From contig NZ_VWNB01000014.1 in the NCBI RefSeq assembly GCF_013387475.1, positions 1 through 64,000 on the forward strand: a DNA stretch of 64,000 nt, read 5' to 3'. Shown piece after piece: positions 1 through 64,000 of the stretch (positions are counted from its first letter, which is position 1; the number at the start of each line of letters is the position of its first letter). The position numbers and the translations under genes are program-made. The DNA comes from Mariprofundus sp. KV (GTDB lineage: Bacteria; Pseudomonadota; Zetaproteobacteria; Mariprofundales; Mariprofundaceae). The notes below the pieces were generated by a model. The model was not told the DNA's origin. It saw nothing but the letters and a program-made list of their open reading frames with translations, and ran no database searches.

Positions 1-198
1 AAACGGATAAACCACCCGATCAAAGCCAATCAGGCGATGATCGGGGGATAAATAAGCAAGTTTGCCAAAATTCGCGCTCGAAACAGGGGCGAGGAAAAAT
101 AATCAGGGGTTATTCAGAGCATCCCTAGGAGTTAATCGGGTTCATGTCGCATCCGGGTTGCAGGCTATGCAGTATTTAACAATCTTAATTCAACCTTA
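1..198. other. leading intergenic stretch with no recognised gene
   Basis: I see no convincing reading frame, tRNA or terminator on either strand here. It precedes the iscR promoter and may be the far upstream region of that operon or the tail of a gene outside the window. Confidence 0.5.
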
Positions 199-223
199 AT
201 ACTTGACTAAAAAGGTCGGCTTT
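199..223 (+). promoter_or_regulatory. IscR type 1 operator in front of iscR
   Basis: The 25 bases from 199 match the published IscR type 1 consensus (ATASYYGACTRWWWYAGTCRRSTAT written as two halves around a W-rich centre) at about 22 positions; the half sites are CTTGACT and GGTCGGC. A TTGACT hexamer (203-208) and a TATAAT hexamer (223-228) lie in or next to it, with a short 14-bp spacer. In Escherichia coli such a site lets holo-IscR repress its own operon, so autoregulation is inferred here. Confidence 0.65.
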
Positions 224-268
224 ATAATATCCGACCTTTTCACAAGGTTATTGTATCAGGAGGTTGAT

Positions 269-766
269 ATGCGATTAACAAGTAAAGGACGTTATGCTGT
301 CTCTGCGATGGTGGATCTGAATAAGCAGCAGACACAGGGGCCGGTGACGCTGGCTGCCATCTCCGAACGCCAGTTTATTTCACTCTCATATCTGGAACAG
401 CTGTTTCGTCGTCTGCGTGAATCGGGCCTGGTTCGTTCCGTGCGTGGTCCCGGTGGCGGTTATCTGTTGGCTAAAGAGCCTGTAAATATTTCCGTTGCCG
501 ATATTATTCGTGCTGTAAATGAGCCGGTTCGCACCACGATGTGCGAAAATGGTGTGCGCGGCTGCCATCGCGGTAACCGCTGTGACACCCATCAGCTGTG
601 GGAGTCACTCGGGCAGCATATCTACCGTTTCCTAGATGCGGTAAGTCTTGATCAGGTCTGCAATGAGGATGTCTTCCTTAATAATGTGGAACTGGGTGAC
701 GTTCAAAACTATATTCTCAAGCCTGAAGTACACGAAGCGAAGGTGAATATTGCATCGATATCTTGA
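269..766 (+). CDS. iscR: Rrf2-family Fe-S cluster regulator IscR
   Basis: A 165-residue transcription factor that senses [2Fe-2S] cluster supply and controls Fe-S assembly genes. The N-terminal winged helix opens with MRLTSKGRYAV and includes the PGGGYLL wing. The cluster ligands of the family are visible as C92, C99, C105 and H108 (spacing C-x6-C-x5-C-x2-H). The ATG at 269 is chosen because AGGAGG sits at 258-263 and homologues begin with this motif; a longer frame from 203 would run through the operator. It is the first gene of an operon with the cysteine desulfurase and A-type carrier, and the IscR site just upstream suggests feedback control. The stop overlaps the next start by 17 bases. 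Confidence 0.95.
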   Translation: MRLTSKGRYAVSAMVDLNKQQTQGPVTLAAISERQFISLSYLEQLFRRLRESGLVRSVRGPGGGYLLAKEPVNISVADIIRAVNEPVRTTMCENGVRGCHRGNRCDTHQLWESLGQHIYRFLDAVSLDQVCNEDVFLNNVELGDVQNYILKPEVHEAKVNIASIS

Positions 767-1886
767 CTGTAACGCCACATACCCACAGCTAAAAGAGAGC
801 CTTGAGGCCATGACCGAAGCGGCCATGGCAGCACCGGGTAACCCCTCCAGCCTGCACTGGGCAGGCAGGGCTGCGCGCCGTATTGTCGATGACGCCAGAG
901 ACAGGCTGGCTGCATTTGTCGGCACAGAGGCTGGTAGTGTTGTCTATACATCAGGAGGCACAGAGGCGAATAACATCGCGATCCATAGTGTCCTCGCCGC
1001 CAGTAAGCCGGGGCAGATTGTCACAACAGCTATTGAGCACCCGGCAGTACTCAAGCCGCTGGAGAGATTTGTTGCAGCCAACCCTGAATGGGAGCTGGTG
1101 AAGGTGCGTCCTGATGCAACGGGCGTGGTCAGCGTTGAGAGTCTGAAAGCTGTGATCAGGGATGAGACCCGTCTGGTCTGTATGATGTATGCCAATAACG
1201 AGAGTGGAGCAATACAGCCGGTTGAAGCGGTAGCTGCGATGTGCAGAGAAAATCGTATTCCGATGCTGGTGGATGCGGTGCAGATGCTGGGTAAACAAGC
1301 GTTACGCTTTAATGATCTTGGTATCGACTTTATGAGTATATCCGCGCACAAGATCGGTGGCCCCAAAGGTATTGGCGCACTGCTGGTACGCAGAGGTGTA
1401 AAGCTTACAGAGTTGACTCCCGGTGGTGGTCAGGAGCGTGGTCGTCGTTCAGGTACTGAGAATGTGCCGGCCATTGCCGGTTTCTCGGCTGCGCTGGGCA
1501 GAGTGGATTTCAGTGTCTGTGCAGCGGTGCGTGATCTCTTTGAGCGTGAGTTGCAGAGACGCCTGCCAAAGGCCGAAGTGGTTGCAGCTGCTGCGCTGCG
1601 CACAGCCAACACCTCTCTGGTGATTCTGCCCGGCCTTGATGGCGAAACGCTGTTGATGCAACTGGATCTGGCCGGTTTTGCGGTGGCTTCCGGTTCGGCC
1701 TGCTCTTCAGGCAAGCGGGAACCTTCGCATGTACTGCTGGCGATGGGAGCATCTGAGCTGAAGGCGAGAAGCTCTCTGCGTGTCAGTTTTGGCCCTGGAA
1801 ATGGCAGCGATGACGCTATCGCTTTGGTTGAAGCGCTGGTGGCAGCCGATCAGCGACTTAAAAAAATGGCAGGCATGGCAGTATGA
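750..1886 (+). CDS. iscS: IscS/NifS-type cysteine desulfurase
   Basis: A PLP-dependent enzyme that takes sulfur from L-cysteine and delivers it as persulfide for Fe-S assembly. The PLP lysine is K201 in SAHKIGGPKG, and the mobile-loop catalytic cysteine is C318 in GSACSSGKREPSHV, the group I (NifS/IscS) signature. Length 378 residues is a little short of classical IscS (about 404). The start is a TTG at 750 inside the end of iscR (17-bp overlap), giving the expected MHRYLDCNAT opening; translational coupling to iscR is likely. An IscA-type carrier follows with a 4-bp overlap, but no iscU or hscBA is seen nearby, so NifS-like is an alternative name. Confidence 0.92.
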   Translation: MHRYLDCNATYPQLKESLEAMTEAAMAAPGNPSSLHWAGRAARRIVDDARDRLAAFVGTEAGSVVYTSGGTEANNIAIHSVLAASKPGQIVTTAIEHPAVLKPLERFVAANPEWELVKVRPDATGVVSVESLKAVIRDETRLVCMMYANNESGAIQPVEAVAAMCRENRIPMLVDAVQMLGKQALRFNDLGIDFMSISAHKIGGPKGIGALLVRRGVKLTELTPGGGQERGRRSGTENVPAIAGFSAALGRVDFSVCAAVRDLFERELQRRLPKAEVVAAAALRTANTSLVILPGLDGETLLMQLDLAGFAVASGSACSSGKREPSHVLLAMGASELKARSSLRVSFGPGNGSDDAIALVEALVAADQRLKKMAGMAV

Positions 1887-2227
1887 GTGGTGTGATGGAA
1901 AACATGGATATTGAACTGACTGAATCGGCAGTGGCCCGGATTAGAGAGATTCTCAGCGCAGAGGGCAAACATGGTTTGAGGTTGGCGGTAAAAGCGGCAG
2001 GCTGTTCTGGTCTTGAGTATGTGATGGAGACCGTTAATAGCCCTGAAAGCGGCGACCTCGAAAAAGCCTGTGAGGGTTTTACCCTCTATGTGGATGCTGA
2101 CTCCTACAGCACAGCATTGAAGGGACTTAAACTCGATTTTCAGAAGGACCTTCTCTCATCGGCCTTTATCTATCAGAACCCGAATCAGAAAGGTGCCTGC
2201 GGCTGCGGCGTTTCATTCTCTGTCTGA
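1883..2227 (+). CDS. A-type Fe-S carrier (HesB/IscA/ErpA family)
   Basis: A 114-residue A-type carrier that receives Fe-S clusters and passes them to apo-proteins. The three ligand cysteines are present: C41 in KAAGCSGLEY and C106/C108 in the C-terminal GACGCGVSF. The ATG overlaps the cysteine desulfurase stop in an ATGA arrangement, so it is the third gene of the operon. I cannot tell from sequence whether it acts as IscA, SufA or ErpA, so no symbol is given. Confidence 0.9.
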   Translation: MSGVMENMDIELTESAVARIREILSAEGKHGLRLAVKAAGCSGLEYVMETVNSPESGDLEKACEGFTLYVDADSYSTALKGLKLDFQKDLLSSAFIYQNPNQKGACGCGVSFSV

Positions 2228-2310
2228 ATTGGCAATCTGCACTTAACAATTCAAATTGAATTAATCCGGCTGGCCTCATAGCCTGAGTGCCAGCAAATGA
2301 GGGGGCATCT

Positions 2311-2844
2311 ATGTCAAATGTACTTTTATCAATTTCCGGCCACGATCGTGCGGGCATTGTTCGGGATGTGGCCGAATCGATGCTGCATCTGAACGCCAAT
2401 ATTGAGGACTCCTCGATGACTGCGCTGCGCGGCCGTTTTACCATGATGATGATTGTGCAGCTGCCGGAGGATAGAAGCCTGGGTGAGTTAAAGGCCGCCC
2501 TTGCCGAGCTTGAGCAGCGCACGCGTCTGACAGTGCAGTCACAGGTGATCAGCGATGAAGAGGCCTCCAGGCAGGCGATGGAACCGGATCATGTGATTAC
2601 CGTGCATGGTGCTGATGCGGTGGGTATTGTCTATGCAGTCACCGATGCGCTGGCAAAATCTGATGTCTCTATTGTGGATGTGTCGACCCAGTCGCGTGAG
2701 TCAGCCGATGGCGATGTCTATATGATGGTGCTTGAGGTGAGAGCCGCATCACAGAGTGAAGCGATGCTGGCAGCCATGAAAGATGTGGCGGCCAAACGTG
2801 ATGTCGATATTGAAGTGCATGCGCTGGATGATGCCGTTCTCTAA
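2311..2844 (+). CDS. two-ACT-domain protein, GcvR-like regulator
   Basis: About 177 residues, with two consecutive ACT domains: one near residues 1-85 (opening SNVLLSISGHDRAGIVRDV) and a second near 92-175 (HVITVHGADAVGIVYAVTD). This matches the glycine cleavage repressor GcvR family, which binds small ligands and partner regulators and not DNA directly. The ATG at 2311 has a G-rich ribosome site (about 2300-2305) and begins exactly at the first ACT strand; an in-frame GTG at 2287 is less likely. No GcvA or gcv genes are visible nearby, so the ligand is unknown. Confidence 0.75.
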   Translation: MSNVLLSISGHDRAGIVRDVAESMLHLNANIEDSSMTALRGRFTMMMIVQLPEDRSLGELKAALAELEQRTRLTVQSQVISDEEASRQAMEPDHVITVHGADAVGIVYAVTDALAKSDVSIVDVSTQSRESADGDVYMMVLEVRAASQSEAMLAAMKDVAAKRDVDIEVHALDDAVL

Positions 2845-2875
2845 CTGATCACAGTTAGGTTCTTCTCTATTTGTC

Positions 2876-3370
2876 GTGACTTTTGCAATCCTGAAAAATC
2901 CGGATACGCGTCTTCGCCGCAAGGCTGAAGCGGTGGAATCGTTTGATGATAAGTTGATGCAGTTCTTTGAACAGCTGGAGGCGACAATGCGCGCCGGTCC
3001 CGGTGGTGTCGGTATTGCTGCTCCGCAGGTGGGTGAAAACCTCAGACTTGTCGTTGTCGATTGCAGCCAAAGTTTGCGCCCATGCAAAAACCATGGTCTG
3101 CTCTATCTGGCCAATCCGAAGATTGAATCCCGAGAGGGTGAATCTCTGGGGCGCGAGGGTTGTCTCTCTGTTCCCGACTGGGTTGGTATGGTGCCACGAG
3201 CAAAAAATATCACGCTCAGCTACGATGATCTGCACGGCAATCGCCAAACCCTAGAAGCGACCGGCTTTGAAGCGCGCGTCATTCAGCATGAGGTTGATCA
3301 TCTGGATGGAGTCCTGTTTATTGATCGCATTGTATCGAGCAAAGGCCTGGTCAGACGTCTGAGTTCCTAG
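2876..3370 (+). CDS. def: peptide deformylase
   Basis: A metalloenzyme that removes the N-formyl group from nascent proteins. All three family motifs are present: GVGIAAPQVG, EGCLSVP (metal cysteine) and QHEVDHLDG (HExxH metal histidines and catalytic glutamate). At 164 residues it has normal length. The start is a GTG at 2876 giving MTFAILKNPDTRL, with no strong ribosome site. It is not next to fmt, as it is in many genomes, but sits between an ACT regulator and a lipoprotein. Confidence 0.95.
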   Translation: MTFAILKNPDTRLRRKAEAVESFDDKLMQFFEQLEATMRAGPGGVGIAAPQVGENLRLVVVDCSQSLRPCKNHGLLYLANPKIESREGESLGREGCLSVPDWVGMVPRAKNITLSYDDLHGNRQTLEATGFEARVIQHEVDHLDGVLFIDRIVSSKGLVRRLSS

Positions 3371-3466
3371 GTTTAAAACCACCTTGCGGATTGGGTATCT
3401 TCTGCTTTACTAAGATGAAATCGGCATGATTGCTATGCTTGATATCTAAAGTAATTGGGAGAGGAA

Positions 3467-3754
3467 ATGAAAAAAACGATTGTTTTACTTGCGATGCTGG
3501 GATTGTCCGCTTGTGCAACACAGACCTATCATATCAATGGTGGCAGTGCATCTGAACCAACTAAAGATCAGATGCAGAGCTTTTTTATCTCGGGTCTTGG
3601 GCAAGAGCAGGAGATGGATGCCGCGGCGATTTGTGGCGGTGCAGATAAGGTTGTTAAAGTCGCATCTAAACATGAGCTTATTGATGGTGTCATCGGTGTT
3701 ATTAGCTTTGGAATCTATACACCAAGACATGCCAAGGTTTACTGTAAAAAATAA
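3467..3754 (+). CDS. bor: Bor-family lipoprotein
   Basis: A 95-residue lipoprotein with a type II signal peptide and lipobox LSAC (lipidated C16). The mature part follows the lambda Bor protein closely: a SFFISGLGQ block, DAAAICGG, then FGIYTPRHAKVYC near the C terminus, with the paired cysteines of the family. Bor of phage lambda is an outer-membrane lysogenic conversion protein linked to serum resistance; its role in a free-living bacterium is unknown. The ATG at 3467 has GGGAGAGG about 3 bases upstream, preferred over an in-frame GTG/TTG-type start at 3455. A strong terminator follows, and no other phage gene is visible. Confidence 0.8.
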   Translation: MKKTIVLLAMLGLSACATQTYHINGGSASEPTKDQMQSFFISGLGQEQEMDAAAICGGADKVVKVASKHELIDGVIGVISFGIYTPRHAKVYCKK

Positions 3755-3772
3755 TTGGCTTTTGCTGTTTTG

Positions 3773-3802
3773 AAAAAGGGGTGGCTATTGCCGCCCCTTT
3801 TT
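3773..3802 (+). terminator. intrinsic terminator after the Bor-family gene
   Basis: A GC-rich hairpin with arms GGGGTGGC and GCCGCCCC flanked by A and T runs lies 20 bases after the stop codon. It separates this gene from mutM, which starts at 3821. Confidence 0.85.
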
Positions 3803-3820
3803 ATTGAGTAGTATTCGCAG

Positions 3821-4636
3821 ATGCCAGAGCTTCCAGAAGTAGAAACAGTCCGAGCCGGACTTGAACCACTGTTGATGAATCGAACGATCAGTGCTGTAAG
3901 CTGTTTTCGGCAGCAGCTTCGCTATCCGTTGCCTGATCTCTCCGGATTGGTCGGGCAGCAAATTGTCGCTGTTGCGAGAAGATCAAAGTATCTGCTGTTG
4001 CAGCTGGATAGTGATCAGATTCTGGTCTGGCATCTGGGTATGACCGGTCAGTTTCACATGTTGTCAGAAGCCAGCGAGAAGGGGGCCCATGAGCATGTGC
4101 GCATTGATCTCGCTGATGGACAGAGTCTGCGCTATCGTGATGCCAGACGTTTTGGCTATGCGGGCCTGATCCGTGCGGAGCAACTGCTTTCACATCCGTG
4201 GTTTGCCAAGCTGGGGCCGGAGCCGTTGAGTGAAGCGTTTGATAGCAGTCATTTGGCTGGCGTTTGTCAGGCGCGCAAAGCGCCGATTAAAACAGTCATT
4301 ATGGATGCTGCCAATGTGGTTGGTGTCGGTAATATATATGCGGCTGAATCACTGTTTCGGGCGGGTATTCATCCGGCCAGAGCTGCAGGCAGGGTATCCA
4401 AAATAAGATTGGCGTTGTTAACGGATTCGATCAAGCAGGTGTTGGCAGAGGCGATTGCAGCAGGTGGCAGCACGATCAGCGATTTTGTCAAAGCCGATGG
4501 CAAACCGGGTTATTTTGCACACAGTTTTCAGGTGTATGGTCGGGAGGGGGAGGCCTGTTTTCTCTGTGAAAAACAGATTAAACGCATGGTGCAGGCAGGT
4601 CGAAGCTCATTTTACTGTCCCGCTTGCCAACACTAA
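3821..4636 (+). CDS. mutM: formamidopyrimidine-DNA glycosylase
   Basis: A DNA repair glycosylase/AP lyase that removes 8-oxoguanine and formamidopyrimidines. The N terminus MPELPEVETV carries the catalytic proline and glutamate exposed after removal of Met1. The helix-two-turn-helix and the C-terminal zinc finger (CFLCEK then YCPACQH, four cysteines) are intact. At 271 residues it is full length. It starts right after the Bor terminator and is probably transcribed on its own. Confidence 0.97.
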   Translation: MPELPEVETVRAGLEPLLMNRTISAVSCFRQQLRYPLPDLSGLVGQQIVAVARRSKYLLLQLDSDQILVWHLGMTGQFHMLSEASEKGAHEHVRIDLADGQSLRYRDARRFGYAGLIRAEQLLSHPWFAKLGPEPLSEAFDSSHLAGVCQARKAPIKTVIMDAANVVGVGNIYAAESLFRAGIHPARAAGRVSKIRLALLTDSIKQVLAEAIAAGGSTISDFVKADGKPGYFAHSFQVYGREGEACFLCEKQIKRMVQAGRSSFYCPACQH

Positions 4637-4814
4637 AAGAGAAGGGCTCTCCTAATCCCGTGAAAAAGATCGGCTGGGCGGTTAAGATGCGCCGATAATT
4701 TATTAGAGAGTGAAAACCTCATCCATGAAGTTTTCACAACGCACTTCCATGGTCTGCACGGTGTGCTGAACGATGAAGCTCGCGTGCAGGATGAGGATGG
4801 CAACCGGAGGCATA

Positions 4815-6521
4815 GTGAAACAGGCTTTAGAACAGGCACTGCAGCAGGCGTTGGATCTGTTGCTCAAGGATATAGAGGGTGCAGAGTCGCCAGAGGTGCA
4901 ACTGACACGCACCAAGAGCAGGGAACATGGTGATTATGCGACCAATGCGGCGATGCCGCTGGCGCGCCTGCTTAAGCGAAGCCCGCAACAGATCGCAGCA
5001 TCGATTCTTGAACTGGTCATCTGGCCGGATGCGGTTGAGTCAGCCGAAATCGCAGGCCCCGGTTTTATCAATATCCGTCTGAAACAGGCCAGTGAAGCAG
5101 GTGTGCTGAAGACCATCCTGATCGCTGGCGATGATTACGGTCGTGTGCCGCTTGATGAGAAGGCGGAGAAGGTGAATCTAGAATTTGTCTCTGCCAATCC
5201 AACTGGCCCGATGCATGTCGGCCATGCCCGTGGTGCGGTGGTGGGTGATGTGTTGGGTCGTCTGCTGGCAATGTGCGGGCGCAATGTGCACCGCGAATAT
5301 TATATCAATGATGCCGGCGCCCAGATCGGAGTGCTGGCTGAATCGGTATGGCTGCGCATGCGTGAGTTGCAGGGTGAAACCATTGAGTTGCCTGAATCGG
5401 CCTATCCCGGTGATTACGTCATCGAAATTGCTAAAGAGATTCTCGAGCATATCGATTTCCACGCCCTGATCGCTATGGATGATGAGGCGCGGACAGCACT
5501 GCTGGGTCGCGAATCTGTGGCCGCCAATATGGCGATGATCCGTGAAGATCTTGGCGCACTGAATATCGCTTTTGATCTCTACTTTTCAGAGAGCGGGCTG
5601 CATGACTCCGGCCGTGTGCTGGAGTTGATCGAGAAACTCAAAGCCGATGGGATTGTCTATCCCGGCACGCTGCCGCCGCCAAAAGGTAAAGAGGTGACTG
5701 ATTATCAGCCGGTAGAGCAGCTGCTGTTCAGAACAACCGATTTTGGTGATGACGTGGATCGACCACTGGCCAAACAGGATGGTACACCTACCTATTTTGC
5801 TGCCGATATCGCCTACCATGTCGATAAATTCCAGCGTGGATTTGGACGTATGATTGATGTCTGGGGCGCTGATCATGGTGGTTATGTCACCCGTGTGCAG
5901 GCGGCGATGAAAGCGCTGACAGGGCTTGAGGCCCAGCCGGATGTGCTGCTGGTGCAGATGGTCAATCTCACCCGTGATGGCAAGCCGGTGCGCATGTCCA
6001 AACGTGCAGGTACCTTTGTTACGCTGCGTGAAGTGGTGGATGAGGTGGGGGCGGATGCTGTTCGTTTCAACTTTATGACCCGCAGGGTAGAGAGTCAGCT
6101 CGATTTCGATCTTGAGGTGGCCAAGAAGAAGAACGATGAGAACCCGGTCTATTATGTTCAGTACGCCTATGCCCGTGTCTGCGCCATTCTGCGTAAGGCA
6201 GAGGAGGAGGGCGTCGTGTTCGGTGATCTGCAGGATGTGGATGTTTCCGTGCTTACCTCACATGAAGAGCAGCGCCTGATCTCCCATCTGCTGGCTTACC
6301 CTGAAGCGCTGAAAAGCGCGGCAGATAAGCTGGAGGCCTACCGCATTGCAACCTTCACCATGCGACTGGCTGCCGATTTCCATAGCTTCTATCACAAGCA
6401 TCGTGTGGTGACCGATGATGCTACCCTGACGGCGGCTCGCCTGCTGCTGGCCAAAGCGGTTGCGCAGGTGATTCGCAACGCCCTGGCAGTGCTTGGTGTC
6501 TCTGCTCCGGAGCGCATGTGA
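4815..6521 (+). CDS. argS: arginyl-tRNA synthetase
   Basis: A class I synthetase of 568 residues that charges tRNA-Arg. The HIGH-type motif is HVGH in ANPTGPMHVGHARGA and the KMSKS-type motif is RMSKR. The N-terminal additional domain and the C-terminal anticodon-binding (DALR) domain are present. I chose the GTG at 4815 because CCGGAGG (4804-4810) is properly spaced and the product begins KQALEQALQQ like homologues; an in-frame ATG at 4773 has no ribosome site. The SPOR-domain gene follows 31 bases later. Confidence 0.95.
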   Translation: MKQALEQALQQALDLLLKDIEGAESPEVQLTRTKSREHGDYATNAAMPLARLLKRSPQQIAASILELVIWPDAVESAEIAGPGFINIRLKQASEAGVLKTILIAGDDYGRVPLDEKAEKVNLEFVSANPTGPMHVGHARGAVVGDVLGRLLAMCGRNVHREYYINDAGAQIGVLAESVWLRMRELQGETIELPESAYPGDYVIEIAKEILEHIDFHALIAMDDEARTALLGRESVAANMAMIREDLGALNIAFDLYFSESGLHDSGRVLELIEKLKADGIVYPGTLPPPKGKEVTDYQPVEQLLFRTTDFGDDVDRPLAKQDGTPTYFAADIAYHVDKFQRGFGRMIDVWGADHGGYVTRVQAAMKALTGLEAQPDVLLVQMVNLTRDGKPVRMSKRAGTFVTLREVVDEVGADAVRFNFMTRRVESQLDFDLEVAKKKNDENPVYYVQYAYARVCAILRKAEEEGVVFGDLQDVDVSVLTSHEEQRLISHLLAYPEALKSAADKLEAYRIATFTMRLAADFHSFYHKHRVVTDDATLTAARLLLAKAVAQVIRNALAVLGVSAPERM

Positions 6522-6552
6522 GGCTGTTGATCATTTCGCACAGGGGTCATTG

Positions 6553-7263
6553 ATGGCGCGTGATTTTGCCAAGGTGGCGGCACCTGCACGCTCGGTGAAG
6601 AAGAGAGAGGGCGGTTCAATACTCTCTGTTCTGGGCATCGTTGTTATAGCCGGACTCTGCTTTGCGGCGGGTTTCTGGCTGGGTGGCAATCAGAATCAGC
6701 CGGCAACCGATGGCATCTCACGCTCCGATCTTGAGGCGGTGCGCAGCCAGCTTGAGAAGAAGGGTTCAGAAGCCGATGTGTTACAGGCCAAAATCGAAAC
6801 CCTGCAGGATCAGGTTGCGCAGTGGAAAGCTAAGGCCGGTGCCGGTGCACATACCAAAGTGGGGGATCTGAAATTTTATCAGGAGCTGCCCAAACAGTCG
6901 GTGACCCCCTCTTCTGTGCCTGATTCAAATCCGGCTGCGGCAAGGCCAATGGGACAAACAGTTGAGGTTGCGGCGCCAGGCCGAGCTCCGGCTGCCCCGG
7001 TGATTGATGCCAGCACCGCTGATCATGTCACTTACCGTGTTCAGCTGGGTTCGTTCAAAACGCGCGATGAGGCAGCCTCATTGCAGTTGAAGCTGATGAA
7101 GGCCGGTTTCACCGCTTTTATACATAGCGTCAATCTGCCCGATCGTGGTCAGTGGTTCAGGGTCTATGCCGGCCCGTACGCGAACAAAGATCTGGCCAGT
7201 GATGCGGTGCGCCATATTCAGGAGAAGATGAAGATCAGAGGTCTGCTTGTTCGTGAAGGCTGA
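6553..7263 (+). CDS. SPOR-domain cell envelope protein
   Basis: About 236 residues. A short cytoplasmic N terminus is followed by one membrane segment (roughly residues 25-45, LGIVVIAGLCFAAGFWLGG), a coiled-coil linker (about 60-95), an Ala/Pro-rich stretch, and a C-terminal SPOR domain (about 155-235, from YRVQLGSF). SPOR domains bind denuded peptidoglycan at division sites, so a FtsN/DedD-like role is inferred. The ATG at 6553 was chosen over the track start in the end of argS. It lies between argS and a cell-wall sugar kinase and overlaps that gene slightly, suggesting an operon. Confidence 0.85.
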   Translation: MARDFAKVAAPARSVKKREGGSILSVLGIVVIAGLCFAAGFWLGGNQNQPATDGISRSDLEAVRSQLEKKGSEADVLQAKIETLQDQVAQWKAKAGAGAHTKVGDLKFYQELPKQSVTPSSVPDSNPAAARPMGQTVEVAAPGRAPAAPVIDASTADHVTYRVQLGSFKTRDEAASLQLKLMKAGFTAFIHSVNLPDRGQWFRVYAGPYANKDLASDAVRHIQEKMKIRGLLVREG

Positions 7264-8236
7264 GCGGGATCTGCAGCGCAAGCACTGGCTGGATGATACG
7301 CTTGATGGTGCTTATCAGGTCGCACCCCTGGCCGGAGATGCATCGTTTCGCCGCTACTTTCGGGTTGAGGATAGTCAGCGTCACTATGTATTGATGGATG
7401 CGCCGCCTCCCCATGAAGATGTCTCCCTGTTTCTGGCTGTGCGCAGCTGGTTTGTGCGTGCCGGTATCCGTGTCTCAGAGATGTTTGCCGAGGATCTTGA
7501 GCAGGGTTTTCTGCTCATGGAGGATTTTGGTGATCTGACCTGGGCCGGTTGCTGTGAGGCAGCGGCAGATATGGATCCACTATTTGTCGATGGTTTGCGT
7601 CAGTTGCATCTGCTGCAGGCCTCTGATCCGGAAATGGCGCTGCCGCTTTTTGATGTGGCGAGAATGCGACGCGAGTGTGATCTCTATCTCGACTGGTACC
7701 TGCCAAAGGTAGCCGGCCTCGAGCCGACTGCTGACCAGCGAGAGCAGTTTCATCACGCTCTGAGCGATAGCGTGGAGAGCATTGCCAAACTGCCGCTGGT
7801 GCCGGTGCATCTGGACTACCATAGCCGCAACCTGATGCTTCCCGCCGGTGAGCTGCCACTGGGTATGATCGATTATCAGGATGCCGTGATGGGGCCTGTA
7901 ACCTACGATCTGGCCTCACTGCTTTATGACTGTTATCAGGACTACCCCGAAGCGCAGCGCAGAGCCTGGAGCCGTCACTTTTTTGAAGCTTTGCCGCAGG
8001 ATTTGGCCGCCAGCTTCTCCGGATTTGATGACTGGCACCGAAAACTGCGCATCACAGCACTGCAGCGCCATATCAAGGCGATCGGTATTTTCGGGCGACT
8101 GGCGCACCGGGATGGCAAAAAACAGTTTCTCACGGAGATACCTCTGACCAGAAAACATCTGCGCGAAGAGATGCAGCTCTTAGGCATGCATAGGGAGCAG
8201 TTTCCACTGCTTTACACTGAACCGTCCAACAGCTGA
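7247..8236 (+). CDS. AmgK-like aminoglycoside-phosphotransferase-fold sugar kinase
   Basis: About 329 residues of the APH/ChoK kinase fold. The Brenner motif is HLDYHSRNLM and the metal motif is IDYQDAVMGP followed by TYDLASLLYDCY, which is the pattern of N-acetylmuramate/GlcNAc kinase AmgK of peptidoglycan recycling. The start is uncertain between TTG 7247 and GTG 7253; AGAGG at 7237-7241 could serve either. It overlaps the SPOR gene by 17 bases. The usual partner murU (nucleotidyltransferase) is not visible here, so the pathway assignment rests on the kinase alone. Confidence 0.75.
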   Translation: MFVKAERDLQRKHWLDDTLDGAYQVAPLAGDASFRRYFRVEDSQRHYVLMDAPPPHEDVSLFLAVRSWFVRAGIRVSEMFAEDLEQGFLLMEDFGDLTWAGCCEAAADMDPLFVDGLRQLHLLQASDPEMALPLFDVARMRRECDLYLDWYLPKVAGLEPTADQREQFHHALSDSVESIAKLPLVPVHLDYHSRNLMLPAGELPLGMIDYQDAVMGPVTYDLASLLYDCYQDYPEAQRRAWSRHFFEALPQDLAASFSGFDDWHRKLRITALQRHIKAIGIFGRLAHRDGKKQFLTEIPLTRKHLREEMQLLGMHREQFPLLYTEPSNS

Positions 8237-8326
8237 CCTTGTATGTCATGGTGCTTTGCGTAGGGTCGCACCCCTAAAATGGGGCTGGTGGCAGGTTAAG
8301 CCGGTTTTTCAAGCAAGGAGAGCTAC

Positions 8327-8809
8327 ATGCAGATCAGCAACAACAAAGTCGTTTCATTTCACTATACGCTAACCAACGATGCCGGAGAGACTATCGACTC
8401 ATCCAGTGGCTCTTCACCAATGGTCTATCTGCATGGCGCAGAGAATATTATTCCCGGGCTGGAGTCTGCGCTGGATGGAAAAGGTGCCGGTGATGCACTA
8501 AAGGTAACCATTGAGCCGGCAGATGCGTACGGCGAATACAATGCTGCGCTGACTGAAGTTGTACCTGCCGAGATGTTTCAGGGCGTAGAGAAGATCGAAG
8601 TCGGCATGCAGTTCCAGGCCCAGGCCTCCGAGGGTGTTCAGGTGGTGCGTATCGCAGGGGTAGATGGCGATAAAGTGACTGTTGATGGCAATCATCCGCT
8701 GGCTGGCGAGCGCCTGCATTTTGATGTGGCTATTGAAGAGGTGCGTGATGCCAGTGAGCAGGAGTTGGAGCATGGTCATGTGCATAGTGGCGAGGAGTGC
8801 TGCGGCTGA
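8327..8809 (+). CDS. slyD: SlyD-like FKBP-type peptidyl-prolyl isomerase
   Basis: A 160-residue FKBP with the insert-in-flap (IF) chaperone domain typical of SlyD. Features are the FKBP entry VSFHYTLTNDAG, the VYLHGAENIIPGLESAL block, the central IF domain (about residues 70-125), and a short His/Cys-rich tail HGHVHSGEECCG that may bind nickel, much shorter than the tail of E. coli SlyD. The ribosome site AAGGAG lies just before the ATG at 8327. A terminator follows. Confidence 0.88.
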   Translation: MQISNNKVVSFHYTLTNDAGETIDSSSGSSPMVYLHGAENIIPGLESALDGKGAGDALKVTIEPADAYGEYNAALTEVVPAEMFQGVEKIEVGMQFQAQASEGVQVVRIAGVDGDKVTVDGNHPLAGERLHFDVAIEEVRDASEQELEHGHVHSGEECCG

Positions 8810-8840
8810 TTACCCGGCTACAATCATGAATTCATGAAAG

Positions 8841-8870
8841 GGCTGCCCCATTGGGCAGCTCTTTTTTTTT
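8841..8870 (+). terminator. intrinsic terminator after slyD
   Basis: The stem GGCTGCCC / GGGCAGCT with a CATT loop is followed by nine T residues, about 30 bases after the slyD stop. Confidence 0.9.
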
Positions 8871-8945
8871 GTGCAGATGGTTTTTTCATAGTATATGCTT
8901 GCTTCTGTGCTACAGTAACTGGGAGATGAGACGGGGATTTCCGGC

Positions 8946-9575
8946 ATGGCAGGGTTTAAAGTGAAGTGGGTCGGCAAGAAGATTCTCATCGTCGATGATG
9001 ATGAGGTGACACGTATATTCCTTGAATATGCGCTGAATGCGCATGGTTATCCGACCGTGGTTGCTTCAGATTTCGAGGCTGCCAGAGAAGCCATGAATGC
9101 TGACAGTTATGCGCTGGTATTGATGGATCTGGTGTTTGTCGACTCAGCCTATACCGGCTTTGATATTGCCGAATATATCCGTTCGGTCTCTCCTGAGTGC
9201 CCTGTCGTTATTATGACCTCCTATCCAAGTACCGACTCTGCTGTGCAGGCACTGCGAACGAATGCCTCTGACTATCTGCAGAAACCCGTGCATATCGAGG
9301 AGCTGCTGGCCTGTGTGGAGAAGGTGTTGACTGCTTCCGTGGAGGCCAAGCCTTTTGACAGCAGGCTGGCTGGCAAGCTTGGGCTAACAGAGCGGGAGCA
9401 AGATGTGCTGCAACTGCTCTATAAGGGGTGTAGTTATACCGAGATCGGCAAAGCGCTCTCTTTCTCCACATCGACAGCCAAGACCTACGGTAAAAGGATC
9501 TATAAAAAACTTGATGTACAGTCCCGGGGTGAAGCGGTTTATGAGGCAGTGCAGCTTAATCTGATCCGCCACTGA
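8946..9575 (+). CDS. response regulator, receiver plus LuxR-type helix-turn-helix
   Basis: A 209-residue two-component regulator. The receiver (about 12-130) has the acidic pocket VDDDE, a phosphoacceptor aspartate in LVLMDLVF, the threonine/serine in IMTSYPS and the KP dipeptide in LQKPVHI. A NarL/FixJ-type HTH (about 145-205) begins LTEREQDVLQLL. No histidine kinase is adjacent, so the signal is unknown. The ATG at 8946 follows a G-rich site around 8933-8937. A monocistronic unit between two terminator-like gaps. Confidence 0.85.
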   Translation: MAGFKVKWVGKKILIVDDDEVTRIFLEYALNAHGYPTVVASDFEAAREAMNADSYALVLMDLVFVDSAYTGFDIAEYIRSVSPECPVVIMTSYPSTDSAVQALRTNASDYLQKPVHIEELLACVEKVLTASVEAKPFDSRLAGKLGLTEREQDVLQLLYKGCSYTEIGKALSFSTSTAKTYGKRIYKKLDVQSRGEAVYEAVQLNLIRH

Positions 9576-9710
9576 CAGAGCGACTTGCTACGTTCGCTGC
9601 CAACTATTGATCAATAAGATAATAGTTTGATCTATCTGTGTTAAATAGTTCACACACCTGTTTATTGTTGTCGCCACAGGATGGTGCCATTGCATGCGAG
9701 GTGTGAAGTG

Positions 9711-9863
9711 ATGAATAAAAATAGTGTCTATCCATTTCCAAGGCCGTTGTTTGAGCGCTCAACAGAGAGCAGTAAAAAAGCCAGCCATCCAAAAGAGGCG
9801 TCCGAAAAAGCGGAGCTGTCAGAAGCTGGAGAGCGGTCGCAAAACTATAAGATAGCAGTGTAG
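9711..9863 (+). CDS. possible 50-residue protein of unknown function
   Basis: A short frame, MNKNSVYPFPRP onward, rich in Glu, Lys and Ser, with a GAGGTG ribosome-like site at 9699-9704. It has no recognisable domain, no signal peptide and no membrane segment. It sits alone between the response regulator and the converging prmC. Weak evidence; it may not be expressed. Confidence 0.3.
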   Translation: MNKNSVYPFPRPLFERSTESSKKASHPKEASEKAELSEAGERSQNYKIAV

Positions 9864-9893
9864 TTGTGTGTCGGGGCGATGAGGTGTGACAGG

Positions 9894-10730
9894 TTATCCT
9901 GTCCGGTAGAGTCCGCCGCGCAGATGGCCGGCAAGGTCAACGATCTCATTTTTCATCATCAGTCCGGCCGGTGTCGGCGGCAGACCGCAGAGGCCGGTCT
10001 CTACAATGATCACCCCTTCAGGCTTGAGCCACTGAGCCCCTTCTCCAATAATGATGCTAAGAAACTGCATTCCATCTGACTCATCGGTCAAAGCGCCGCG
10101 AGGTTCATGATCCAACTCCGCAGCGAGAGCGTCCATCTCATGCTTGGCTACGTAGGGAGGGTTGGAGATGATGGCATCAAAAGGCCCGTCCTCTTCCTGA
10201 AGTGGCTGCAACATGTCACCGTGGCGGAAGGTGATACGGTCTGAGACATTCAGACGCTCCGCATTGCAGCGGGCAATACGAAGCGCAGCTTCGGATATAT
10301 CGGTGGCGACAATGCGTGCCTGTGGGTATTCACAAGCCAGTGTGATGGCGATGCAGCCGGAGCCGGTGCCGATATCACAGAAGCGGTAAGCCGCATCGCT
10401 GTCCGGGAACTGCTCCAATAGCGCTTCGATCAGGTGTTCGGTTTCAGGACGAGGGATAAGCACATCCGGGCTAACATGGAACGGGCGCGACCAGAACTCC
10501 TTCTCTCCTATGATATAAGCCACAGGCTCACGTTGTTCGCGGCGTTTGATCGCTATCTTAAAAGCGGTTTCAATCGATTCCGGCACCTCATCGAGGGCGC
10601 GGATGATCAGATCGGTGCGGCTGATCTGCCATACGTGCATCAGCAGAATCTCGGCATCTACCCTTGCCGATTCACACCCTGCCTCTGCAAGCTGACTGGC
10701 CGCCTGCCGAATCATCTCGCGGATGTTCAC
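9894..10730 (-). CDS. prmC: peptide chain release factor N5-glutamine methyltransferase
   Basis: An S-adenosylmethionine enzyme that methylates the glutamine of the GGQ motif of release factors. The SAM-binding loop FCDIGTGSGCIAI and the substrate motif ISNPPYV are clear. The GTG at 10730 (product begins VNIREMIRQAASQLAE) is preferred because it lies 4 bases after the prfA stop; the longer frame to 10826 would run far into prfA. Its substrate gene prfA is directly upstream in the same operon. About 278 residues, normal length. Confidence 0.93.
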   Translation of the reverse strand: MNIREMIRQAASQLAEAGCESARVDAEILLMHVWQISRTDLIIRALDEVPESIETAFKIAIKRREQREPVAYIIGEKEFWSRPFHVSPDVLIPRPETEHLIEALLEQFPDSDAAYRFCDIGTGSGCIAITLACEYPQARIVATDISEAALRIARCNAERLNVSDRITFRHGDMLQPLQEEDGPFDAIISNPPYVAKHEMDALAAELDHEPRGALTDESDGMQFLSIIIGEGAQWLKPEGVIIVETGLCGLPPTPAGLMMKNEIVDLAGHLRGGLYRTG

Positions 10731-10734
10731 CCGT

Positions 10735-11808
10735 TTATGAGCCCTGGGCTGCGAGCAGTTCCGCCTGATGGTAGGTGAGGATGGCATCGATGAGTTCGCC
10801 CATATCACCACCGAGAATCTGATCAAGCTTATAGAGGGTGAGATTGATGCGGTGATCGGTCACGCGTCCTTGCGGGAAGTTGTAGGTGCGGATGCGCTCA
10901 GAGCGATCTCCTGAGCCAACCATGCCCTTGCGAGCCTCGGCACGTTCGTTATCGACTTCAGACTGCTCTTTATCATAGATGCGCGCCTGCAGTACCTTCA
11001 TCGCCTGGGCTTTGTTTTTGTGCTGGCTGGACTGATCCTGACAGGTGACCACGATGCCGGTGGGCGCATGGGTGATACGCACGGCCGACTCGGTTTTATT
11101 GACATGCTGACCACCGGCGCCGGAGGCGCGATAGACATCGATGCGGATATCTTCCGGGCGGATATTGATCTCCACCTCTTCAGCAACCGGCAGGATGGCA
11201 ACGGTACAGGCTGAGGTGTGGATGCGGCCGCCGGATTCAGTCTCGGGTACGCGTTGTACACGATGTACACCGGATTCGAATTTGAAACGGGAGAAAACAC
11301 CGTCGCCGGTGATCTGGGCGACGATCTCTTTATAACCACCGACCTCCGACTCACTGGCAGAGAGAACCTCCACCTTGAAACCCTGCGTTTCGGCATAGCG
11401 GCTGTACATGCGGAACAGGCTGCCGGCAAACAGTGCTGCCTCATCACCGCCGGTGCCTGCCCTGACCTCGAGAATAATATCGCGCGCATCATTCGGATCT
11501 TTGGGCAGCAGCAGAATAGAGAGCTTCTCATCGCTCTCTTTCATGGCACTTTTTAGCTCAAGAATCTCCTCTTCTGCCAGCGCCTTAAGCTCGGGATCAC
11601 ATTCGGCATCCGCAATCATCTCGCGGTTATCGGCCAGCTGTTGCGCAAGCTGCAGATAGCGGGCCGCTTCATCAGCAACAGGTTCGATTTCAGAGTATTC
11701 ACGGGAGAGCTGGATGAATCGTTTGTTGTCAGATGTGACGTCAGGGTCGGAGAGCAGGATAGCGATCTCTTCGCGGCGGTGCAGGATATTATCCAGACGA
11801 TTGTTCAT
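10735..11808 (-). CDS. prfA: peptide chain release factor 1
   Basis: The class I release factor for UAA and UAG stop codons. The GGQ motif that triggers peptidyl-tRNA hydrolysis is present in [16 protein letters not shown], and the codon-recognition region lies earlier. The ATG at 11808 ([11 protein letters not shown]) has AAGGGGAAG just upstream and overlaps the hemA end by 20 bases; an in-frame ATG at 11823 is less well placed. Part of the hemA-prfA-prmC operon found in many Proteobacteria. Confidence 0.96.
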
Positions 11809-13105
11809 TCTTCCCCTTGGCATGGGTGAGTGTGGATGGCGTTAACTCAAGGTCAAACAGCCGTTTTGCCGCACCCATCAGCAGATCTCCTTCAATGTCA
11901 TCAGGCAGAACCTTCAGTGTTTGCAGGGTCGGATGCATGTAACGTTTCATCAGCGCTTTACTGAAACGCTCCACCGCTTCGATCTGCGATGCATCAAGAT
12001 CTTTCATGTAACGCAGCGCTTTCTCCATCTCCTCGCGGCGGCGCAGCTCCATCTGCTGCTGGATGGAGCGGATCAGTGGAACCGATTCGAGGGATTTCAA
12101 CCAGGAGAGGAATGAGAGTGCCTCCTCTTCAATGATTTCACGTGCCTGCTCCGCCTCATGCTGACGATGTTCGACATTGCCCTGCACAACCTGTTGCAGA
12201 TCGTCGATATCGTAGAGGTAGGCACCATCAATATCACCAATACGCGGATCGATATCACGCGGTACTGCAATATCGACGAGGAACATCGGGCGTCCCTTAC
12301 GTTTTTTCATCGCTTTCTGAACGGTCTCGGGCAGCAGTACAAAGGTGCTGGCTCCGGTACTGGAGAGCACAATATCAGCGGCATCGAGGTAATCGGGAAG
12401 CTGATCGAGTGTGAGGGCATGGCCTTCAAACTCCATGGCCAGATTCTGGGCACGCTCAAGTGTGCGGTTGGCAACCAGAATATCTGAGCAGCCATTGCCT
12501 CTGAGGTGGCGGGCAGCAAGCTCAGCCATCTCACCGGCACCCATCAACAGCACTGTTTTGCCAGCCAGATCGCCAAAGATGTGGCGCGCCAGCTCAACGG
12601 CACAGGAGGAGATATTCACCGCCTGCTTGCCGATCTCGGTCTCACTGCGGGCCCGTTTGGCCGCTGCAAAGGTGGATTGATACAGTCTGTGCAGGACATG
12701 ACCTGCAGTGTTGGATGTCAGTGCATGCTCATAGGAGGTTTTAACCTGACCGAGAATCTGCGGCTCACCGAGTACCAGTGAATCCAGTCCTGAAGCGACA
12801 CAGAAGAGATGCCGGATCGCCTCATCGGTGGTGTAGGAGTAGAGGTGCTCACACACCTGCTCCAGACTCATCTTGGCTTTTTCAGCAAACCACTCATGGA
12901 CAGCAGCAATGGCGGCATCGGGATCATGGGTCACCACAGTCATCTCAACACGGTTGCAGGTGGAGAGCAGTGCGGCCTCACGAATAGCAGGATGAGCAAT
13001 GCGCTGCTTAAGAATGTCGGCAATATCGGTTTCGGAAACAGCCAGCCTCTCCCGCAAGGCGACGGGGGCAGTTTTATGATTCAGGCCAATATGACAGATA
13101 CGCAT
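11789..13105 (-). CDS. hemA: glutamyl-tRNA reductase
   Basis: The first committed enzyme of C5 tetrapyrrole synthesis, reducing Glu-tRNA to glutamate-1-semialdehyde with NADPH. It begins [15 protein letters not shown], carries the catalytic cysteine in [10 protein letters not shown], a Rossmann NADPH domain ([17 protein letters not shown]) and the C-terminal dimerisation domain. Length 438 is slightly longer than average. First gene of the operon leading to prfA and prmC; a JAB-like gene ends 10 bases upstream and may belong to the same transcript. Confidence 0.96.
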
Positions 13106-13115
13106 GGGCGAAAGC

Positions 13116-13565
13116 TTAACGGTTTGAAGATTGTGGGTACAGGTCGCTCTCTTCCAGCATGTTCAGCGGCTGTGGTTGAGTGAGCGCCAGATCAGAGAAA
13201 AGCAGGGCATCCATGCGGCCCTGATGGCCAAGATCGAGAAGCAGGTAATAATCGGGTGCAGCTCCCAAACGTGATTGACACAGGCTGCTTAGCTCCGCAA
13301 TCAACTGCAGATCAGGCTCACTATCGGGGCCGGAAGAGAGATAGATGCCTCTGGTTTGCGTTTGGCTGCCTGTCAGATGTGTCAATTTGTCGCCATCATT
13401 TGTTACAAAATTCGTGACAGGAAGGGCCGATTCTATCATATTCTCGCCGCCTGCAAGCAAGCCACAACACGGTTTCGGGTCTGAAACAAGGGCTTGATGA
13501 AGTAGTTGTTGCATGCAGTGGCGTTGAATAAATATCTCTTTGCCGGGTGAAATCGAAGGATTCAT
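13116..13565 (-). CDS. JAB/MPN-like protein without the JAMM metal motif
   Basis: A 149-residue protein of uncertain function. Its N-terminal half looks like a JAB1/MPN (Mov34) domain: a helix followed by PKPCCGLLAGG, where active members have ECCGLL-type sequence. Where active enzymes carry H-x-H then S and D, this one has GIYLSSGPDSEPD, so the zinc histidines appear to be missing while the following S and D positions may persist. Inactive MPN-like scaffolds are known, but the link here is inference. It lies 10 bases upstream of hemA, on the same strand. Confidence 0.5.
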   Translation of the reverse strand: MNPSISPGKEIFIQRHCMQQLLHQALVSDPKPCCGLLAGGENMIESALPVTNFVTNDGDKLTHLTGSQTQTRGIYLSSGPDSEPDLQLIAELSSLCQSRLGAAPDYYLLLDLGHQGRMDALLFSDLALTQPQPLNMLEESDLYPQSSNR

Positions 13566-13592
13566 CGGCCAAGGATAAAAGCTTAACTGAGA

Positions 13593-13621
13593 CAGTCAAT
13601 TATGAGCATTATAATTGACTG
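13593..13621. promoter_or_regulatory. 11-bp inverted repeat in the divergent promoter region
   Basis: CAGTCAATTAT and its exact reverse complement ATAATTGACTG flank a 7-base spacer, in the gap between the leftward JAB-like/hemA unit and the rightward M23 peptidase. TATAAT lies inside it at 13610-13615. It could be an operator or overlapping divergent promoters; no regulator can be named. Confidence 0.4.
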
Positions 13622-13671
13622 GCCGTTGAAGGACGGCTTAACAGATGAGTTGGTAACAGTATGGGGGCTTT

Positions 13672-14619
13672 TTGCAGAAACTGAAAAAACAGCTGGTCTT
13701 CTCCGCATCTTCTACAGGCCGGATCTTTGGTGTTGTCTTCAGCCGCAAGGTTGCTGTGGCAGGAATAGCTTTGTTCTCTGCGGCGCTGCTGTTTGGTGGC
13801 TGGGGCGTTTATAGCGTTTCGCAAACATCGCAGTTGAAACTTGCCCTGAAACAGACACAGGTCGCCCTGGATTATGCGCAGTTGAATAAAGCGCAGGAGC
13901 TGGCTTCGCTGCAGTTGAAGCTGGATGCCGATCAGCAGAAGATGGCTGTCTATGCACGCACACTGGGTCAGATGCAGGCGCGTATCTCACGTCTTGATCA
14001 GTTGGGCAGCAAACTGGTTGATGTGGCCTCGCTGGATCGTTCCGAATTTGATTTTGGACTGGAGCCCGCTTTTGGTGGCCCCCGCGAGCCGAAATCTGAA
14101 TCAGTTAATATTGAAGCCGGGCTGCACGAAACCATGGCGCAACTTGATGGTCGCCTGAGCCAGCTCGGTGCCCAGCTTACCGCTGTTGACTATATGCTTG
14201 AGAAGAAGCGTGACGCGCAGAGTGCCCGCCCGCATGCATGGCCAACCGAAGGTGGCTGGATCAGCTCCCGTTTCGGGCCTCGTATCAACCCTTTCAGTGG
14301 TAATCCTTCCCAGCACTATGGCGTGGATATCGCCAACCGTTACGGCGCTCCGATTCTGGCAGCCAGCCGTGGCGTTGTGACCTTTGCCGGTAAAATGCCC
14401 GATTTCGGATATGTGGTAGATATTGAACATGGTCACGGCTACAAAACACGTTACGGCCATATGGGCAGTCTGGCGGTCAAGATCGGTGATGTGGTAGAGC
14501 ACAGTCATCTGCTCGGACGTATCGGCTCCACCGGTCACTCCACCGGCCCGCACCTGCATTACGAAGTGCGTCGTCACGGCAAATTGATCAACCCTCGTTC
14601 ATTCCTGCCTCGCGGCTGA
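13672..14619 (+). CDS. M23-family (LytM) peptidase, membrane-anchored
   Basis: A 315-residue envelope protein: a single N-terminal membrane segment (about residues 20-45), a coiled-coil region (about 50-115), and a C-terminal M23 domain (about 200-310). The zinc ligands are visible as H and D in HYGVDIAN and the HxH in GPHLHYEV, so it should be an active endopeptidase on peptidoglycan, unlike degenerate activators such as EnvC. The start is a TTG at 13672 behind GGGGG (13663-13667); no in-frame ATG is near. A terminator follows 24 bases after the stop. Confidence 0.85.
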   Translation: MQKLKKQLVFSASSTGRIFGVVFSRKVAVAGIALFSAALLFGGWGVYSVSQTSQLKLALKQTQVALDYAQLNKAQELASLQLKLDADQQKMAVYARTLGQMQARISRLDQLGSKLVDVASLDRSEFDFGLEPAFGGPREPKSESVNIEAGLHETMAQLDGRLSQLGAQLTAVDYMLEKKRDAQSARPHAWPTEGGWISSRFGPRINPFSGNPSQHYGVDIANRYGAPILAASRGVVTFAGKMPDFGYVVDIEHGHGYKTRYGHMGSLAVKIGDVVEHSHLLGRIGSTGHSTGPHLHYEVRRHGKLINPRSFLPRG

Positions 14620-14642
14620 ATATCTAACTAAACATTTATAAT

Positions 14643-14677
14643 AAAGCGGCCACATCTTGTGATGGGCCGCTTTTTTT
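14643..14677 (+). terminator. intrinsic terminator after the M23 peptidase gene
   Basis: The arms AAAGCGGCC and GGCCGCTTT enclose a loop CACATCTTGTGATG and are followed by a T run. The loop is nearly identical to that of the terminator at 16459-16498. Confidence 0.9.
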
Positions 14678-14743
14678 GTGTGTTAGATGAGAAGGGCACA
14701 TTAGCAAAAATGGTCTACACTCACCTAAATGAGTGTCTGCTTC

Positions 14744-16425
14744 CGGCCCAGAGTGTGTGAAAACGCTGATCAATAATGGTATAATTATCTCACAACATCT
14801 TGTGGGGTATTTTCATGAAACGAGTTGTTATTGGAGAAAGTCGCAGCCAGAGCACGCTGTTTCCAGAGTTGCTGGATGATTATGTGGCTGAAGACAATCC
14901 AGTTCGCGTGATTGATGTTTTTGTCGACGAGTTGGACATGCGTGAGTTGGGTTTCAGTGGTGTGGATCCGCAGGCAACAGGCCGCCCCGCATATCATCCT
15001 GCGATGTTGTTGAAACTTTATGTTTACGGATACCTGAACCGAATCCAATCAAGCCGTCGCCTTGAGCGCGAAAGTCAGCGCAATGTTGAGGTGATGTGGC
15101 TGACCGGTCGGCTAATGCCGGATTTCAAAACGATAGCAGACTTCCGCAAAGATAATGGCAAGGCGATACAAAACGTCTGTCGCGAGTTTGTGGTGTTATG
15201 CCGGAAGCTGAATCTTCTCACTGAATCAATGGTGGCCATTGATGGCAGTAAATTCAAAGCAGTGAATGCTAGGGACAAGAACTTTACCCAAGCCAAAATG
15301 AAACGTCGGATGGATGATATTGATAAAAGCATCGACGAATATATGCGGCAGCTTGATACGGCAGACCGACAGGAAGAACGGATACGGCAAGCCGATACAG
15401 GCAGACTGAAAGATAAGATTGCCAAGCTGAAAGACGAGATGAAACGGCTGAAGAAACTGAATGCCGAGATGCTGAAACAGCCAGATAAACAAATATCTCT
15501 AACTGATCCCGATGCCCGTTCCATGAAAACCAGAGGCAACGGCATTGTTGGCTACAACGTCCAGACAGCAGTTGATGTTAAGAACCACCTGATTGTGGAG
15601 CATGAGGTCACGAACAATGGCAGCGATCGAGGGCAACTATCCAGCATGGCAAAGAAAGCTCGTCAGAGCATGGGGCTGGAGAAGTTGGAGGTCGTTGCGG
15701 ATCGTGGCTACTTCAAGAGTGAGGAGATCAAAGCATGCGACGATGCCGGCATCATAACGTACCTACCGGAAGCAATTACATCGCGCGGTCGAAAAAATGG
15801 AACGTTCACCAGGCAGGACTTCCGTTATTTGCCTGAGACTGACGAATATCTATGCCCATCTGGTGAACGTCTGTACTGGCATTTTACAACCAAAGAAAGC
15901 GGAAGGTTTTTGCGTTCATACTGGAATCGCGCTGCCTGCCGGAGCTGCGCAATCAAAGAACAATGTTCTCCCAGCCCTGAACGCAGAGTCCGGCGCTGGG
16001 AGCATGAGACGGTGTTGGAAGCGATGAAGCTCAGGCTTAAGCTGAAAGACGATGCTATGCGTATACGCAGGCAAACGGTTGAACACCCCTTTGGAACGAT
16101 CAAGGCATGGATGGGTGCAACTCACTTCCTGACCAGAACGATGGATCGGGTCAGCACGGAAATGAGCATGCATGTGCTCGCATATAATTTGAAACGGGTC
16201 ATCAACATGATGGGCGTCAGGGGACTGGTACAGGCGATCCGCGCCTGAGCCTCTTCTCAGCTCCTATATCTGCTGGAATCCGCCTTAATCGAGCATGGAA
16301 AGTCCCATATCCCTCTTCAGATTGATATGAATCAGTAAACACAAAAAAACGACTCTATCTGGGGCCTCTTGCTCGGTTGAGATAAACCTTAACCCCAGAG
16401 CTGCGTTTTCACACACTCTGGGCCG
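14744..16425 (+). mobile_element. complete IS1182-family insertion sequence
   Basis: About 1.68 kb bounded by perfect 23-bp terminal inverted repeats: the left end (14744-14766) begins CGGCCCAGAGTG and the right end (16403-16425) is its exact complement. It holds one intact transposase gene. An extended -10 box (TGGTATAAT, 14777-14785) likely drives the transposase. I see no obvious direct target repeat next to the ends. It sits between the terminator of the M23 gene and the terminator of maeB, so no gene is broken. Confidence 0.9.
14815..16248 (+). CDS. IS1182-family DDE transposase
   Basis: A 477-residue transposase with the N-terminal DUF772-type region (AYHPAMLLKLYVYGYLNRI) and a DDE catalytic core: first aspartate in MVAIDGSKF, second in VVADRGYF, glutamate in QTVEHPFGTIK. 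A central coiled-coil rich in Lys, Asp and Glu (about residues 160-225) and a cysteine-containing segment (CPSGE, CRSCAIKEQC) fit the family. The ATG at 14815 follows GGGG at 14803-14806. The frame is uninterrupted, so the element may still be active. Confidence 0.93.
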   Translation: MKRVVIGESRSQSTLFPELLDDYVAEDNPVRVIDVFVDELDMRELGFSGVDPQATGRPAYHPAMLLKLYVYGYLNRIQSSRRLERESQRNVEVMWLTGRLMPDFKTIADFRKDNGKAIQNVCREFVVLCRKLNLLTESMVAIDGSKFKAVNARDKNFTQAKMKRRMDDIDKSIDEYMRQLDTADRQEERIRQADTGRLKDKIAKLKDEMKRLKKLNAEMLKQPDKQISLTDPDARSMKTRGNGIVGYNVQTAVDVKNHLIVEHEVTNNGSDRGQLSSMAKKARQSMGLEKLEVVADRGYFKSEEIKACDDAGIITYLPEAITSRGRKNGTFTRQDFRYLPETDEYLCPSGERLYWHFTTKESGRFLRSYWNRAACRSCAIKEQCSPSPERRVRRWEHETVLEAMKLRLKLKDDAMRIRRQTVEHPFGTIKAWMGATHFLTRTMDRVSTEMSMHVLAYNLKRVINMMGVRGLVQAIRA

Positions 16426-16458
16426 TTAGCAGCCATTCGTTAAGCTTTCGCAGTGAAT

Positions 16459-16498
16459 AAAAAAGGCGACCACATCTTGCGATGGGTCGCCTTTTTTT
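16459..16498. terminator. bidirectional intrinsic terminator at the maeB end
   Basis: The arms AAAAGGCGACC and GGTCGCCTTTT surround the loop ACATCTTGCGATG, with A and T runs on both sides. It lies 16 bases beyond the maeB stop on the minus strand. Confidence 0.9.
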
Positions 16499-16513
16499 GT
16501 GTGGCTACTGAAC

Positions 16514-18784
16514 TTAAGAGTCGTCAGCTTCGCGGGCGGCGGCGATCGCGGCCATGTGTACGATGTCATCCACGCTTGCACCGGTCTGCAGCACATGCGC
16601 CTGATAAGGCAGTCCCAGCAGAATCGGGCCGATAGCGGTGCCACCACCGAGTTCACGCAGCAGTTTATAGGAGATATTACCCGCCTGCATGGTTGGGAAG
16701 ACGAGAATATTGGCCGGCTCTTTAAGTTTGCTGAACGGGTAGTGCTGCATAATGGCTGCATTAACAGCGGTATCAGCCTGCATTTCACCATCAACAACCA
16801 GATCAGGGCAGCGCTCATGCAGAATGCGCGTGGCCTCTGCAACCTTGAGGGTTTCGGGATGATCGGCACTGCCGAAGTTGGAGAATGAGAGCATGCCGAC
16901 GCGCGCCTCACAGCCCAGAGAAACCGCGGTTTCAGCGGCCAGTTCAGCGAGTCTGGCCAGCTGTTCGGCATTCATCTCGACATTCACCGTGCAGTCGGCC
17001 ATGAAGTAGGCACCGTTCTCCATGATCATGATGTACATACCGTAGACATGGTGATGGTGACCGGTGGTGTCGTGCCCGAGCACCTTCAGCAGCGGGCGCA
17101 GGACTGCCGGGTAGTGGGCCGTGCGGCCGGAGAGCATGCCATCGGCAAAACCCTGACGTACCAGCATGGAGCCGAGGATGTTGATATCACCGCGCAGTGT
17201 TTTCGCTGCATCATCGTGCAGGATGCCGTGGCGTTTGCGGTCAAAGTAGTAGGCATCGGCAAGGTTGGAGAAGCGGGCATCCTCAACAAGCGGATCGATC
17301 ACCTCAATACCATCGAGATCGAGCTGTGCATGCTGGCAGAGCGCATCCATCTGGGTTTTGCGGCCGATCAGAATCGGCGTGGCGATGCCGATCTCCTTCA
17401 TCTCAATGGCAGCACGTACTACAGTCTCATCCTCGCCTTCAGGCAGGACAAGGCGAAGCGGATTGGCTTTGGCTTTATCCATGATCATGCGCATGAACAG
17501 CCGTGACGAGTCAATACGACCGGCCAGCTCCTGGGCATAGGCAGAGGGATCAGTCAGCGGCTTGCGGGCTACGCCGGTTTCGGTGGCAGCTTTGGCCACT
17601 GCGACAGGCACGACTTCGATCAGGCGGGGATCAAACGGTTTGGGCAGGATATATTCAGGGCCGAAACGCAGCTCTTTGACGCCATAGGCTTTGAGTACCG
17701 ATGCAGGCACATCCTGGCGGGCAAGTTCAGCCAGTGCCCGCACAGCAGCCATCTTCATCTCCTCGTTAAAAGCGGTGGCTCTGGCATCGAGTGCGCCACG
17801 GAAGAGGAACGGGAATCCCAGTACGTTATTCACCTGATTGGGGTGATCGGAGCGGCCGGTCGCCATGATCAGATCATGGCGGGTCTGCATGGCCAGATCG
17901 TAATCAATCTCCGGGTCGGGATTGGCCATGGCAAATACGATCGGTTTGGCAGCCATCGAAAGCAGCATCTCCGGCGTGACCATATTACCCTGTGAAAGAC
18001 CGACAAATACATCGGCACCACTCATCGCCTCTTCCAGTGTGCGCTCAGCCCGCTCCGTTGCAAAGTAGGCTTTATGCGGTGGCATATTCTCATCACTGCC
18101 TTTGAAGATCACGCCTTTGCGATCAAGGAAGAGGATGTTTTCACGTTTGGCACCCAGCTGCTCGATCAGCTTCATGCAGGCGAAACCGGCAGCACCGGCA
18201 CCGAGGCAGACGATCTTCACCTCTTCAATGGCTTTATTCTGCAGGATCAGGGCATTGATAAAGGCGGCGGCAGTGATCACCGCCGTGCCGTGCTGATCAT
18301 CATGCAGAACCGGAATGTTCATGCGTTTCTTCAGCTCTTCTTCAATGATAAAACACTCAGGAGCCTTAATATCTTCAAGGTTGATGCCGCCAAATGTCGG
18401 CTCCATGCGCGCAACAGTATCGACGAATTTCATCGGATCGGTCTCATCCAGTTCGATATCGAAGACATCGATATCAGCAAAACGTTTGAACAGCACGCCT
18501 TTGCCTTCCATCACCGGCTTACCGGCCAGTGCGCCGATATTACCCAGTCCGAGTACTGCAGTGCCGTTACTGATCACACCAACGAGGTTGGCACGGGATG
18601 TATACTCATCAGCAAGTTCAGGATTATCTGCAATAGCCAGACACGGTTCTGCCACGCCCGGGCTGTAGGCCAGCGCCAGATCACGCTGGGTCAGGCACGG
18701 CTTGGTCGGTTGTACACAGATTTTTCCGGGAGTGGGCGAGCGATGATACTCCAGTGCTTCTTTTTTCATCGCATCTTTTGGCAT
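16514..18784 (-). CDS. maeB: NADP-dependent malic enzyme with phosphotransacetylase-like domain
   Basis: A 756-residue hybrid enzyme that decarboxylates malate to pyruvate with NADP. The malic enzyme N-terminal domain (about 15-165) shows YSPGVAEPC and [12 protein letters not shown]; the NAD(P) domain (about 166-400) shows [13 protein letters not shown]; the C terminus (about 430-750) is phosphate acetyltransferase-like ([14 protein letters not shown]), a regulatory domain in this family. The ATG at 18784 ([14 protein letters not shown]) has AGGAG upstream; the longer frame to 18901 would run into the divergent reductase gene. Supplies NADPH and pyruvate. Confidence 0.94.
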
Positions 18785-18859
18785 GGTGGGCTCCTGTGGT
18801 GTAATCTCATCGCGGAGCGCAATCATAGCGCCGAAGAAGAGCCGGGTCATGGAGGGAGT

Positions 18860-19768
18860 TTGAGAGTTGTTATTGCAGGAGCCGGGGCAGTGGGTTGTCA
18901 CTACGGTAGTCGGCTACAGCAGGCTGGAAATAGTGTGCGTTTTCTGGCCCGTGGCACTCATCTGAATGCCCTGCAGCAGCACGGTCTGCTGCATGAATCA
19001 GAAGGGAGCTCAGTGCGCTTGCATGTAGAGGCCATTGATCATTGCGCTGACATTGCTGATGCGGATGTGTTGATCTTATGCTGTAAAATGACGGCGCTAA
19101 TGCCGATGTTTGAAAGCCTGAGCGGGAAAATCGGAGCTGAGACGCTGCTAGTCACACTGCAGAATGGTGTGGAGGCCGTGGATTGGGTCACCACGAAGTT
19201 TCCGAATCATGCGATAGCTGCCGGCACTGCCTTTATTGGTGCAAGGCTTGAAGCGCCGGGCCATGTGATCCACTCAGCAGCCGGAAGCATCCGCCTGGGG
19301 CTGTGGCAGTCAGGGGCGGGGGATCGATTGCTGCCTGAACTGATTGCGCAGTTTAAAGCTGGAGGCGTGCCTGCACGTCGGGAGGCTGAGCCTGCGCTGA
19401 TGCTGTGGCGCAAACTGCTCTGGAATACAGGTTTTAATGCCATCACTGCGATTCACAGATGTTTTGCCAGTCAGATCTGTGAGCAGCCGGAGATGCTGGC
19501 CATAGCGCGATCTGCCATGGGGGAGACGGTGGCGGTGGCTCAGGCTGAAGGGATCAAGCTAGGTGAGGATGATATACAGGGCCATATCGATGTGACGCTA
19601 AGTATGGGGCCTGTTAAAACCAGTATGTGGCAGGATATTGAGGCGGGCCATGCAACTGAGGTGGAGTATCTCAATGGCCTTGTTGTGCGTCAGGGTGAAT
19701 TGCACGGCATCGCCACACCGGTGAATCGCATGCTGGTGGCACAGGTGCATGCGATCGAGGTTGCATGA
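18860..19768 (+). CDS. panE: 2-dehydropantoate 2-reductase (ketopantoate reductase)
   Basis: A 302-residue NADPH-dependent reductase of pantothenate and CoA synthesis. It has the dinucleotide loop VVIAGAGAVGCHYGSRL at the N terminus, the family lysine-containing segment LMLWRKLLWNTGFNAITA and the C-terminal helical part with VKTSMWQDIEAGHATEVEYLNG. I place the start at a TTG (18860) behind GGAGGGAG, because the fold begins exactly there; the much longer open frame upstream is only the open antisense of maeB. Other members of the ApbA/PanE family act on different keto-acids, so the substrate is inferred. Confidence 0.85.
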   Translation: MRVVIAGAGAVGCHYGSRLQQAGNSVRFLARGTHLNALQQHGLLHESEGSSVRLHVEAIDHCADIADADVLILCCKMTALMPMFESLSGKIGAETLLVTLQNGVEAVDWVTTKFPNHAIAAGTAFIGARLEAPGHVIHSAAGSIRLGLWQSGAGDRLLPELIAQFKAGGVPARREAEPALMLWRKLLWNTGFNAITAIHRCFASQICEQPEMLAIARSAMGETVAVAQAEGIKLGEDDIQGHIDVTLSMGPVKTSMWQDIEAGHATEVEYLNGLVVRQGELHGIATPVNRMLVAQVHAIEVA

Positions 19769-19775
19769 TGATCGC

Positions 19776-21707
19776 CTACTTCAGAGCTGCCGGAGCGCCG
19801 AGCAGATAACCCTGCATGGCATTGATGCCGAGTGACTTCAGGCATTCGTAATCAGCTTCGGACTCCACATGTTCGGCGATGACCTGCATATCCAGGCCGT
19901 GAGCAATATCGGTGAGCGTCTGCAGGAAAAAGCGGTTGTCACTGTTGGTTGAGATATTACGAATATATCTGCCATCGAGCTTAATATAATCGAGTTTAAG
20001 CTGACGCAGTGTGCGGAATGAGCTGAGTTTGCTGCCAAAATGCTCCATCACCACTTTGCCGCCAGCGGCGTGGATCAGATCGATCAGACGCATGCTGGTG
20101 TCGATCTGCTCAAGCAGGCCATGTTCACTGATTTCGAAAAGTATCGATGCGGCAGCCTTGCGGTGCTCCTGCAGCCGGGATTCAAGCCAGTTGATAAAGC
20201 CACCGTGATGAATGGAGCGGGTGGAGAGGTTGATCGCCAGAGGTAGCGGTTGGCTAGCGGCCTCAATGGTGGTGATCACCTGTTTGATGACATAACAGTC
20301 CAGCTCCCGATTCAGCTCAAGTCGATCTGCCATGGCGGCAAAGGAGCCGGGAGCAATCGCGTTGCCGTTGTCATCTTGAATACGAATCAGGGTTTCATGG
20401 TAAAGCGGCTGCTTCTGCGCATTCATCACCGGTTGAAAGAGGAGGCGAATGGCGCTCTCCTGCATCGACCGGTTGATCAGCTCTCTCCATGCAATGGAGC
20501 TTTCTGCATCAACAGCGTGGCCGCTGACAAAGCAGCTGTTTGGCCCCTGATGCAGGGCAGAGGCTAGGGCTGTATCGGCCTGGGCAAGCACTGAACCAGC
20601 CTGATCTTCTTCGTGAAAACGGACACAACCAATGTGCCCAATGCCATCTACCGCTAAAGATAGCGAGAGCTCCTGTAGTGCCTGGCTGCAATCTTCAGCG
20701 AATTTGCTGCCATCATCCGCACTGATCAGGGGCAGGATGATGCCGAATTCAGCGCCCTTGGTGCGGGCTGCTACAGCCAGCGGGTATGGCTGAGTCATGT
20801 CGGTAATCATAGCAGCAAGCGAAGTGAGAAGTTCATCGCCACGCTGGAAACCGTGCGTTTTGTTATAGTCGGAGAAGTGGCTTACGCGAATCAGAAGCAG
20901 GGCACCTGAACCGGCATGCTCCCTCTCTTTGATGTTGTGTTCGAGTGCTGCGAGAAATCCCCTGCGGTTCATTAGGCCGGTCAGATCATCAAAGTGCGCC
21001 TCTCTGCGCATCATCTCGGCGCGCTCAGTCAGGTTCTCGATGCTACTTTTCACCTTGATCGATAAACGGTTCATCGCTTCGACAACACGGCGTAGTTCAC
21101 GTGTGGCGGGAACCCGCTCCAGGGTAGGGAACTCACGATTGCATATGGCATCAGCCTGCTGCTCTACATCATGCAGCGGTTTGAGAATGGTGCGCAGAAT
21201 CAGAGTGGTACCGAGCAGGGCGACGATAAATGCGATTATCGACCACCAGAAAATCTCAAGCGTGGTCTGCCACAGCTTCTGGTAGGCAAAACCGGGGTGT
21301 GCGACCAGTTGCAGTCGCCCAGCCTGACTCCAGCCTGTGGTGATCATGGTCTCTGCTGAAGCTGCCTGCAGTGGTAGCCGGTTGATAAACCACGCCGGGA
21401 CACCGGCGATCATGCGGTTGTTCTGGCGCTGAATCAGCTCTTCACCGGAGATCGAAGTGATGGTGAGCGACTGGTAGTAACCACTGTCAAAGAGGGCATT
21501 GACCATGGTGTTCATGGTTGCGATATCCTTGCTTTTCATATGCGGCACCAGTGAGACGCCCAGTGAGCTGGCGCTGTTCTGGGTCTGGGTGGCAAGTTGA
21601 TCGATCAGGTAGGCGCGGGTGTTCTCCACGCTGATCCAGAAGGTTCCCGAGAAGATAAGCAGGAAGACAGTGAGAATCAGTGTGATAAGTTGGCGTGATA
21701 GTGTCAT
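19776..21707 (-). CDS. lapD: LapD-like c-di-GMP receptor (periplasmic domain, HAMP, degenerate GGDEF and EAL)
   Basis: A 643-residue inner-membrane receptor. The order is membrane helix (about 8-28), LapD/MoxY-type periplasmic domain (29-145), second helix (about 150-172), HAMP (175-225), GGDEF-like domain (235-395) and EAL-like domain (410-640). The cyclase signature is KGAEF, not GGDEF, and the phosphodiesterase signature is ETLIR with EHFGSK where active enzymes have DFG, so neither should be catalytic. In Pseudomonas, LapD bound to c-di-GMP holds the protease LapG away from the adhesin. Here the lapG-like gene is immediately upstream with an ATGA overlap. The start has AAGGAG. Confidence 0.85.
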   Translation of the reverse strand: MTLSRQLITLILTVFLLIFSGTFWISVENTRAYLIDQLATQTQNSASSLGVSLVPHMKSKDIATMNTMVNALFDSGYYQSLTITSISGEELIQRQNNRMIAGVPAWFINRLPLQAASAETMITTGWSQAGRLQLVAHPGFAYQKLWQTTLEIFWWSIIAFIVALLGTTLILRTILKPLHDVEQQADAICNREFPTLERVPATRELRRVVEAMNRLSIKVKSSIENLTERAEMMRREAHFDDLTGLMNRRGFLAALEHNIKEREHAGSGALLLIRVSHFSDYNKTHGFQRGDELLTSLAAMITDMTQPYPLAVAARTKGAEFGIILPLISADDGSKFAEDCSQALQELSLSLAVDGIGHIGCVRFHEEDQAGSVLAQADTALASALHQGPNSCFVSGHAVDAESSIAWRELINRSMQESAIRLLFQPVMNAQKQPLYHETLIRIQDDNGNAIAPGSFAAMADRLELNRELDCYVIKQVITTIEAASQPLPLAINLSTRSIHHGGFINWLESRLQEHRKAAASILFEISEHGLLEQIDTSMRLIDLIHAAGGKVVMEHFGSKLSSFRTLRQLKLDYIKLDGRYIRNISTNSDNRFFLQTLTDIAHGLDMQVIAEHVESEADYECLKSLGINAMQGYLLGAPAALK

Positions 21708-22444
21708 GGGACACTCCTTTGCTGCTGTGTTGGACTGGTTGTCGGGTCGCGACCGAACTCCCGCTCCTGACGGATACGGATATTCAGGTCACGCCATAGA
21801 TTGATGCGCTGTGAACCACCGAGAATGCCGCGCCCGCGCTCTTTGGACATCCAGAGGTAGTCACCGTTAAAGCTGTAGACGGGAATCAGGTCGGGGCGCT
21901 GTGAAGCCGGTTTTATTTTATCGATCAGATTATCGAGGATCAGGGGTTCGCTTTCAGGCGTTTCGTAGTAGGCCAGTACCATGTGCGCCTGATTCAGTTC
22001 TACCGCCGTGACATAGGTGATGCGCAGTTTTTCATCGGGGATGCCCAATTCACGAAGGGTGAAATATTTGGCGATGGAGAAATCTTCGCAGTCGCCGCCA
22101 TTGGTTGAGAGCATCTCAACCGGCGTAGCCCAGAAATCACGATCACCCCAGTGCTCCTCATCAGAGATAAAGCGGATACGGTTAAAAAAGCTGTTGACCT
22201 TGTTCAGCGTCTGCCGGTCACTCTGTTCGGCATGCTCTTGAATCAGGTTTTGCCAGTTGATGATGCGTGTTTTGGCGGCAGTGCCGAACTGTTGCGCTAT
22301 TTTATTGAGAAATTCGGGGGAAAAGCCGGTGTTGCCCGCCACGGTCAGGGTGACCGCAAACATGATCCAGATCAGCAGTGGCAGCTTGATGGCGGCAGGT
22401 TTCAGCAGGGGCTCCTTGTATGCCTTAATAGTAGTGAGAGCCAA
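21704..22444 (-). CDS. lapG: LapG-like periplasmic transglutaminase-type cysteine protease
   Basis: A protease of about 246 residues of the BTLCP family. It has a hydrophobic N-terminal signal segment (LPLLIWIMFAVTL) and the catalytic triad Cys in NGGDCEDFS, His in QAHMVLAYY and Asp in LILDNL. LapG cleaves a di-alanine site near the N terminus of LapA-type adhesins and releases them from the surface when c-di-GMP is low. The start at 22444 is a TTG with poor context, so the true start may lie slightly downstream. It is followed by lapD. No LapA homologue or type I secretion genes are in the window. Confidence 0.85.
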   Translation of the reverse strand: MALTTIKAYKEPLLKPAAIKLPLLIWIMFAVTLTVAGNTGFSPEFLNKIAQQFGTAAKTRIINWQNLIQEHAEQSDRQTLNKVNSFFNRIRFISDEEHWGDRDFWATPVEMLSTNGGDCEDFSIAKYFTLRELGIPDEKLRITYVTAVELNQAHMVLAYYETPESEPLILDNLIDKIKPASQRPDLIPVYSFNGDYLWMSKERGRGILGGSQRINLWRDLNIRIRQEREFGRDPTTSPTQQQRSVP

Positions 22445-22484
22445 GCATGAAACAACCTGTTTGACCAGTATTTCAAGGGGTAAT

Positions 22485-22519
22485 AAAAAAGGCAGGAGAG
22501 AAACTCTCCTGCCTTTTTA
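22485..22519. terminator. bidirectional intrinsic terminator after flgE
   Basis: A nearly perfect hairpin: AAAAAGGCAGGAGAG, a 3-base loop, then its complement ending in TTTTT. It lies between the flgE stop (minus strand) and the lapG start, so it ends the fliK-flgD-flgE transcript. Confidence 0.92.
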
Positions 22520-22537
22520 GGATCTACCAGTTAGCGA

Positions 22538-23917
22538 TTAACGCTTAACCTGCATCAGCGATGAGAGCATCTGGTCAGTGGTGAGGATGGTTTTTGAGTT
22601 GGCCTCATAACCACGCTGTACCACGATCAGTTTTACGAACTCATTGGCCAGATCCACGTTGGACTGCTCCAGTGCGTATGGCGAGATGGTTCCCATACCA
22701 CCGGAGCCGGGCAGACTCAGTACTGGTGAGCCCGATGCGATGGTCTCACTCAACTGGTTACTACCGACATGGCTCAGTACCGCATCATTAGGGAACTTGG
22801 CCAGTGCAACCTGATAGAGTGCACGACGCTGACCGTTGGTGAACACACCGAAGATCTTGCCGGCTGAGTCGGTTTCCAGTTTATCCAGGAAGCCTGCCGG
22901 GAAGCCGTCACGGGTCATCTGACGGGTAGCGAATGCACCGGCCATCTGTACGGTGCCGTCAAGACCGGTACCGGTGATGCCCTGAGCATCGGCGGTGGTT
23001 GCATTACCATAGTTGAAGCTGATGGTGCTTGGTGCCGCATTGGCCCAGCTGATGACCAGATTTGGAGAGATCTCATTGACCAGTTCACCGGTAGGTCCGA
23101 ATTCCAGAGTCTGTGTGCCGCTTAGTGGTGTATCTACGACACCTGCAGTTACGCCTGATGCCGTTGGTGCACCGATTTCGGTTGCCAGGCCGGGAGTACC
23201 ACCGATTTCAGCGCCATCAACCGATGCGTGCCAGTCCCAGACGATATTACCGGCAGCATTGAGCCCCATCTTGGTGAACTGAAGGCTGACCGGATGGGTT
23301 TGACCCAGAGAGTCGAAGACGTTTACTTCGGCTTTGTAGTGGAAGGTGGCGGGGTCAGCCGGATCAAAGACTGTACCGGTAGGTAGCACCGTGGCATTGG
23401 AGTCGAGTGTGACACCTGCTGTGACGCCGGTAGTTGCCTGTGCCTGTGCTGCAAGGTTGGCAAAGGTAATATCAGTTACATTACCGATTGCACGGCCGGT
23501 CACATCATCCACGGCAAAGCCCTGTACCACATTACCCTGTGCATTGATCAGGTTGAAATCCTTATCCAGAATGAATGCACCGGCACGGGAGTAGACCAGA
23601 GAATCGGTAGCCGGATCACGCAGTGCGAAGAGGCCGTTACCGTTGATCGCCATATCGGTCGGGCTGGTGGTATTCTGCAGGGATCCCTGCTGCTGGTCGC
23701 GTGTGATTGAACCGATACGCACACCGTTACCTACCTGGTTGGCAATATTGGATCGGGTCACGCCCACAGTCTGTGAGAGCACATCCGAAAAGTTTACGTT
23801 CTGACTTTTAAAGCCGAGTGAGTTTACGTTGGCGATGTTGTCACCAACGATTCGAACTGCCTCACCGAATGATGAAAGGCCTGAGGCGCCGATGAAGAGT
23901 GCATTATAAATACCCAT
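22538..23917 (-). CDS. flgE: flagellar hook protein FlgE
   Basis: The structural subunit of the flagellar hook, 459 residues. The conserved N terminus GASGLSSFGEAVRIVGDNIAN and the C-terminal heptad region SNVDLANEFVKLIVVQRGYE match rod/hook proteins; the Thr/Ala/Gly-rich middle forms the exposed domains. AAAGGAG precedes the ATG. It is the last gene of the fliK-flgD-flgE operon. Confidence 0.95.
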   Translation of the reverse strand: MGIYNALFIGASGLSSFGEAVRIVGDNIANVNSLGFKSQNVNFSDVLSQTVGVTRSNIANQVGNGVRIGSITRDQQQGSLQNTTSPTDMAINGNGLFALRDPATDSLVYSRAGAFILDKDFNLINAQGNVVQGFAVDDVTGRAIGNVTDITFANLAAQAQATTGVTAGVTLDSNATVLPTGTVFDPADPATFHYKAEVNVFDSLGQTHPVSLQFTKMGLNAAGNIVWDWHASVDGAEIGGTPGLATEIGAPTASGVTAGVVDTPLSGTQTLEFGPTGELVNEISPNLVISWANAAPSTISFNYGNATTADAQGITGTGLDGTVQMAGAFATRQMTRDGFPAGFLDKLETDSAGKIFGVFTNGQRRALYQVALAKFPNDAVLSHVGSNQLSETIASGSPVLSLPGSGGMGTISPYALEQSNVDLANEFVKLIVVQRGYEANSKTILTTDQMLSSLMQVKR

Positions 23918-23950
23918 GTTGTTCTCCTTTAAATCTTATTTTTATTCCGC

Positions 23951-24625
23951 TCAGATGCGGAGTTCTGAAATGTCTGTGATCGAAACCGGAACACCGTTTA
24001 CGACCAGTGAAGTACCTGAAGCGCTGAAGCGAACCGCTTCAACAACACCTGTGCGCTGAACCGTGGCAGTAACCTCATTGCCGTTAAGATCAAGTGCGCT
24101 CACACCAATAAGATATGTACCCTGAGGTGCAGTTGCGCCTGAATCGGTCAGTCCATCCCATACCAGAGGGTTGGCGCCGGCATTGAGGCTGCCCTGCATG
24201 GTGCGAACCGGATTTCCATCCGCATCGTAGATGAATACCAGCCCATCCGGGGCGTTGGCGTCCATCTGGACATTGAAGTTCTGGGATGTGCCATTGAACT
24301 CGATGAAACTCTGGTTCATGGTCACGGTATGGCCCAGATAGCTGGCACCATCAGCGCTGCCGCCTACACCTTTGCCACCGGTGCCACCTGCTCCAACCAG
24401 CTGCTCAAGCAGCTTATTGGTCGTGGTCTGCTGCTCAACCATATTGAACTGCGCCAGCTGCTGAGACATGGCTGTTGCATCCTGAGGCTTCATGGGATCC
24501 TGGAACTTCATCTGCGCCACCAGCAGTTTAAGGAAAATATCTTTCTGGCCGATGTCGCTGTTAGAGGCAGGAGCCTTGTATGCGTTGGTGTTGATGGTCG
24601 AGGCATCTGTTGCTGTTAAAGCCAT
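23951..24625 (-). CDS. flgD: flagellar hook assembly scaffold FlgD
   Basis: The hook-capping protein, 224 residues, which helps FlgE subunits polymerise. The N-terminal signature DIFLKLLVAQMKFQDPM followed by QLAQFNMVEQQ is typical, and the C terminus carries the FlgD tudor/Ig-like region (FIYDADGNPVRTM). GGAGGA precedes the ATG. It stands between fliK and flgE. Confidence 0.94.
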   Translation of the reverse strand: MALTATDASTINTNAYKAPASNSDIGQKDIFLKLLVAQMKFQDPMKPQDATAMSQQLAQFNMVEQQTTTNKLLEQLVGAGGTGGKGVGGSADGASYLGHTVTMNQSFIEFNGTSQNFNVQMDANAPDGLVFIYDADGNPVRTMQGSLNAGANPLVWDGLTDSGATAPQGTYLIGVSALDLNGNEVTATVQRTGVVEAVRFSASGTSLVVNGVPVSITDISELRI

Positions 24626-24634
24626 AGTATCCTC

Positions 24635-26251
24635 CTAAACCCGGATGCTCAGACCGCTCTCTGCAGTGCGAACGGGCTGCTGCATCGATTGGGCTGTCTG
24701 GGTCTCTTTGCTTCCTGTTTCATCCGATTTAGCAAAAGCGCTTCCTGAGCCGCTACTGTCGGAGCCAAATCCACTCTCCTGGCTCTGTGAGCCCATGGAG
24801 AAGCCGGAGAGATCAAATCCCTGCTGTGCAAGGGCGGCTCTCAAGACCGGCAGTTGCTGATCAATGGCGGCGCGGGTTGTGCCCTGATCGACAACCATAT
24901 GCACCTGTAGCTGTTTGCTGGCATCGGTCTGCAGGGTGATCTGAATCTTGCCAAGATGCGCAGGGTCAAGCTGGATCTCCAGTTTGGTCTGACCATTGCT
25001 GGCGGAGTGGGCGATATGATTCATGCTGTCAAACACGCTCATCACCGGGGCGGCTTTGCTGGTCAGGTAACTCTGAAACTGAGTGTTACCGGCTGAAGCG
25101 GTTGCACCGGAACGGCTGTCGCCACTCATGGCTGACATAGCACGGCCATCCTGTGCGCCCTTGTCTGATGACTGGCTTCCGGCATCAGGTGTAGAGGCTT
25201 CAGCGATGGTGTTCTGAACCACTGTCGCGGCTGCACTGGCCTGAACCGCACTCTGCTGAGGCTGTCCATGCGCGTTTTTGCCCTGCAGGTGGTTTTGAAC
25301 AGCGGCAGCAAATGCTGCGCCATTGCTGGTTTTACCTAAGCCTGTCTCTTTGACTTCAACGTCCAGGTGGGTTGCGGTATTGGCGGCGATGGTTTTTGCA
25401 TCATGGTTTGCCGCAGCCGTTGTTGCCGCTTTCTGAGCAGATCGCTGACCCTCTTTCACTAAACCTGAAGCTGCCGCTTCCGCCGGATTCAGGTCTTTTG
25501 TCAGCTGAGCCGATGTCTCAGTCTTGGCGATAGTGGACTCGGCTTTCTCACCTTTGACCAGCTGCGTAGCGGTCTCAGGCTTGCCGATAGTCAATTCGGC
25601 TTTCTCACCCTTGACCAGTTGCGTAGCGGTCTCAGGCTTGCCGATAGTCAATTCGGCTTTCTCACCTTTGACCAGCTGCGTAGCGGTCTCAGGCTTGCCG
25701 ATAGTCAATTCGGCTTTCTCACCCTTGACCAGCTGCGTAGCGGTCTCAGGCTTGCCGATAGTCAATTCGGCTTTCTCACCTTTGACCAGCTGCGTAGCGG
25801 TCTCAGGCTTGCCGATAGTGAACTCGGCTTTCTCACCCTTGCCCGGCTGAACAGTTGTATCAGGCTTGCCGATGGTGAACTGTGACTGCTCGCCTTTTTT
25901 CCTCTGATTCATGGCTTCAGGATTGCCGATGATGAACGTTGCTTTTTCACCTTTAACAGGTTTCGTTGCAGCTTCGACTTTTTCACCTGCAAACAGAACA
26001 GTGGCTACAGCTGTGCCATTTTCGGTTGCTTTCTTTTTAGTGAGAGGATCCTGTTCGGCCACTTTCGCTACGAACTTACCTTTCTTGAGTGCCAGCGCGT
26101 CTGGTTCCGTGGCAGTAAACAGCCCTTTGCCTTTGCCCTGACCCTGCTTATCCAGCATAGCCATGAGTTTGGCGAAGAGGCCACCTTTTGCCGACTTCCC
26201 TGATTTACCTAAGATGCCGGATAGGCCGGTTCCATTTATTTGTTCGATCAT
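24635..26251 (-). CDS. fliK: flagellar hook-length control protein FliK with tandem repeats
   Basis: About 538 residues. The C-terminal Flg_hook domain (about 415-490) is clear in LEIQLDPAHLGKIQITL and VLRAALAQQGFDLSGF; it switches export specificity when the hook is finished. The N-terminal half is a low-complexity ruler-like region with a 19-residue tandem repeat (units such as KGEKAELTIGKPETATQLV). Two ATGs are close together (26260 and 26251); I chose the shorter, MIEQINGTGLSG. First gene of the operon with flgD and flgE. Confidence 0.85.
   Translation of the reverse strand: MIEQINGTGLSGILGKSGKSAKGGLFAKLMAMLDKQGQGKGKGLFTATEPDALALKKGKFVAKVAEQDPLTKKKATENGTAVATVLFAGEKVEAATKPVKGEKATFIIGNPEAMNQRKKGEQSQFTIGKPDTTVQPGKGEKAEFTIGKPETATQLVKGEKAELTIGKPETATQLVKGEKAELTIGKPETATQLVKGEKAELTIGKPETATQLVKGEKAELTIGKPETATQLVKGEKAESTIAKTETSAQLTKDLNPAEAAASGLVKEGQRSAQKAATTAAANHDAKTIAANTATHLDVEVKETGLGKTSNGAAFAAAVQNHLQGKNAHGQPQQSAVQASAAATVVQNTIAEASTPDAGSQSSDKGAQDGRAMSAMSGDSRSGATASAGNTQFQSYLTSKAAPVMSVFDSMNHIAHSASNGQTKLEIQLDPAHLGKIQITLQTDASKQLQVHMVVDQGTTRAAIDQQLPVLRAALAQQGFDLSGFSMGSQSQESGFGSDSSGSGSAFAKSDETGSKETQTAQSMQQPVRTAESGLSIRV
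25530..25950 (-). repeat. 57-bp tandem repeat inside fliK
   Basis: A 57-base unit coding for 19 residues. Four units are identical at protein level (KGEKAELTIG...), one differs by L to F, one by L to S with further changes, and two or three more diverged units flank them. Neighbouring copies differ only at a few third positions (CCC/CCT, CAG/CAA), so expansion was recent. Confidence 0.9.
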
Positions 26252-26340
26252 GCCAACCATTGAGCATTTTTTGGGCCATATAGAAAACCGTTTAAAAACA
26301 ACTGTTTATAGGTAAAGTGGAAGTTTTGTCTGGGCAATGT

Positions 26341-26557
26341 TTGCCTGTTGCTGGAAAAAGTTTCCATATGGTTTCGCAGTGGCGGCAATCTTTTCCAGCT
26401 TCAAAAGTTGATCAAACAGCACATTCGGGATGTTCATCCCAAGGCAGTAATTCTTGTGATTCTATCTCATGAGCATCGAAAATATAATCATCCGAGACTG
26501 GTCGTAAGTCGACATCCGATGAAGTGCTTCAGTTAGCGTTGATAGGTAGTGAGTGAA
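26341..26557. other. intergenic region upstream of fliK, no supported gene
   Basis: A 62-residue frame on the plus strand (from about 26348) contains HPKAVILVILSHEH, but it has no clear ribosome site and no family I recognise. It may be a remnant or chance. The region should hold the fliK operon promoter. Confidence 0.4.
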
Positions 26558-26565
26558 TAAAAAAG

Positions 26566-27087
26566 GGTTCATCGCGCAATTACGGGAATGATCCTCATAG
26601 GAACTGAGTTGCTTCAATCAAACCAAAGGCAATGTAAGTGAATATATATATTCACTTGTCCTTTCTTTGATGGCAAAGAAAGAACGAAAGAAAGCCACAC
26701 CCCGGAACCAGCCAGCCCTTCGGGTTCCCGATCCTGCATATTAAAAATCGGCCACGGCTCCGCCGCTCTTCTCCGATTTTGAATATTTGTCTCGGCAGCC
26801 TGCTAACGGGGGATCAAACGACACTGTTCCAGCCGCAAGATTGAGTTGGCTTTTAATCCCGCTCCAAGATGCGCCGGAGTATTTATTGTTCAATGGAAAG
26901 AGGCGAAAATAGTTTCGCCCCATTGAACGATAAATACGCAGGGAGAAGCAGATTGCCGGGCAGCTTTCTTTGGTTCGTTTCTTTTCTGGAAAAGAAATGA
27001 ACAGATAAATCTACCATTATAGCAGGAGAGGATACGCCTCCAGTTTTGATTTACTAAGACTGTTTTCCCGGACTTCCGCGAAGAACC
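26566..27087 (+). mobile_element. MITE-like non-autonomous element, copy 1
   Basis: A 522-bp element almost identical to 45381-45898. Terminal inverted repeats are 23 bp (26566-26588 and 27065-27087) with 19 matches; both ends begin GGTTC and share TCGCG and CGGGAA blocks. It is flanked by a perfect 8-bp duplication, TAAAAAAG (26558-26565 and 27088-27095). It carries no transposase; a 60-residue minus-strand frame (26741-26923) is identical in both copies. It differs from copy 2 by one substitution and two 2-base indels. The 8-bp A/T-rich duplication and GG-starting ends resemble ISL3-type elements, which is inference. Confidence 0.85.
26880..26936. repeat. large internal hairpin of the MITE, copy 1
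   Basis: Outer arms TATTTATTGTTCAATGG and CCATTGAACGATAAATA pair with one G-T type mismatch, and inner arms GGCGAAA and TTTCGCC continue the fold. The same structure is at 45691-45747. It would be very stable in RNA or single-stranded DNA. Confidence 0.85.
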
Positions 27088-27088
27088 T

Positions 27089-27124
27089 AAAAAAGTGGCC
27101 GCGAGTTTTGCAACTGGCGGCCAC
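27089..27124 (-). terminator. intrinsic terminator of the ion-channel gene
   Basis: On the minus strand the arms GTGGCCGC and GCGGCCAC form a stem followed by six T residues. The T-tract is part of the target duplication of MITE copy 1, so the element is inserted directly after this terminator. Confidence 0.85.
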
Positions 27125-27149
27125 GGGTTGGGCAAGATGGTAGCGTCAG

Positions 27150-30017
27150 TTAATCATCCTGATGCTCACCAATGAGAATCAGTTCAGCGATGTTGTGCTT
27201 GTACTCGGTCCAAGAGTAGCGGGAGACCGGATTGCCGAATGGATTGAGAATGATCTGGTGCTGACGCAGGCAGGAGTAGTCCTCTTCACGCGGGAAAAGC
27301 TTGCGAATGGTGTTCTGCAGCGGGTCATTCCAGACAAAACTCTCTTTCAGACGATAACCGATCCAGACATAACCTTTGGCCAGCAGCTCGGCAAACAGCG
27401 CTTCAGCATCTTCCGGAAGCGGGGCGGTTACATTCAGTATCTGGATATCCATCTCATCGATATCACCAACATCACCCATCATATCATCAATGGTATGGCG
27501 CAGGGTACGCTGCAGTTGATAGGCCTCAGGATTTTCCGAGCGATACATATGGTAGCTCGTATGTGCCACATAGGTGCCGTAAAAGGCGTTGGGTACGGTG
27601 ATATGAATCTCATGCGTCAGTTTAAAGCGTTCCAACTCCTGCTGCAGCAGCAGAGCCTGAGCACGGTTCTCAAGTACAGGATAGATATCAGGGTGGACGC
27701 ACAGCTCGTTCACAATAGTGACCAGATGCGAGAGCACTGTGGCAATACTGGCATAGGGGTGGGCCTTCAGGTGCGGAGCACGTGAGAGCAGTATTTTATC
27801 GGCCTCTTTCACATACGGCCGCAGGAAATTCATATCGGCATAGTTCCAGCGCACCAGCTCAACGGTGATGCGATCTTCACCACCTTCAGCTGTGCCTGTG
27901 CGACGACGCAGGTACTCCAGCTGGTCGGCGCACTCCTCTTTGCTCATATCATCAATCAGGGTAACTTGAATGGTCTCAAAATCATCGAGAAGGCGTTTGA
28001 GCAGCAGAGGCAGGCTGCCTACCCAGCCGGTAATAAGCAGCTTGAGCTCTTTTTTTACTTTAACAGGCTCAAGACCCAGGGTGGGAGATTCGAGTTTCGG
28101 GCAGGGCCTGTCATGCAGACGCTTAATGGCAAACAGTGTCTCGGAATAGAGAGCATTCGGGCCAATAGCGACACCCAGAATAGATGGGATATGCATCGGC
28201 AGTTCAAATGATTCTGCTTTGTAGATCGGATGTGCCCGCCCGCTCTCATCAGCGATAGCAACCAGCGTAACACCACGCATCAGCAGCAGGGCAGCCAGAT
28301 CATCCAGCGGCATGGATTGTGTGCTGTTGGGCAGGCTAAGGCAGATTCTGCCGTTTTCGCGTTGCAGTGTGCCGCCCCATTCGGAGATCTGCAGTGAGGA
28401 GTCCTCGGTGCGTTCGGGGATCATCAGGCGTTCCATCACCTGATCGAAATCTTTGTAGACGAGAATGTTTTTAAACAGGTTGGCACGCACGTCGGCCTGT
28501 GAGAGTACAACCGTCGGCTTGTTGTAGAAATCGGTTGTGTCCCAACCTATCTGCAGCATATGTTGATGCGAATCGAGGTGTGGAGTTGCCATGCCCGGTG
28601 TTGCGATATTGACATAGATCTCAGGGTTGACCCTGCGCACAGCAATCAGTGAGTAGGTGGCATGGGCCAGATCATCTGCGCCGGTATGGCCATCGGGGAG
28701 ATTGATCACTGCCTGTCTGGCGTGACCCAGATTGATACGCTGCAGTGACTTCATCTCTTCCACTTCGCCCCAGCGGTAGGAGACCCAGTTGTGTTCAATA
28801 AGTGACTCAGGCATTTTTTCTGAGTCATTCAGAATAACCAGCTTTAGTTTAGAGAAGCTGCGCTCGGAGACGACTTTCAGCTGTTCCACGATAAACGGTG
28901 CAACTTTGGACCAGCCCAGCATCACCATGTGATTGGTGATGTTCAGCCGCTCGTTGCGCAGTTTGGCCATCAGACCTGAGACGATGTGGGCACCGATACC
29001 GATGAAGAAGGCGAAGATGAATACGCCGACAATTACAGCCAGTACCGAGAAGATGGCGATCGAGGTCGCCTCGGGGTAGACCACGGTATTGCCAGGGTCA
29101 GTGAACATGCGGAAGGCGAACCAGATGGGCGCAAACATGCCCTGATCCTGTGCGTTGACGACGCCATCCTGACTGTAGTCGAAATTGGCGAAGGTGTAGT
29201 GGCCGATGACTCCACCGCCGATGGAGAGTACCGCCAGCAGCAGGACAATCAGATTGATCTCCTGCATGAACTGACCTTCGCGCATCACCTCTTTGAGGTT
29301 CCTGATGATCACCATCCAGGGGCGCAGCAGACGAACCAGTCGCAACATTCGCAGGGCGCCACCATATGGGATAAAAGCAAAGGCAGGTATCATGACAATC
29401 GTGGCGATGGTATCGACCCACCAGTAGGCCCACTCTGCCATTTTGTCTTTTCGTGATTCATAGTTCATGTGTCGCATAATCAGCAGGCGAATCGCCAGCT
29501 CGACAGAGAAGAAGATAATGATGATCCACATCAGCGTGTCTTCGGCAAAGAAGGAGAGCAGAATAATCAGTGAGATCAGCATGCCGTAGGTGGGTGAATA
29601 CATCGCACTCTGCAGATCCAGGTAGCGGAACATGCGCAGTGTGCGCAGCAGGTAGAAGGCTCGGATCAGGCGTGCTGCAGCAGCGTTCTCGGCATCTATG
29701 GGGATATCAAATACGGTGATCAGCAGGGAGAGGATGCCGATGACATCGAGAACCAGAAAGAGCGCGTCAATTTTTTGATTCAGAGAGGAGCGATAGGGAT
29801 TGGTGTGACGCTTGTTGATCATGATGGCAAGGCGCATCGAGAGTTCGCCGATAAAGAAGATAAAAAGAACTGCAGCCAGAATTTGATTGTGCGTGAACGA
29901 GAGGGCGATCAGTCCCATCATCAGGAAGCCGAAACGTGGATGCATCAGAATCCACTCCATGTGATGATAGAAAAGCGGACGGTCGCTGAAGACGGAGTTC
30001 ATATTGTTATGCTGCAT
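27150..30017 (-). CDS. large cation channel with two S4-like blocks and RCK-type domains (CASTOR/POLLUX-like)
   Basis: A 955-residue membrane protein. Two consecutive four-helix blocks each end in an arginine-patterned S4-like helix: first around residues 115-135 (RLIRAFYLLRTLRMFRYL), second around 225-245 (LRMLRLVRLLRPW). A pore follows (S5 near 262-285, loop FRMFTDPGNT, S6 near 320-345), without the GYG potassium filter but like the ADAGNH-type loop of CASTOR/POLLUX channels. The C-terminal half has two Rossmann-like RCK regions (from NHMVMLGWSKVAPF and KLLITGWVGSLP). A doubled sensor block is unusual. Ion and stimulus are unknown. Start not well supported by a ribosome site. Confidence 0.7.
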   Translation of the reverse strand: MQHNNMNSVFSDRPLFYHHMEWILMHPRFGFLMMGLIALSFTHNQILAAVLFIFFIGELSMRLAIMINKRHTNPYRSSLNQKIDALFLVLDVIGILSLLITVFDIPIDAENAAAARLIRAFYLLRTLRMFRYLDLQSAMYSPTYGMLISLIILLSFFAEDTLMWIIIIFFSVELAIRLLIMRHMNYESRKDKMAEWAYWWVDTIATIVMIPAFAFIPYGGALRMLRLVRLLRPWMVIIRNLKEVMREGQFMQEINLIVLLLAVLSIGGGVIGHYTFANFDYSQDGVVNAQDQGMFAPIWFAFRMFTDPGNTVVYPEATSIAIFSVLAVIVGVFIFAFFIGIGAHIVSGLMAKLRNERLNITNHMVMLGWSKVAPFIVEQLKVVSERSFSKLKLVILNDSEKMPESLIEHNWVSYRWGEVEEMKSLQRINLGHARQAVINLPDGHTGADDLAHATYSLIAVRRVNPEIYVNIATPGMATPHLDSHQHMLQIGWDTTDFYNKPTVVLSQADVRANLFKNILVYKDFDQVMERLMIPERTEDSSLQISEWGGTLQRENGRICLSLPNSTQSMPLDDLAALLLMRGVTLVAIADESGRAHPIYKAESFELPMHIPSILGVAIGPNALYSETLFAIKRLHDRPCPKLESPTLGLEPVKVKKELKLLITGWVGSLPLLLKRLLDDFETIQVTLIDDMSKEECADQLEYLRRRTGTAEGGEDRITVELVRWNYADMNFLRPYVKEADKILLSRAPHLKAHPYASIATVLSHLVTIVNELCVHPDIYPVLENRAQALLLQQELERFKLTHEIHITVPNAFYGTYVAHTSYHMYRSENPEAYQLQRTLRHTIDDMMGDVGDIDEMDIQILNVTAPLPEDAEALFAELLAKGYVWIGYRLKESFVWNDPLQNTIRKLFPREEDYSCLRQHQIILNPFGNPVSRYSWTEYKHNIAELILIGEHQDD

Positions 30018-30085
30018 GGTTCAGGCTCACTGTTGTGCGTTGTGGGTAGATGAGATCAGTGCCAAATCGGCATGTGTCGCGTGTA

Positions 30086-30769
30086 TCATTTAACTGTGCT
30101 GATCTGGCGGGTCAGCGCCTGACTGATCACCACCGCTTTATCCGCCGGCATAAACGAGAGGATTTTACCTACCTTCTTCTCATCCATCAGCAGAAACACC
30201 TTGATAACATCGGCAAGTTCCATCTTGGCGATGACCGGCGCAGCCTTTTCAGGTTTCATGCCCTCAAACACAGCAGTTAGTCGTTTCACCTTTTTGCTCT
30301 TGATGTTCTTCTCATCATTAAGGCGCTGTTTGATGCTGGTCTCAAGCTGTTCAAGCTCGCTGATGCGTCGCTGTACCTGCTCTTCAGCCTCACTGAGCGA
30401 CTTCTCCCGGTCATCGAGTTGTTTGGCGCGCTTGTCCAGATTCTCTTTGTAGGATCTCAGCTCGGAGAGCGTCTCATCATCATGGCGGGAAGCGGCGGAG
30501 GCTGTGGCGGCCTGAGCCGGTGCTGCAGCTTCGGCCTGAGGGATGATATAGGCCTCAAGCATGGCCAGTGACTGATCAATCGTTGGTTGCGCTTGAGCTT
30601 CGGGTTCACCGGCGGGCAGTTCAGGGGCAGCAACCGTGTTGGTCGCAGTTGCTGTGTATATGGCGGCCTCGGTTGTTGAGGTGGCAGGCCACAGCGTTAA
30701 AGCAAGCTTGCCGCCGAGAAGGATGCCGATAACGATAAAGATTCGAATAGATAGTTTATGGGAAGTCAT
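30086..30769 (-). CDS. MotE/MgtE-N-like flagellar periplasmic protein
   Basis: About 227 residues. An N-terminal membrane segment (about residues 8-25) is followed by an Ala/Pro/Thr-rich linker, a long coiled coil (about 100-160, ELRSYKENLDKRAKQLDD), and an MgtE-N-like helical domain (about 165-225, FEGMKPEKAAPVIAKM). This is the layout of MotE-type proteins that support the flagellar motor. I chose the ATG at 30769 (MTSHKLSIRIF), which overlaps the fliJ stop region; the longer frame would overlap fliJ further. Last gene of the flagellar operon. Confidence 0.7.
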   Translation of the reverse strand: MTSHKLSIRIFIVIGILLGGKLALTLWPATSTTEAAIYTATATNTVAAPELPAGEPEAQAQPTIDQSLAMLEAYIIPQAEAAAPAQAATASAASRHDDETLSELRSYKENLDKRAKQLDDREKSLSEAEEQVQRRISELEQLETSIKQRLNDEKNIKSKKVKRLTAVFEGMKPEKAAPVIAKMELADVIKVFLLMDEKKVGKILSFMPADKAVVISQALTRQISTVK

Positions 30770-30773
30770 GATC

Positions 30774-31214
30774 TTACACCGATGAGGAGGATCTTCTGGA
30801 TGCAACCATATCATCCATCTGACGCTGAGCTTTCAGGTCGTCCTTCCTGTTCTGTTTTTTTACCTCTTTCTGATGCATGCTGTCGTAGGTGTAGTGGGTG
30901 CGCTGAGCCTTGGCCAGCCGCTCGAAAATATCCCTCTTCTCCACTTCCATTGCCCGGATGCCTGCCTTAATTGAGGTGAGCGTGTTCTGCTGTTCACGAA
31001 AGGCGGTATCAAAGGCCTGCAGCAGAGATGCTGAGTGGCGTTTGCGCATGGCCTGATCACGCTGCTGGTTCAACTGCTTGAAATGTTCTTCTGAATTCAG
31101 GTACTGCTGCTCAAGTAGATGTTTGCGACCATTGAGTTCAGCCAGTTGCGTTTCAACCTTATTGCGCTCTTGCTCGCTGAGCCGCGTTAAAAGCTTTGAC
31201 GTTTCTAGTTTCAT
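30774..31214 (-). CDS. fliJ: flagellar export chaperone FliJ
   Basis: A 146-residue, almost wholly coiled-coil protein (KLLTRLSEQERNKVETQLAEL onward), rich in Gln, Lys and Arg, as in FliJ, which binds the centre of the FliI ATPase ring and export cargo. Weak sequence conservation is normal for the family; the position right after fliI (56-bp overlap) supports the call. GGAGAG precedes the ATG. Confidence 0.85.
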   Translation of the reverse strand: MKLETSKLLTRLSEQERNKVETQLAELNGRKHLLEQQYLNSEEHFKQLNQQRDQAMRKRHSASLLQAFDTAFREQQNTLTSIKAGIRAMEVEKRDIFERLAKAQRTHYTYDSMHQKEVKKQNRKDDLKAQRQMDDMVASRRSSSSV

Positions 31215-32586
31215 TCAGGCTCTCCTCACTGGTCATGCTACTAACCAACTGTAGCAATCCCTGTGCCGATTCTTCACGACGGCTAGAAGAGTTGAGTTCC
31301 TGCTGTAAAAATTTGCGAACTTCAGGGATTACGGCGATCACCTGATCGAGTTCAGGATTGGTTCCAGACTCATAAGCACCGATAGAGATCATATCCTCCA
31401 TATGCTCGTACTGGGACATCTTTTTACGGAAAGCACGCACTGCCTTCATTTGAACACTGCTCAGCAGCTGGTTATCCAGGCGGCTGACACTTCTTAAGAC
31501 ATTGATGGCGGGGAAGTGACCCTGTTCCGCCAGCTTGCGATCAAGAATGACATGGCCGTCAAGAATGGCCATGGCGGCATCAGCAACCGGATCCGCCTGC
31601 AGATCATCGCCCTCAATCAGCACTGTGTAAAAAGCACTGATATCGCCTTTTTTGACGCCCGGACCTGAGCGCTCCAGCAGTTCAGCCATGATAGAAAAGC
31701 ATGACGGTGTATAGCCTTTGCTGGCCGGTGGCTCACCCAGCATCAGGCCGATCTCGCGCTGCGCCTGGGCAATGCGGGTCAGGCTATCCACCATCAGCAG
31801 CACATCCTTGCCATCTTCACGGAATGATTCGGCAATAGTGGTGGCAATATAGGCTGCCCTGACTCTTAGTACCGGTGGCATGTCTGAGGTAACCACCACG
31901 ACAACGCTGTTTTGCAGCGCTTCAGCACCGAGAGAGACATCGAGAAACTCCCGTACCTCCCTGCTGCGCTCACCAATCAGGGCGATAACATTGATTTCGG
32001 CATCCGAATTTCTGGCCAGCATGCCCATCAGTGAACTTTTGCCGATACCTGCGCCGGCAAACAGCCCCATGCGTTGGCCCCAGCCCATCGGCAGGCAGGC
32101 ATCCATCGCCTTGACCCCAAGCTGCATAGGCCTGTCAATGATATGACGATCAAAGGGGTTGAGTTTGATGCCCTGAATGTTGCGTACTCGGCCTGTGGCC
32201 GGCAGTGGCTTGTTATCCATTGGTTTGCCCATGCCGTCAAGTACGCGACCGAGAAGATGGTTGCCAACACGAATGCTGGGAAGCCCTGAGAGAGGGCGAA
32301 TCGGATCACCGGGGGCAATGCCGACAGTGCGGCCGACCGGCATCAACAGGGTATATTCGGCACGAAACCCGACCACTTCAGCTTCGATCGAGTGGCCGGT
32401 AGCGCAGTTGATCTCACAGACATGGCCGATACTTGATTTAAGTCCCGTTGCCTCAAGCATCGGGCCAAGCACCTTGTAGACCTTGCCGCGCATCGGGAAA
32501 ATGTTGTGACACTGCTGCTCGGAGAGAATCTTTTCCCGCTGCTTTTTATCCCAGAGTGGTAGGGAGGTTTTAGGCTTGGGGTCCAT
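31159..32586 (-). CDS. fliI: flagellum-specific ATPase FliI
   Basis: The ATPase of the flagellar type III export apparatus, about 475 residues. The Walker A motif is GLFAGAGIGKSSLMG, and the F1/T3SS signatures GERSREVREF and LMVDSLTRIAQAQREIGL follow. The ATG at 32586 (MDPKPKTSLPLW) is preferred to a TTG at 32604. It overlaps the end of fliH by 17 bases and the start of fliJ by 56 bases. Confidence 0.95.
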   Translation of the reverse strand: MDPKPKTSLPLWDKKQREKILSEQQCHNIFPMRGKVYKVLGPMLEATGLKSSIGHVCEINCATGHSIEAEVVGFRAEYTLLMPVGRTVGIAPGDPIRPLSGLPSIRVGNHLLGRVLDGMGKPMDNKPLPATGRVRNIQGIKLNPFDRHIIDRPMQLGVKAMDACLPMGWGQRMGLFAGAGIGKSSLMGMLARNSDAEINVIALIGERSREVREFLDVSLGAEALQNSVVVVVTSDMPPVLRVRAAYIATTIAESFREDGKDVLLMVDSLTRIAQAQREIGLMLGEPPASKGYTPSCFSIMAELLERSGPGVKKGDISAFYTVLIEGDDLQADPVADAAMAILDGHVILDRKLAEQGHFPAINVLRSVSRLDNQLLSSVQMKAVRAFRKKMSQYEHMEDMISIGAYESGTNPELDQVIAVIPEVRKFLQQELNSSSRREESAQGLLQLVSSMTSEESLNETRNVKAFNAAQRARAQ

Positions 32587-33286
32587 CGGCGCTTTCCGGT
32601 GCAACGACAGTTTCGGTGAGCAGTTCAGGACGCAGCTGATCCATATAGTTGGCTACGGCAGCGGCAGGATCAATCAGGATGTCCTGCTGAATGGAGATGA
32701 CACGGCAAGAGGCCGGTTGCACAGACTCATCACTGATAAGCGTGGCCATCAACGGGCTCTCATCGAGCAGACGTTTGAATACGGCATAATCACCGGGCGC
32801 AATAGCGATTCGGAGATCGCTGGTGTCGGGAAGATGGGAGGCGGCCTGTTCTGCGATCTTCCAGAGCTTTGAGCTGTCGGTTTCCAGTGTTTCAGCGACA
32901 ATCCTCTCGGCTATATGGCGGGCAATATCAAGCGCAGTTTCGGCAAAGGCCAGCTTGATCTCATCAATTGATTTCTCAGCACCGTTGAGTGTGTCCTGAA
33001 TCGACTCAAGAAGCTGTTCAGCCCGCTTCTGCCCCAGTGCCATGCCTGCCTTTTCTCCGGCAAGGTAGGCGTTGTCATAGGCCTCTTTTTCGATCACTTC
33101 AGCCCTTCCCTGGGCCTCCTGCAGCATCTGCTCCAGCTGTTTCATGCGATCCACGCCAGCGGCAGGCTGTAGCGGTTCCGGTCTGGCGGTATCGGCTACT
33201 GTTCTGTAGGGGAAAGCCCCCTTATCAGTAACGTTCGGATTAATCTCTTCCCGGAAAGAGAGCGGGTTGATTGTGTTCATCTGCAT
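32570..33286 (-). CDS. fliH: flagellar assembly protein FliH
   Basis: A 238-residue peripheral regulator of FliI. It shows an Ala/Glu-rich helical region (about 45-110, MKQLEQMLQEAQGRAEVIE) and the FliH C-terminal domain (IAERIVAETLETDSSKLWKIAEQ, LRIAIAPGDYAVFKRLL). Placed between fliG and fliI with overlaps at both ends. Confidence 0.88.
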   Translation of the reverse strand: MQMNTINPLSFREEINPNVTDKGAFPYRTVADTARPEPLQPAAGVDRMKQLEQMLQEAQGRAEVIEKEAYDNAYLAGEKAGMALGQKRAEQLLESIQDTLNGAEKSIDEIKLAFAETALDIARHIAERIVAETLETDSSKLWKIAEQAASHLPDTSDLRIAIAPGDYAVFKRLLDESPLMATLISDESVQPASCRVISIQQDILIDPAAAVANYMDQLRPELLTETVVAPESADGPQA

Positions 33287-34287
33287 CAGACCATGTCATC
33301 GGATGTACTGAGTGCGATAGCGCCATCATCATCAAGTTTACGGATTACCTTGAGTACGCCCTGCTGAGCCTCCTCTACATCCGAGAGTTTCATCGGCCCC
33401 ATTACCTCCATGTCTTCGCGCATAATCTCTGCCGCGCGTTGTGACATGTTGGCAAAGAAGCGCTCACCAATCTCATCTGAGGCACCCTTGAGTGCTTTGA
33501 CCAGATCATCAGAGGAGATATGTTTGAGGATGGTCTGGATATCACGATCAGAGAGATCCTTCAGATCTTCAAAGACAAGCAGCATGCGATCCACCTGCGT
33601 AAACAGATCTTCATCCTTGTCGCGCAGCTGGTCGAGAATCGGACGTGCCACCTCTTTCTCCAGCCCTTTGAGAATATCCACCACGCTGATCATACCGTCA
33701 AAGCTGATGCCGGAGTCTCCCTGCATATCAGCCAGCTCTTTCTCAAGTGTCTCCTCAATATCTTTAACCAGTTCTCTGGGCACACTTTCGATCTTGGACA
33801 TGCGCATCACTACCGATAGCTGCATCTCCTCCGGCAGCAGTGCAATAACGCGACTGGCGACGGATGAGTCGATGTTACCGAGAATCAGGGCGATCGTCTG
33901 AGGATGTTCATCCTTGATATAGGAGGCGATCATATCGGGTTTCAGGCGCGACAGCTTTTCCCAAATGTTCAGTGATTTGGGGGCTGAGAGCTCATTGAGA
34001 AGACGGTCGGCCCGCTCGTGCTCAATGGCATAACGAAAGAGCGAAACAACATCTTTCTGGGAGGAGCGCATGAGCGGATCTTCTGAGCGGTGCAGCTCCA
34101 GATACTCCTTGGTCACAGCATCAAGCACTTCGGTGTCAATCTTGCCCAGTTCCGCCATTCTTCGGCCCAGGCGGCTGAGTGTTTTATCATCCATGTGCTG
34201 TACAAGCGGTGCGGATGCTTCCGGCCCGAGGGCGAACAGAAGAATAGCCGCTTTATCTTCGCCGCTTAGCTGAGTTTTTCCCTTCAT
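33286..34287 (-). CDS. fliG: flagellar motor switch protein FliG
   Basis: A rotor protein of 333 residues that contacts the stator and transmits torque. N-terminal LSGEDKAAILLFALG, the middle domain with EHPQTIALILGNID (the EHPQ motif) and the C-terminal torque helix region (DDLVKALKGASDEIGERFFANMS) with its charged residues are all present. The ATG at 34287 overlaps the fliF stop as ATGA; the frame start at 34302 lacks a ribosome site. Confidence 0.96.
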   Translation of the reverse strand: MKGKTQLSGEDKAAILLFALGPEASAPLVQHMDDKTLSRLGRRMAELGKIDTEVLDAVTKEYLELHRSEDPLMRSSQKDVVSLFRYAIEHERADRLLNELSAPKSLNIWEKLSRLKPDMIASYIKDEHPQTIALILGNIDSSVASRVIALLPEEMQLSVVMRMSKIESVPRELVKDIEETLEKELADMQGDSGISFDGMISVVDILKGLEKEVARPILDQLRDKDEDLFTQVDRMLLVFEDLKDLSDRDIQTILKHISSDDLVKALKGASDEIGERFFANMSQRAAEIMREDMEVMGPMKLSDVEEAQQGVLKVIRKLDDDGAIALSTSDDMV

Positions 34288-35927
34288 ACCGGATCCACCC
34301 ATTCGCGCAGGACTTTATTGGCACGATCAGGCTCAGTCACCACGCTCTGTCTGACCTGCTCCATGTTGGCCAGTCGCGCATAGGCCTCGCCTGATAACTC
34401 ATGCTGTCCAAGTACGCCTTCAGGCCTTTTCTTGGCAGTCTGCTGCTGATCTGCTGATTCCTGAATGCGTTTTGCCAGAGGTCTGAGTACAAACCAACCG
34501 AGCAGCAGAAGTGCCAGGCCGGCAAGGCTGTAGCGTACAATCTGCATATAGAAGACTCTGTTTTCGGAAGAGGCAAGCGCCTCACTATCGGCAACGCTGG
34601 AGATATCCATCAGCGGCATGCTCTGCACATCAACAGAATCACCACGATCTTCATTGTAGCCCATGGCGCGTTCAACCAACGCCTGAATACTGGCCAGCTC
34701 CTCTTTGCTACGTGGCGTGAAGCTCGCCTCACCATTTTCTCCGCTCTGGCTTGCGCCGCCGACAATAACAGCGACAGAGAGTTTGTTGATGCTGCCGAAG
34801 GGTACAATGCGATGCTCGTTGATGGTGCTGATTTCGTAGTTATTCACATCCTCATTGCGGCTGGCGCTGTCACTGGGTTGTGCTGCAGCCACACCGGTAG
34901 CGGGGTTGGCGCCGGGGGTATTGGAGGCCAGGCCGGGAACGCCCAGGGCAGCCCCCTCATTGGACTGGCGGTTCTCTGAAATGCTCTTACGGCTGCGCAG
35001 TACCTGTTCATCCGGGTTGTAACGGGTGTTCTTCTGTTCAATAAATTCGCGGTTGATATCGGCTGAGACACGAACCACGGCCTGACTTACACCGACAATC
35101 TGCTCAAGCATGCCGGTCAGTCGCTCTTCCATGCGCTGTTCAAGTTTGCCCTGATACTCCTGCAGGGTTTGACCCTCGCTCATCGGTGCCTCTTTTTCGT
35201 TGGCGGAGAGGAGTGAACCTGATGCATCGACAACGGTGACATCACTCTGATCCATCTCAGGAACACTGGCGGCAACCAGATTCTGAATGGCAATAACAGA
35301 TCGCTTGGGCAGCCGCTGGCCACCGGAGAGCTGCAGCATAACCGAGGCGGTAGCTTTGCGGTCACGATCTGCAAATGCTGACTCTTTAGGCAGCACCAGA
35401 TGCACGCGTGCTGCGCTGACCTGTGGCATCACCTCAATGGTGCGCGCAAGCTCACCCTGCAGGGCACGTTGAAGGTTGATTTTGCGGGTGAAATCACTAA
35501 GACCGAACTCATTGCTTTGATCGAAAATTTCAAAGCCGGTTTTACCCGTCGGGGTAACACCCTGACCCGCCAGGTTCAGACGAACCTGATAAACCTGATC
35601 CTCTGGAACCATGACGGTGCCACCGCCCTCCAAACGGTAGGGGATGTGCTCTTTCTGAAGCATTTCAACCACTGAGGCGGCATCTTTTTCCGCCATGCCG
35701 GCATAAATAGCCCTGTATGGTTTTTCAGATGACCAGAGAACAAGGCCAAGAAAACCGGTCAGCATCAGGCTTGCTGCGGCAAAGAGCAGAATTTTTCTGT
35801 ATTTGGCCAGCACCTGTGGAACCTGGATGGTGGCACCCTGCGCTGCTGCGCCGGCCTCATGCGAGGCGGCATCAATGGGGGTGTTTGCCATGTTCATCGG
35901 TGTCTGTGGCATCAGTGAGTCAGCCAT
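34284..35927 (-). CDS. fliF: flagellar MS-ring protein FliF
   Basis: A 547-residue basal-body protein. An N-terminal membrane helix (about 45-65), the YscJ/FliF ring-building domains (YAGMAEKDAASVVEML, GKTGFEIFDQSNEFG, RVHLVLPKES), a periplasmic linker and a second membrane helix (about 455-475, SLAGLALLLLGWFVL) are visible. The cytoplasmic tail ends in the FliG-binding segment LREWVDPV. AGAGGA precedes the ATG. Confidence 0.96.
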   Translation of the reverse strand: MADSLMPQTPMNMANTPIDAASHEAGAAAQGATIQVPQVLAKYRKILLFAAASLMLTGFLGLVLWSSEKPYRAIYAGMAEKDAASVVEMLQKEHIPYRLEGGGTVMVPEDQVYQVRLNLAGQGVTPTGKTGFEIFDQSNEFGLSDFTRKINLQRALQGELARTIEVMPQVSAARVHLVLPKESAFADRDRKATASVMLQLSGGQRLPKRSVIAIQNLVAASVPEMDQSDVTVVDASGSLLSANEKEAPMSEGQTLQEYQGKLEQRMEERLTGMLEQIVGVSQAVVRVSADINREFIEQKNTRYNPDEQVLRSRKSISENRQSNEGAALGVPGLASNTPGANPATGVAAAQPSDSASRNEDVNNYEISTINEHRIVPFGSINKLSVAVIVGGASQSGENGEASFTPRSKEELASIQALVERAMGYNEDRGDSVDVQSMPLMDISSVADSEALASSENRVFYMQIVRYSLAGLALLLLGWFVLRPLAKRIQESADQQQTAKKRPEGVLGQHELSGEAYARLANMEQVRQSVVTEPDRANKVLREWVDPV

Positions 35928-35939
35928 GGTTTAAATCCT

Positions 35940-36245
35940 CTATACCTGCATGCGGATGATTTCACGGTATGCATCCACCAGTTTATTGCGCACGCCAAGC
36001 ATCATCTGAAATGAGAGATCAGCCTTCTGGATAGCCATGAGGGTCTCAGAGGTGTTGACGCTTTCACCTGTTGCCAGTGCTACCGATGCGCTGGCCGCAG
36101 CTTTTTTGTCATGGTTCATCTGCTCCGTGTAGGCTTTGAGCATTTCACCGAAATTTTCCGCTTTGCCGGATGTGGATTTGTCGCCGACCTGCAGGCTGTT
36201 GCTGCCGGTAAGGCCTGTTGTGGGTCCAATGCCTTGAATACTCAT
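35940..36245 (-). CDS. fliE: flagellar hook-basal body adaptor FliE
   Basis: A 101-residue protein that joins the MS ring to the rod. The C-terminal signature (QKADLSFQMMLGVRNKLVDAY then REIIRMQV) is typical. AGGAGA precedes the ATG. It follows flgC by 9 bases. Confidence 0.93.
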   Translation of the reverse strand: MSIQGIGPTTGLTGSNSLQVGDKSTSGKAENFGEMLKAYTEQMNHDKKAAASASVALATGESVNTSETLMAIQKADLSFQMMLGVRNKLVDAYREIIRMQV

Positions 36246-36254
36246 GACAATCTC

Positions 36255-36701
36255 CTATTTCAGCAATTCGAGTGATTTAAGAAACATCCGCTTGGATGCC
36301 TCCATGGTTGTTACGTTGGCTTCAAAACTTCTTGCCGCTGAGTTCATATCCACCATCTCTTCCACCGGATTCACATTCGGCATGCGCACGACACCTTTGG
36401 CATCGGCATCAGGGTGTGAGGGGTCAAACACCTCACGGAACGGGGTGGGATCCTGCGCCACATGCGATGCTTTTACCGACTGATGACGATCTTTTGCAAA
36501 GCTGCTGTTAAATACAGTCGAGAATGACTGTGATGCAGGGGTAGCCTGAAAGACAACCTGTCTGCGCCGGTAGGGGCCGCCATCAGGTGTGCGGGTTGAT
36601 TCAGCATTGGCGATATTCTCCGCCACAATATCCATGCGCGAGCGCTGGGCGCTCATGCCTGCGGCACTGATATGCATGGAGGATAAAAGGTCATTGGCCA
36701 T
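36255..36701 (-). CDS. flgC: flagellar proximal rod protein FlgC
   Basis: A rod subunit of 148 residues. It has the N-terminal SSMHISAAGMSAQRSRMD with AENIANAESTRT, VRMPNVNPVEEMVDM, and the C-terminal heptads ARSFEANVTTMEASKRM. The ATG overlaps the flgB stop by one base (TAATG), with AAGGAGG upstream. Confidence 0.95.
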   Translation of the reverse strand: MANDLLSSMHISAAGMSAQRSRMDIVAENIANAESTRTPDGGPYRRRQVVFQATPASQSFSTVFNSSFAKDRHQSVKASHVAQDPTPFREVFDPSHPDADAKGVVRMPNVNPVEEMVDMNSAARSFEANVTTMEASKRMFLKSLELLK

Positions 36702-37108
36702 TAGCGATTACCCTCCTTGATGGCGTTGAGCAGACCGCTGATGCGTCCTTTGGCCAGACGCATGGAGAGCTCATGCATCAACTGGTTTTCACTCATGCGT
36801 GCCATCTCTTTCTGAACATCAACAGTGTTGCCATCCATTCTGCGGGCCGGGCTGTAATCGAAAACCGAGCTGCTGCTTAAATGGCCGCTACCGCTGTCGC
36901 TGATGTGGCCTGCATGGGTGGCGACAGGTTTGCCTGCCCCTTTATGCTGCTGTCTCTCAGCAAGGAAATCGGCAAACGAGCGGTTGTCTACCCTGTAGTT
37001 TGGTGTGTCGGCATTGGCAATGTTGCTAGAGGTGACGCCCTGGGCCTTCTCTCTGGCGATCAGAGAGGATTCAATGCGCTGAAATCCTTCGCCTAACATA
37101 TCAATCAT
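36701..37108 (-). CDS. flgB: flagellar proximal rod protein FlgB
   Basis: A rod subunit of 135 residues. It carries the N-terminal rod motif (REKAQGVTSSNIANADTPNYR) and the C-terminal NTVDVQKEMARMSENQLMHE. GAGGAGGTG precedes the ATG. It lies 51 bases after the degenerate-receiver sigma-54 activator, and I found no convincing -24/-12 promoter in that gap, so the two may be cotranscribed. Confidence 0.95.
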   Translation of the reverse strand: MIDMLGEGFQRIESSLIAREKAQGVTSSNIANADTPNYRVDNRSFADFLAERQQHKGAGKPVATHAGHISDSGSGHLSSSSVFDYSPARRMDGNTVDVQKEMARMSENQLMHELSMRLAKGRISGLLNAIKEGNR

Positions 37109-37159
37109 GACTTACACCTCCTCTTGCCCTGGCCGCCAAATATTTATCACAGGCAAAAA

Positions 37160-38524
37160 CTACCCAGCAAGTGACATGCCAGACTCATAGCCCTGTAGCT
37201 TATTGCGTAGCGTTCGGATGCTGATACCAAGCAGCTGGGCGGCTTCGGTGCGGTTGCCCTGCACATGTACAAGCGTCTTCTCGATCAGTGTGCGCTCCAT
37301 ATCGCGGATGGTGACTCCCGCCTGCATCGCACTCTCGCCGTGCTCTGTATTTGCACCCATGTTTGCAGGAGCAGGGTCGAGGAAGAGGTGTTCAGGGTGA
37401 ATGGTATCCCCCTCGGCCATCAGGAAGGCACGATGCATACAGTTTTCAAGTTCGCGTGCATTGCCGGGCCAGGGGTGGGAGGTGAGATGATGAACCGTTG
37501 GCCCTGTCAGTTTTGGTGCCGGTTTGCGGTACATGGCGCTGAAACGATCAAGAAAGTGGTTGGCCAGTGGATAGATATCACCTTTACGCTCTCTCAGTGG
37601 CGGCAGCTGGATGGTAACCACATTCAGTCGGTAGTAGAGATCCTGTCGGAAATCACCATTTTGAACTGCCTGGGTGATGTCCCTGTTGCTGGTGGCAATA
37701 ACCCGCACATCGATTTTAACAGGTTTGCTGCCACCGAGTCTGTCGACTTCACCCTCCTGCAGAACACGTAGCAGCTTGGCCTGCAGGTGAACCGGCATCT
37801 CAGTGATCTCATCCAGTAACAGGGTGCCTTCATGGGCCAGCTCAAATTTGCCGGGGCGGGCTGAGGTGGCGCCTGTAAAGGCTCCCTTCTCATGGCCGAA
37901 CAGTTCAGCTTCAAGCACCCCTTCCGGAATAGCTGCACAGTTAATGGCGATGAAATTATTCTCGCGCCGGTTGGAGCAGGCGTGCACGTAACGCGACAGG
38001 CGCTCTTTGCCGGTTCCCGACTCGCCAATCACCAGTACGGATGCGCAGCTTGGCGCTACCAGTGCCACACGATCAAGCAGGCGACGAGTCTCAACATCTT
38101 CAGTGACAAAGATATCCTGCTGCTTCATGCGGGCCGGGCGCTGCTGTTCACTGGCCTGTTGAGCCAGCGCGCTCTGGTGGCCGCTTTTGCGAATGTATAT
38201 TTCGAGAATATCGTCAGGCAGAGGTATCAGGCGGTAATCGATGATGCCCATGTGCATCAGGTCGGCGGCGCGGTCGGCCTGACCGTTGTTGGTGAGAATA
38301 ACCAGATTGGCCTGTGGGTTGTGTTCAAACAGGCGCCGGACAATCGAAGGGGAGGTGACCGTGTCCCAGATAAATACAAGCGCGTCGTTGTCGCAGAGAT
38401 ACTCATGGGTCTGGCTGGGAATTGATTCGATGGCGGTTTGCGGCAGCAGTCTGCCCAGTTGTACACGCAGCTCTGCCTCTTCGTGCTGAGGAAATCCGAC
38501 CAGTGCTACATTGGAAAGGCTCAT
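37160..38524 (-). CDS. sigma-54-dependent activator with degenerate receiver (flagellar, FlrC/FleR-like)
   Basis: A 454-residue enhancer-binding protein. The N-terminal 120 residues have receiver-like shape but lack the acidic pair (VGFPQHEEAE) and the KP motif (IPLPDD), so phosphorylation is doubtful. The AAA+ domain (about 142-370) has Walker A GESGTGKE, the sigma-54 loop GAFTGA and arginine-finger region. A Fis-type HTH (about 415-450, GNRTEAAQLLGISIRTL) ends the protein. It leads into flgB-fliJ and probably activates these or later flagellar promoters. The ATG overlaps the TPR gene stop (ATGA). Confidence 0.88.
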   Translation of the reverse strand: MSLSNVALVGFPQHEEAELRVQLGRLLPQTAIESIPSQTHEYLCDNDALVFIWDTVTSPSIVRRLFEHNPQANLVILTNNGQADRAADLMHMGIIDYRLIPLPDDILEIYIRKSGHQSALAQQASEQQRPARMKQQDIFVTEDVETRRLLDRVALVAPSCASVLVIGESGTGKERLSRYVHACSNRRENNFIAINCAAIPEGVLEAELFGHEKGAFTGATSARPGKFELAHEGTLLLDEITEMPVHLQAKLLRVLQEGEVDRLGGSKPVKIDVRVIATSNRDITQAVQNGDFRQDLYYRLNVVTIQLPPLRERKGDIYPLANHFLDRFSAMYRKPAPKLTGPTVHHLTSHPWPGNARELENCMHRAFLMAEGDTIHPEHLFLDPAPANMGANTEHGESAMQAGVTIRDMERTLIEKTLVHVQGNRTEAAQLLGISIRTLRNKLQGYESGMSLAG

Positions 38525-40500
38525 TGTTTTTCCCCCAATAGCTGGCCTGCCTGCTGATCTGCCAGTGCCAGCTTGGCCAATGCCGCATAGGTTCCGGCAT
38601 CTTTTCTCTGTGCCAGTGCCTGCAGGCGCTGCTCGCCCTGCTGAATTTCACCGGTGCGGACCTGACAAACGCCAACATAGTATTCCCATGCGGCGTCACG
38701 ATCCTTCTCGGCTACCTCCATGTAGAGTTTGCGTGCCTGTCCGTACTCACGGGCAGTAAACAGACTTCTGGCCTGATTGAGTAGTCCCATGCGTTGGTCT
38801 GCCCCCTGACTCAGGCGATAGCTCTCCCAGGCTTTGGCTTCACTGTGCCAGTGGCCAAGCGCCGCAGAGACTTCTGCACTGGTACGCCAGAAGTTGGCGC
38901 GGGATTCGAGGGCAAGGTCGGAGGCACGCACTGCATTGAGTGTCTGACGCGCCGCCTGCGCCTGCTTCTGGTTCATCTGCATGCGTGCTACTACAGCCAG
39001 AATTTCCGGACGGTAAATGGTATACTCGTTGCGATTGAGCCAGCGCATCACCTTTTCTACGCCATCGGAATCCTGACGGTCCATCCACAGCTTGGAGAGC
39101 TCAACCATAACGCGCTGGCCGCGAATGCTGGCTTTATTGCTTTTGTATAGTTCACTGAGCAGTTTCTCTGCGCCATCAAAGAGCATCAGCAGGCGCATGG
39201 CATGGCCGATGCCAAGGCGAAGCTCCTGCGACAGTCTGGCGCTGGGGCGAAGCTGGGGGTACTGCTTCCAGATCGTCACTGCTTTCAGCCACTGCTCCTG
39301 CTTGAGCATGGTGTTAAGGCTGTCCTGCAGCCATATGGCACCCTCTTTGTGGGCGCGTTGGGCAATGCGGCGATCCACTGATGTGGCGGCCCTGGCGTAG
39401 GCGTGCAGGGCAGGCGATTCGGCGCGTTCTTCAGCGCTCTCTTTTTCTGTGGCCAAAGAGGCCTTCTCAATGCGTGCCCAGAATTGTGCAAGCCCAAGCA
39501 TCGCTTCATCTTCAATGAGGGAGAGCTGATTGGAGTCGGCAATTTTTTTCAGTGATACCATGGCGGGAAGAAGCTTCTCTTTCTCGGTCTCATCTTTGAA
39601 TTCCAGCATCAGTTTGCGGATAAACGCCTTGCGTCCGATGGTGGTTTCAGCCTGACTGGCGGACAGAATGCCGTACTCTTTAATAGCTGCCGCTGTTTTA
39701 TTGTTATCAGCAATGATATCGGCATGAATAAGGCGTACAATCGGAGCCTGCACACTATTGATATAGCGATGGATAAAATCCTCTGAGAGCGCAAGCGTCT
39801 GCTTGTCTTCATTGTTATGCATTAGCTGGATAAAGTTGGCATAGAGAATCGGCTCGCTGGTGATGATCTCCTGCCAGTTTTTATGCACTGCCAGCAGGCT
39901 CTTGTAGGCGACCTCAGGGCGCTTCTCCCCTTGATCGACAATAGCCATCCAGGCCATGCCTATGGCTTGCCGATAGCTGTCACTGCCGATTTGCAGGCTG
40001 TATTGAAGCAGGTCGCTGCGAGCGTAGGCAAACTGCTCTTGTTCAATGTGGATTCGGGCCATCAGCAGCCAGGCCCGGCGCAGATTTTGCGGTTGTTGAT
40101 CTTTGGTGATGATTTCACGTGCTGCTGTCACTGCCTTTTTGTGATCCCCCGCCTTCCAGCGCAACCATGCCTTTTGCCAACGCAGTTCGGCGGCTTGGGG
40201 GTTTTCAGGAAACTCTTTCAGCGATGCCTCAATGGCCTGAACTGCCAGAGAGATGTTTTCAAAATGTTTATGTGTGGCACGCATAATCTCTGCTTCGGCA
40301 ATCAGGTTTAAGATCTCCTGTCGCTCGTCGCGCGTGACCTTTTGGGCCTTAAGCACCTTTTCGGCCGTTCGCACGGCTTGTTCGGGATTGCCGTTATTCA
40401 GAAAAATGCGAACGGTACGTGTCCGCTCACTCTCCAGCGCGTAGCTGGCAGACGGCAGGGCGAGAATGAGTGCAGTGACGATGATGATAGCGCGGAACAT
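38521..40500 (-). CDS. exported TPR-repeat protein of the flagellar cluster, function unknown
   Basis: A 659-residue helical repeat protein with an N-terminal signal peptide (FRAIIIVTALILALPSASYA). Tetratricopeptide-like helical pairs run through most of it (PEQAVRTAEKVLKAQK, KKAVTAAREIITK, AWLLMARIHIEQEQFAYARS, and near the end YGQARKLYMEVAEKD). No catalytic motif is seen. It sits between two sigma-54 activators and overlaps the downstream one by 4 bases, which ties it to flagellar or polar-assembly regulation by position only. Periplasmic TPR scaffolds of the motor or a secretion system are possible homologues. Confidence 0.7.
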   Translation of the reverse strand: MFRAIIIVTALILALPSASYALESERTRTVRIFLNNGNPEQAVRTAEKVLKAQKVTRDERQEILNLIAEAEIMRATHKHFENISLAVQAIEASLKEFPENPQAAELRWQKAWLRWKAGDHKKAVTAAREIITKDQQPQNLRRAWLLMARIHIEQEQFAYARSDLLQYSLQIGSDSYRQAIGMAWMAIVDQGEKRPEVAYKSLLAVHKNWQEIITSEPILYANFIQLMHNNEDKQTLALSEDFIHRYINSVQAPIVRLIHADIIADNNKTAAAIKEYGILSASQAETTIGRKAFIRKLMLEFKDETEKEKLLPAMVSLKKIADSNQLSLIEDEAMLGLAQFWARIEKASLATEKESAEERAESPALHAYARAATSVDRRIAQRAHKEGAIWLQDSLNTMLKQEQWLKAVTIWKQYPQLRPSARLSQELRLGIGHAMRLLMLFDGAEKLLSELYKSNKASIRGQRVMVELSKLWMDRQDSDGVEKVMRWLNRNEYTIYRPEILAVVARMQMNQKQAQAARQTLNAVRASDLALESRANFWRTSAEVSAALGHWHSEAKAWESYRLSQGADQRMGLLNQARSLFTAREYGQARKLYMEVAEKDRDAAWEYYVGVCQVRTGEIQQGEQRLQALAQRKDAGTYAALAKLALADQQAGQLLGEKQ

Positions 40501-40677
40501 GTTGCGTTATCGCAAGATTCATGCCGAAGACGGCAAGGGCCTTATATTGCGCTGTTTTAATATGAAAAGAACCATGTAATCAGACATTTGGATTGCCCTG
40601 ATGTCTGCTGTCGCCGGTGCGACCGGATTGCATTTAAGGGGATTTCTGACTGTTGTCACGCGAGCAGTCAGGGCTGC

Positions 40678-42072
40678 TTAGTTTTCAGCAGGCTGCAGTC
40701 CCTTCTTTTTGATTTTTTCAACCAGGGTTGTGCGATTCATAGCCAAAAAATTGGCGGCACGGTTTTTGTTCCAGTTGAAGCGTTTCAGCGCCGACAGGAT
40801 CAGGTGACTTTCAAATTCATCCACAGTGGCCTTCAGGTCGATCTGCTCTGCAGATGTTACATCCATCTGGAAACTCTGCAGCACGCGTTCTTTGTCGCTG
40901 ATCATACGCGAGGGGAGGTCTTCAACTCCAACAATGCCGTCACGTTTCAGTGTGGTGACCCGTTCGATAAGGTTTTGCAGTTCGCGAACATTGCCTGGCC
41001 AGTTGTAGGAGAGCATGGAGCGTTTGGCTTCATCTGAAAAACCGGTGATGGCTGATCCTTTCTCTTTGTTAAAGTGCGATATAAAGTGGTTGGCAAGCAG
41101 CAGAATATCATCGCCACGATCCTTTAGCGGAGCCAGATAAAGAGGAATGACATTAAGTCTGTAGTAGAGATCCTCTCTGAAGCGTCCGGCCATAATCTCT
41201 TCTTCAAGATCACGATGGGTAGCGGCGATGACACGCACATCAACATGAATGCTCTGCTGGCTACCGACCGGTTCAAAACAGCGCTCCTGGAGGACACGCA
41301 GGAGTTTGACCTGAAGTTTCGGGCTCATGTCACCAATTTCATCAAGGAAGATGGTGCCGCCATTGGCGATCTCAAAGCGTCCCGGCCGGGCACGAATGGC
41401 GCCTGTGAATGCCCCTTTCACGTGACCGAACAGCTCGGATTCAAGAAGTTCCTCAGGGATGGCTCCGCAGTTGATGGAGACCATGGGTTTGCCGGAGCGG
41501 GAGCCTGATTTATGCAGCGCCTTGGCCAGTACCTCCTTGCCACAGCCGGACTCACCGCTAATGAGGACAGTGCTGTCAGAGTTGGCCAGCAGCTTAATGG
41601 TCTCCTGAAGTTTGCGAATCGACTCGCAGTGGCCAATCAACCCCTCTTTGCCGCTTTGGGTACGAATCTGTTCGCGCAGGGAGAGGTTGTCTTTTTTCAA
41701 TTGTCTGGTTTTCATCAGTTCGCCGATGCGCACCAGCATCTCATCAATATCGAAGGGTTTCTTGAGAAAATCATTGGCTCCAAGCCGGACAGCGTCGACA
41801 GCTGTGTCGACTTCGGCGTAGCCGGTCATGATAATGATGCCCATGTCAGGATCGGATTGGCGGAATTCACGCATCAGTTCAATGCCGTTGCCATCGGGAA
41901 GGCGCACGTCGAGGATAGTCAGATCAAATTTGCCAATAGACATTGCTTCCTGTGCGCGGGTGGCATTGGCTGCCGCGGTTACATGGTAGCCCGCCGCTTC
42001 CAGCGCCTCCTGCAGAATGCATCTGAAGTCATCATTATCTTCAACCAGCAGGATAAATGCAGATTGTTTCAC
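40678..42072 (-). CDS. NtrC-family sigma-54-dependent response regulator
   Basis: About 464 residues: an intact receiver (LLVEDNDD acidic pocket, phosphoacceptor in LTILDVRLPDGNG, MTGYAE, LKKPFD), an AAA+ domain with GESGCGKE, GAFTGA and the RLLNV-type segments, and a C-terminal Fis HTH (NWNKNRAANFLAMNRTTL). The GTG at 42072 is chosen because CAAGGGGAG lies 8 bases upstream; an in-frame TTG/ATG-type start at 42105 would sit inside a possible FNR box. It heads the leftward flagellar supercluster, so a FleR/FlrC or master role is inferred. No cognate kinase is seen. Confidence 0.88.
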   Translation of the reverse strand: MKQSAFILLVEDNDDFRCILQEALEAAGYHVTAAANATRAQEAMSIGKFDLTILDVRLPDGNGIELMREFRQSDPDMGIIIMTGYAEVDTAVDAVRLGANDFLKKPFDIDEMLVRIGELMKTRQLKKDNLSLREQIRTQSGKEGLIGHCESIRKLQETIKLLANSDSTVLISGESGCGKEVLAKALHKSGSRSGKPMVSINCGAIPEELLESELFGHVKGAFTGAIRARPGRFEIANGGTIFLDEIGDMSPKLQVKLLRVLQERCFEPVGSQQSIHVDVRVIAATHRDLEEEIMAGRFREDLYYRLNVIPLYLAPLKDRGDDILLLANHFISHFNKEKGSAITGFSDEAKRSMLSYNWPGNVRELQNLIERVTTLKRDGIVGVEDLPSRMISDKERVLQSFQMDVTSAEQIDLKATVDEFESHLILSALKRFNWNKNRAANFLAMNRTTLVEKIKKKGLQPAEN

Positions 42073-42104
42073 AGTATTTTGCTCCCCTTGTTGCGTCGCC
42101 AGCA

Positions 42105-42118
42105 TTGATCAAAGTCAA
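42105..42118 (-). promoter_or_regulatory. possible FNR/CRP-type box upstream of the NtrC-family gene
   Basis: TTGAT, four bases, GTCAA: nine of ten positions of the FNR consensus TTGAT-N4-ATCAA. It lies 33 bases before the chosen GTG start. Oxygen control of the flagellar cascade would follow if real; no FNR gene is in the window. Confidence 0.3.
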
Positions 42119-42421
42119 AATAATGACGGGGCGTTCGGTAAAAGCAAGCATTCTCTGCGTGTAAATAGGGAGGCAGGGCCTGTTTCTCTTTATGGATAGT
42201 CAAAATTCCATTGTTTTCATTATGATGTTGTGAAGAAATACTCATAAATCATTGAATTATAAGATAAAGGGCCTTGAATCTTATGTGGAATGCGAGGGTG
42301 GCAGAAGGTGATTTAATTTTGACGTTTATGGATTGTTAAAGTTGAGAATATATTCTCCGATATGTACTGATGTATAGTAATTCTGTCTGCAGATGGTGTG
42401 CAGCAGAGGAGGTGAGACCAC
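42119..42421. other. divergent regulatory region between flagellar and signalling units
   Basis: About 300 A/T-rich bases without a gene. It must hold promoters for both directions. It contains the palindrome GAGAATATATTCTC at 42344-42357, a TTGACG hexamer at 42319-42324 and a TATAAT on the minus strand (around 42258-42263), but no complete consensus promoter that I would defend. Confidence 0.5.
42344..42357. promoter_or_regulatory. 14-bp perfect palindrome in the divergent region
   Basis: GAGAATATATTCTC reads the same on both strands and lies 65 bases before the small gene at 42422. It is a candidate operator; the binding protein is unknown. Confidence 0.35.
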
Positions 42422-42673
42422 ATGGCTATGAGTGTTCAGCCCGTAGATGGCTTAATTCACAGGCTTCTTCAGCAGAATGCCAGACCCTCCTCTGCTCCTG
42501 ATCGATCTCAGGAAGCCACAAAACCAGCCTCTGACCATGTCAGTCTCTCTGTCGATGCGCGCCCCTCTCAATCTGACTCGGTAAAATCCGAGCTTCCGGC
42601 TAGGCTCGGAGAAAAAGCATTGGAATCACACTTGCTAAACCTTTATCGTTCGAATGATAAGTTTGGAGGGTAA
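42422..42673 (+). CDS. small protein of unknown function heading the signalling operon
   Basis: 83 residues, hydrophilic, with a Ser/Pro/Asp-rich middle (DHVSLSVDARPSQSDS) and a C-terminal amphipathic part (LGEKALESHLLNLYRSNDKFGG). No domain that I recognise. A strong ribosome site (GAGGAGGTG) precedes the ATG and the next gene starts 3 bases after its stop behind GGAGGG, so it is very likely a real, cotranscribed gene. The style recalls small flagellar regulators, but that is a guess. Confidence 0.65.
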   Translation: MAMSVQPVDGLIHRLLQQNARPSSAPDRSQEATKPASDHVSLSVDARPSQSDSVKSELPARLGEKALESHLLNLYRSNDKFGG

Positions 42674-42675
42674 GT

Positions 42676-43164
42676 GTGAAACGCCCCAGGTTGTTGCTGG
42701 CCGAAGACGATGAGGCTTTGGCTTCGCTATTAGAAGAGTATCTGCTCGAAGCGAATTATGATGTAACTGTACACCGTCGGGGTGATACGGCTCTGGAGGC
42801 ATTGGGTCAGGATCGATTCGATCTTGTGCTTACCGACATTGTGATGCCTGGCGCCGATGGTTTGACCCTTCTTCGTCATGTTGTCCATGATGAACTCAGT
42901 GACACACTTGTGATCCTGATGACCGGCTACTCCGGCATCGAAAATGCCCTGCATGCTGTTGAGCAGGGGGCCTATGACTTTGTAAGCAAACCTTTTCAAC
43001 TTCCTGAAATCAGGGTTCGACTCGACAACGCTTCCCGTTATCAGCAACTGCTGCGCAGTTGGAATGAGCTCACGGGGGGGGGCAGCACCGCTGCAGAGGC
43101 TGCGTACCCTTCCGGGCATGCGGTGGCCAAGGCTTACGGCCGAAGTTCAACGGGAAATTACTGA
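42676..43164 (+). CDS. single-domain response regulator
   Basis: 162 residues: a receiver (about 5-120) with AEDDE, phosphoacceptor in LVLTDIVMPGADG, MTGYSG and VSKPFQ, and a short C-terminal tail of about 40 residues without a domain. It could act by protein contact, for instance on the following HD-GYP protein. GTG start at 42676 with GGAGGG at 42665-42670. Its stop overlaps the next ATG by one base (TGATG). Confidence 0.88.
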   Translation: MKRPRLLLAEDDEALASLLEEYLLEANYDVTVHRRGDTALEALGQDRFDLVLTDIVMPGADGLTLLRHVVHDELSDTLVILMTGYSGIENALHAVEQGAYDFVSKPFQLPEIRVRLDNASRYQQLLRSWNELTGGGSTAAEAAYPSGHAVAKAYGRSSTGNY

Positions 43165-44747
43165 TGCTGAACCTTCTTATTATTGAGGATCAGCCTGCTG
43201 TTCGCGAGGTGGTTGCTGAAATTGCCGGCGAATTAAGTCAGGAGGTAAGGGTTGCGCAGGTCGGTAGCCTTGAAGAGGCGAGAGCTGTTCTGGCTTCAGA
43301 AGAGTGGAACGGCCTGATCACTGATATGAGTCTTGGTGATGGCAATGCGCTGGAAATGATTGCTTCACTCAAAGAGGGTGGAGTGAAGATGCCTCCTACC
43401 ATTCTGATGAGTGGCTTTTTAACCTCAGCCAGAATGGCTCAGGCTCTGCAGTTGGGTATTGAGCATGTGCTGGCCAAACCCTTTGCTCCTGATGTGCTGC
43501 TTGATTGTCTGGAGAAGATGCTCAGCAAAGATGAAGAGCATGCGGTTGCCTCGGCAGACAAACCTAAACGCCAGCAGCGCTCTTCTGATCGACTGCTTCC
43601 TGAAATGTTTGAGATGGATCGCCGCCTCGGCCTCGTCTATCGAATGTTCGATGAGATTCCCGCTCAGCACGATGTCTCGTCTGTCTGCTCAAGTGCTTTG
43701 AATCTTGCTGTTGAGGTGGTACATGCCAAGGGCGGCTATCTTGCCTTTTTTGAGCGCAGTCATCACAAGCTTGTCATGGTCTCTTCCCAGGGTATGGGAG
43801 AGGTTGCACCATCCTGTACGCTTGATGAGACCTCCTTTCAGCCGCTGGTTGCCGGTGAAGAAGAGCTTATTCAATCCTTTCCTGATGCTCCGGGTATCTG
43901 CTGGCCGGGAGTGGATGAGCCTCATCATGTTGCCATTCCTGTTCGTCTGCAGGGTGTTTCGATGGGAGTGCTCTGCCTGCTTGATCCGGCATCAAGTGAG
44001 CCACTGAAGAGCGAGACCCGTCAGATGCTGGGGCTGCTGGTCAAGGAGCTCGATACGCTGCTGGATAATCGTGCGGTGCATGCGGCGCTCGCCGATAACA
44101 TGCGCGAAACATTGATTGCCCTCGTACGCTCACTGGAAGCGCGAGATCGTTACACCCGGGATCACTCAGGACGGGTAGGGTCGCTATCGGCCATTCTGGC
44201 CGAGGATATGGGGTTGGATCAGGACCGCGTTGATCTGATTCGCACAGGTGGTCTGCTGCATGATATTGGCAAGTGCGGCATTCCTGATGCGGTGCTGCTC
44301 AAGCCGGATCGCTATACCGAGAATGAGTTTGCTATCATGAAGGCGCATCCGGCGATTGGTGACAATATCCTGAAAAACATGGATACCATGATCAGGGAGC
44401 GGTTGATGCTGCGTCATCATCATGAGCGGTATGACGGGCTCGGTTATCCTGACAGGCTGGCCGGTGAGGATATTCCTCTTGAGGCGCGTATTGTCTGTGT
44501 TGCCGATGCCATCGATGCAATGACCACACATCGCGTTTATCGAATGGCAAGACCACTCTCTTTCTGTGTCGAGCAGCTGAAGGCCGGTTCTGGCACGCAA
44601 TTTGATCCGGAGATTGTGAAGGTAGCCCTTGCCGCGATTGAGCGCGGGGTGGTGAGTACACAGGCAGAGGGGCAGCAGAACATTGAGGGTGTTATGCCTC
44701 TGTCGGCCCTGATATCTGTTAAAACTGAGGTTCGTAACTATGGCTAA
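43164..44747 (+). CDS. response regulator with GAF-like and HD-GYP domains (probable c-di-GMP phosphodiesterase)
   Basis: 527 residues. The receiver (about 1-120) has LIIEDQP, phosphoacceptor in LITDMSLGDGN, MSGF and LAKPF. A GAF-like region spans roughly 150-315. The HD-GYP domain (about 325-500) keeps the metal residues: H in YTRDHSGR, HD in LLHDIGKCG, H in MKAHP, HH in LRHHHERYDG and D in VCVADAIDAM. The signature loop reads GLGYP. It should hydrolyse c-di-GMP under control of phosphorylation or GAF ligand. Cotranscribed with the receiver upstream and PilZ downstream (8-bp overlap). Confidence 0.9.
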   Translation: MLNLLIIEDQPAVREVVAEIAGELSQEVRVAQVGSLEEARAVLASEEWNGLITDMSLGDGNALEMIASLKEGGVKMPPTILMSGFLTSARMAQALQLGIEHVLAKPFAPDVLLDCLEKMLSKDEEHAVASADKPKRQQRSSDRLLPEMFEMDRRLGLVYRMFDEIPAQHDVSSVCSSALNLAVEVVHAKGGYLAFFERSHHKLVMVSSQGMGEVAPSCTLDETSFQPLVAGEEELIQSFPDAPGICWPGVDEPHHVAIPVRLQGVSMGVLCLLDPASSEPLKSETRQMLGLLVKELDTLLDNRAVHAALADNMRETLIALVRSLEARDRYTRDHSGRVGSLSAILAEDMGLDQDRVDLIRTGGLLHDIGKCGIPDAVLLKPDRYTENEFAIMKAHPAIGDNILKNMDTMIRERLMLRHHHERYDGLGYPDRLAGEDIPLEARIVCVADAIDAMTTHRVYRMARPLSFCVEQLKAGSGTQFDPEIVKVALAAIERGVVSTQAEGQQNIEGVMPLSALISVKTEVRNYG

Positions 44748-45321
44748 AGCGCAAAAAGATCATGGCAGACAGGATTTTCGTGTTAACGACATGATTCCTA
44801 TTAGCGACGAAAAAATGACGCAGGAAGCTTTCGAGATTAATAAGACCAAGGTGGGGATTAAGTCGCGCCAGAGTAGTATGCTGCAGGAGATGGTCGGTGG
44901 CCGTGATCTGTTCAGTGGCGAAGCCCATGAGGGCATGAATCCTGATGTTGCCAGTATGTTGGAGTCACTTGATGCCAAGCTCAACTATCTGATCGGTGTC
45001 AATGTGCTCAATGATGCCAGTCATAGTGAGCTGGAGGAGCGGGCTGTGAATCTGAGTGTGACCGGCGTGAGCTTTGTTACCTCCAATCAATATGCTCCCG
45101 GCGATAAGACAAAAATCACGTTGATGCTGCCCTCGTTCCCTCCCTCTACACTGGAGTTGCTGGGGACTGTGCGAAGGGTGGAGTCCAGAGATGGCAAGCG
45201 CATCTGGATTGGTGTCCAGTTCTATTATCGCTGTGATGAAGAGGAGGACTCTATTCAGAAGTATGTTTATCGCCGACATCGTGAAACGATTCGCTCCAGA
45301 AGCAGGAACAGGGATGGTTGA
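44740..45321 (+). CDS. PilZ-domain protein
   Basis: 193 residues. The C-terminal part (about 95-175) is a PilZ barrel with the (D/N)xSxxG motif as NLSVTG and a conserved tail GVQFYYRCDEEE. An RxxxR-like motif (RQDFR) occurs near residue 10-14, unusually far from the barrel, with a helical segment (LESLDAKLNYLIGVNVL) between. It probably responds to c-di-GMP or acts as a motility adaptor. Ends the operon that includes the HD-GYP protein; a terminator follows. Confidence 0.8.
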   Translation: MAKAQKDHGRQDFRVNDMIPISDEKMTQEAFEINKTKVGIKSRQSSMLQEMVGGRDLFSGEAHEGMNPDVASMLESLDAKLNYLIGVNVLNDASHSELEERAVNLSVTGVSFVTSNQYAPGDKTKITLMLPSFPPSTLELLGTVRRVESRDGKRIWIGVQFYYRCDEEEDSIQKYVYRRHRETIRSRSRNRDG

Positions 45322-45351
45322 ACCTGTTTTTACAACGTATCCGTTACATCA

Positions 45352-45380
45352 AGAGGGCTGATATAGCCCTCTTTTTTTTA
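45352..45380 (+). terminator. intrinsic terminator after the PilZ gene, MITE target
   Basis: The arms AGAGGGCT and AGCCCTCT with a GATAT loop are followed by eight T residues. The last bases of the T-tract (TTTTTTTA, 45373-45380) are the left target duplication of MITE copy 2. Confidence 0.9.
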
Positions 45381-45898
45381 GGTTCATCGCGCAATTACGG
45401 GAATGATCCTCATAGGAACTGAGTTGCTTCATTCAAACCAAAGGCAATGTAAGTGAATATATATTCACTTGTCCTTTCTTTGATGGCAAAGAAAGAACGA
45501 AAGAAAGCCACCCCGGAACCAGCCAGCCCTTCGGGTTCCCGATCCTGCATATTAAAAATCGGCCACGGCTCCGCCGCTCTTCTCCGATTTTGAATATTTG
45601 TCTCGGCAGCCTGCTAACGGGGGATCAAACGACACTGTTCCAGCCGCAAGATTGAGTTGGCTTTTAATCCCGCTCCAAGATGCGCCGGAGTATTTATTGT
45701 TCAATGGAAAGAGGCGAAAATAGTTTCGCCCCATTGAACGATAAATACGCAGGGAGAAGCAGATTGCCGGGCAGCTTTCTTTGGTTCGTTTCTTTTCTGG
45801 AAAAGAAATGAACAGATAAATCTACCATTATAGCAGGAGAGGATACGCCTCCAGTTTTGATTTACTAAGACTGTTTTCCCGGACTTCCGCGAAGAACC
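45381..45898 (+). mobile_element. MITE-like non-autonomous element, copy 2
   Basis: A 518-bp twin of the element at 26566-27087, in the same orientation. Its 23-bp imperfect terminal inverted repeats are at 45381-45403 and 45876-45898, and the perfect 8-bp target duplication TTTTTTTA is at 45373-45380 and 45899-45906. The right duplication contains the TAA stop codon (minus strand) of the diguanylate cyclase gene, so that gene keeps its original end. It holds the same 60-residue frame (45552-45734, minus) and the same hairpin. Confidence 0.87.
45691..45747. repeat. large internal hairpin of the MITE, copy 2
   Basis: Identical to the hairpin of copy 1: long outer arms, GGCGAAA/TTTCGCC inner arms, ATAG loop. 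Confidence 0.85.
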
Positions 45899-45903
45899 TT
45901 TTT

Positions 45904-47139
45904 TTATGCCTGACTGGAGACTGTGATTTGGTTGCGACCGTTTCTCTTTGATTGGTAGAGCGCCTCATCAGCAGCTTTGAAGGTATTGGCATGATCTGTG
46001 CCGGGAAGGTGCTCGGCGATACCGATGCTGGCGGTGATATCAATCATGCCTGCAGTTGTTTTGAATGATTTCATCTCAATGGAGTGGCGCAGTGTTTCAG
46101 CCAGGTGTGTACTGTTCTCAAGGTCTGTGTCGGGGAAGATGACGCAGAACTCTTCGCCACCCACGCGTGCGGCCAGGTCCGTGCTGCGTGTGCAGGCATC
46201 AAGCATTTGGGCCATCTGCTGTAATACCTCATCTCCGACATCGTGACCATGGGTGTCATTGATCTGTTTAAAGTGGTCGATATCAACAACCAGAAAACAG
46301 AACCTGGACTGGCCTAGTGTTTTAAGATATTCCGCTAGGCGTCTGCGGTTGGCAAGGCCTGTAAGCGGATCGTTGCGAGCCTCAGACTCAGCCTCTTCAA
46401 GCTGTCTGGAGAGCGAGGAGAGTTTTTCGACGTTGAGCTGGATCGATTGATGCAGCTTTTCACTGGCACTGCTCAGTTTGTTGCCAGCTGAGAGGATGCC
46501 CATGCGCGCCTTCTGCAGAACAGCTCTGGCCTGTTCGATATCATCCGGAAGCTCCTGCTCCAGTAGCTGTTTGGCCTGTTTCAACTCATCAGACTCTTCA
46601 CCGGCCTCTTCCAGTACATTTGAGATTGCCTGCAGTGATGGAGCGAGTGCATCGACCAGCTGCTCCAGTTCATTTCTCATTGCCGCATCGTGCTGCAGGT
46701 GCTGCTGCAGCAGTTGTTGCAGGTGGCGGGCGGCGCGTTGCAGTGAGTCTCGCTTGGGGGCTTTTTCACCAATCATGCCGCAGGTGCTGTCAAGCAGGGC
46801 ACGGGTGACAGGGATATCCTGCAGGGCCTGCATAATCAGCATCTGCCGCTGCTCTACCTGAGCCTCTACTGCTGCTTTGGCATCGTCAGGGATGGTGCCG
46901 CTGTGAGTGGGGCGAAGCAGTGGGCCATGCTGGGCGTCGAGCAGCTTCGCGAATTGCTGGATGGCCCAAAGGTGCGTGCTGTTCGGAATGCCGGGGTTCT
47001 GTCTGATCTGCTCAAGGGCGGCAATCATGCGGCGCGTGGTGGTACGAAGTTCAATATCATCTGGCATAGCGGCAAGGACGACAGGGCGAACCACATCCAT
47101 GTCATCAAGGAGTTTGTTGAGTAGTTCGACCTGGCTCAT
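45904..47139 (-). CDS. GGDEF diguanylate cyclase
   Basis: About 411 residues. The C-terminal GGDEF domain (about 250-410) has the active signature GGEEF, substrate residues in DPLTGLANRRRL and VVDIDHFKQIND, and an inhibitory-site RxxD (RSTD) five residues before the signature. The N-terminal 240 residues are mainly helical with a coiled coil leading into the cyclase (KLSSLSRQLEEAESEA); no membrane segment. The ATG at 47139 (MSQVELLNKLL) lies 4 bases after the upstream small gene stop. The stop codon lies in the MITE target duplication. Confidence 0.9.
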   Translation of the reverse strand: MSQVELLNKLLDDMDVVRPVVLAAMPDDIELRTTTRRMIAALEQIRQNPGIPNSTHLWAIQQFAKLLDAQHGPLLRPTHSGTIPDDAKAAVEAQVEQRQMLIMQALQDIPVTRALLDSTCGMIGEKAPKRDSLQRAARHLQQLLQQHLQHDAAMRNELEQLVDALAPSLQAISNVLEEAGEESDELKQAKQLLEQELPDDIEQARAVLQKARMGILSAGNKLSSASEKLHQSIQLNVEKLSSLSRQLEEAESEARNDPLTGLANRRRLAEYLKTLGQSRFCFLVVDIDHFKQINDTHGHDVGDEVLQQMAQMLDACTRSTDLAARVGGEEFCVIFPDTDLENSTHLAETLRHSIEMKSFKTTAGMIDITASIGIAEHLPGTDHANTFKAADEALYQSKRNGRNQITVSSQA

Positions 47140-47143
47140 AGCA

Positions 47144-47527
47144 TCAGGACTGCAGAGAGCGCATGCGTTCAGTCTCAACGGCCAGCAGGGTGTCAGCCTC
47201 TCGCAGCTCTTTGTTCTGGGTGTTGGCAGAAAGATGCTGTTGCACCTGATTTCGCAGCTGCTCAATGTCGGAGATCATCTGCGGGGATGGTGCGTTGCCG
47301 GACTCCAGGCACTGCATGGCCTGATCCAGCAGGGATACGCTTTCGTTGAGGGCTTGCCATGCACGTTTTTCTGGCTCATGTGCGGGCGTCTGCTCGTTGC
47401 TTTCAATCTCGCGTGTATCAGAAATTTCAGCGTCAAACAGGGTCTGGAACACACCTGTTGTGCCGCTCTGTTTGGTTTTTCGGGTTGTTTGGCCGGATAC
47501 CGGTAAATTATTATGGATTTTCATCAC
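47144..47527 (-). CDS. small FliX-like protein upstream of the diguanylate cyclase
   Basis: 127 residues, hydrophilic and helical. The N terminus (MKIHNNLPVSGQTTRKTKQSG) and the C-terminal block ADTLLAVETERMRSL resemble the class II flagellar assembly regulator FliX, together with a central helix ALNESVSLLDQAMQCLESG. The similarity is by eye and modest. It is in an operon with the cyclase, which would make a flagellar checkpoint protein plausible. Confidence 0.5.
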   Translation of the reverse strand: MMKIHNNLPVSGQTTRKTKQSGTTGVFQTLFDAEISDTREIESNEQTPAHEPEKRAWQALNESVSLLDQAMQCLESGNAPSPQMISDIEQLRNQVQQHLSANTQNKELREADTLLAVETERMRSLQS

Positions 47528-47610
47528 GGGCCCCGCTCTGCTTAATAGTCTCTCTCATCGGAATGCAAGCTCGCAAGAAACGGGCCAGATGTGGCGATGC
47601 GATCCGTTGG

Positions 47611-47883
47611 CTACGCTGTTTCACTGCCTTCTGTCTTGATGCTGACGGCATGAATGGTGGCAGGAAATAGCGGCTTTAAGGCCTGCATCACTTTTCTGTG
47701 GCTCTGCATGCGTGAGAGGCCATTGAAGGCAGCGGCTTTAATCTGAACGATGAAGTGCCCGCCGCCGCTCTCTTTTGCGCCTGCATGACCAGCATGTTTC
47801 CAGGATTCATCTTCGATTTGAATCGATTCCGGCGCGAATTCAGCCTCTAGCGTGTGCTGGATGAGCTTGATTCTCTGACTCAA
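47611..47883 (-). CDS. bolA: BolA-family protein
   Basis: 90 residues. The BolA fold is seen in IQHTLEAEFAPESIQIEDES, the GGHFIVQIKAAAFNGLSRMQSHRKV core and the C-terminal IHAVSIKT. BolA proteins work with monothiol glutaredoxins in Fe-S trafficking or act as regulators. Starts at a TTG overlapping the yhbY stop (TTGA); no nearby ATG fits the family start. Confidence 0.9.
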   Translation of the reverse strand: MSQRIKLIQHTLEAEFAPESIQIEDESWKHAGHAGAKESGGGHFIVQIKAAAFNGLSRMQSHRKVMQALKPLFPATIHAVSIKTEGSETA

Positions 47884-48158
47884 GAATCGGACTCTTTTTT
47901 GCGATAGAGGGTGCAGACTTTGCCGATATAGTTGACAATTTCTGCCCCGGTTTTTGCTGCCAGTGTTTCACCGGCCGCCTTGCGCACAGTGCGATCATCT
48001 TCAGCGATGTGAACTTTAATCAGCTCGTGGATATTGAGCGCCAGCTCGGTCTCTGCAATCAGGTTCTCAGTAATGCCTTTCTGGCCGATTCTGATAACCG
48101 GCTTTAAGGGGTGAGCTCTGGTTTTCAGTGCTGCAATCTGTTTATTATTAAGGGCCAT
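47880..48158 (-). CDS. yhbY: YhbY/CRS1-type RNA-binding protein
   Basis: About 92 residues. The CRM domain signature is clear: ALKTRAHPLKPVIRIGQKG, then ELIKVHI and GAEIVNYIGKVCTLYR. The family binds rRNA and takes part in 50S subunit maturation. The ATG at 48158 has CCGGAGAA upstream; a longer frame to 48179 begins with an implausible arginine run. Overlaps bolA. Confidence 0.93.
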   Translation of the reverse strand: MALNNKQIAALKTRAHPLKPVIRIGQKGITENLIAETELALNIHELIKVHIAEDDRTVRKAAGETLAAKTGAEIVNYIGKVCTLYRKKESDS

Positions 48159-48326
48159 ATATATTCTCCGGCGGCGCATACTAGGTGTTGTTTGTGAAGA
48201 TGAAAATCAAACTCTTCAGGCGTGGGTTGAGAGCTGCTACAGGATGTTGCTGGCATTTGTAGATAAGGGGGCAGAAAGTCTCCGGATCTGCTTTTTTTAT
48301 CTTATTTTTTGCGTAGGGTGGCTGTT

Positions 48327-49238
48327 ATGACGAATGTATTGAAAGAAGATCCGCATCGTGCCGTGATTCTTGGCGCCAGCAATGGTGGTACTGCCATTCT
48401 CGAGATGTTGCTGGAAGAGGATCTGGTTGAAGTGATTGCCGTAGTCGATCGTAACGCGGATGCACCGGGTCTGGCTCTGGCCAGAGAGCATGGCATACCT
48501 GTCTACTCCGATCTGGAGGAGGCTTTGAAAGATGGTGCGCCATGTGTTGCCTTTAACATGACCAATAATGAGATGGTTGAGGCAGTGGCTTCAGAGATAC
48601 TCGGTGCTGGCGGTGTCATCGGTGGCATGGAAGCCAAACTGATTCTGCGTATTATCAATAATATGAAACAGGCCAAGGCGGAGCTCCATTTTCAGGCCAG
48701 CCATGATCTGTTAACCGGTCTGTATAATCGTCGCCATATGATGGAGCAGTTGCATCAGGGGGTGTCTCAGGCGGTTCGTTATCAACACGACTATGCTGTT
48801 GTGATGATCGATCTTGATCACTTCAAACAGGTGAACGATGTCCACGGCCATGCCGCGGGTGATCTGGTGCTTTCGCATATGGCGCGGGTGCTCAGGGAGT
48901 GCGTGCGCGAGTCTGATGTGCCCGGCCGCTGGGGAGGGGAGGAGTTCATTGTTCTGCTTCCGCATACCACGCTGAAAGGTGCAAAAAAGGCGGTGGATAC
49001 CTGGCTGCATCACCTTAACTCATCACCAGTTCGTCTGGAGAGCGGTGAAATTGTCACGGTTGGTTTTTCAGCTGGTGTTGCCATACTTGAAGGTAATGAA
49101 AAGGCTGATGTAAACAAGCTGGTTAACCGTCTGCTGCATGTTGCAGACGGGCGCATGTATTTGGCTAAAGAGCAGGGACGTAACAGGGTGATCATTGAAG
49201 GTGATATTCCTGATGCCGTTCTTGGCAAGAGCATCTGA
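48327..49238 (+). CDS. Rossmann-fold plus GGDEF fusion (diguanylate cyclase with dinucleotide-type sensor)
   Basis: About 303 residues. The N-terminal 115 residues form a Rossmann-like domain: AVILGASNGGTAILEMLL, acidic strand end EVIAVVDRNADAPG and IPVYSDLEEAL, as in NAD(P)-binding oxidoreductases, but no catalytic domain follows. The GGDEF domain (about 130-300) is intact: DLLTGLYNRRHM, VMIDLDHFKQVND, GGEEF, plus inhibitory RxxD (RESD). The ATG at 48327 follows AGGGTGG. Control of cyclase activity by a nucleotide or redox cofactor is inferred. Divergent from yhbY; a nucleotide cyclase gene follows. Confidence 0.85.
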   Translation: MTNVLKEDPHRAVILGASNGGTAILEMLLEEDLVEVIAVVDRNADAPGLALAREHGIPVYSDLEEALKDGAPCVAFNMTNNEMVEAVASEILGAGGVIGGMEAKLILRIINNMKQAKAELHFQASHDLLTGLYNRRHMMEQLHQGVSQAVRYQHDYAVVMIDLDHFKQVNDVHGHAAGDLVLSHMARVLRECVRESDVPGRWGGEEFIVLLPHTTLKGAKKAVDTWLHHLNSSPVRLESGEIVTVGFSAGVAILEGNEKADVNKLVNRLLHVADGRMYLAKEQGRNRVIIEGDIPDAVLGKSI

Positions 49239-49300
49239 GAGGCCGGGCTGCGCCGCTTCTCCAGCGTTGCCCCAAATGGGCGTTTGGATAGAGTGGAGCT

Positions 49301-50800
49301 GTGCAGACGGATGAATTAAAGCCACAGAAAACCCGGCAAGAGAGCGCTGATTCCCTCATGGATACAGTGAAAACTTTTGTGCCGCGCATGCCGATTCGCT
49401 GGCGCTGGACGATGCTTGTTGGTTTGACCGTTGCGCTGGCCGTTGTTTTTCTCTTCTTTGTGATTCTGGATATTGAGCGAGATGCCTGGCTTGAGAGCCA
49501 GGCGGCTCAGGCGGAGTTGCAGGTGGATCGTCTGACTGATGAGTTGAAGCTGCCTATGCTCTCCGGTAGTAGCGCTGAGACAGATCTTGTGGTGCAGGGG
49601 TTTCTGGAAAAGGTGCCGACCGTACTGGGTGTTCTGCTCAGGAATGCCAATGGTAAAACCCGATCTTATGGCGATGTTGGCAGTGACAGTGATCCGGTCG
49701 CTGCGATGTCGGTGTCTAACAGTGTAAGTCGCCTGCCGGTGGCAGCACTCTGGTATAGTAAAGGTGTGTTGTACGCAGACACCTCGCTGGGTTCCGTGGC
49801 TGTGCGTTTCTCCGAGCAGGCGTGGCAGGATATCGCCGGCAAGTTGGGGCAGAAGATCTCAATTGCTGCGGTCATTGTTGTTCTCTTTTCCGCCTTGTGG
49901 GTCTACTGGCTTGCCGGGCGCATGAGTAAACCGCTTGAGATGCTGGCTGATGCGGCAAGACAGGTGGCATCAGGTGACTACCATGTGGATATGCGGGTCT
50001 CCGGTAATGATGAGATTTCTGATGCGGTGTCCCAGTTCAATGTGATGGCGCGGGAGCTTGCCCATAAGGAGAAGTTGCGCGAGGAGTTTGGCCGTTATCT
50101 CAATCCAAAACTTGTAACCGATATGTTTGATGGTGGTTCAACCCGATTAGAGAACCATCGCCAGGAGGTTACTGTTCTGTTTGCGGATATGGTTCATTTT
50201 ACATCCTTTTCAGAATCCACAGATACCGGCGAGGTGGTGAATATCCTTAATACCCATTTTGAGGTGTTTCACCGCATCATCGCGTACTATGGTGGCCATG
50301 TGGATAAATATATCGGTGATGCTGTGATGGCGGTCTTTAATCACCCCTTTGCGGATAAGGATCATGCCCGCCATGCCGCCAAAGCGGGGCTGGCTATCGC
50401 CATTGCCTGTCAGTCGCTGGGTATAAAACGTTCAGATGGCGATCCTATAAGTTTTCGCATAGGCATGAATTGTGGTCAGGCTATTGCCGGCAATATCGGT
50501 GCAGCCAAGCGCCTTGAGTATACGGTGATTGGTGATGCGGTGAATGTGGCGTCACGTATGTGTGGTATCGGGCAGGGTGGCACTTTGGTGATGCCCAGAG
50601 CTACCTTTGCATCTCTGGGACAGGGTTTTGTCTTTGAGAGTATAGGTGAACGGGATATTAAAGGCGTGAGCACAGAGCTTGAACTGGGTGTGGTGAGTGT
50701 GAAGAGCAAACAGGTGGCGCGTAATATTGAACACGTCGTTGGGCTGGCTTTTGATCTCCAGCTCCCAGAGGATGTGCGTCAGATGGCAGGGGAGGTATAA
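49301..50800 (+). CDS. membrane class III adenylate/guanylate cyclase with HAMP domain
   Basis: 499 residues. Two membrane helices (about 38-62 and 190-212) bracket a periplasmic sensor region; a HAMP domain follows (about 212-265, GRMSKPLEMLADAARQV), then the cyclase homology domain (about 290-465). Metal aspartates are in LFADMVHFTSFSE and KYIGDAVMAVF, and the transition-state segment RLEYTVIGDAVNVASRM is present. The K and T positions favour ATP as substrate, so cAMP is inferred. GTG start at 49301 behind GTGGAG. The TPR lipoprotein follows 4 bases later. Confidence 0.88.
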   Translation: MQTDELKPQKTRQESADSLMDTVKTFVPRMPIRWRWTMLVGLTVALAVVFLFFVILDIERDAWLESQAAQAELQVDRLTDELKLPMLSGSSAETDLVVQGFLEKVPTVLGVLLRNANGKTRSYGDVGSDSDPVAAMSVSNSVSRLPVAALWYSKGVLYADTSLGSVAVRFSEQAWQDIAGKLGQKISIAAVIVVLFSALWVYWLAGRMSKPLEMLADAARQVASGDYHVDMRVSGNDEISDAVSQFNVMARELAHKEKLREEFGRYLNPKLVTDMFDGGSTRLENHRQEVTVLFADMVHFTSFSESTDTGEVVNILNTHFEVFHRIIAYYGGHVDKYIGDAVMAVFNHPFADKDHARHAAKAGLAIAIACQSLGIKRSDGDPISFRIGMNCGQAIAGNIGAAKRLEYTVIGDAVNVASRMCGIGQGGTLVMPRATFASLGQGFVFESIGERDIKGVSTELELGVVSVKSKQVARNIEHVVGLAFDLQLPEDVRQMAGEV

Positions 50801-50804
50801 ACTG

Positions 50805-51926
50805 ATGAAACGTCTTCTGCTACTGCTTCTGTTGAGTCTGTTTCTCTCTGCCTGTGCTGCAACCAAAAGTGTGATGTTCGAAAACGGCATTCGTTTTCAG
50901 GTGATGAATCCTTACGTGGAGATCAAGTACGATTTTGAACGCGGTCGCATCATGCAGGCCAGGGAGCGGGTGCTGGCGCTGGATAAAAAACATCAGGATT
51001 ACGCTGTAGCCCGGAAATATCTGGAAAAAACCATCGAACCGGCGCGTAGAAGGCTGTTTGTGCACTATCTGCGCACGGCCAAACGGTTTGAGACCCAGAA
51101 GCAGTGGGCCGATGCAATGGAAGCCTATGCGCAGGCAAAGTCGGTAACTATTAAACCTGATGTGATGGAGGCCAAACGCTCCGAAATGGAGTTCAGATTG
51201 CGCCAGCTGCGTCTGGATCGGCTGCTCAGATTGCGGCGCAGTGAGGATGCTGTGTGGTTGGCAAATCTGCCCGCTTATGAACCGCCCAAGGGGGTGGATG
51301 GTAAAGATGAGGTCTACCTGCGCCAGAGAGAGGTCTATAATGAGGCGCTGGATGAGCGTGCCGATAGTGCATACAGTGAGGCTAAACTCTATCTGCGCAG
51401 GAATCAGCCTGAGATCGCCTACATCGAAATAGAGTCTCATCTGCGGCTGCAGCCTGATTCGGGCAGGGGCAAAAGATTGCTCAGTGAAATCAGTAGTGAG
51501 ATGCCTAAGCAGATCACCATCAGTGGCAACGTTGCCACCAGGAAATCGACACAAAACAAGCGCACCTCAACACCGAAAGCTGTGAGCGCTGAACAGATTC
51601 ATGAAGCTATGAAGCAGGGTGAACTGCTTGAGGCAAAGCGGTTGTTACAGAGTTATCGCCGCAGTGACGGCAAGGATGCAGACAAACTGTTGAGTCAGGT
51701 ACAGAAGCGGATTGAAGCCAGGGCAGCTGATCTGTTTGCGGCCGGAAGCAAGGCGTTTCGCAAAGAGAAGCTGGATGAGGCGATCGCTTTCTGGAGTGAT
51801 AGTGTGACCCTGATGCCCGAGCAGGCGGAGTATGTCGAAGCACTGCATCGCGTCAGGCAGTTGAAAGAGCGGTTGAACCTTCTGCGTGAGCAGAAAGAGA
51901 CCGACCCGGTTCCAGAAGAGGAGTAA
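50805..51926 (+). CDS. TPR-like lipoprotein of unknown function
   Basis: 373 residues with a lipoprotein signal peptide ([17 protein letters not shown]) and helical tetratricopeptide-like repeats ([70 protein letters not shown]). The ATG at 50805 is supported by GGGGAGG at 50789-50795; the longer frame starts inside the cyclase gene. A PilF/envelope scaffold-type role is possible. It follows the cyclase and precedes ispG, whose start lies right after its stop. Confidence 0.8.
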
Positions 51927-51927
51927 G

Positions 51928-53028
51928 ATGCGGGATCAGATTGTTCAAGCCAGAAAAAAAACAAAGACGATTCATGTCGGTGGTGTGCCGGTAGGCGGTG
52001 ATGCGCCGATAGCCGTGCAGTCGATGACCAATACGTTGACCACCGATATCGATGCCACTGTGGCGCAGGTGCACAGGCTGGAGCAGGCGGGTGCAGATAT
52101 TGTGCGCATCTCGGTGCCCGATCCTGAGTCGGCTGCAGCGATGCCTGAGATTCTGGCCCAGACGACTGTGCCAATCATCGCTGATATCCATTTCAGTTAT
52201 AAGATGGCACTGGCTTCTCTGGAGGCCGGGGTGCATGGCCTGCGTCTGAATCCGGGCAATATCGGTTCGCGTGATCGCGTTGAGAGGGTGGTGAAGGCCG
52301 CTGCAGAGCGTAACATCTCCATTCGCATTGGTGTTAATGCAGGCTCGCTTGAGAAGGAGCTGAATGAGAAGTATGGCGAGCCGTGTGCCGATGCGATGGT
52401 GGAGTCAGCACTCCGCCATATCAGGATACTGGAGGAGATGAACTTTTCCGACATCAAGGTCTCCCTGAAAGCCAGTAACATTCCCATGACTGTGGCTGCC
52501 TATCGCAAGCTGGCTGAGCAGGTCGATTATCCTCTGCATCTGGGTATCACGGAGTCAGGAAGCCTGTTTGGCGGTACGGTGAAATCTTCCGTTGGTCTGG
52601 GGCTGCTGCTGGCTGAGGGCATCGGAGATACTATTCGTGTCTCGCTTGCTGCCGAGCCGGAAGAGGAGGTGCGAGTCGGTTTTGAGATTCTTAAATCGCT
52701 CGGGCTTCGTCATCGAGGCGTGAACCTGATCGCCTGCCCGAGCTGTGCCCGGCAGAAGTTTAATGTGATTCAGACGGTGGCCGAGCTTGAGAAGCGGGTG
52801 GCGCACATCCATGAGAATATCGATGTGGCGGTGATTGGCTGTGTGGTCAACGGGCCGGGTGAAGCCAAAGAGGCCGAAGTGGGGCTTACCGGCGGTTATC
52901 CGGTGCATATGCTCTATCGCGATGGTGAGAAAGCGGAAAAGATTAAACAGGATCAGATTCTTGATGTGCTGGTTGCAGATATTGAAAAGCGCGCTGCGGC
53001 CAAACGGGCAGAGCAGGAGAAGGATTAA
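51928..53028 (+). CDS. ispG: 4-hydroxy-3-methylbut-2-enyl diphosphate synthase
   Basis: An Fe-S enzyme of the non-mevalonate isoprenoid pathway, about 366 residues. The TIM-barrel N-terminal part shows [11 protein letters not shown], and the cluster cysteines are in ACPSCAR and [11 protein letters not shown]. The ATG at 51928 ([11 protein letters not shown]) directly follows the lipoprotein stop, with GAAGAGGAG upstream. hisS follows 2 bases after the stop, so the two are cotranscribed, a common pairing. Confidence 0.96.
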
Positions 53029-53030
53029 TA

Positions 53031-54272
53031 ATGGCTGGAAAAAGTTTACAGAGTATTCGCGGCATCCATGACGGTCTGCCTGATGAGGTAAGACGATTTC
53101 AGAGGGTGGAGCAGGCGGCACGCAACACTTTTGCAACCTATGCCTGCTCCGAGGTGCGCCTGCCTGTTTTAGAGCCGACTGAGCTGTTTGTGCGCTCCAT
53201 CGGTGAAGAGACCGACATTGTCTCTAAAGAGATGTACAGCTTCATCGATCAGGGCAACGATAATATATGCCTGCGTCCGGAGGGTACAGCGGGTGCCGTG
53301 CGAGCCTATCTGCAGGGCGGATTAACCCGTGCCGGTGCCCAGCGCTGGTTTTATGCCGGGCCGATGTTCCGCCGTGAGCGGCCACAGAAGGGGCGCTTAA
53401 GGCAGTTCCAGCAGATTGGTGTGGAGTGGTTTGGTGTCTCCGGTCCGGTTGAAGATGCCGAAGTGCTGGCCATGGCGCATGCATTTCTCACTGAGTTGGC
53501 TATTTCAGATCTCAGACTTGAGGTGAACTCGCTCGGCTGCAAGGCATGCAGGCCGACTTACCGCGATATACTTGTTGAATATCTGGAAGCCGGAAAAGAG
53601 CAGTTGTGTGAAACCTGCAATGAGCGTATCGCCAAAAACCCGATGCGTGTACTCGATTGCAAAGTGACTTCGTGCCAGTCAGCACTGAGCGATGCGCCGG
53701 AGATGGTGGATCATCTTTGTGATCTCTGCGAATCCCATTTCGATGGTCTGAAGCAGGGCTTGGATGCACTGGCTGTACCCTATGTGATGAATGCCCGCAT
53801 TGTGCGCGGTCTGGATTACTACAATCGCACCGCCTTCGAGTTTGTCACCGATAAACTCGGTGCACAGGGCACAGTGCTGGCTGGCGGTCGTTACGATGGA
53901 CTGGTTGAAAGTCTTGGTGGCCCGGCGACCCCTGCTATCGGTTTTGCAGCAGGTGTTGAGCGGCTGGCGATGCTGCTGGATGACAATGAAGAGGGCTGCG
54001 TGGATGTTGCTGTTGTCGCCCTCGGCGCTGAGGTGTTGAACTACTCACTTACTCAGGCTGCAGGGCTGCGAGAAGCTGGTCTGTCCGTTGTGCATTGTGG
54101 TGGTGGTGCAGCCAAACGACAGTTCAGGATGGCGGATCGAGAGTCGGCCCGTTTTGTTGCAGTGATTGGTGGTGATGAGATGGAATCCGGCAAGATAGCT
54201 CTGAAAAACATGGCCAGTGGTGAGCAGAATATACTCTCTCTTGATGAGGTGGTTCAGGCCATCTCAACCTAA
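53031..54272 (+). CDS. hisS: histidyl-tRNA synthetase
   Basis: A class II synthetase of 413 residues. It begins SLQSIRGIHDGLPDE, has the motif 2 region (MFRRERPQKGRLRQFQQIGVE), the histidine signature (RGLDYYNRTAFEF) and the C-terminal anticodon domain. Last gene of the ispG-hisS pair; terminator after it. Confidence 0.96.
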   Translation: MAGKSLQSIRGIHDGLPDEVRRFQRVEQAARNTFATYACSEVRLPVLEPTELFVRSIGEETDIVSKEMYSFIDQGNDNICLRPEGTAGAVRAYLQGGLTRAGAQRWFYAGPMFRRERPQKGRLRQFQQIGVEWFGVSGPVEDAEVLAMAHAFLTELAISDLRLEVNSLGCKACRPTYRDILVEYLEAGKEQLCETCNERIAKNPMRVLDCKVTSCQSALSDAPEMVDHLCDLCESHFDGLKQGLDALAVPYVMNARIVRGLDYYNRTAFEFVTDKLGAQGTVLAGGRYDGLVESLGGPATPAIGFAAGVERLAMLLDDNEEGCVDVAVVALGAEVLNYSLTQAAGLREAGLSVVHCGGGAAKRQFRMADRESARFVAVIGGDEMESGKIALKNMASGEQNILSLDEVVQAIST

Positions 54273-54294
54273 GTTTCCCGGGAAGGGGAAAGTA

Positions 54295-54322
54295 AAAAGG
54301 AGCTGCATATGCAGCTCCTTTT
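54295..54322. terminator. bidirectional intrinsic terminator between hisS and ppk2
   Basis: A perfect palindrome (AAAAGGAGCTGCAT and its complement ending in TTTT) lies between two converging genes and can end both transcripts. Confidence 0.92.
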
Positions 54323-54347
54323 CTATGTGGTCAGATTTACTCCGTAC

Positions 54348-55157
54348 TCAATACTTTGTGGGAACGAAGTGCTGATCGTTGATATCAGGACGCTTGTAGT
54401 CCGGCTGCTCTTTTCTCGGACGCAGCGGTTTCGGTGCAGGCATCACATCCTTATATGGAACCGATGAGAGGATATGGCTCAGGCAGTTAAGGCGAGCCCG
54501 TTTTTTGTCATCTGAATTGACCACATTCCATGGCGCTTCATCAATGTCGGTATAGAAGAACATCTCATCCTTGGCCTTGGAGTACTCCATCCAGCGATCA
54601 CGCGACTCCAGATCCATCGGGCTGAGTTTCCAGTGTTTGGTTTTATCGGTAGCGCGTTTCTGGAAACGGCGCTCCTGCTCTTCATCACTGACTGAGAACC
54701 AGTATTTGATAAGGATGATACCGGAACGAACAAGCATGCGCTCAAACTCAGGGCAGGAACGCATAAATTCGCGGTACTCTTTGTCGGTGCAGAAGCCCAT
54801 CACATGCTCAACACCGGCACGGTTGTACCAGCTGCGGTCAAAGACAGCGATCTCACCAGCTGCCGGAAGATGTTCGACATAACGCTGGAAATACCACTGG
54901 GTTTTCTGGCGGTCTGAAGGGGCTGGCAGGGCAACCACATTACAGCCGCGAGGATTCAAAGGCTCCATCAGACGTTTGATGGTGCCGCCTTTGCCTGCTG
55001 CATCGCGACCCTCAAATATCAGAACAACCTGAAGTCCCTTTTCTTTGATCCAGTGTTGCCATTTCACCAGCTCCACATGGATGTCTGCAAGGGCAGCGTT
55101 GTACTCTTTTGTACCCAGCTTCTTGGCTTTAGCTGGCTGTTTTACCTGATCAGTCAT
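54348..55157 (-). CDS. ppk2: polyphosphate kinase 2
   Basis: 269 residues. The Walker A motif FEGRDAAGKGGTIKR, Walker B region (AVFDRSWYNRAGVEHVMGF) and lid-module residues identify a single-domain (class I type) PPK2, which transfers phosphate between polyphosphate and nucleotides. The ATG at 55157 (MTDQVKQPAKAKK) has GGGAGAGG upstream, preferred to an in-frame start at 55172. Converges on hisS. Confidence 0.94.
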   Translation of the reverse strand: MTDQVKQPAKAKKLGTKEYNAALADIHVELVKWQHWIKEKGLQVVLIFEGRDAAGKGGTIKRLMEPLNPRGCNVVALPAPSDRQKTQWYFQRYVEHLPAAGEIAVFDRSWYNRAGVEHVMGFCTDKEYREFMRSCPEFERMLVRSGIILIKYWFSVSDEEQERRFQKRATDKTKHWKLSPMDLESRDRWMEYSKAKDEMFFYTDIDEAPWNVVNSDDKKRARLNCLSHILSSVPYKDVMPAPKPLRPRKEQPDYKRPDINDQHFVPTKY

Positions 55158-55335
55158 ATACCTCTCCCTCAATAAGGGGAGCAGTATAACACACGATCAT
55201 GGGATTAAAAATAATTGAAACTTAACCGGGAAAACAGGTCACTCTGGGTTTATTGTCAGCCGCTGTGAGCCAAGCAGAGATATGCGCTCATCGCTCCGTC
55301 TGCAGGCCGGCTTGTTTATGCCCGAGGTGTACCTG

Positions 55336-55452
55336 TTACTGTCCGGAGCTTACCCAGAGGGTTCCCAGTGCACTGATAGCCAGGAGTGCAATCAGCACAC
55401 CCAGTGTGATGTTCTGGTATTTGGTTTTTTTAATTTCGTCCTGCTCGTTCAT
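55336..55452 (-). CDS. 38-residue single-pass membrane protein
   Basis: A short gene with a good ribosome site (GGAGAG) before the ATG: a charged N terminus (MNEQDEIKKTKYQ) followed by one hydrophobic helix (ITLGVLIALLAISALGTLW) and a short tail. This looks like a real small membrane protein. Function unknown. It lies between cysM and ppk2 on the same strand, 178 bases upstream of ppk2. Confidence 0.6.
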   Translation of the reverse strand: MNEQDEIKKTKYQNITLGVLIALLAISALGTLWVSSGQ

Positions 55453-55505
55453 GGTCTCTCCTGACTGATGCTGTTCATGTTAACAGAAACTGATCAGACT
55501 AATAA

Positions 55506-56447
55506 TTAAATACCTTCGGCATAGGTGACACGATCACTGCCTGCAAATACAGGTGTGGAGAGGTACTTCTCTCCGCCATCCGGGAAGATGGCGACAATCT
55601 CACCGGCAAGACTCTGCTCCGCCAGATTTTCTGCAACCTTCAGTGCGGCAGCCAGCGCACAGCCGCATGACTGGCCACAGAGAATACCCTCTTCGGAGGC
55701 CAGTCGCTGGGTGAAGGTGTAGGCCACATCGGTGTCGATGCCGATCTTCTGATCGTAAACGCTGGCGTCAAATACCTCAGGCACAATGCTTGATTCGATA
55801 TGTTTCAGCCCCTCAATGCCGTGGAACGGGGAGTCAGGCTCAGCTGCGATGATCTGAACGCTGTTGCTCATGCGTTTGAGGTAGCGACCGGTACCAACCA
55901 GCGTGCCGGAGGTGCCCATCGAGGCGACAAAGTGGGTCACCTTGCCATCCGTGTCGCGCCAAATCTCCGGGCCAGTCGACTCTTCATGGGCACGAGGATT
56001 GGCAGGATTGTTGTACTGATCCGGTTTAAAGTAGTGGTCGGGGTCGGCTTCATAGATTTTACGTGCATCGAGAATGGCACCGTCGGAGCCCTCAAGCGGA
56101 TCAGAGAAGATCAGCTCTGCACCAAAGGCGCGACAGATACGTTTGCGTTCATCAGAAACATTGCCCGGCATCACCAGTCGAACTCTGAAACCCATGCTTG
56201 CACCGATCATCGCCAGTGCGATGCCGGTATTGCCGGATGTGGAGTCGAGGATGACTTTACTCTTGTCCAGCTTACCGTTTTTCAACCCTTCGCGGATCAT
56301 CCACAAGGCAGGACGATCTTTGACTGAACCGCCGGGATTAAAGCGCTCAAGCTTGGCATGGATGCGGATATTGGCAGGCAGGTGGCTGGTGATATGCTGT
56401 ATCGTTGCCATGGGTGTATTGCCAATCAAATCTAATATTGAGTTCAA
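55506..56447 (-). CDS. cysM: O-acetylserine sulfhydrylase, CysM-type cysteine synthase
   Basis: 313 residues of a PLP-dependent fold II enzyme that makes cysteine from O-acetylserine and sulfide or thiosulfate. The N terminus SILDLIGNTPMATI, the PLP lysine in NPGGSVKDRPAL, the substrate loop STSGNTGIALAMIG and the phosphate loop MGTSGTLVGTGRYL are present. The ERFNPGGS form and the length fit CysM more than CysK, but I would not exclude CysK or a cystathionine synthase-type member. Confidence 0.88.
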   Translation of the reverse strand: MNSILDLIGNTPMATIQHITSHLPANIRIHAKLERFNPGGSVKDRPALWMIREGLKNGKLDKSKVILDSTSGNTGIALAMIGASMGFRVRLVMPGNVSDERKRICRAFGAELIFSDPLEGSDGAILDARKIYEADPDHYFKPDQYNNPANPRAHEESTGPEIWRDTDGKVTHFVASMGTSGTLVGTGRYLKRMSNSVQIIAAEPDSPFHGIEGLKHIESSIVPEVFDASVYDQKIGIDTDVAYTFTQRLASEEGILCGQSCGCALAAALKVAENLAEQSLAGEIVAIFPDGGEKYLSTPVFAGSDRVTYAEGI

Positions 56448-56529
56448 AATATCACCTTAGAAATCTGTTTCCACCGGCTGCGCAGAGATCAGGCGCTGCG
56501 CTGTGATGGCGGCCAATGATGGCATGGAA

Positions 56530-57444
56530 TCAGCGCTTGCCAAGCAGACGCAGGATTTCACTATTGCATGTCGAATTATTCTGCTGCTCAAATGGCCAGA
56601 TCAACCCCGGCAGATTGAGCAGATAAGCGCTCAGTTTTTGCGCATCAACTCCTATCTCGCGCAGACTTGCCAGCGTGGTGGCACCATTACGTTTAGCAAG
56701 CCGTTCTCCTGTGGAAGTATGAATCAGGGGATGGTGGATGTAGGTCGGTGCGGGCAGTCCAAGCAGCTGCTGCAGCAGGCGGTGAATAGCTGTGCTCGCT
56801 TCAAGATCCTTGCCGCGAATGACATGGCTGATGCCCTGAATGCCATCGTCAACCACAACCGAGAGGTGATAGCTGAAGGAGATATCTTTACGGCCAATCA
56901 CCACGTCATGGTCGATTTCAGCGCTGTATTCGAGTCCCTGCTCATCGTGCCAGCATAGGGGGGTGTCGATCAATCCCATGGCTTTTTTCACATTCAGTCG
57001 CCAGGCAAAAGGGGTGCTCTGCATGCGCCGCTCCTGCTCATCGCTACAGAGATTACGGCAGATGCCTGGATAGATGCCGGCTGCATCCTCTGCATGCGGG
57101 GCGATGGCCATCTTCTCCATCTCCTGCAGGATCGTTCTGCGGGTACAGAAGCAGGGGTAGATCAGATCAAGTTCACGCAAGCGGGCAATGGCAGTACGGT
57201 AATCCTCAAGGTGGGAGCTCTGCAGTCGAACCGGTTCTGCCCAGCTCAACCCAAGCCACTGCAGATCCTCGAATATGCCTTCGATGAATTGAGGGCGGCA
57301 GCGGCTGTGGTCAATATCTTCAATGCGCAGCAGCAGATCGGCACCGTTGTTTGCAGCCCAGTGGGCACATAACAGCGCAGAATATGCGTTGCCGACATGC
57401 AGACGACCGGTCGGACTGGGAGCAAACCTGCTGCGCATTTGCAT
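56530..57444 (-). CDS. gluQ: glutamyl-Q tRNA(Asp) synthetase
   Basis: 304 residues: a truncated GluRS-like class I enzyme without anticodon domain that glutamylates queuosine in tRNA-Asp. It shows FAPSPTGRLHVGNAYSAL (HIGH-type HVGN), the zinc site (CFCTRR then Y and CRN) and the KMSKS-type RLAKRNGA. The ATG at 57444 is close to an in-frame ATG at 57438. Confidence 0.93.
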   Translation of the reverse strand: MQMRSRFAPSPTGRLHVGNAYSALLCAHWAANNGADLLLRIEDIDHSRCRPQFIEGIFEDLQWLGLSWAEPVRLQSSHLEDYRTAIARLRELDLIYPCFCTRRTILQEMEKMAIAPHAEDAAGIYPGICRNLCSDEQERRMQSTPFAWRLNVKKAMGLIDTPLCWHDEQGLEYSAEIDHDVVIGRKDISFSYHLSVVVDDGIQGISHVIRGKDLEASTAIHRLLQQLLGLPAPTYIHHPLIHTSTGERLAKRNGATTLASLREIGVDAQKLSAYLLNLPGLIWPFEQQNNSTCNSEILRLLGKR

Positions 57445-57459
57445 CTTATGTTGTGCCGC

Positions 57460-59310
57460 TTACTCGACCTTTTTTGGTTTGGAGGGTGGCAGAATCAGGG
57501 CCTGCCCCTCCTCTGTCCGTTCGGGGCGCATCAGCAGTTTGATCTCATCACCGGCCTCAAATTTCAGGTTGTCATGAGGAATCAGCGTTTTGCCGTCACG
57601 CACGATGGTAATGGGTTGTACGCCATGCGGGATGCGTACGTCAGCCATTTTTTCACCAATAAGTGGTGACGCCAGCTCGACAGTGCGAGCCTCATACAGT
57701 AGCCGTTTGCGGTAGGCCTGATCATTCCAGTAAGTGAAGTTATACGGTTTGGCAAACAGCCTGCGCGCCTGCAGCTGGTGGATCAGGCTGGCATGTTTCT
57801 CCGCAGCATCCTCCTGCAGGGCAATATAGATCTCAGGGGTATGATAGTTCTCATTGGCAAGGCGGGCGATGAGCAGATTGTGATCGGATGAGCCGGTCAT
57901 CACAATCACCGCACCGATCTCCTCGGCATGAATAATCTCCCAGTAGAGCGGATCCAGTGCGTTGCCGCAGATGGCGGTATAACCTGATCGTTTCAGGCTG
58001 CTGATCACTTCGGCATTGAGATCGAGAAAGCGCACCTCACGGTCTTCGCCCAATGCGCGGCCAAGCTCAGCGCCAATCTGACCGCCACCGATGATCAGTA
58101 CAGAGCGTTCGTCACCACCATCGATGGAGAGCATGGTTTTCAAGGGGCGGGCAAGAAGACTGTAGATCAGAATGGATGTGATAATGACGATATATACCAG
58201 TGCCATCAGTAGTTCGCTTTGAGGGTTGCCACTCTCCTGTAGAATAAGAACGAACAGTGAGGTGATGGCGGCGGCGACCACACCTCGCGGTGCCATGCCG
58301 GCCAGATAGAGACTTTCGTTGGTACTCAGATGGCTTCCCATGGTTGAAAAGAGAACGGTAAGCGGACGCGCATAACAGGCGAGAATGACAAAGATTATCA
58401 GGCCCGGGTAGAGATATTCGTGCATCACAGCCAGATTCATATTGGCAGCCAGCAGCACAAACAGTACCGAGATCAACAGCATGGAGAGGCTGCCTTTAAA
58501 GTGTTTCAGACGTTGAATGTCGTGCACTTCCATGCGCTGCAGTACCGCACCCATCATCAGTACAGCCAGCAGGCCCGCCTGCTCACTGATGGAGTCGGAA
58601 AGCAGGAATACCCCCCATGCCGAAGAGAGGGTGAGGATGGTTCTGATCTCAACATCCTTAGCCCAGCTGCTTGAAAGCAGCATGGCAAGCAGACGACCGC
58701 CTGCCAGTCCGATGAAAAAGCCAACAACAATTTTTAACAGGATATCCTCGGCAATGAGCATGCCGGACATCTCAGGTGTCAGCGCGACTTGCAGGAAGAC
58801 AATGGCAAGAATCGCACCAACCACATCAATTAACATCGCTTCAGCCGTTAAAACATGGCTGATATTACGCCCCAGTCGCATCTGACGGATGATAGGAAGA
58901 ATCACAGTCGGTCCACCAACAGATACCAGTGCGCCAAACAGCAGGGCCAGCGGCCAGTCAATACCGGTCATCATCTGCGCAGTTGTAGCTCCGATGGCTA
59001 TGGTCAGTAGCGGCCCGAAAATGACCATGCGTCCGACCACCCAGCCATTGGCGCGCAGCTCTTTCAGGTTCATGCTTAAGCCACCCTCAAAGAGGATGAT
59101 GGCAAGGCCAAGTTCGATCAGGGTGTGCAGAGCACCTTCCATCGACTCGACATGCATCAGATGCAGGCCGAAGGGGCCAAGTGCCATGCCGGCCAGCAGC
59201 CAGAGCAGGATCGGTGGAAAGCGAAAGCGATTGGCCAGCATCTGGGCTGCCGTAGCAATGAGAACGGCAACAACAAAGGTGGTGGTGGGTGTAGCGGTTT
59301 CAGGAAACAT
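57460..59310 (-). CDS. CPA2-family cation/proton antiporter with RCK domains
   Basis: About 616 residues. The N-terminal part (about 1-380) has about 12 membrane helices and CPA2 features (FRFPPILLWLLAGMALGP, ELGLAIILFEGGLSMN, GALVSVGGPTVILPI). The C-terminal TrkA-N Rossmann domain (SVLIIGGGQIGAELGRALGE) and a TrkA-C domain (about 530-610) regulate it. The start at 59310 (MFPETATPTTTF) precedes the first helix; the longer frame to 59427 looks non-N-terminal, though no good ribosome site supports either. Probably Na+/H+ or K+/H+ exchange. Confidence 0.85.
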   Translation of the reverse strand: MFPETATPTTTFVVAVLIATAAQMLANRFRFPPILLWLLAGMALGPFGLHLMHVESMEGALHTLIELGLAIILFEGGLSMNLKELRANGWVVGRMVIFGPLLTIAIGATTAQMMTGIDWPLALLFGALVSVGGPTVILPIIRQMRLGRNISHVLTAEAMLIDVVGAILAIVFLQVALTPEMSGMLIAEDILLKIVVGFFIGLAGGRLLAMLLSSSWAKDVEIRTILTLSSAWGVFLLSDSISEQAGLLAVLMMGAVLQRMEVHDIQRLKHFKGSLSMLLISVLFVLLAANMNLAVMHEYLYPGLIIFVILACYARPLTVLFSTMGSHLSTNESLYLAGMAPRGVVAAAITSLFVLILQESGNPQSELLMALVYIVIITSILIYSLLARPLKTMLSIDGGDERSVLIIGGGQIGAELGRALGEDREVRFLDLNAEVISSLKRSGYTAICGNALDPLYWEIIHAEEIGAVIVMTGSSDHNLLIARLANENYHTPEIYIALQEDAAEKHASLIHQLQARRLFAKPYNFTYWNDQAYRKRLLYEARTVELASPLIGEKMADVRIPHGVQPITIVRDGKTLIPHDNLKFEAGDEIKLLMRPERTEEGQALILPPSKPKKVE

Positions 59311-59474
59311 TGGGAAAAAGGCTGCCGCCGAGGGCTCGGGTGGGCAAGTGAAGTTTTTTACCCATACGATAGCTAGGGAAATCCGATGCTTATCCTGCAT
59401 GCGTCCTGCCCGCTCTGGTGCTATCATGCCGCGCTGCTGTTTGGCAGCAGTTAACAGTTGAGGTGTCGTCTTAA

Positions 59475-60857
59475 ATGAATTCAGCCGAAAGAAGTAGTGT
59501 ATTTTCCATCGCGGGTATCTATGGCCTGCGCATGCTGGGGCTGTTTCTTATCCTTCCTGTTTTTGCCCTCTATGCCGAAGGGCTGGAGGGGGTAACACCT
59601 ACCACGATCGGTTTGGCGCTGGGCATCTACGGCTTTACCATGGCGATGTTACAGATTCCGTTTGGCTGGCTCTCCGATCGCATTGGCAGGAAACCGGTGA
59701 TAGCCGGTGGGCTGCTTATTTTTGCCATCGGCAGTGTCGTTGCAGCCATGGCCGACTCGATCTGGATGGTGATTGTTGGTCGTGCGCTACAGGGCTCGGG
59801 AGCCATTGCAGCCGCGATGATGGCGCTGCTGGCTGATCTTACCCGTGAAGAGGTGCGCACCAAGGCGATGGCTGTGGTCGGGATGACTATCGGTATGTCC
59901 TTTACCGTGGCGCTGATTGCCGGGCCGATGCTCAGTGTATGGGTCGGAGTGGATGGTATCTTCTGGTTTACCGCCCTGTTTGCGCTGCTCAGTATTGCTG
60001 TGCTCTATCTGCTGGTTCCCGATCCTGATCATCTGAGTATGCATCGTGATGTTGAGGCTGTACCAGGAGAATTCGGACGCATTCTTAAAGATGGTCAGCT
60101 ACTACGCCTGGATTTCGGCATTATGATTCTGCATGGCATCATCATGTCACTGTTTATCGGCTTGCCGTTTGTCTTGCGTGACCATCTCGATATTGCAGCG
60201 GTAGATCATCCCTGGGTTTACCTGCCGGTGCTGCTGGTGGCGATCGTATTTATGGTGCCGCTGATCATTGTGGCCGAGAAAAAAGAGAAGATGAAGCAGG
60301 TGTTTCTCTTCTCCATCAGTCTGATTGCACTCTCCTGTGTGTTGCTCGGCCTGTGGCATGACTCCATGGTCTCTGTGATGGCGGCACTGCTGCTCTTCTT
60401 TATCGCTTACAATGTATTGGAGGCGACGCTGCCTTCGCTGATTTCACGTATGGCGCCGATAGATGCAAAAGGAACGGCGATGGGTGTCTACTCCACATCG
60501 CAGTTTTTCGGAGCCTTTATTGGTGGTGCTGTGGGCGGCTGGTGTTATGGACAGTTTGATGTGCAGGGCATCTTCTATGGTGCAGGTGGCCTGGCGCTGC
60601 TCTGGCTGCTGGTTGCATCGGGCATGAAGATGCCTGTGATGCGGTCAAGTGTGATGGCCCATGTTGAGTCTGATGTTGATGCGCTGGCACTGGAGGTTTC
60701 GATTCTCAAGCTGGCGGGAGTCTTTGAAGCCAAAGTAGTTCCGGAAGAGAATGCAGCCTTTTTGAGGGTGGATAAAAAACTGTTTGATGCAAAAGCGTTG
60801 GATGCGTTGCTTAATCCGGAGTCGGTCGGGCAGCCATCAGAGATTGAGGTTGTTTAA
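59475..60857 (+). CDS. YajR-like MFS transporter with C-terminal YAM domain
   Basis: 460 residues. Twelve membrane helices of the major facilitator superfamily, including the motif A loop (GWLSDRIGRKPVI), followed by a soluble C-terminal domain (about 390-460, LEVSILKLAGVFEAKVVPEE and VDKKLFDAKALDALL) that matches the ferredoxin-like YAM domain of E. coli YajR. Substrate unknown. gpmI starts 3 bases after its stop, so both are probably cotranscribed. Confidence 0.85.
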   Translation: MNSAERSSVFSIAGIYGLRMLGLFLILPVFALYAEGLEGVTPTTIGLALGIYGFTMAMLQIPFGWLSDRIGRKPVIAGGLLIFAIGSVVAAMADSIWMVIVGRALQGSGAIAAAMMALLADLTREEVRTKAMAVVGMTIGMSFTVALIAGPMLSVWVGVDGIFWFTALFALLSIAVLYLLVPDPDHLSMHRDVEAVPGEFGRILKDGQLLRLDFGIMILHGIIMSLFIGLPFVLRDHLDIAAVDHPWVYLPVLLVAIVFMVPLIIVAEKKEKMKQVFLFSISLIALSCVLLGLWHDSMVSVMAALLLFFIAYNVLEATLPSLISRMAPIDAKGTAMGVYSTSQFFGAFIGGAVGGWCYGQFDVQGIFYGAGGLALLWLLVASGMKMPVMRSSVMAHVESDVDALALEVSILKLAGVFEAKVVPEENAAFLRVDKKLFDAKALDALLNPESVGQPSEIEVV

Positions 60858-60860
60858 ATC

Positions 60861-62489
60861 ATGAGCAAGAGAACCATAAAACCTGTATTGCTGATTGTGA
60901 TGGATGGTTGGGGCATGGGCTCTGGCGGTCCTGAAGATGCCATTGCGCAAGCCAATACGCCGGTGTTTGATCGCCTCTGGGCAGAATATGCACATACCAC
61001 ACTGATGACCCACGGCCCATATGTCGGTCTGCCTGCCAAAAATGATATGGGCGGCTCTGAAGTCGGGCATTTGACCATGGGTGCAGGAGAGATTCTTGAT
61101 CAGGGGCCGACACGTATTAACAAGGCTGTTGCCGATGGCTCTTTCCTTAAATCCGATGCACTGCAGAAGGTGATGGCAGCAGGTGAAGCCGGTGGCACGG
61201 TTCATCTTATGGGGCTTCTATCCGATGGTAATATTCACTCCCACATCAATAATTTCAAAGCGCTGATTAATGCTGCCTTTGAGCGTGGTGTCAAATCTTT
61301 GCGGGTGCACGCACTGCTCGATGGTCGCGATGTCGGCATCCAGACTGCGCAGAAGTATGTCTGTGAGCTTGAGCAGGAGTTCACCTTCATCAATAGTCAT
61401 GATGGTTTTGGTTACTGTTTTGCCAGTGGTGGCGGCAGGGAGCGTATCGTGATGGATCGTGATCGCGACTGGTCCAAGGTGGAAGAGGGCTGGAATTTGA
61501 TGGTGCACGGTCAGGGCGATCAGCGATTTCCCTCAATGATGGCGGCAATCGAGCATATGCGCGGAGAGAATCCGGATCTGATCGATCAGGATATGGATGG
61601 TTTTGTCATCGTGGATGATCATGACCAGCCGCTCGGAGCTATGCATGATGGCGATGCTGTGGTGATGGTTAACTTTCGCGGTGATCGCGCCATTGAGATT
61701 ACTGAAGCCTTCGAGCTGGATGATTTCGACGGTTTTGATCGTGGTCGTCGTCCTGATGTGGTCTATGCAGGCATGATGGTTTACGACGAAGATCGGAATC
61801 TTCCCGAGTTGCAGCTGATGGGGCCCAGCAGTGTTGCCAATCCGTTTGGCAGGCGCATTCTTGAGTTGGGTATCAAACAGTTTCGTTTGACTGAGACCCA
61901 GAAATACCCGCATGTTACCTTCTTCTTTAATGGTGGTTACCGTCAGCCGCTGGACGCTTCGATGGAAGATTATATTTTGATCCCATCGGATAAGGGTGTC
62001 TCCTTTTCTGATGCACCTGAGATGAAAGCCAATGAGATTGCAGAGAAGGCGATCGAGCTGGTGAATACAGGTGAATACGGTTTTGGTCTGATCAATATTG
62101 CCAACGCCGATATGGTGGGTCATTGCGGGATTATGGCGTCGGCGATACGTGCGATTGAGACCGTGGATGCAGCAGTTGGACGCATCATTGAGGCGCTGGC
62201 AGCAGTGGGTGGATCAGCCCTGATTACTGCTGATCACGGCAATGCAGAAGAGATGATGGTGTTTAACAAAGATGGTGAGTCTGAAGCCTGCACCAAACAC
62301 TCGATTAATCCGGTGCCGTGTATCCTGTTTGATCCGGCATATGACGGCTCCTATAGCCTGCGTCAGCCTGATGATCAGCAAACGATACTGACTCAGCCCG
62401 GTCTTGCCCATCTGGCAGGCACGCTGTTTGAGGTGATGGGGTTGCCGGTTCCCGATGATATCTACCCTTCACTGATCGAACGGAATTAA
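60861..62489 (+). CDS. gpmI: 2,3-bisphosphoglycerate-independent phosphoglycerate mutase
   Basis: 542 residues of the alkaline-phosphatase superfamily enzyme that interconverts 3- and 2-phosphoglycerate using two manganese ions. The metal motifs are LLIVMDGWG at the N terminus, the serine region KNDMGGSEVGH, and DHGNAEEM near the C terminus; LLDGRDVGIQTAQ and NFRGDRAIEI are also seen. Full length. Confidence 0.96.
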   Translation: MSKRTIKPVLLIVMDGWGMGSGGPEDAIAQANTPVFDRLWAEYAHTTLMTHGPYVGLPAKNDMGGSEVGHLTMGAGEILDQGPTRINKAVADGSFLKSDALQKVMAAGEAGGTVHLMGLLSDGNIHSHINNFKALINAAFERGVKSLRVHALLDGRDVGIQTAQKYVCELEQEFTFINSHDGFGYCFASGGGRERIVMDRDRDWSKVEEGWNLMVHGQGDQRFPSMMAAIEHMRGENPDLIDQDMDGFVIVDDHDQPLGAMHDGDAVVMVNFRGDRAIEITEAFELDDFDGFDRGRRPDVVYAGMMVYDEDRNLPELQLMGPSSVANPFGRRILELGIKQFRLTETQKYPHVTFFFNGGYRQPLDASMEDYILIPSDKGVSFSDAPEMKANEIAEKAIELVNTGEYGFGLINIANADMVGHCGIMASAIRAIETVDAAVGRIIEALAAVGGSALITADHGNAEEMMVFNKDGESEACTKHSINPVPCILFDPAYDGSYSLRQPDDQQTILTQPGLAHLAGTLFEVMGLPVPDDIYPSLIERN

Positions 62490-62619
62490 GCCTTTTCAGC
62501 CCATTCGAGGGCGTCGTTGGTGTAGTGATTCCCCCCGATATGAACAATAAACCGTTGCAGCCTGATCTGATAATAGGGATCATGGCTCTGTAAGGAATAC
62601 TGTTCAGAGGAGTGAAGCC

Positions 62620-63351
62620 ATGGAACAGCTTGATCAGGTCGCAGCAATTCTCGCCATGACAATGGGTGCTGCCTGGGCCAGTGGTATCAATCTCTATGCC
62701 GCAATTCTGGTGCTCGGGCTGATGGGGAGCACTGGTAATGTCGATCTTCCCCCGGGTCTGGAGATTCTCTCTGATCCGCTGGTGCTCTTTGCTGCAGGCG
62801 CAATGTACTGCGTTGAATTTTTTGCCGATAAAATCCCGGGCATCGATACCGGTTGGGATATGATGCACACCTTTGTCCGCATTCCGGCAGGTGCCATGAT
62901 GGCCATGGGAGCAGTTGGCGAGGTGGATCCGGTTGTCGGACTTGCTGCAGGTATCATGGGTGGCGGGCTTGCTGCCACGACGCATGCCGCTAAAGCGGGA
63001 TCGCGAGCCATTATCAACACCTCCCCCGAGCCCTTTACCAACTGGACAGCCTCGGTAGCCGAAGATGTGGCTGTGGTGGCAGGTCTGTGGACGGCGCTTA
63101 ATCATCCGGTGCTATTCCTGGTGTTGATGGTGCTGTTTATTCTGCTGATGATCTGGATGCTGCCCAAGTTGTGGCGCGGCATTAAACGGGTGGCTGCAAA
63201 GCTGCGCGCTCTGTTTGGTGGCAAAGAGGCACCTCCCGAACCGGAACCTGTTACGCCTGCCACGATTACAGCTGAATCAATTGATCCGCAACCCAAAGAG
63301 CCACCTGACAAATCAGCAGGAGCAAGCAGCGGCGATACCGCTGCGCGATAG
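62620..63351 (+). CDS. DUF4126-family membrane protein
   Basis: 243 residues. The body (about 1-185) has several membrane helices with conserved small-residue runs (GAAWASGINLYAAILVLG, FADKIPGIDTGWDMMHTFVRIPAGA, GLAATTHAAKAGSRAIIN), which is the DUF4126 pattern. A Pro/Glu-rich cytoplasmic tail (about 200-243) follows. Function of the family is unknown. GAGGAG precedes the ATG. Confidence 0.8.
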   Translation: MEQLDQVAAILAMTMGAAWASGINLYAAILVLGLMGSTGNVDLPPGLEILSDPLVLFAAGAMYCVEFFADKIPGIDTGWDMMHTFVRIPAGAMMAMGAVGEVDPVVGLAAGIMGGGLAATTHAAKAGSRAIINTSPEPFTNWTASVAEDVAVVAGLWTALNHPVLFLVLMVLFILLMIWMLPKLWRGIKRVAAKLRALFGGKEAPPEPEPVTPATITAESIDPQPKEPPDKSAGASSGDTAAR

Positions 63352-63468
63352 GCCTTTATCGATAGTCGCCCGCAGGGTGAGGGCCAGGAGGGCCCGAACG
63401 GAAGCAAGTGGCACTTCAAAAGCCATCTGCCCAATTCTATGGTTCCCGTTGACACGAGATGAATAAAT

Positions 63469-63492
63469 CAAAAGCCGTCGCGACGGCAGTTT
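63469..63492 (-). terminator. intrinsic terminator after the histidine phosphatase gene
   Basis: The palindrome GCCGTCGCGACGGC is followed on the minus strand by a T run. It lies 22 bases past the stop of the leftward gene. Confidence 0.7.
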
Positions 63493-63513
63493 TGGCTAAT
63501 GGTTAAAGCGCAG

Positions 63514-64000
63514 TTACTGATTAATGCCGAGAAGGCGGTAGGTGCCCTGGCTGGTTTCGCGCAGATGGGCGATTTTGGCATTGGAGAGCTGGAAGCGACC
63601 TTCAGGTTCCAGGCCTTGCAGGATCTCAAGCAGTCGGCCACCGGAGTGGTAGTGGGTGACAATCAGGATGTTTTTGCCACTACCGCCAAAGGTGCGGATC
63701 ACCCTGTCGGATGATTTGAAAATCATCAGCACACCGTCAGAAAATGAGGTGGGCATATAGACGCGCTCAGACTCCTTATCCGGGAAGATGAAGTAGGGGC
63801 GCATGGCGGATTCAAGCCTGATCATCTCACCGCGCTCAATGCGGAATGCGTAGTTGGAGTCCTTCTTCTTCTGCCAGCAGCACTCATCCAGCTCAGGCCA
63901 GATCTCCGCTTTCAGATTGTTCTTTTTCAGGTAGGGGAAGATGGTATTCATTGCCCGGTATTTGGGGCTGACCAGGATTCTGTCAAAACGGGTGCGCTCG
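63514..64000 (-). CDS. histidine phosphatase superfamily protein (partial, N terminus beyond window)
   Basis: The frame is open to the window edge (at least 162 residues), reading ERTRFDRILVSPKYRAMNT before the internal ATG at 63951, so that ATG is not the true start. LVSPKYRA is the superfamily region that follows the catalytic RHG, which must lie outside. The second histidine is in ILIVTHYHSGGRLLEIL. Substrate unknown; SixA-like, phosphoglycerate mutase-like or another member are possible. Confidence 0.7.
   Translation of the reverse strand, partial: ERTRFDRILVSPKYRAMNTIFPYLKKNNLKAEIWPELDECCWQKKKDSNYAFRIERGEMIRLESAMRPYFIFPDKESERVYMPTSFSDGVLMIFKSSDRVIRTFGGSGKNILIVTHYHSGGRLLEILQGLEPEGRFQLSNAKIAHLRETSQGTYRLLGINQ

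Follow-up and report, generated by a model that had tools for sequence, protein, structure and literature searches.

A MITE family of Mariprofundus, probably of ISL3 origin, with a preference for the T-tracts of intrinsic terminators

The MITEs investigated in this study display a real and quantifiable target preference within the known ISL3 family of transposons. Their duplicated target is an A/T tract, which in the genus Mariprofundus is preceded by a terminator hairpin far more often than are matched T-runs of the same regions. The A/T tract is the constant element of the target and the terminator its frequent, non-obligatory setting. The two copies that are contained in the window, which denotes the whole analysed stretch of 64,000 nucleotides of Mariprofundus sp. 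KV, are defined by the following features, listed with their neighbouring genes and terminators:

26558–26565: left target duplication of copy 1, TAAAAAAG
26566–27087, plus strand: MITE copy 1, 522 bp
27088–27095: right target duplication of copy 1, TAAAAAAG
27095–27124, minus strand: terminator hairpin of the gene at 27150–30017 (-20.0 kcal/mol), its T-tract running into copy 1
27150–30017, minus strand: conserved gene of 955 aa upstream of the terminator of copy 1, with orthologs in the genus
44740–45321, plus strand: PilZ-domain gene (PF07238, 2.5e-8) upstream of the terminator of copy 2
45351–45373, plus strand: terminator hairpin of the PilZ gene, AAGAGGGCTGATATAGCCCTCTT (10 pairs, -14.2 kcal/mol)
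45373–45380: left target duplication of copy 2, TTTTTTTA, within the T-tract of the PilZ-gene terminator
45381–45898, plus strand: MITE copy 2, 518 bp, delimited by its sequence ends and 8-bp duplications
45381–45403, plus strand: left inverted repeat of copy 2, GGTTCATCGCGCAATTACGGGAA
45876–45898, minus strand: right inverted repeat of copy 2, GGTTCTTCGCGGAAGTCCGGGAA
45899–45906: right target duplication of copy 2, TTTTTTTA, of which 45904–45906 is the TAA of the minus-strand gene
45904–47265, minus strand: GGDEF diguanylate cyclase gene (PF00990, 7.7e-44), converging on copy 2

The boundaries of copy 2 had been proposed in an earlier note on this DNA and are exact, with two perfect 8-bp duplications enclosing imperfect inverted repeats that begin with GG. 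The same applies to its description of the surroundings, since the PilZ hairpin immediately precedes the T-run that hosts the left duplication, and the right duplication ends in the stop codon of the converging cyclase gene. Copy 1 also abuts a terminator hairpin, that of the 955-aa gene, whose product has no match in Pfam or NCBIfam. The hairpin is located on the side of the right end in copy 1 and of the left end in copy 2, which is the opposite relation to the element ends that had been noticed before. In the genome (2.53 Mb, 28 contigs) we found five copies of the MITE, one with an altered interior, whose identity of 99–100% identifies them as young. All five are bordered by perfect 8-bp duplications and sit at terminator T-tract sites, and both orientations of the element are found. 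The family is short, non-coding and multi-copy, with terminal inverted repeats (TIRs) and target duplications, as is characteristic of MITEs; in the list of open reading frames, the interior of copy 2 contains none longer than 60 aa on the plus strand, and a search of Rfam with this copy provided no match.

The interior of copy 2 holds a modular repeat (45470–45830) with inverted CTTTCTTT/AAAGAAAG ends, which is also present in many genomes of the family, there without the TIRs of the MITE, and which looks like a separate repeat family that was captured by the element. In one of the five copies, at 2707–3322 of L083 (contig C21 of G000), the interior is partly swapped for another stem-loop-rich segment, related to one within the element at C25:28281. 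MITE interiors thus appear to be exchanged as modules. Elsewhere in the window, a tandem array of about 6–7 copies of a 57-bp unit (25445–26014, 92% matches) lies in a 541-aa gene with a FliK-type flagellar hook-length control domain (24635–26260, minus strand), where this in-frame repeat could vary in number.

The mobility of the element is reflected in the sister species G001, the nearest relative (PilZ 94% identical), in which both window loci are free of it and which thus provides the empty sites that the earlier note had proposed to seek in related strains. At the locus of copy 2 its sequence reads AAGAGGGCTGATTCAGCCCTC-TTTTTTT-ATGCC, and at the locus of copy 1 the hairpin is conserved and followed by TTTTCATTC. 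The former site implies that the cyclase stop codon already resided inside the terminator T-tract before copy 2 had inserted, and that it was preserved by the duplication. The idea of a stop codon 'rebuilt' upon insertion is thus correct in that the TAA was kept, but this is the necessary outcome of any 8-bp duplication at this position and no special repair. In two other species, G011 and G006 (L304 and L305), the terminator of the PilZ ortholog contains GCGCTTTTTTA and directly thereafter, as judged by eye, what appears to be a degenerate end of this type from another element, which suggests that this terminator was struck twice, independently, within the genus.

The generality of the pattern is illustrated by a survey of 23 genomes of the genus, where the end pattern has about 130 matches compared to one for the reversed pattern. 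Pairing of the ends and joining of their two flanks yielded 39 TIR-bounded elements, a number that includes a 2831-bp TIR pair that is possibly two separate elements. This pair (L163 2143–4973, contig C28 of G013) has nearly matching duplications and encloses a gene for an RsgA-like GTPase, and it may represent one element with cargo or two MITEs next to each other. The duplication matches at 8/8 positions in 14 elements and at 7/8 in 12 more, whereby the admission of elements partly by matching duplications introduces a mild bias to A/T runs among the poorer matches. Directly ahead of the duplication, a hairpin of -13 kcal/mol or stronger is found in 31 of the 39 elements, whereas it is -5.2 kcal/mol or weaker in the remaining eight, and the two classes are thus clearly separated. 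If other taxa are included, the first base of the T-run and that of the duplication are no more than one position apart at 39 of 42 hairpin sites.

As background for these numbers we used the same regions outside of the elements (about 546 kb), with genes assigned by a crude gene caller. Among T-runs of at least six bases, a hairpin is present at 25/26 insertions and at 62/169 intergenic background sites (Fisher p = 3e-9), the effective sample being slightly below nominal due to shared flank sequence in a few elements (L084/L152; L100/L117/L149). The enrichment over ordinary T-runs, for which a survey had been suggested in the earlier note, is thus confirmed. The same insertions also exceed T-runs that follow a gene of the same orientation within 200 nt (31/60, p = 4e-5) and those between convergent genes (14/30, p = 8e-5). 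A preference for A/T runs anywhere is therefore insufficient to account for the distribution. Additionally, 25 of 36 A/T-rich duplications contain a homopolymer run of at least six bases, which is found in 9.8% of A/T-rich intergenic 8-mers, corresponding to a seven-fold excess.

The ISL3 family is usually described with A/T-rich 8-bp targets. The window MITE itself encodes no transposase gene, and the assembly of this genome contains no complete autonomous copy. Its relationship is revealed by its ends: the right inverted repeat of copy 2 is nearly identical to GGTTCATCGCGGAAGTCCGGGAA, the end of an ISL3-type transposon at the starts of contigs C24 and C28. Each of these contigs opens within a frame that encodes the C-terminal part of an ISL3 transposase (PF01610, 2.4e-9), whose stop codon falls in nearly the same right end as that of the MITE. 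Such an end also borders a 1341-bp element with mismatching flanks in a Desulfovibrionaceae MAG (L228), which encodes a 415-aa ISL3 transposase (NF033550, 318.6 bits). Since ISL3 transposases are found with such ends, the window element is, from its sequence, best read as an ISL3-derived, non-autonomous MITE, which would be mobilised in trans by a transposase of this type. One copy of the host's own transposon lies beside AAAATTTT in a histidine-kinase reading frame, a site with no hairpin. Two further groups of ISL3 elements are unlikely mobilisers: no end of the GGTTC(A/T)TCGCG type was found around the full element at C23 (L015/L018), and those of G014 and G016 have other ends and non-terminator targets. 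In G016, the C-terminus of an IS66-type transposase runs straight into an ISL3-type inverted repeat of the subgroup (L101 1–339, contig C140), as if an IS66 relic were enclosed between ISL3-type ends.

Mariprofundus species and Zetaproteobacteria MAGs are among the records that share the end sequence. Such ends in T-tracts behind hairpins were also detected in Alcanivorax hongdengensis, Alcanivorax sp. S6407, Natronospirillum and Luteibacter, and in one Phycisphaerae and one Desulfovibrionaceae MAG, records in which misbinned contigs are possible. The pattern across these taxa indicates that the preference travels with the element and is not tied to one host. Seven recent copies of such a transposon, whose transposase is 48% identical to that of L228, are present in the complete genome G255. 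Five of them reside behind terminators and one, at TTTAAAAA, has no hairpin. The seventh has entered a T-tract that lies within the loop of its terminator hairpin and parted the stem arms (CCCCGC-TTTTTCAA-GCGGGG; L356 390–405, 1689–1700), and it could serve as a natural experiment on what the transposase reads. On plasmids and in E. coli, members of the subgroup invariably occupy A/T tracts, in one case TAAAAAAA inside yhaV, and 3 of 10 resolved cases (L367, L368, L370) lie behind true terminator-like hairpins. The loop copy and the plasmid and E. coli copies, with or without hairpins, both conform to a rule based on the DNA tract. In G139, the eight copies of an ISL3 element with different ends occupy varied targets, and one of these copies is located behind a hairpin.

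To what extent the hairpin itself matters is illustrated by the composition of the sites. For insertions in T-runs of at least six bases, the eight bases ahead of the run include six or more G/C at nearly all hairpin sites. If this border is required, hairpins are found at 42/53 background T-runs and at 25/25 insertions, where they are slightly stronger than in the GC-matched background (p = 0.035). As so many GC-bordered background T-runs already have hairpins, composition, a GC-rich segment followed by a T-tract, explains most of the hairpin excess; the small remainder stays and speaks against a model of composition only. Terminators are probably favoured for their combination of GC-rich DNA, T-tract and harmlessness. 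The earlier note had left the choice between terminator structure and A/T runs as target. The A/T tract has stood up, recognition of the structure as such appears unlikely, and copies lacking a hairpin, which had been named as evidence against the proposal, exist as a minority (8/39 in the genus, besides several copies of transposons in other places).

We thus favour, with moderate confidence, a process where the non-autonomous MITE would be moved in trans by a DDE transposase of the ISL3 type, encoded by a transposon with nearly the same end. This transposase would make cuts with an 8-bp stagger in a short A/T tract, ideally of 6–8 T:A pairs, with a GC-rich border. Intrinsic terminators, with their GC-rich stem followed by a U-tract, would constitute the main intergenic places of this layout. 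Upon insertion, hairpin and T-tract would stay intact on one side, whereas the tract, together with any stop codon, would be rebuilt on the other. Such insertions would be harmless and persist, while those in other T-tracts would more often be lost. That the transposase reads the composition of the DNA and not the hairpin, and the share of selection in the outcome, are inferred from the described distributions.

It appears unlikely that the transposase instead truly recognises terminators, either by an extruded hairpin (cruciform) beside the T-tract or by a paused terminating RNA polymerase with a melted U-tract region, in which case terminators would be an actively chosen safe harbour. Such recognition would account for the hairpins at 31/39 genus elements and at 5/7 recent G255 copies, for duplications starting at the first T past the stem, within one base, at 39/42 sites, for the pattern in several phyla and for the excess over GC-matched T-runs. 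However, it is at odds with the eight genus elements, the host transposon copy and the 7/10 plasmid and E. coli copies without hairpin, with the insertion in the loop instead of behind the hairpin, and with the large part of the excess that is explained by composition. It appears equally unlikely that a subgroup of ISL3 DDE transposases actively recognises terminators as safe harbours in several phyla and would, among DNA transposons, correspond to group IIC introns.

Even less probable is survivorship alone, where targets would merely be A/T-rich, as usual for ISL3, and harmful copies elsewhere would have been lost. Insertions in genes are few despite the fact that 268/437 T-runs of at least six bases are coding, and plasmid copies, which experience weaker selection, are less often found at terminators, both as expected from this scenario. 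Still, the excess persists compared to sites downstream of genes and between convergent ones, which are expected to be equally harmless, the duplications favour homopolymer T-runs over other A/T-rich intergenic 8-mers, all five young genome copies are at terminators, and the ISL3 element with other ends lacks such a pattern (1/8). Finally, a group IIC intron or its relic, which would share the landing place directly behind intrinsic terminator hairpins (PMC3898094), can be dismissed, as it is contradicted by the inverted-repeat ends, the 8-bp duplications and the insertion in both orientations, with no reverse transcriptase reading frame and no group II ribozyme or other Rfam match detected in the element.

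The comparison with known systems further defines the properties of the family. Group IIC introns move by an RNA-based mechanism with neither inverted repeats nor target duplication, unlike the MITE, and their recognition of hairpins is accepted whereas for the MITE it would be hypothetical. The ISL3 subgroup with GGTTC(A/T)TCGCGG ends (annotated as ISAeme19 and relatives) has nearly the same ends as the MITE and A/T-rich 8-bp duplications. In contrast, the MITE is 518 bp long, compared to about 1.3 kb for the insertion sequences, and has no transposase and an unrelated interior, and the terminator preference of the genus MITEs is much stronger than that of the plasmid copies of the ISL3 transposon. 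Bacterial MITEs in general are short, non-coding, multi-copy elements with inverted repeats and target duplications at intergenic and A/T-rich sites (PMC10969869), whereas the window family specifically prefers terminator U-tracts, as quantified here. Some insertion sequences target REP palindromes (PMC1525189) and resemble the MITE as DNA transposons that use extragenic palindromes as safe sites. However, REPs are a repeated family, while the targets of the MITE are unrelated terminators that have only the GC-rich stem and the T-tract in common. A case from E. faecium, where resistance genes are inserted in the terminator of an rRNA operon close to an ISL3 element (PMC11702846), does not serve as support, with the duplication being ACTAGAAA and the hairpin broken. 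In the open-licence literature searched, we found no report of ISL3 or other DDE transposons preferring terminator U-tracts, which, as only papers of this kind were covered, is weak evidence of absence.

Collectively, our study bears on the old question of how transposons spare dense bacterial genomes. A simple preference for a T-tract with a GC-rich border would steer MITEs and their ISL3-type transposons for the most part to the U-tracts of terminators. There, the terminator and an adjacent stop codon are preserved by the duplication, and the MITE can multiply while both neighbouring genes remain unharmed. The T-tract rule predicts the locations of a whole group of ISL3 elements and MITEs in unrelated bacteria.
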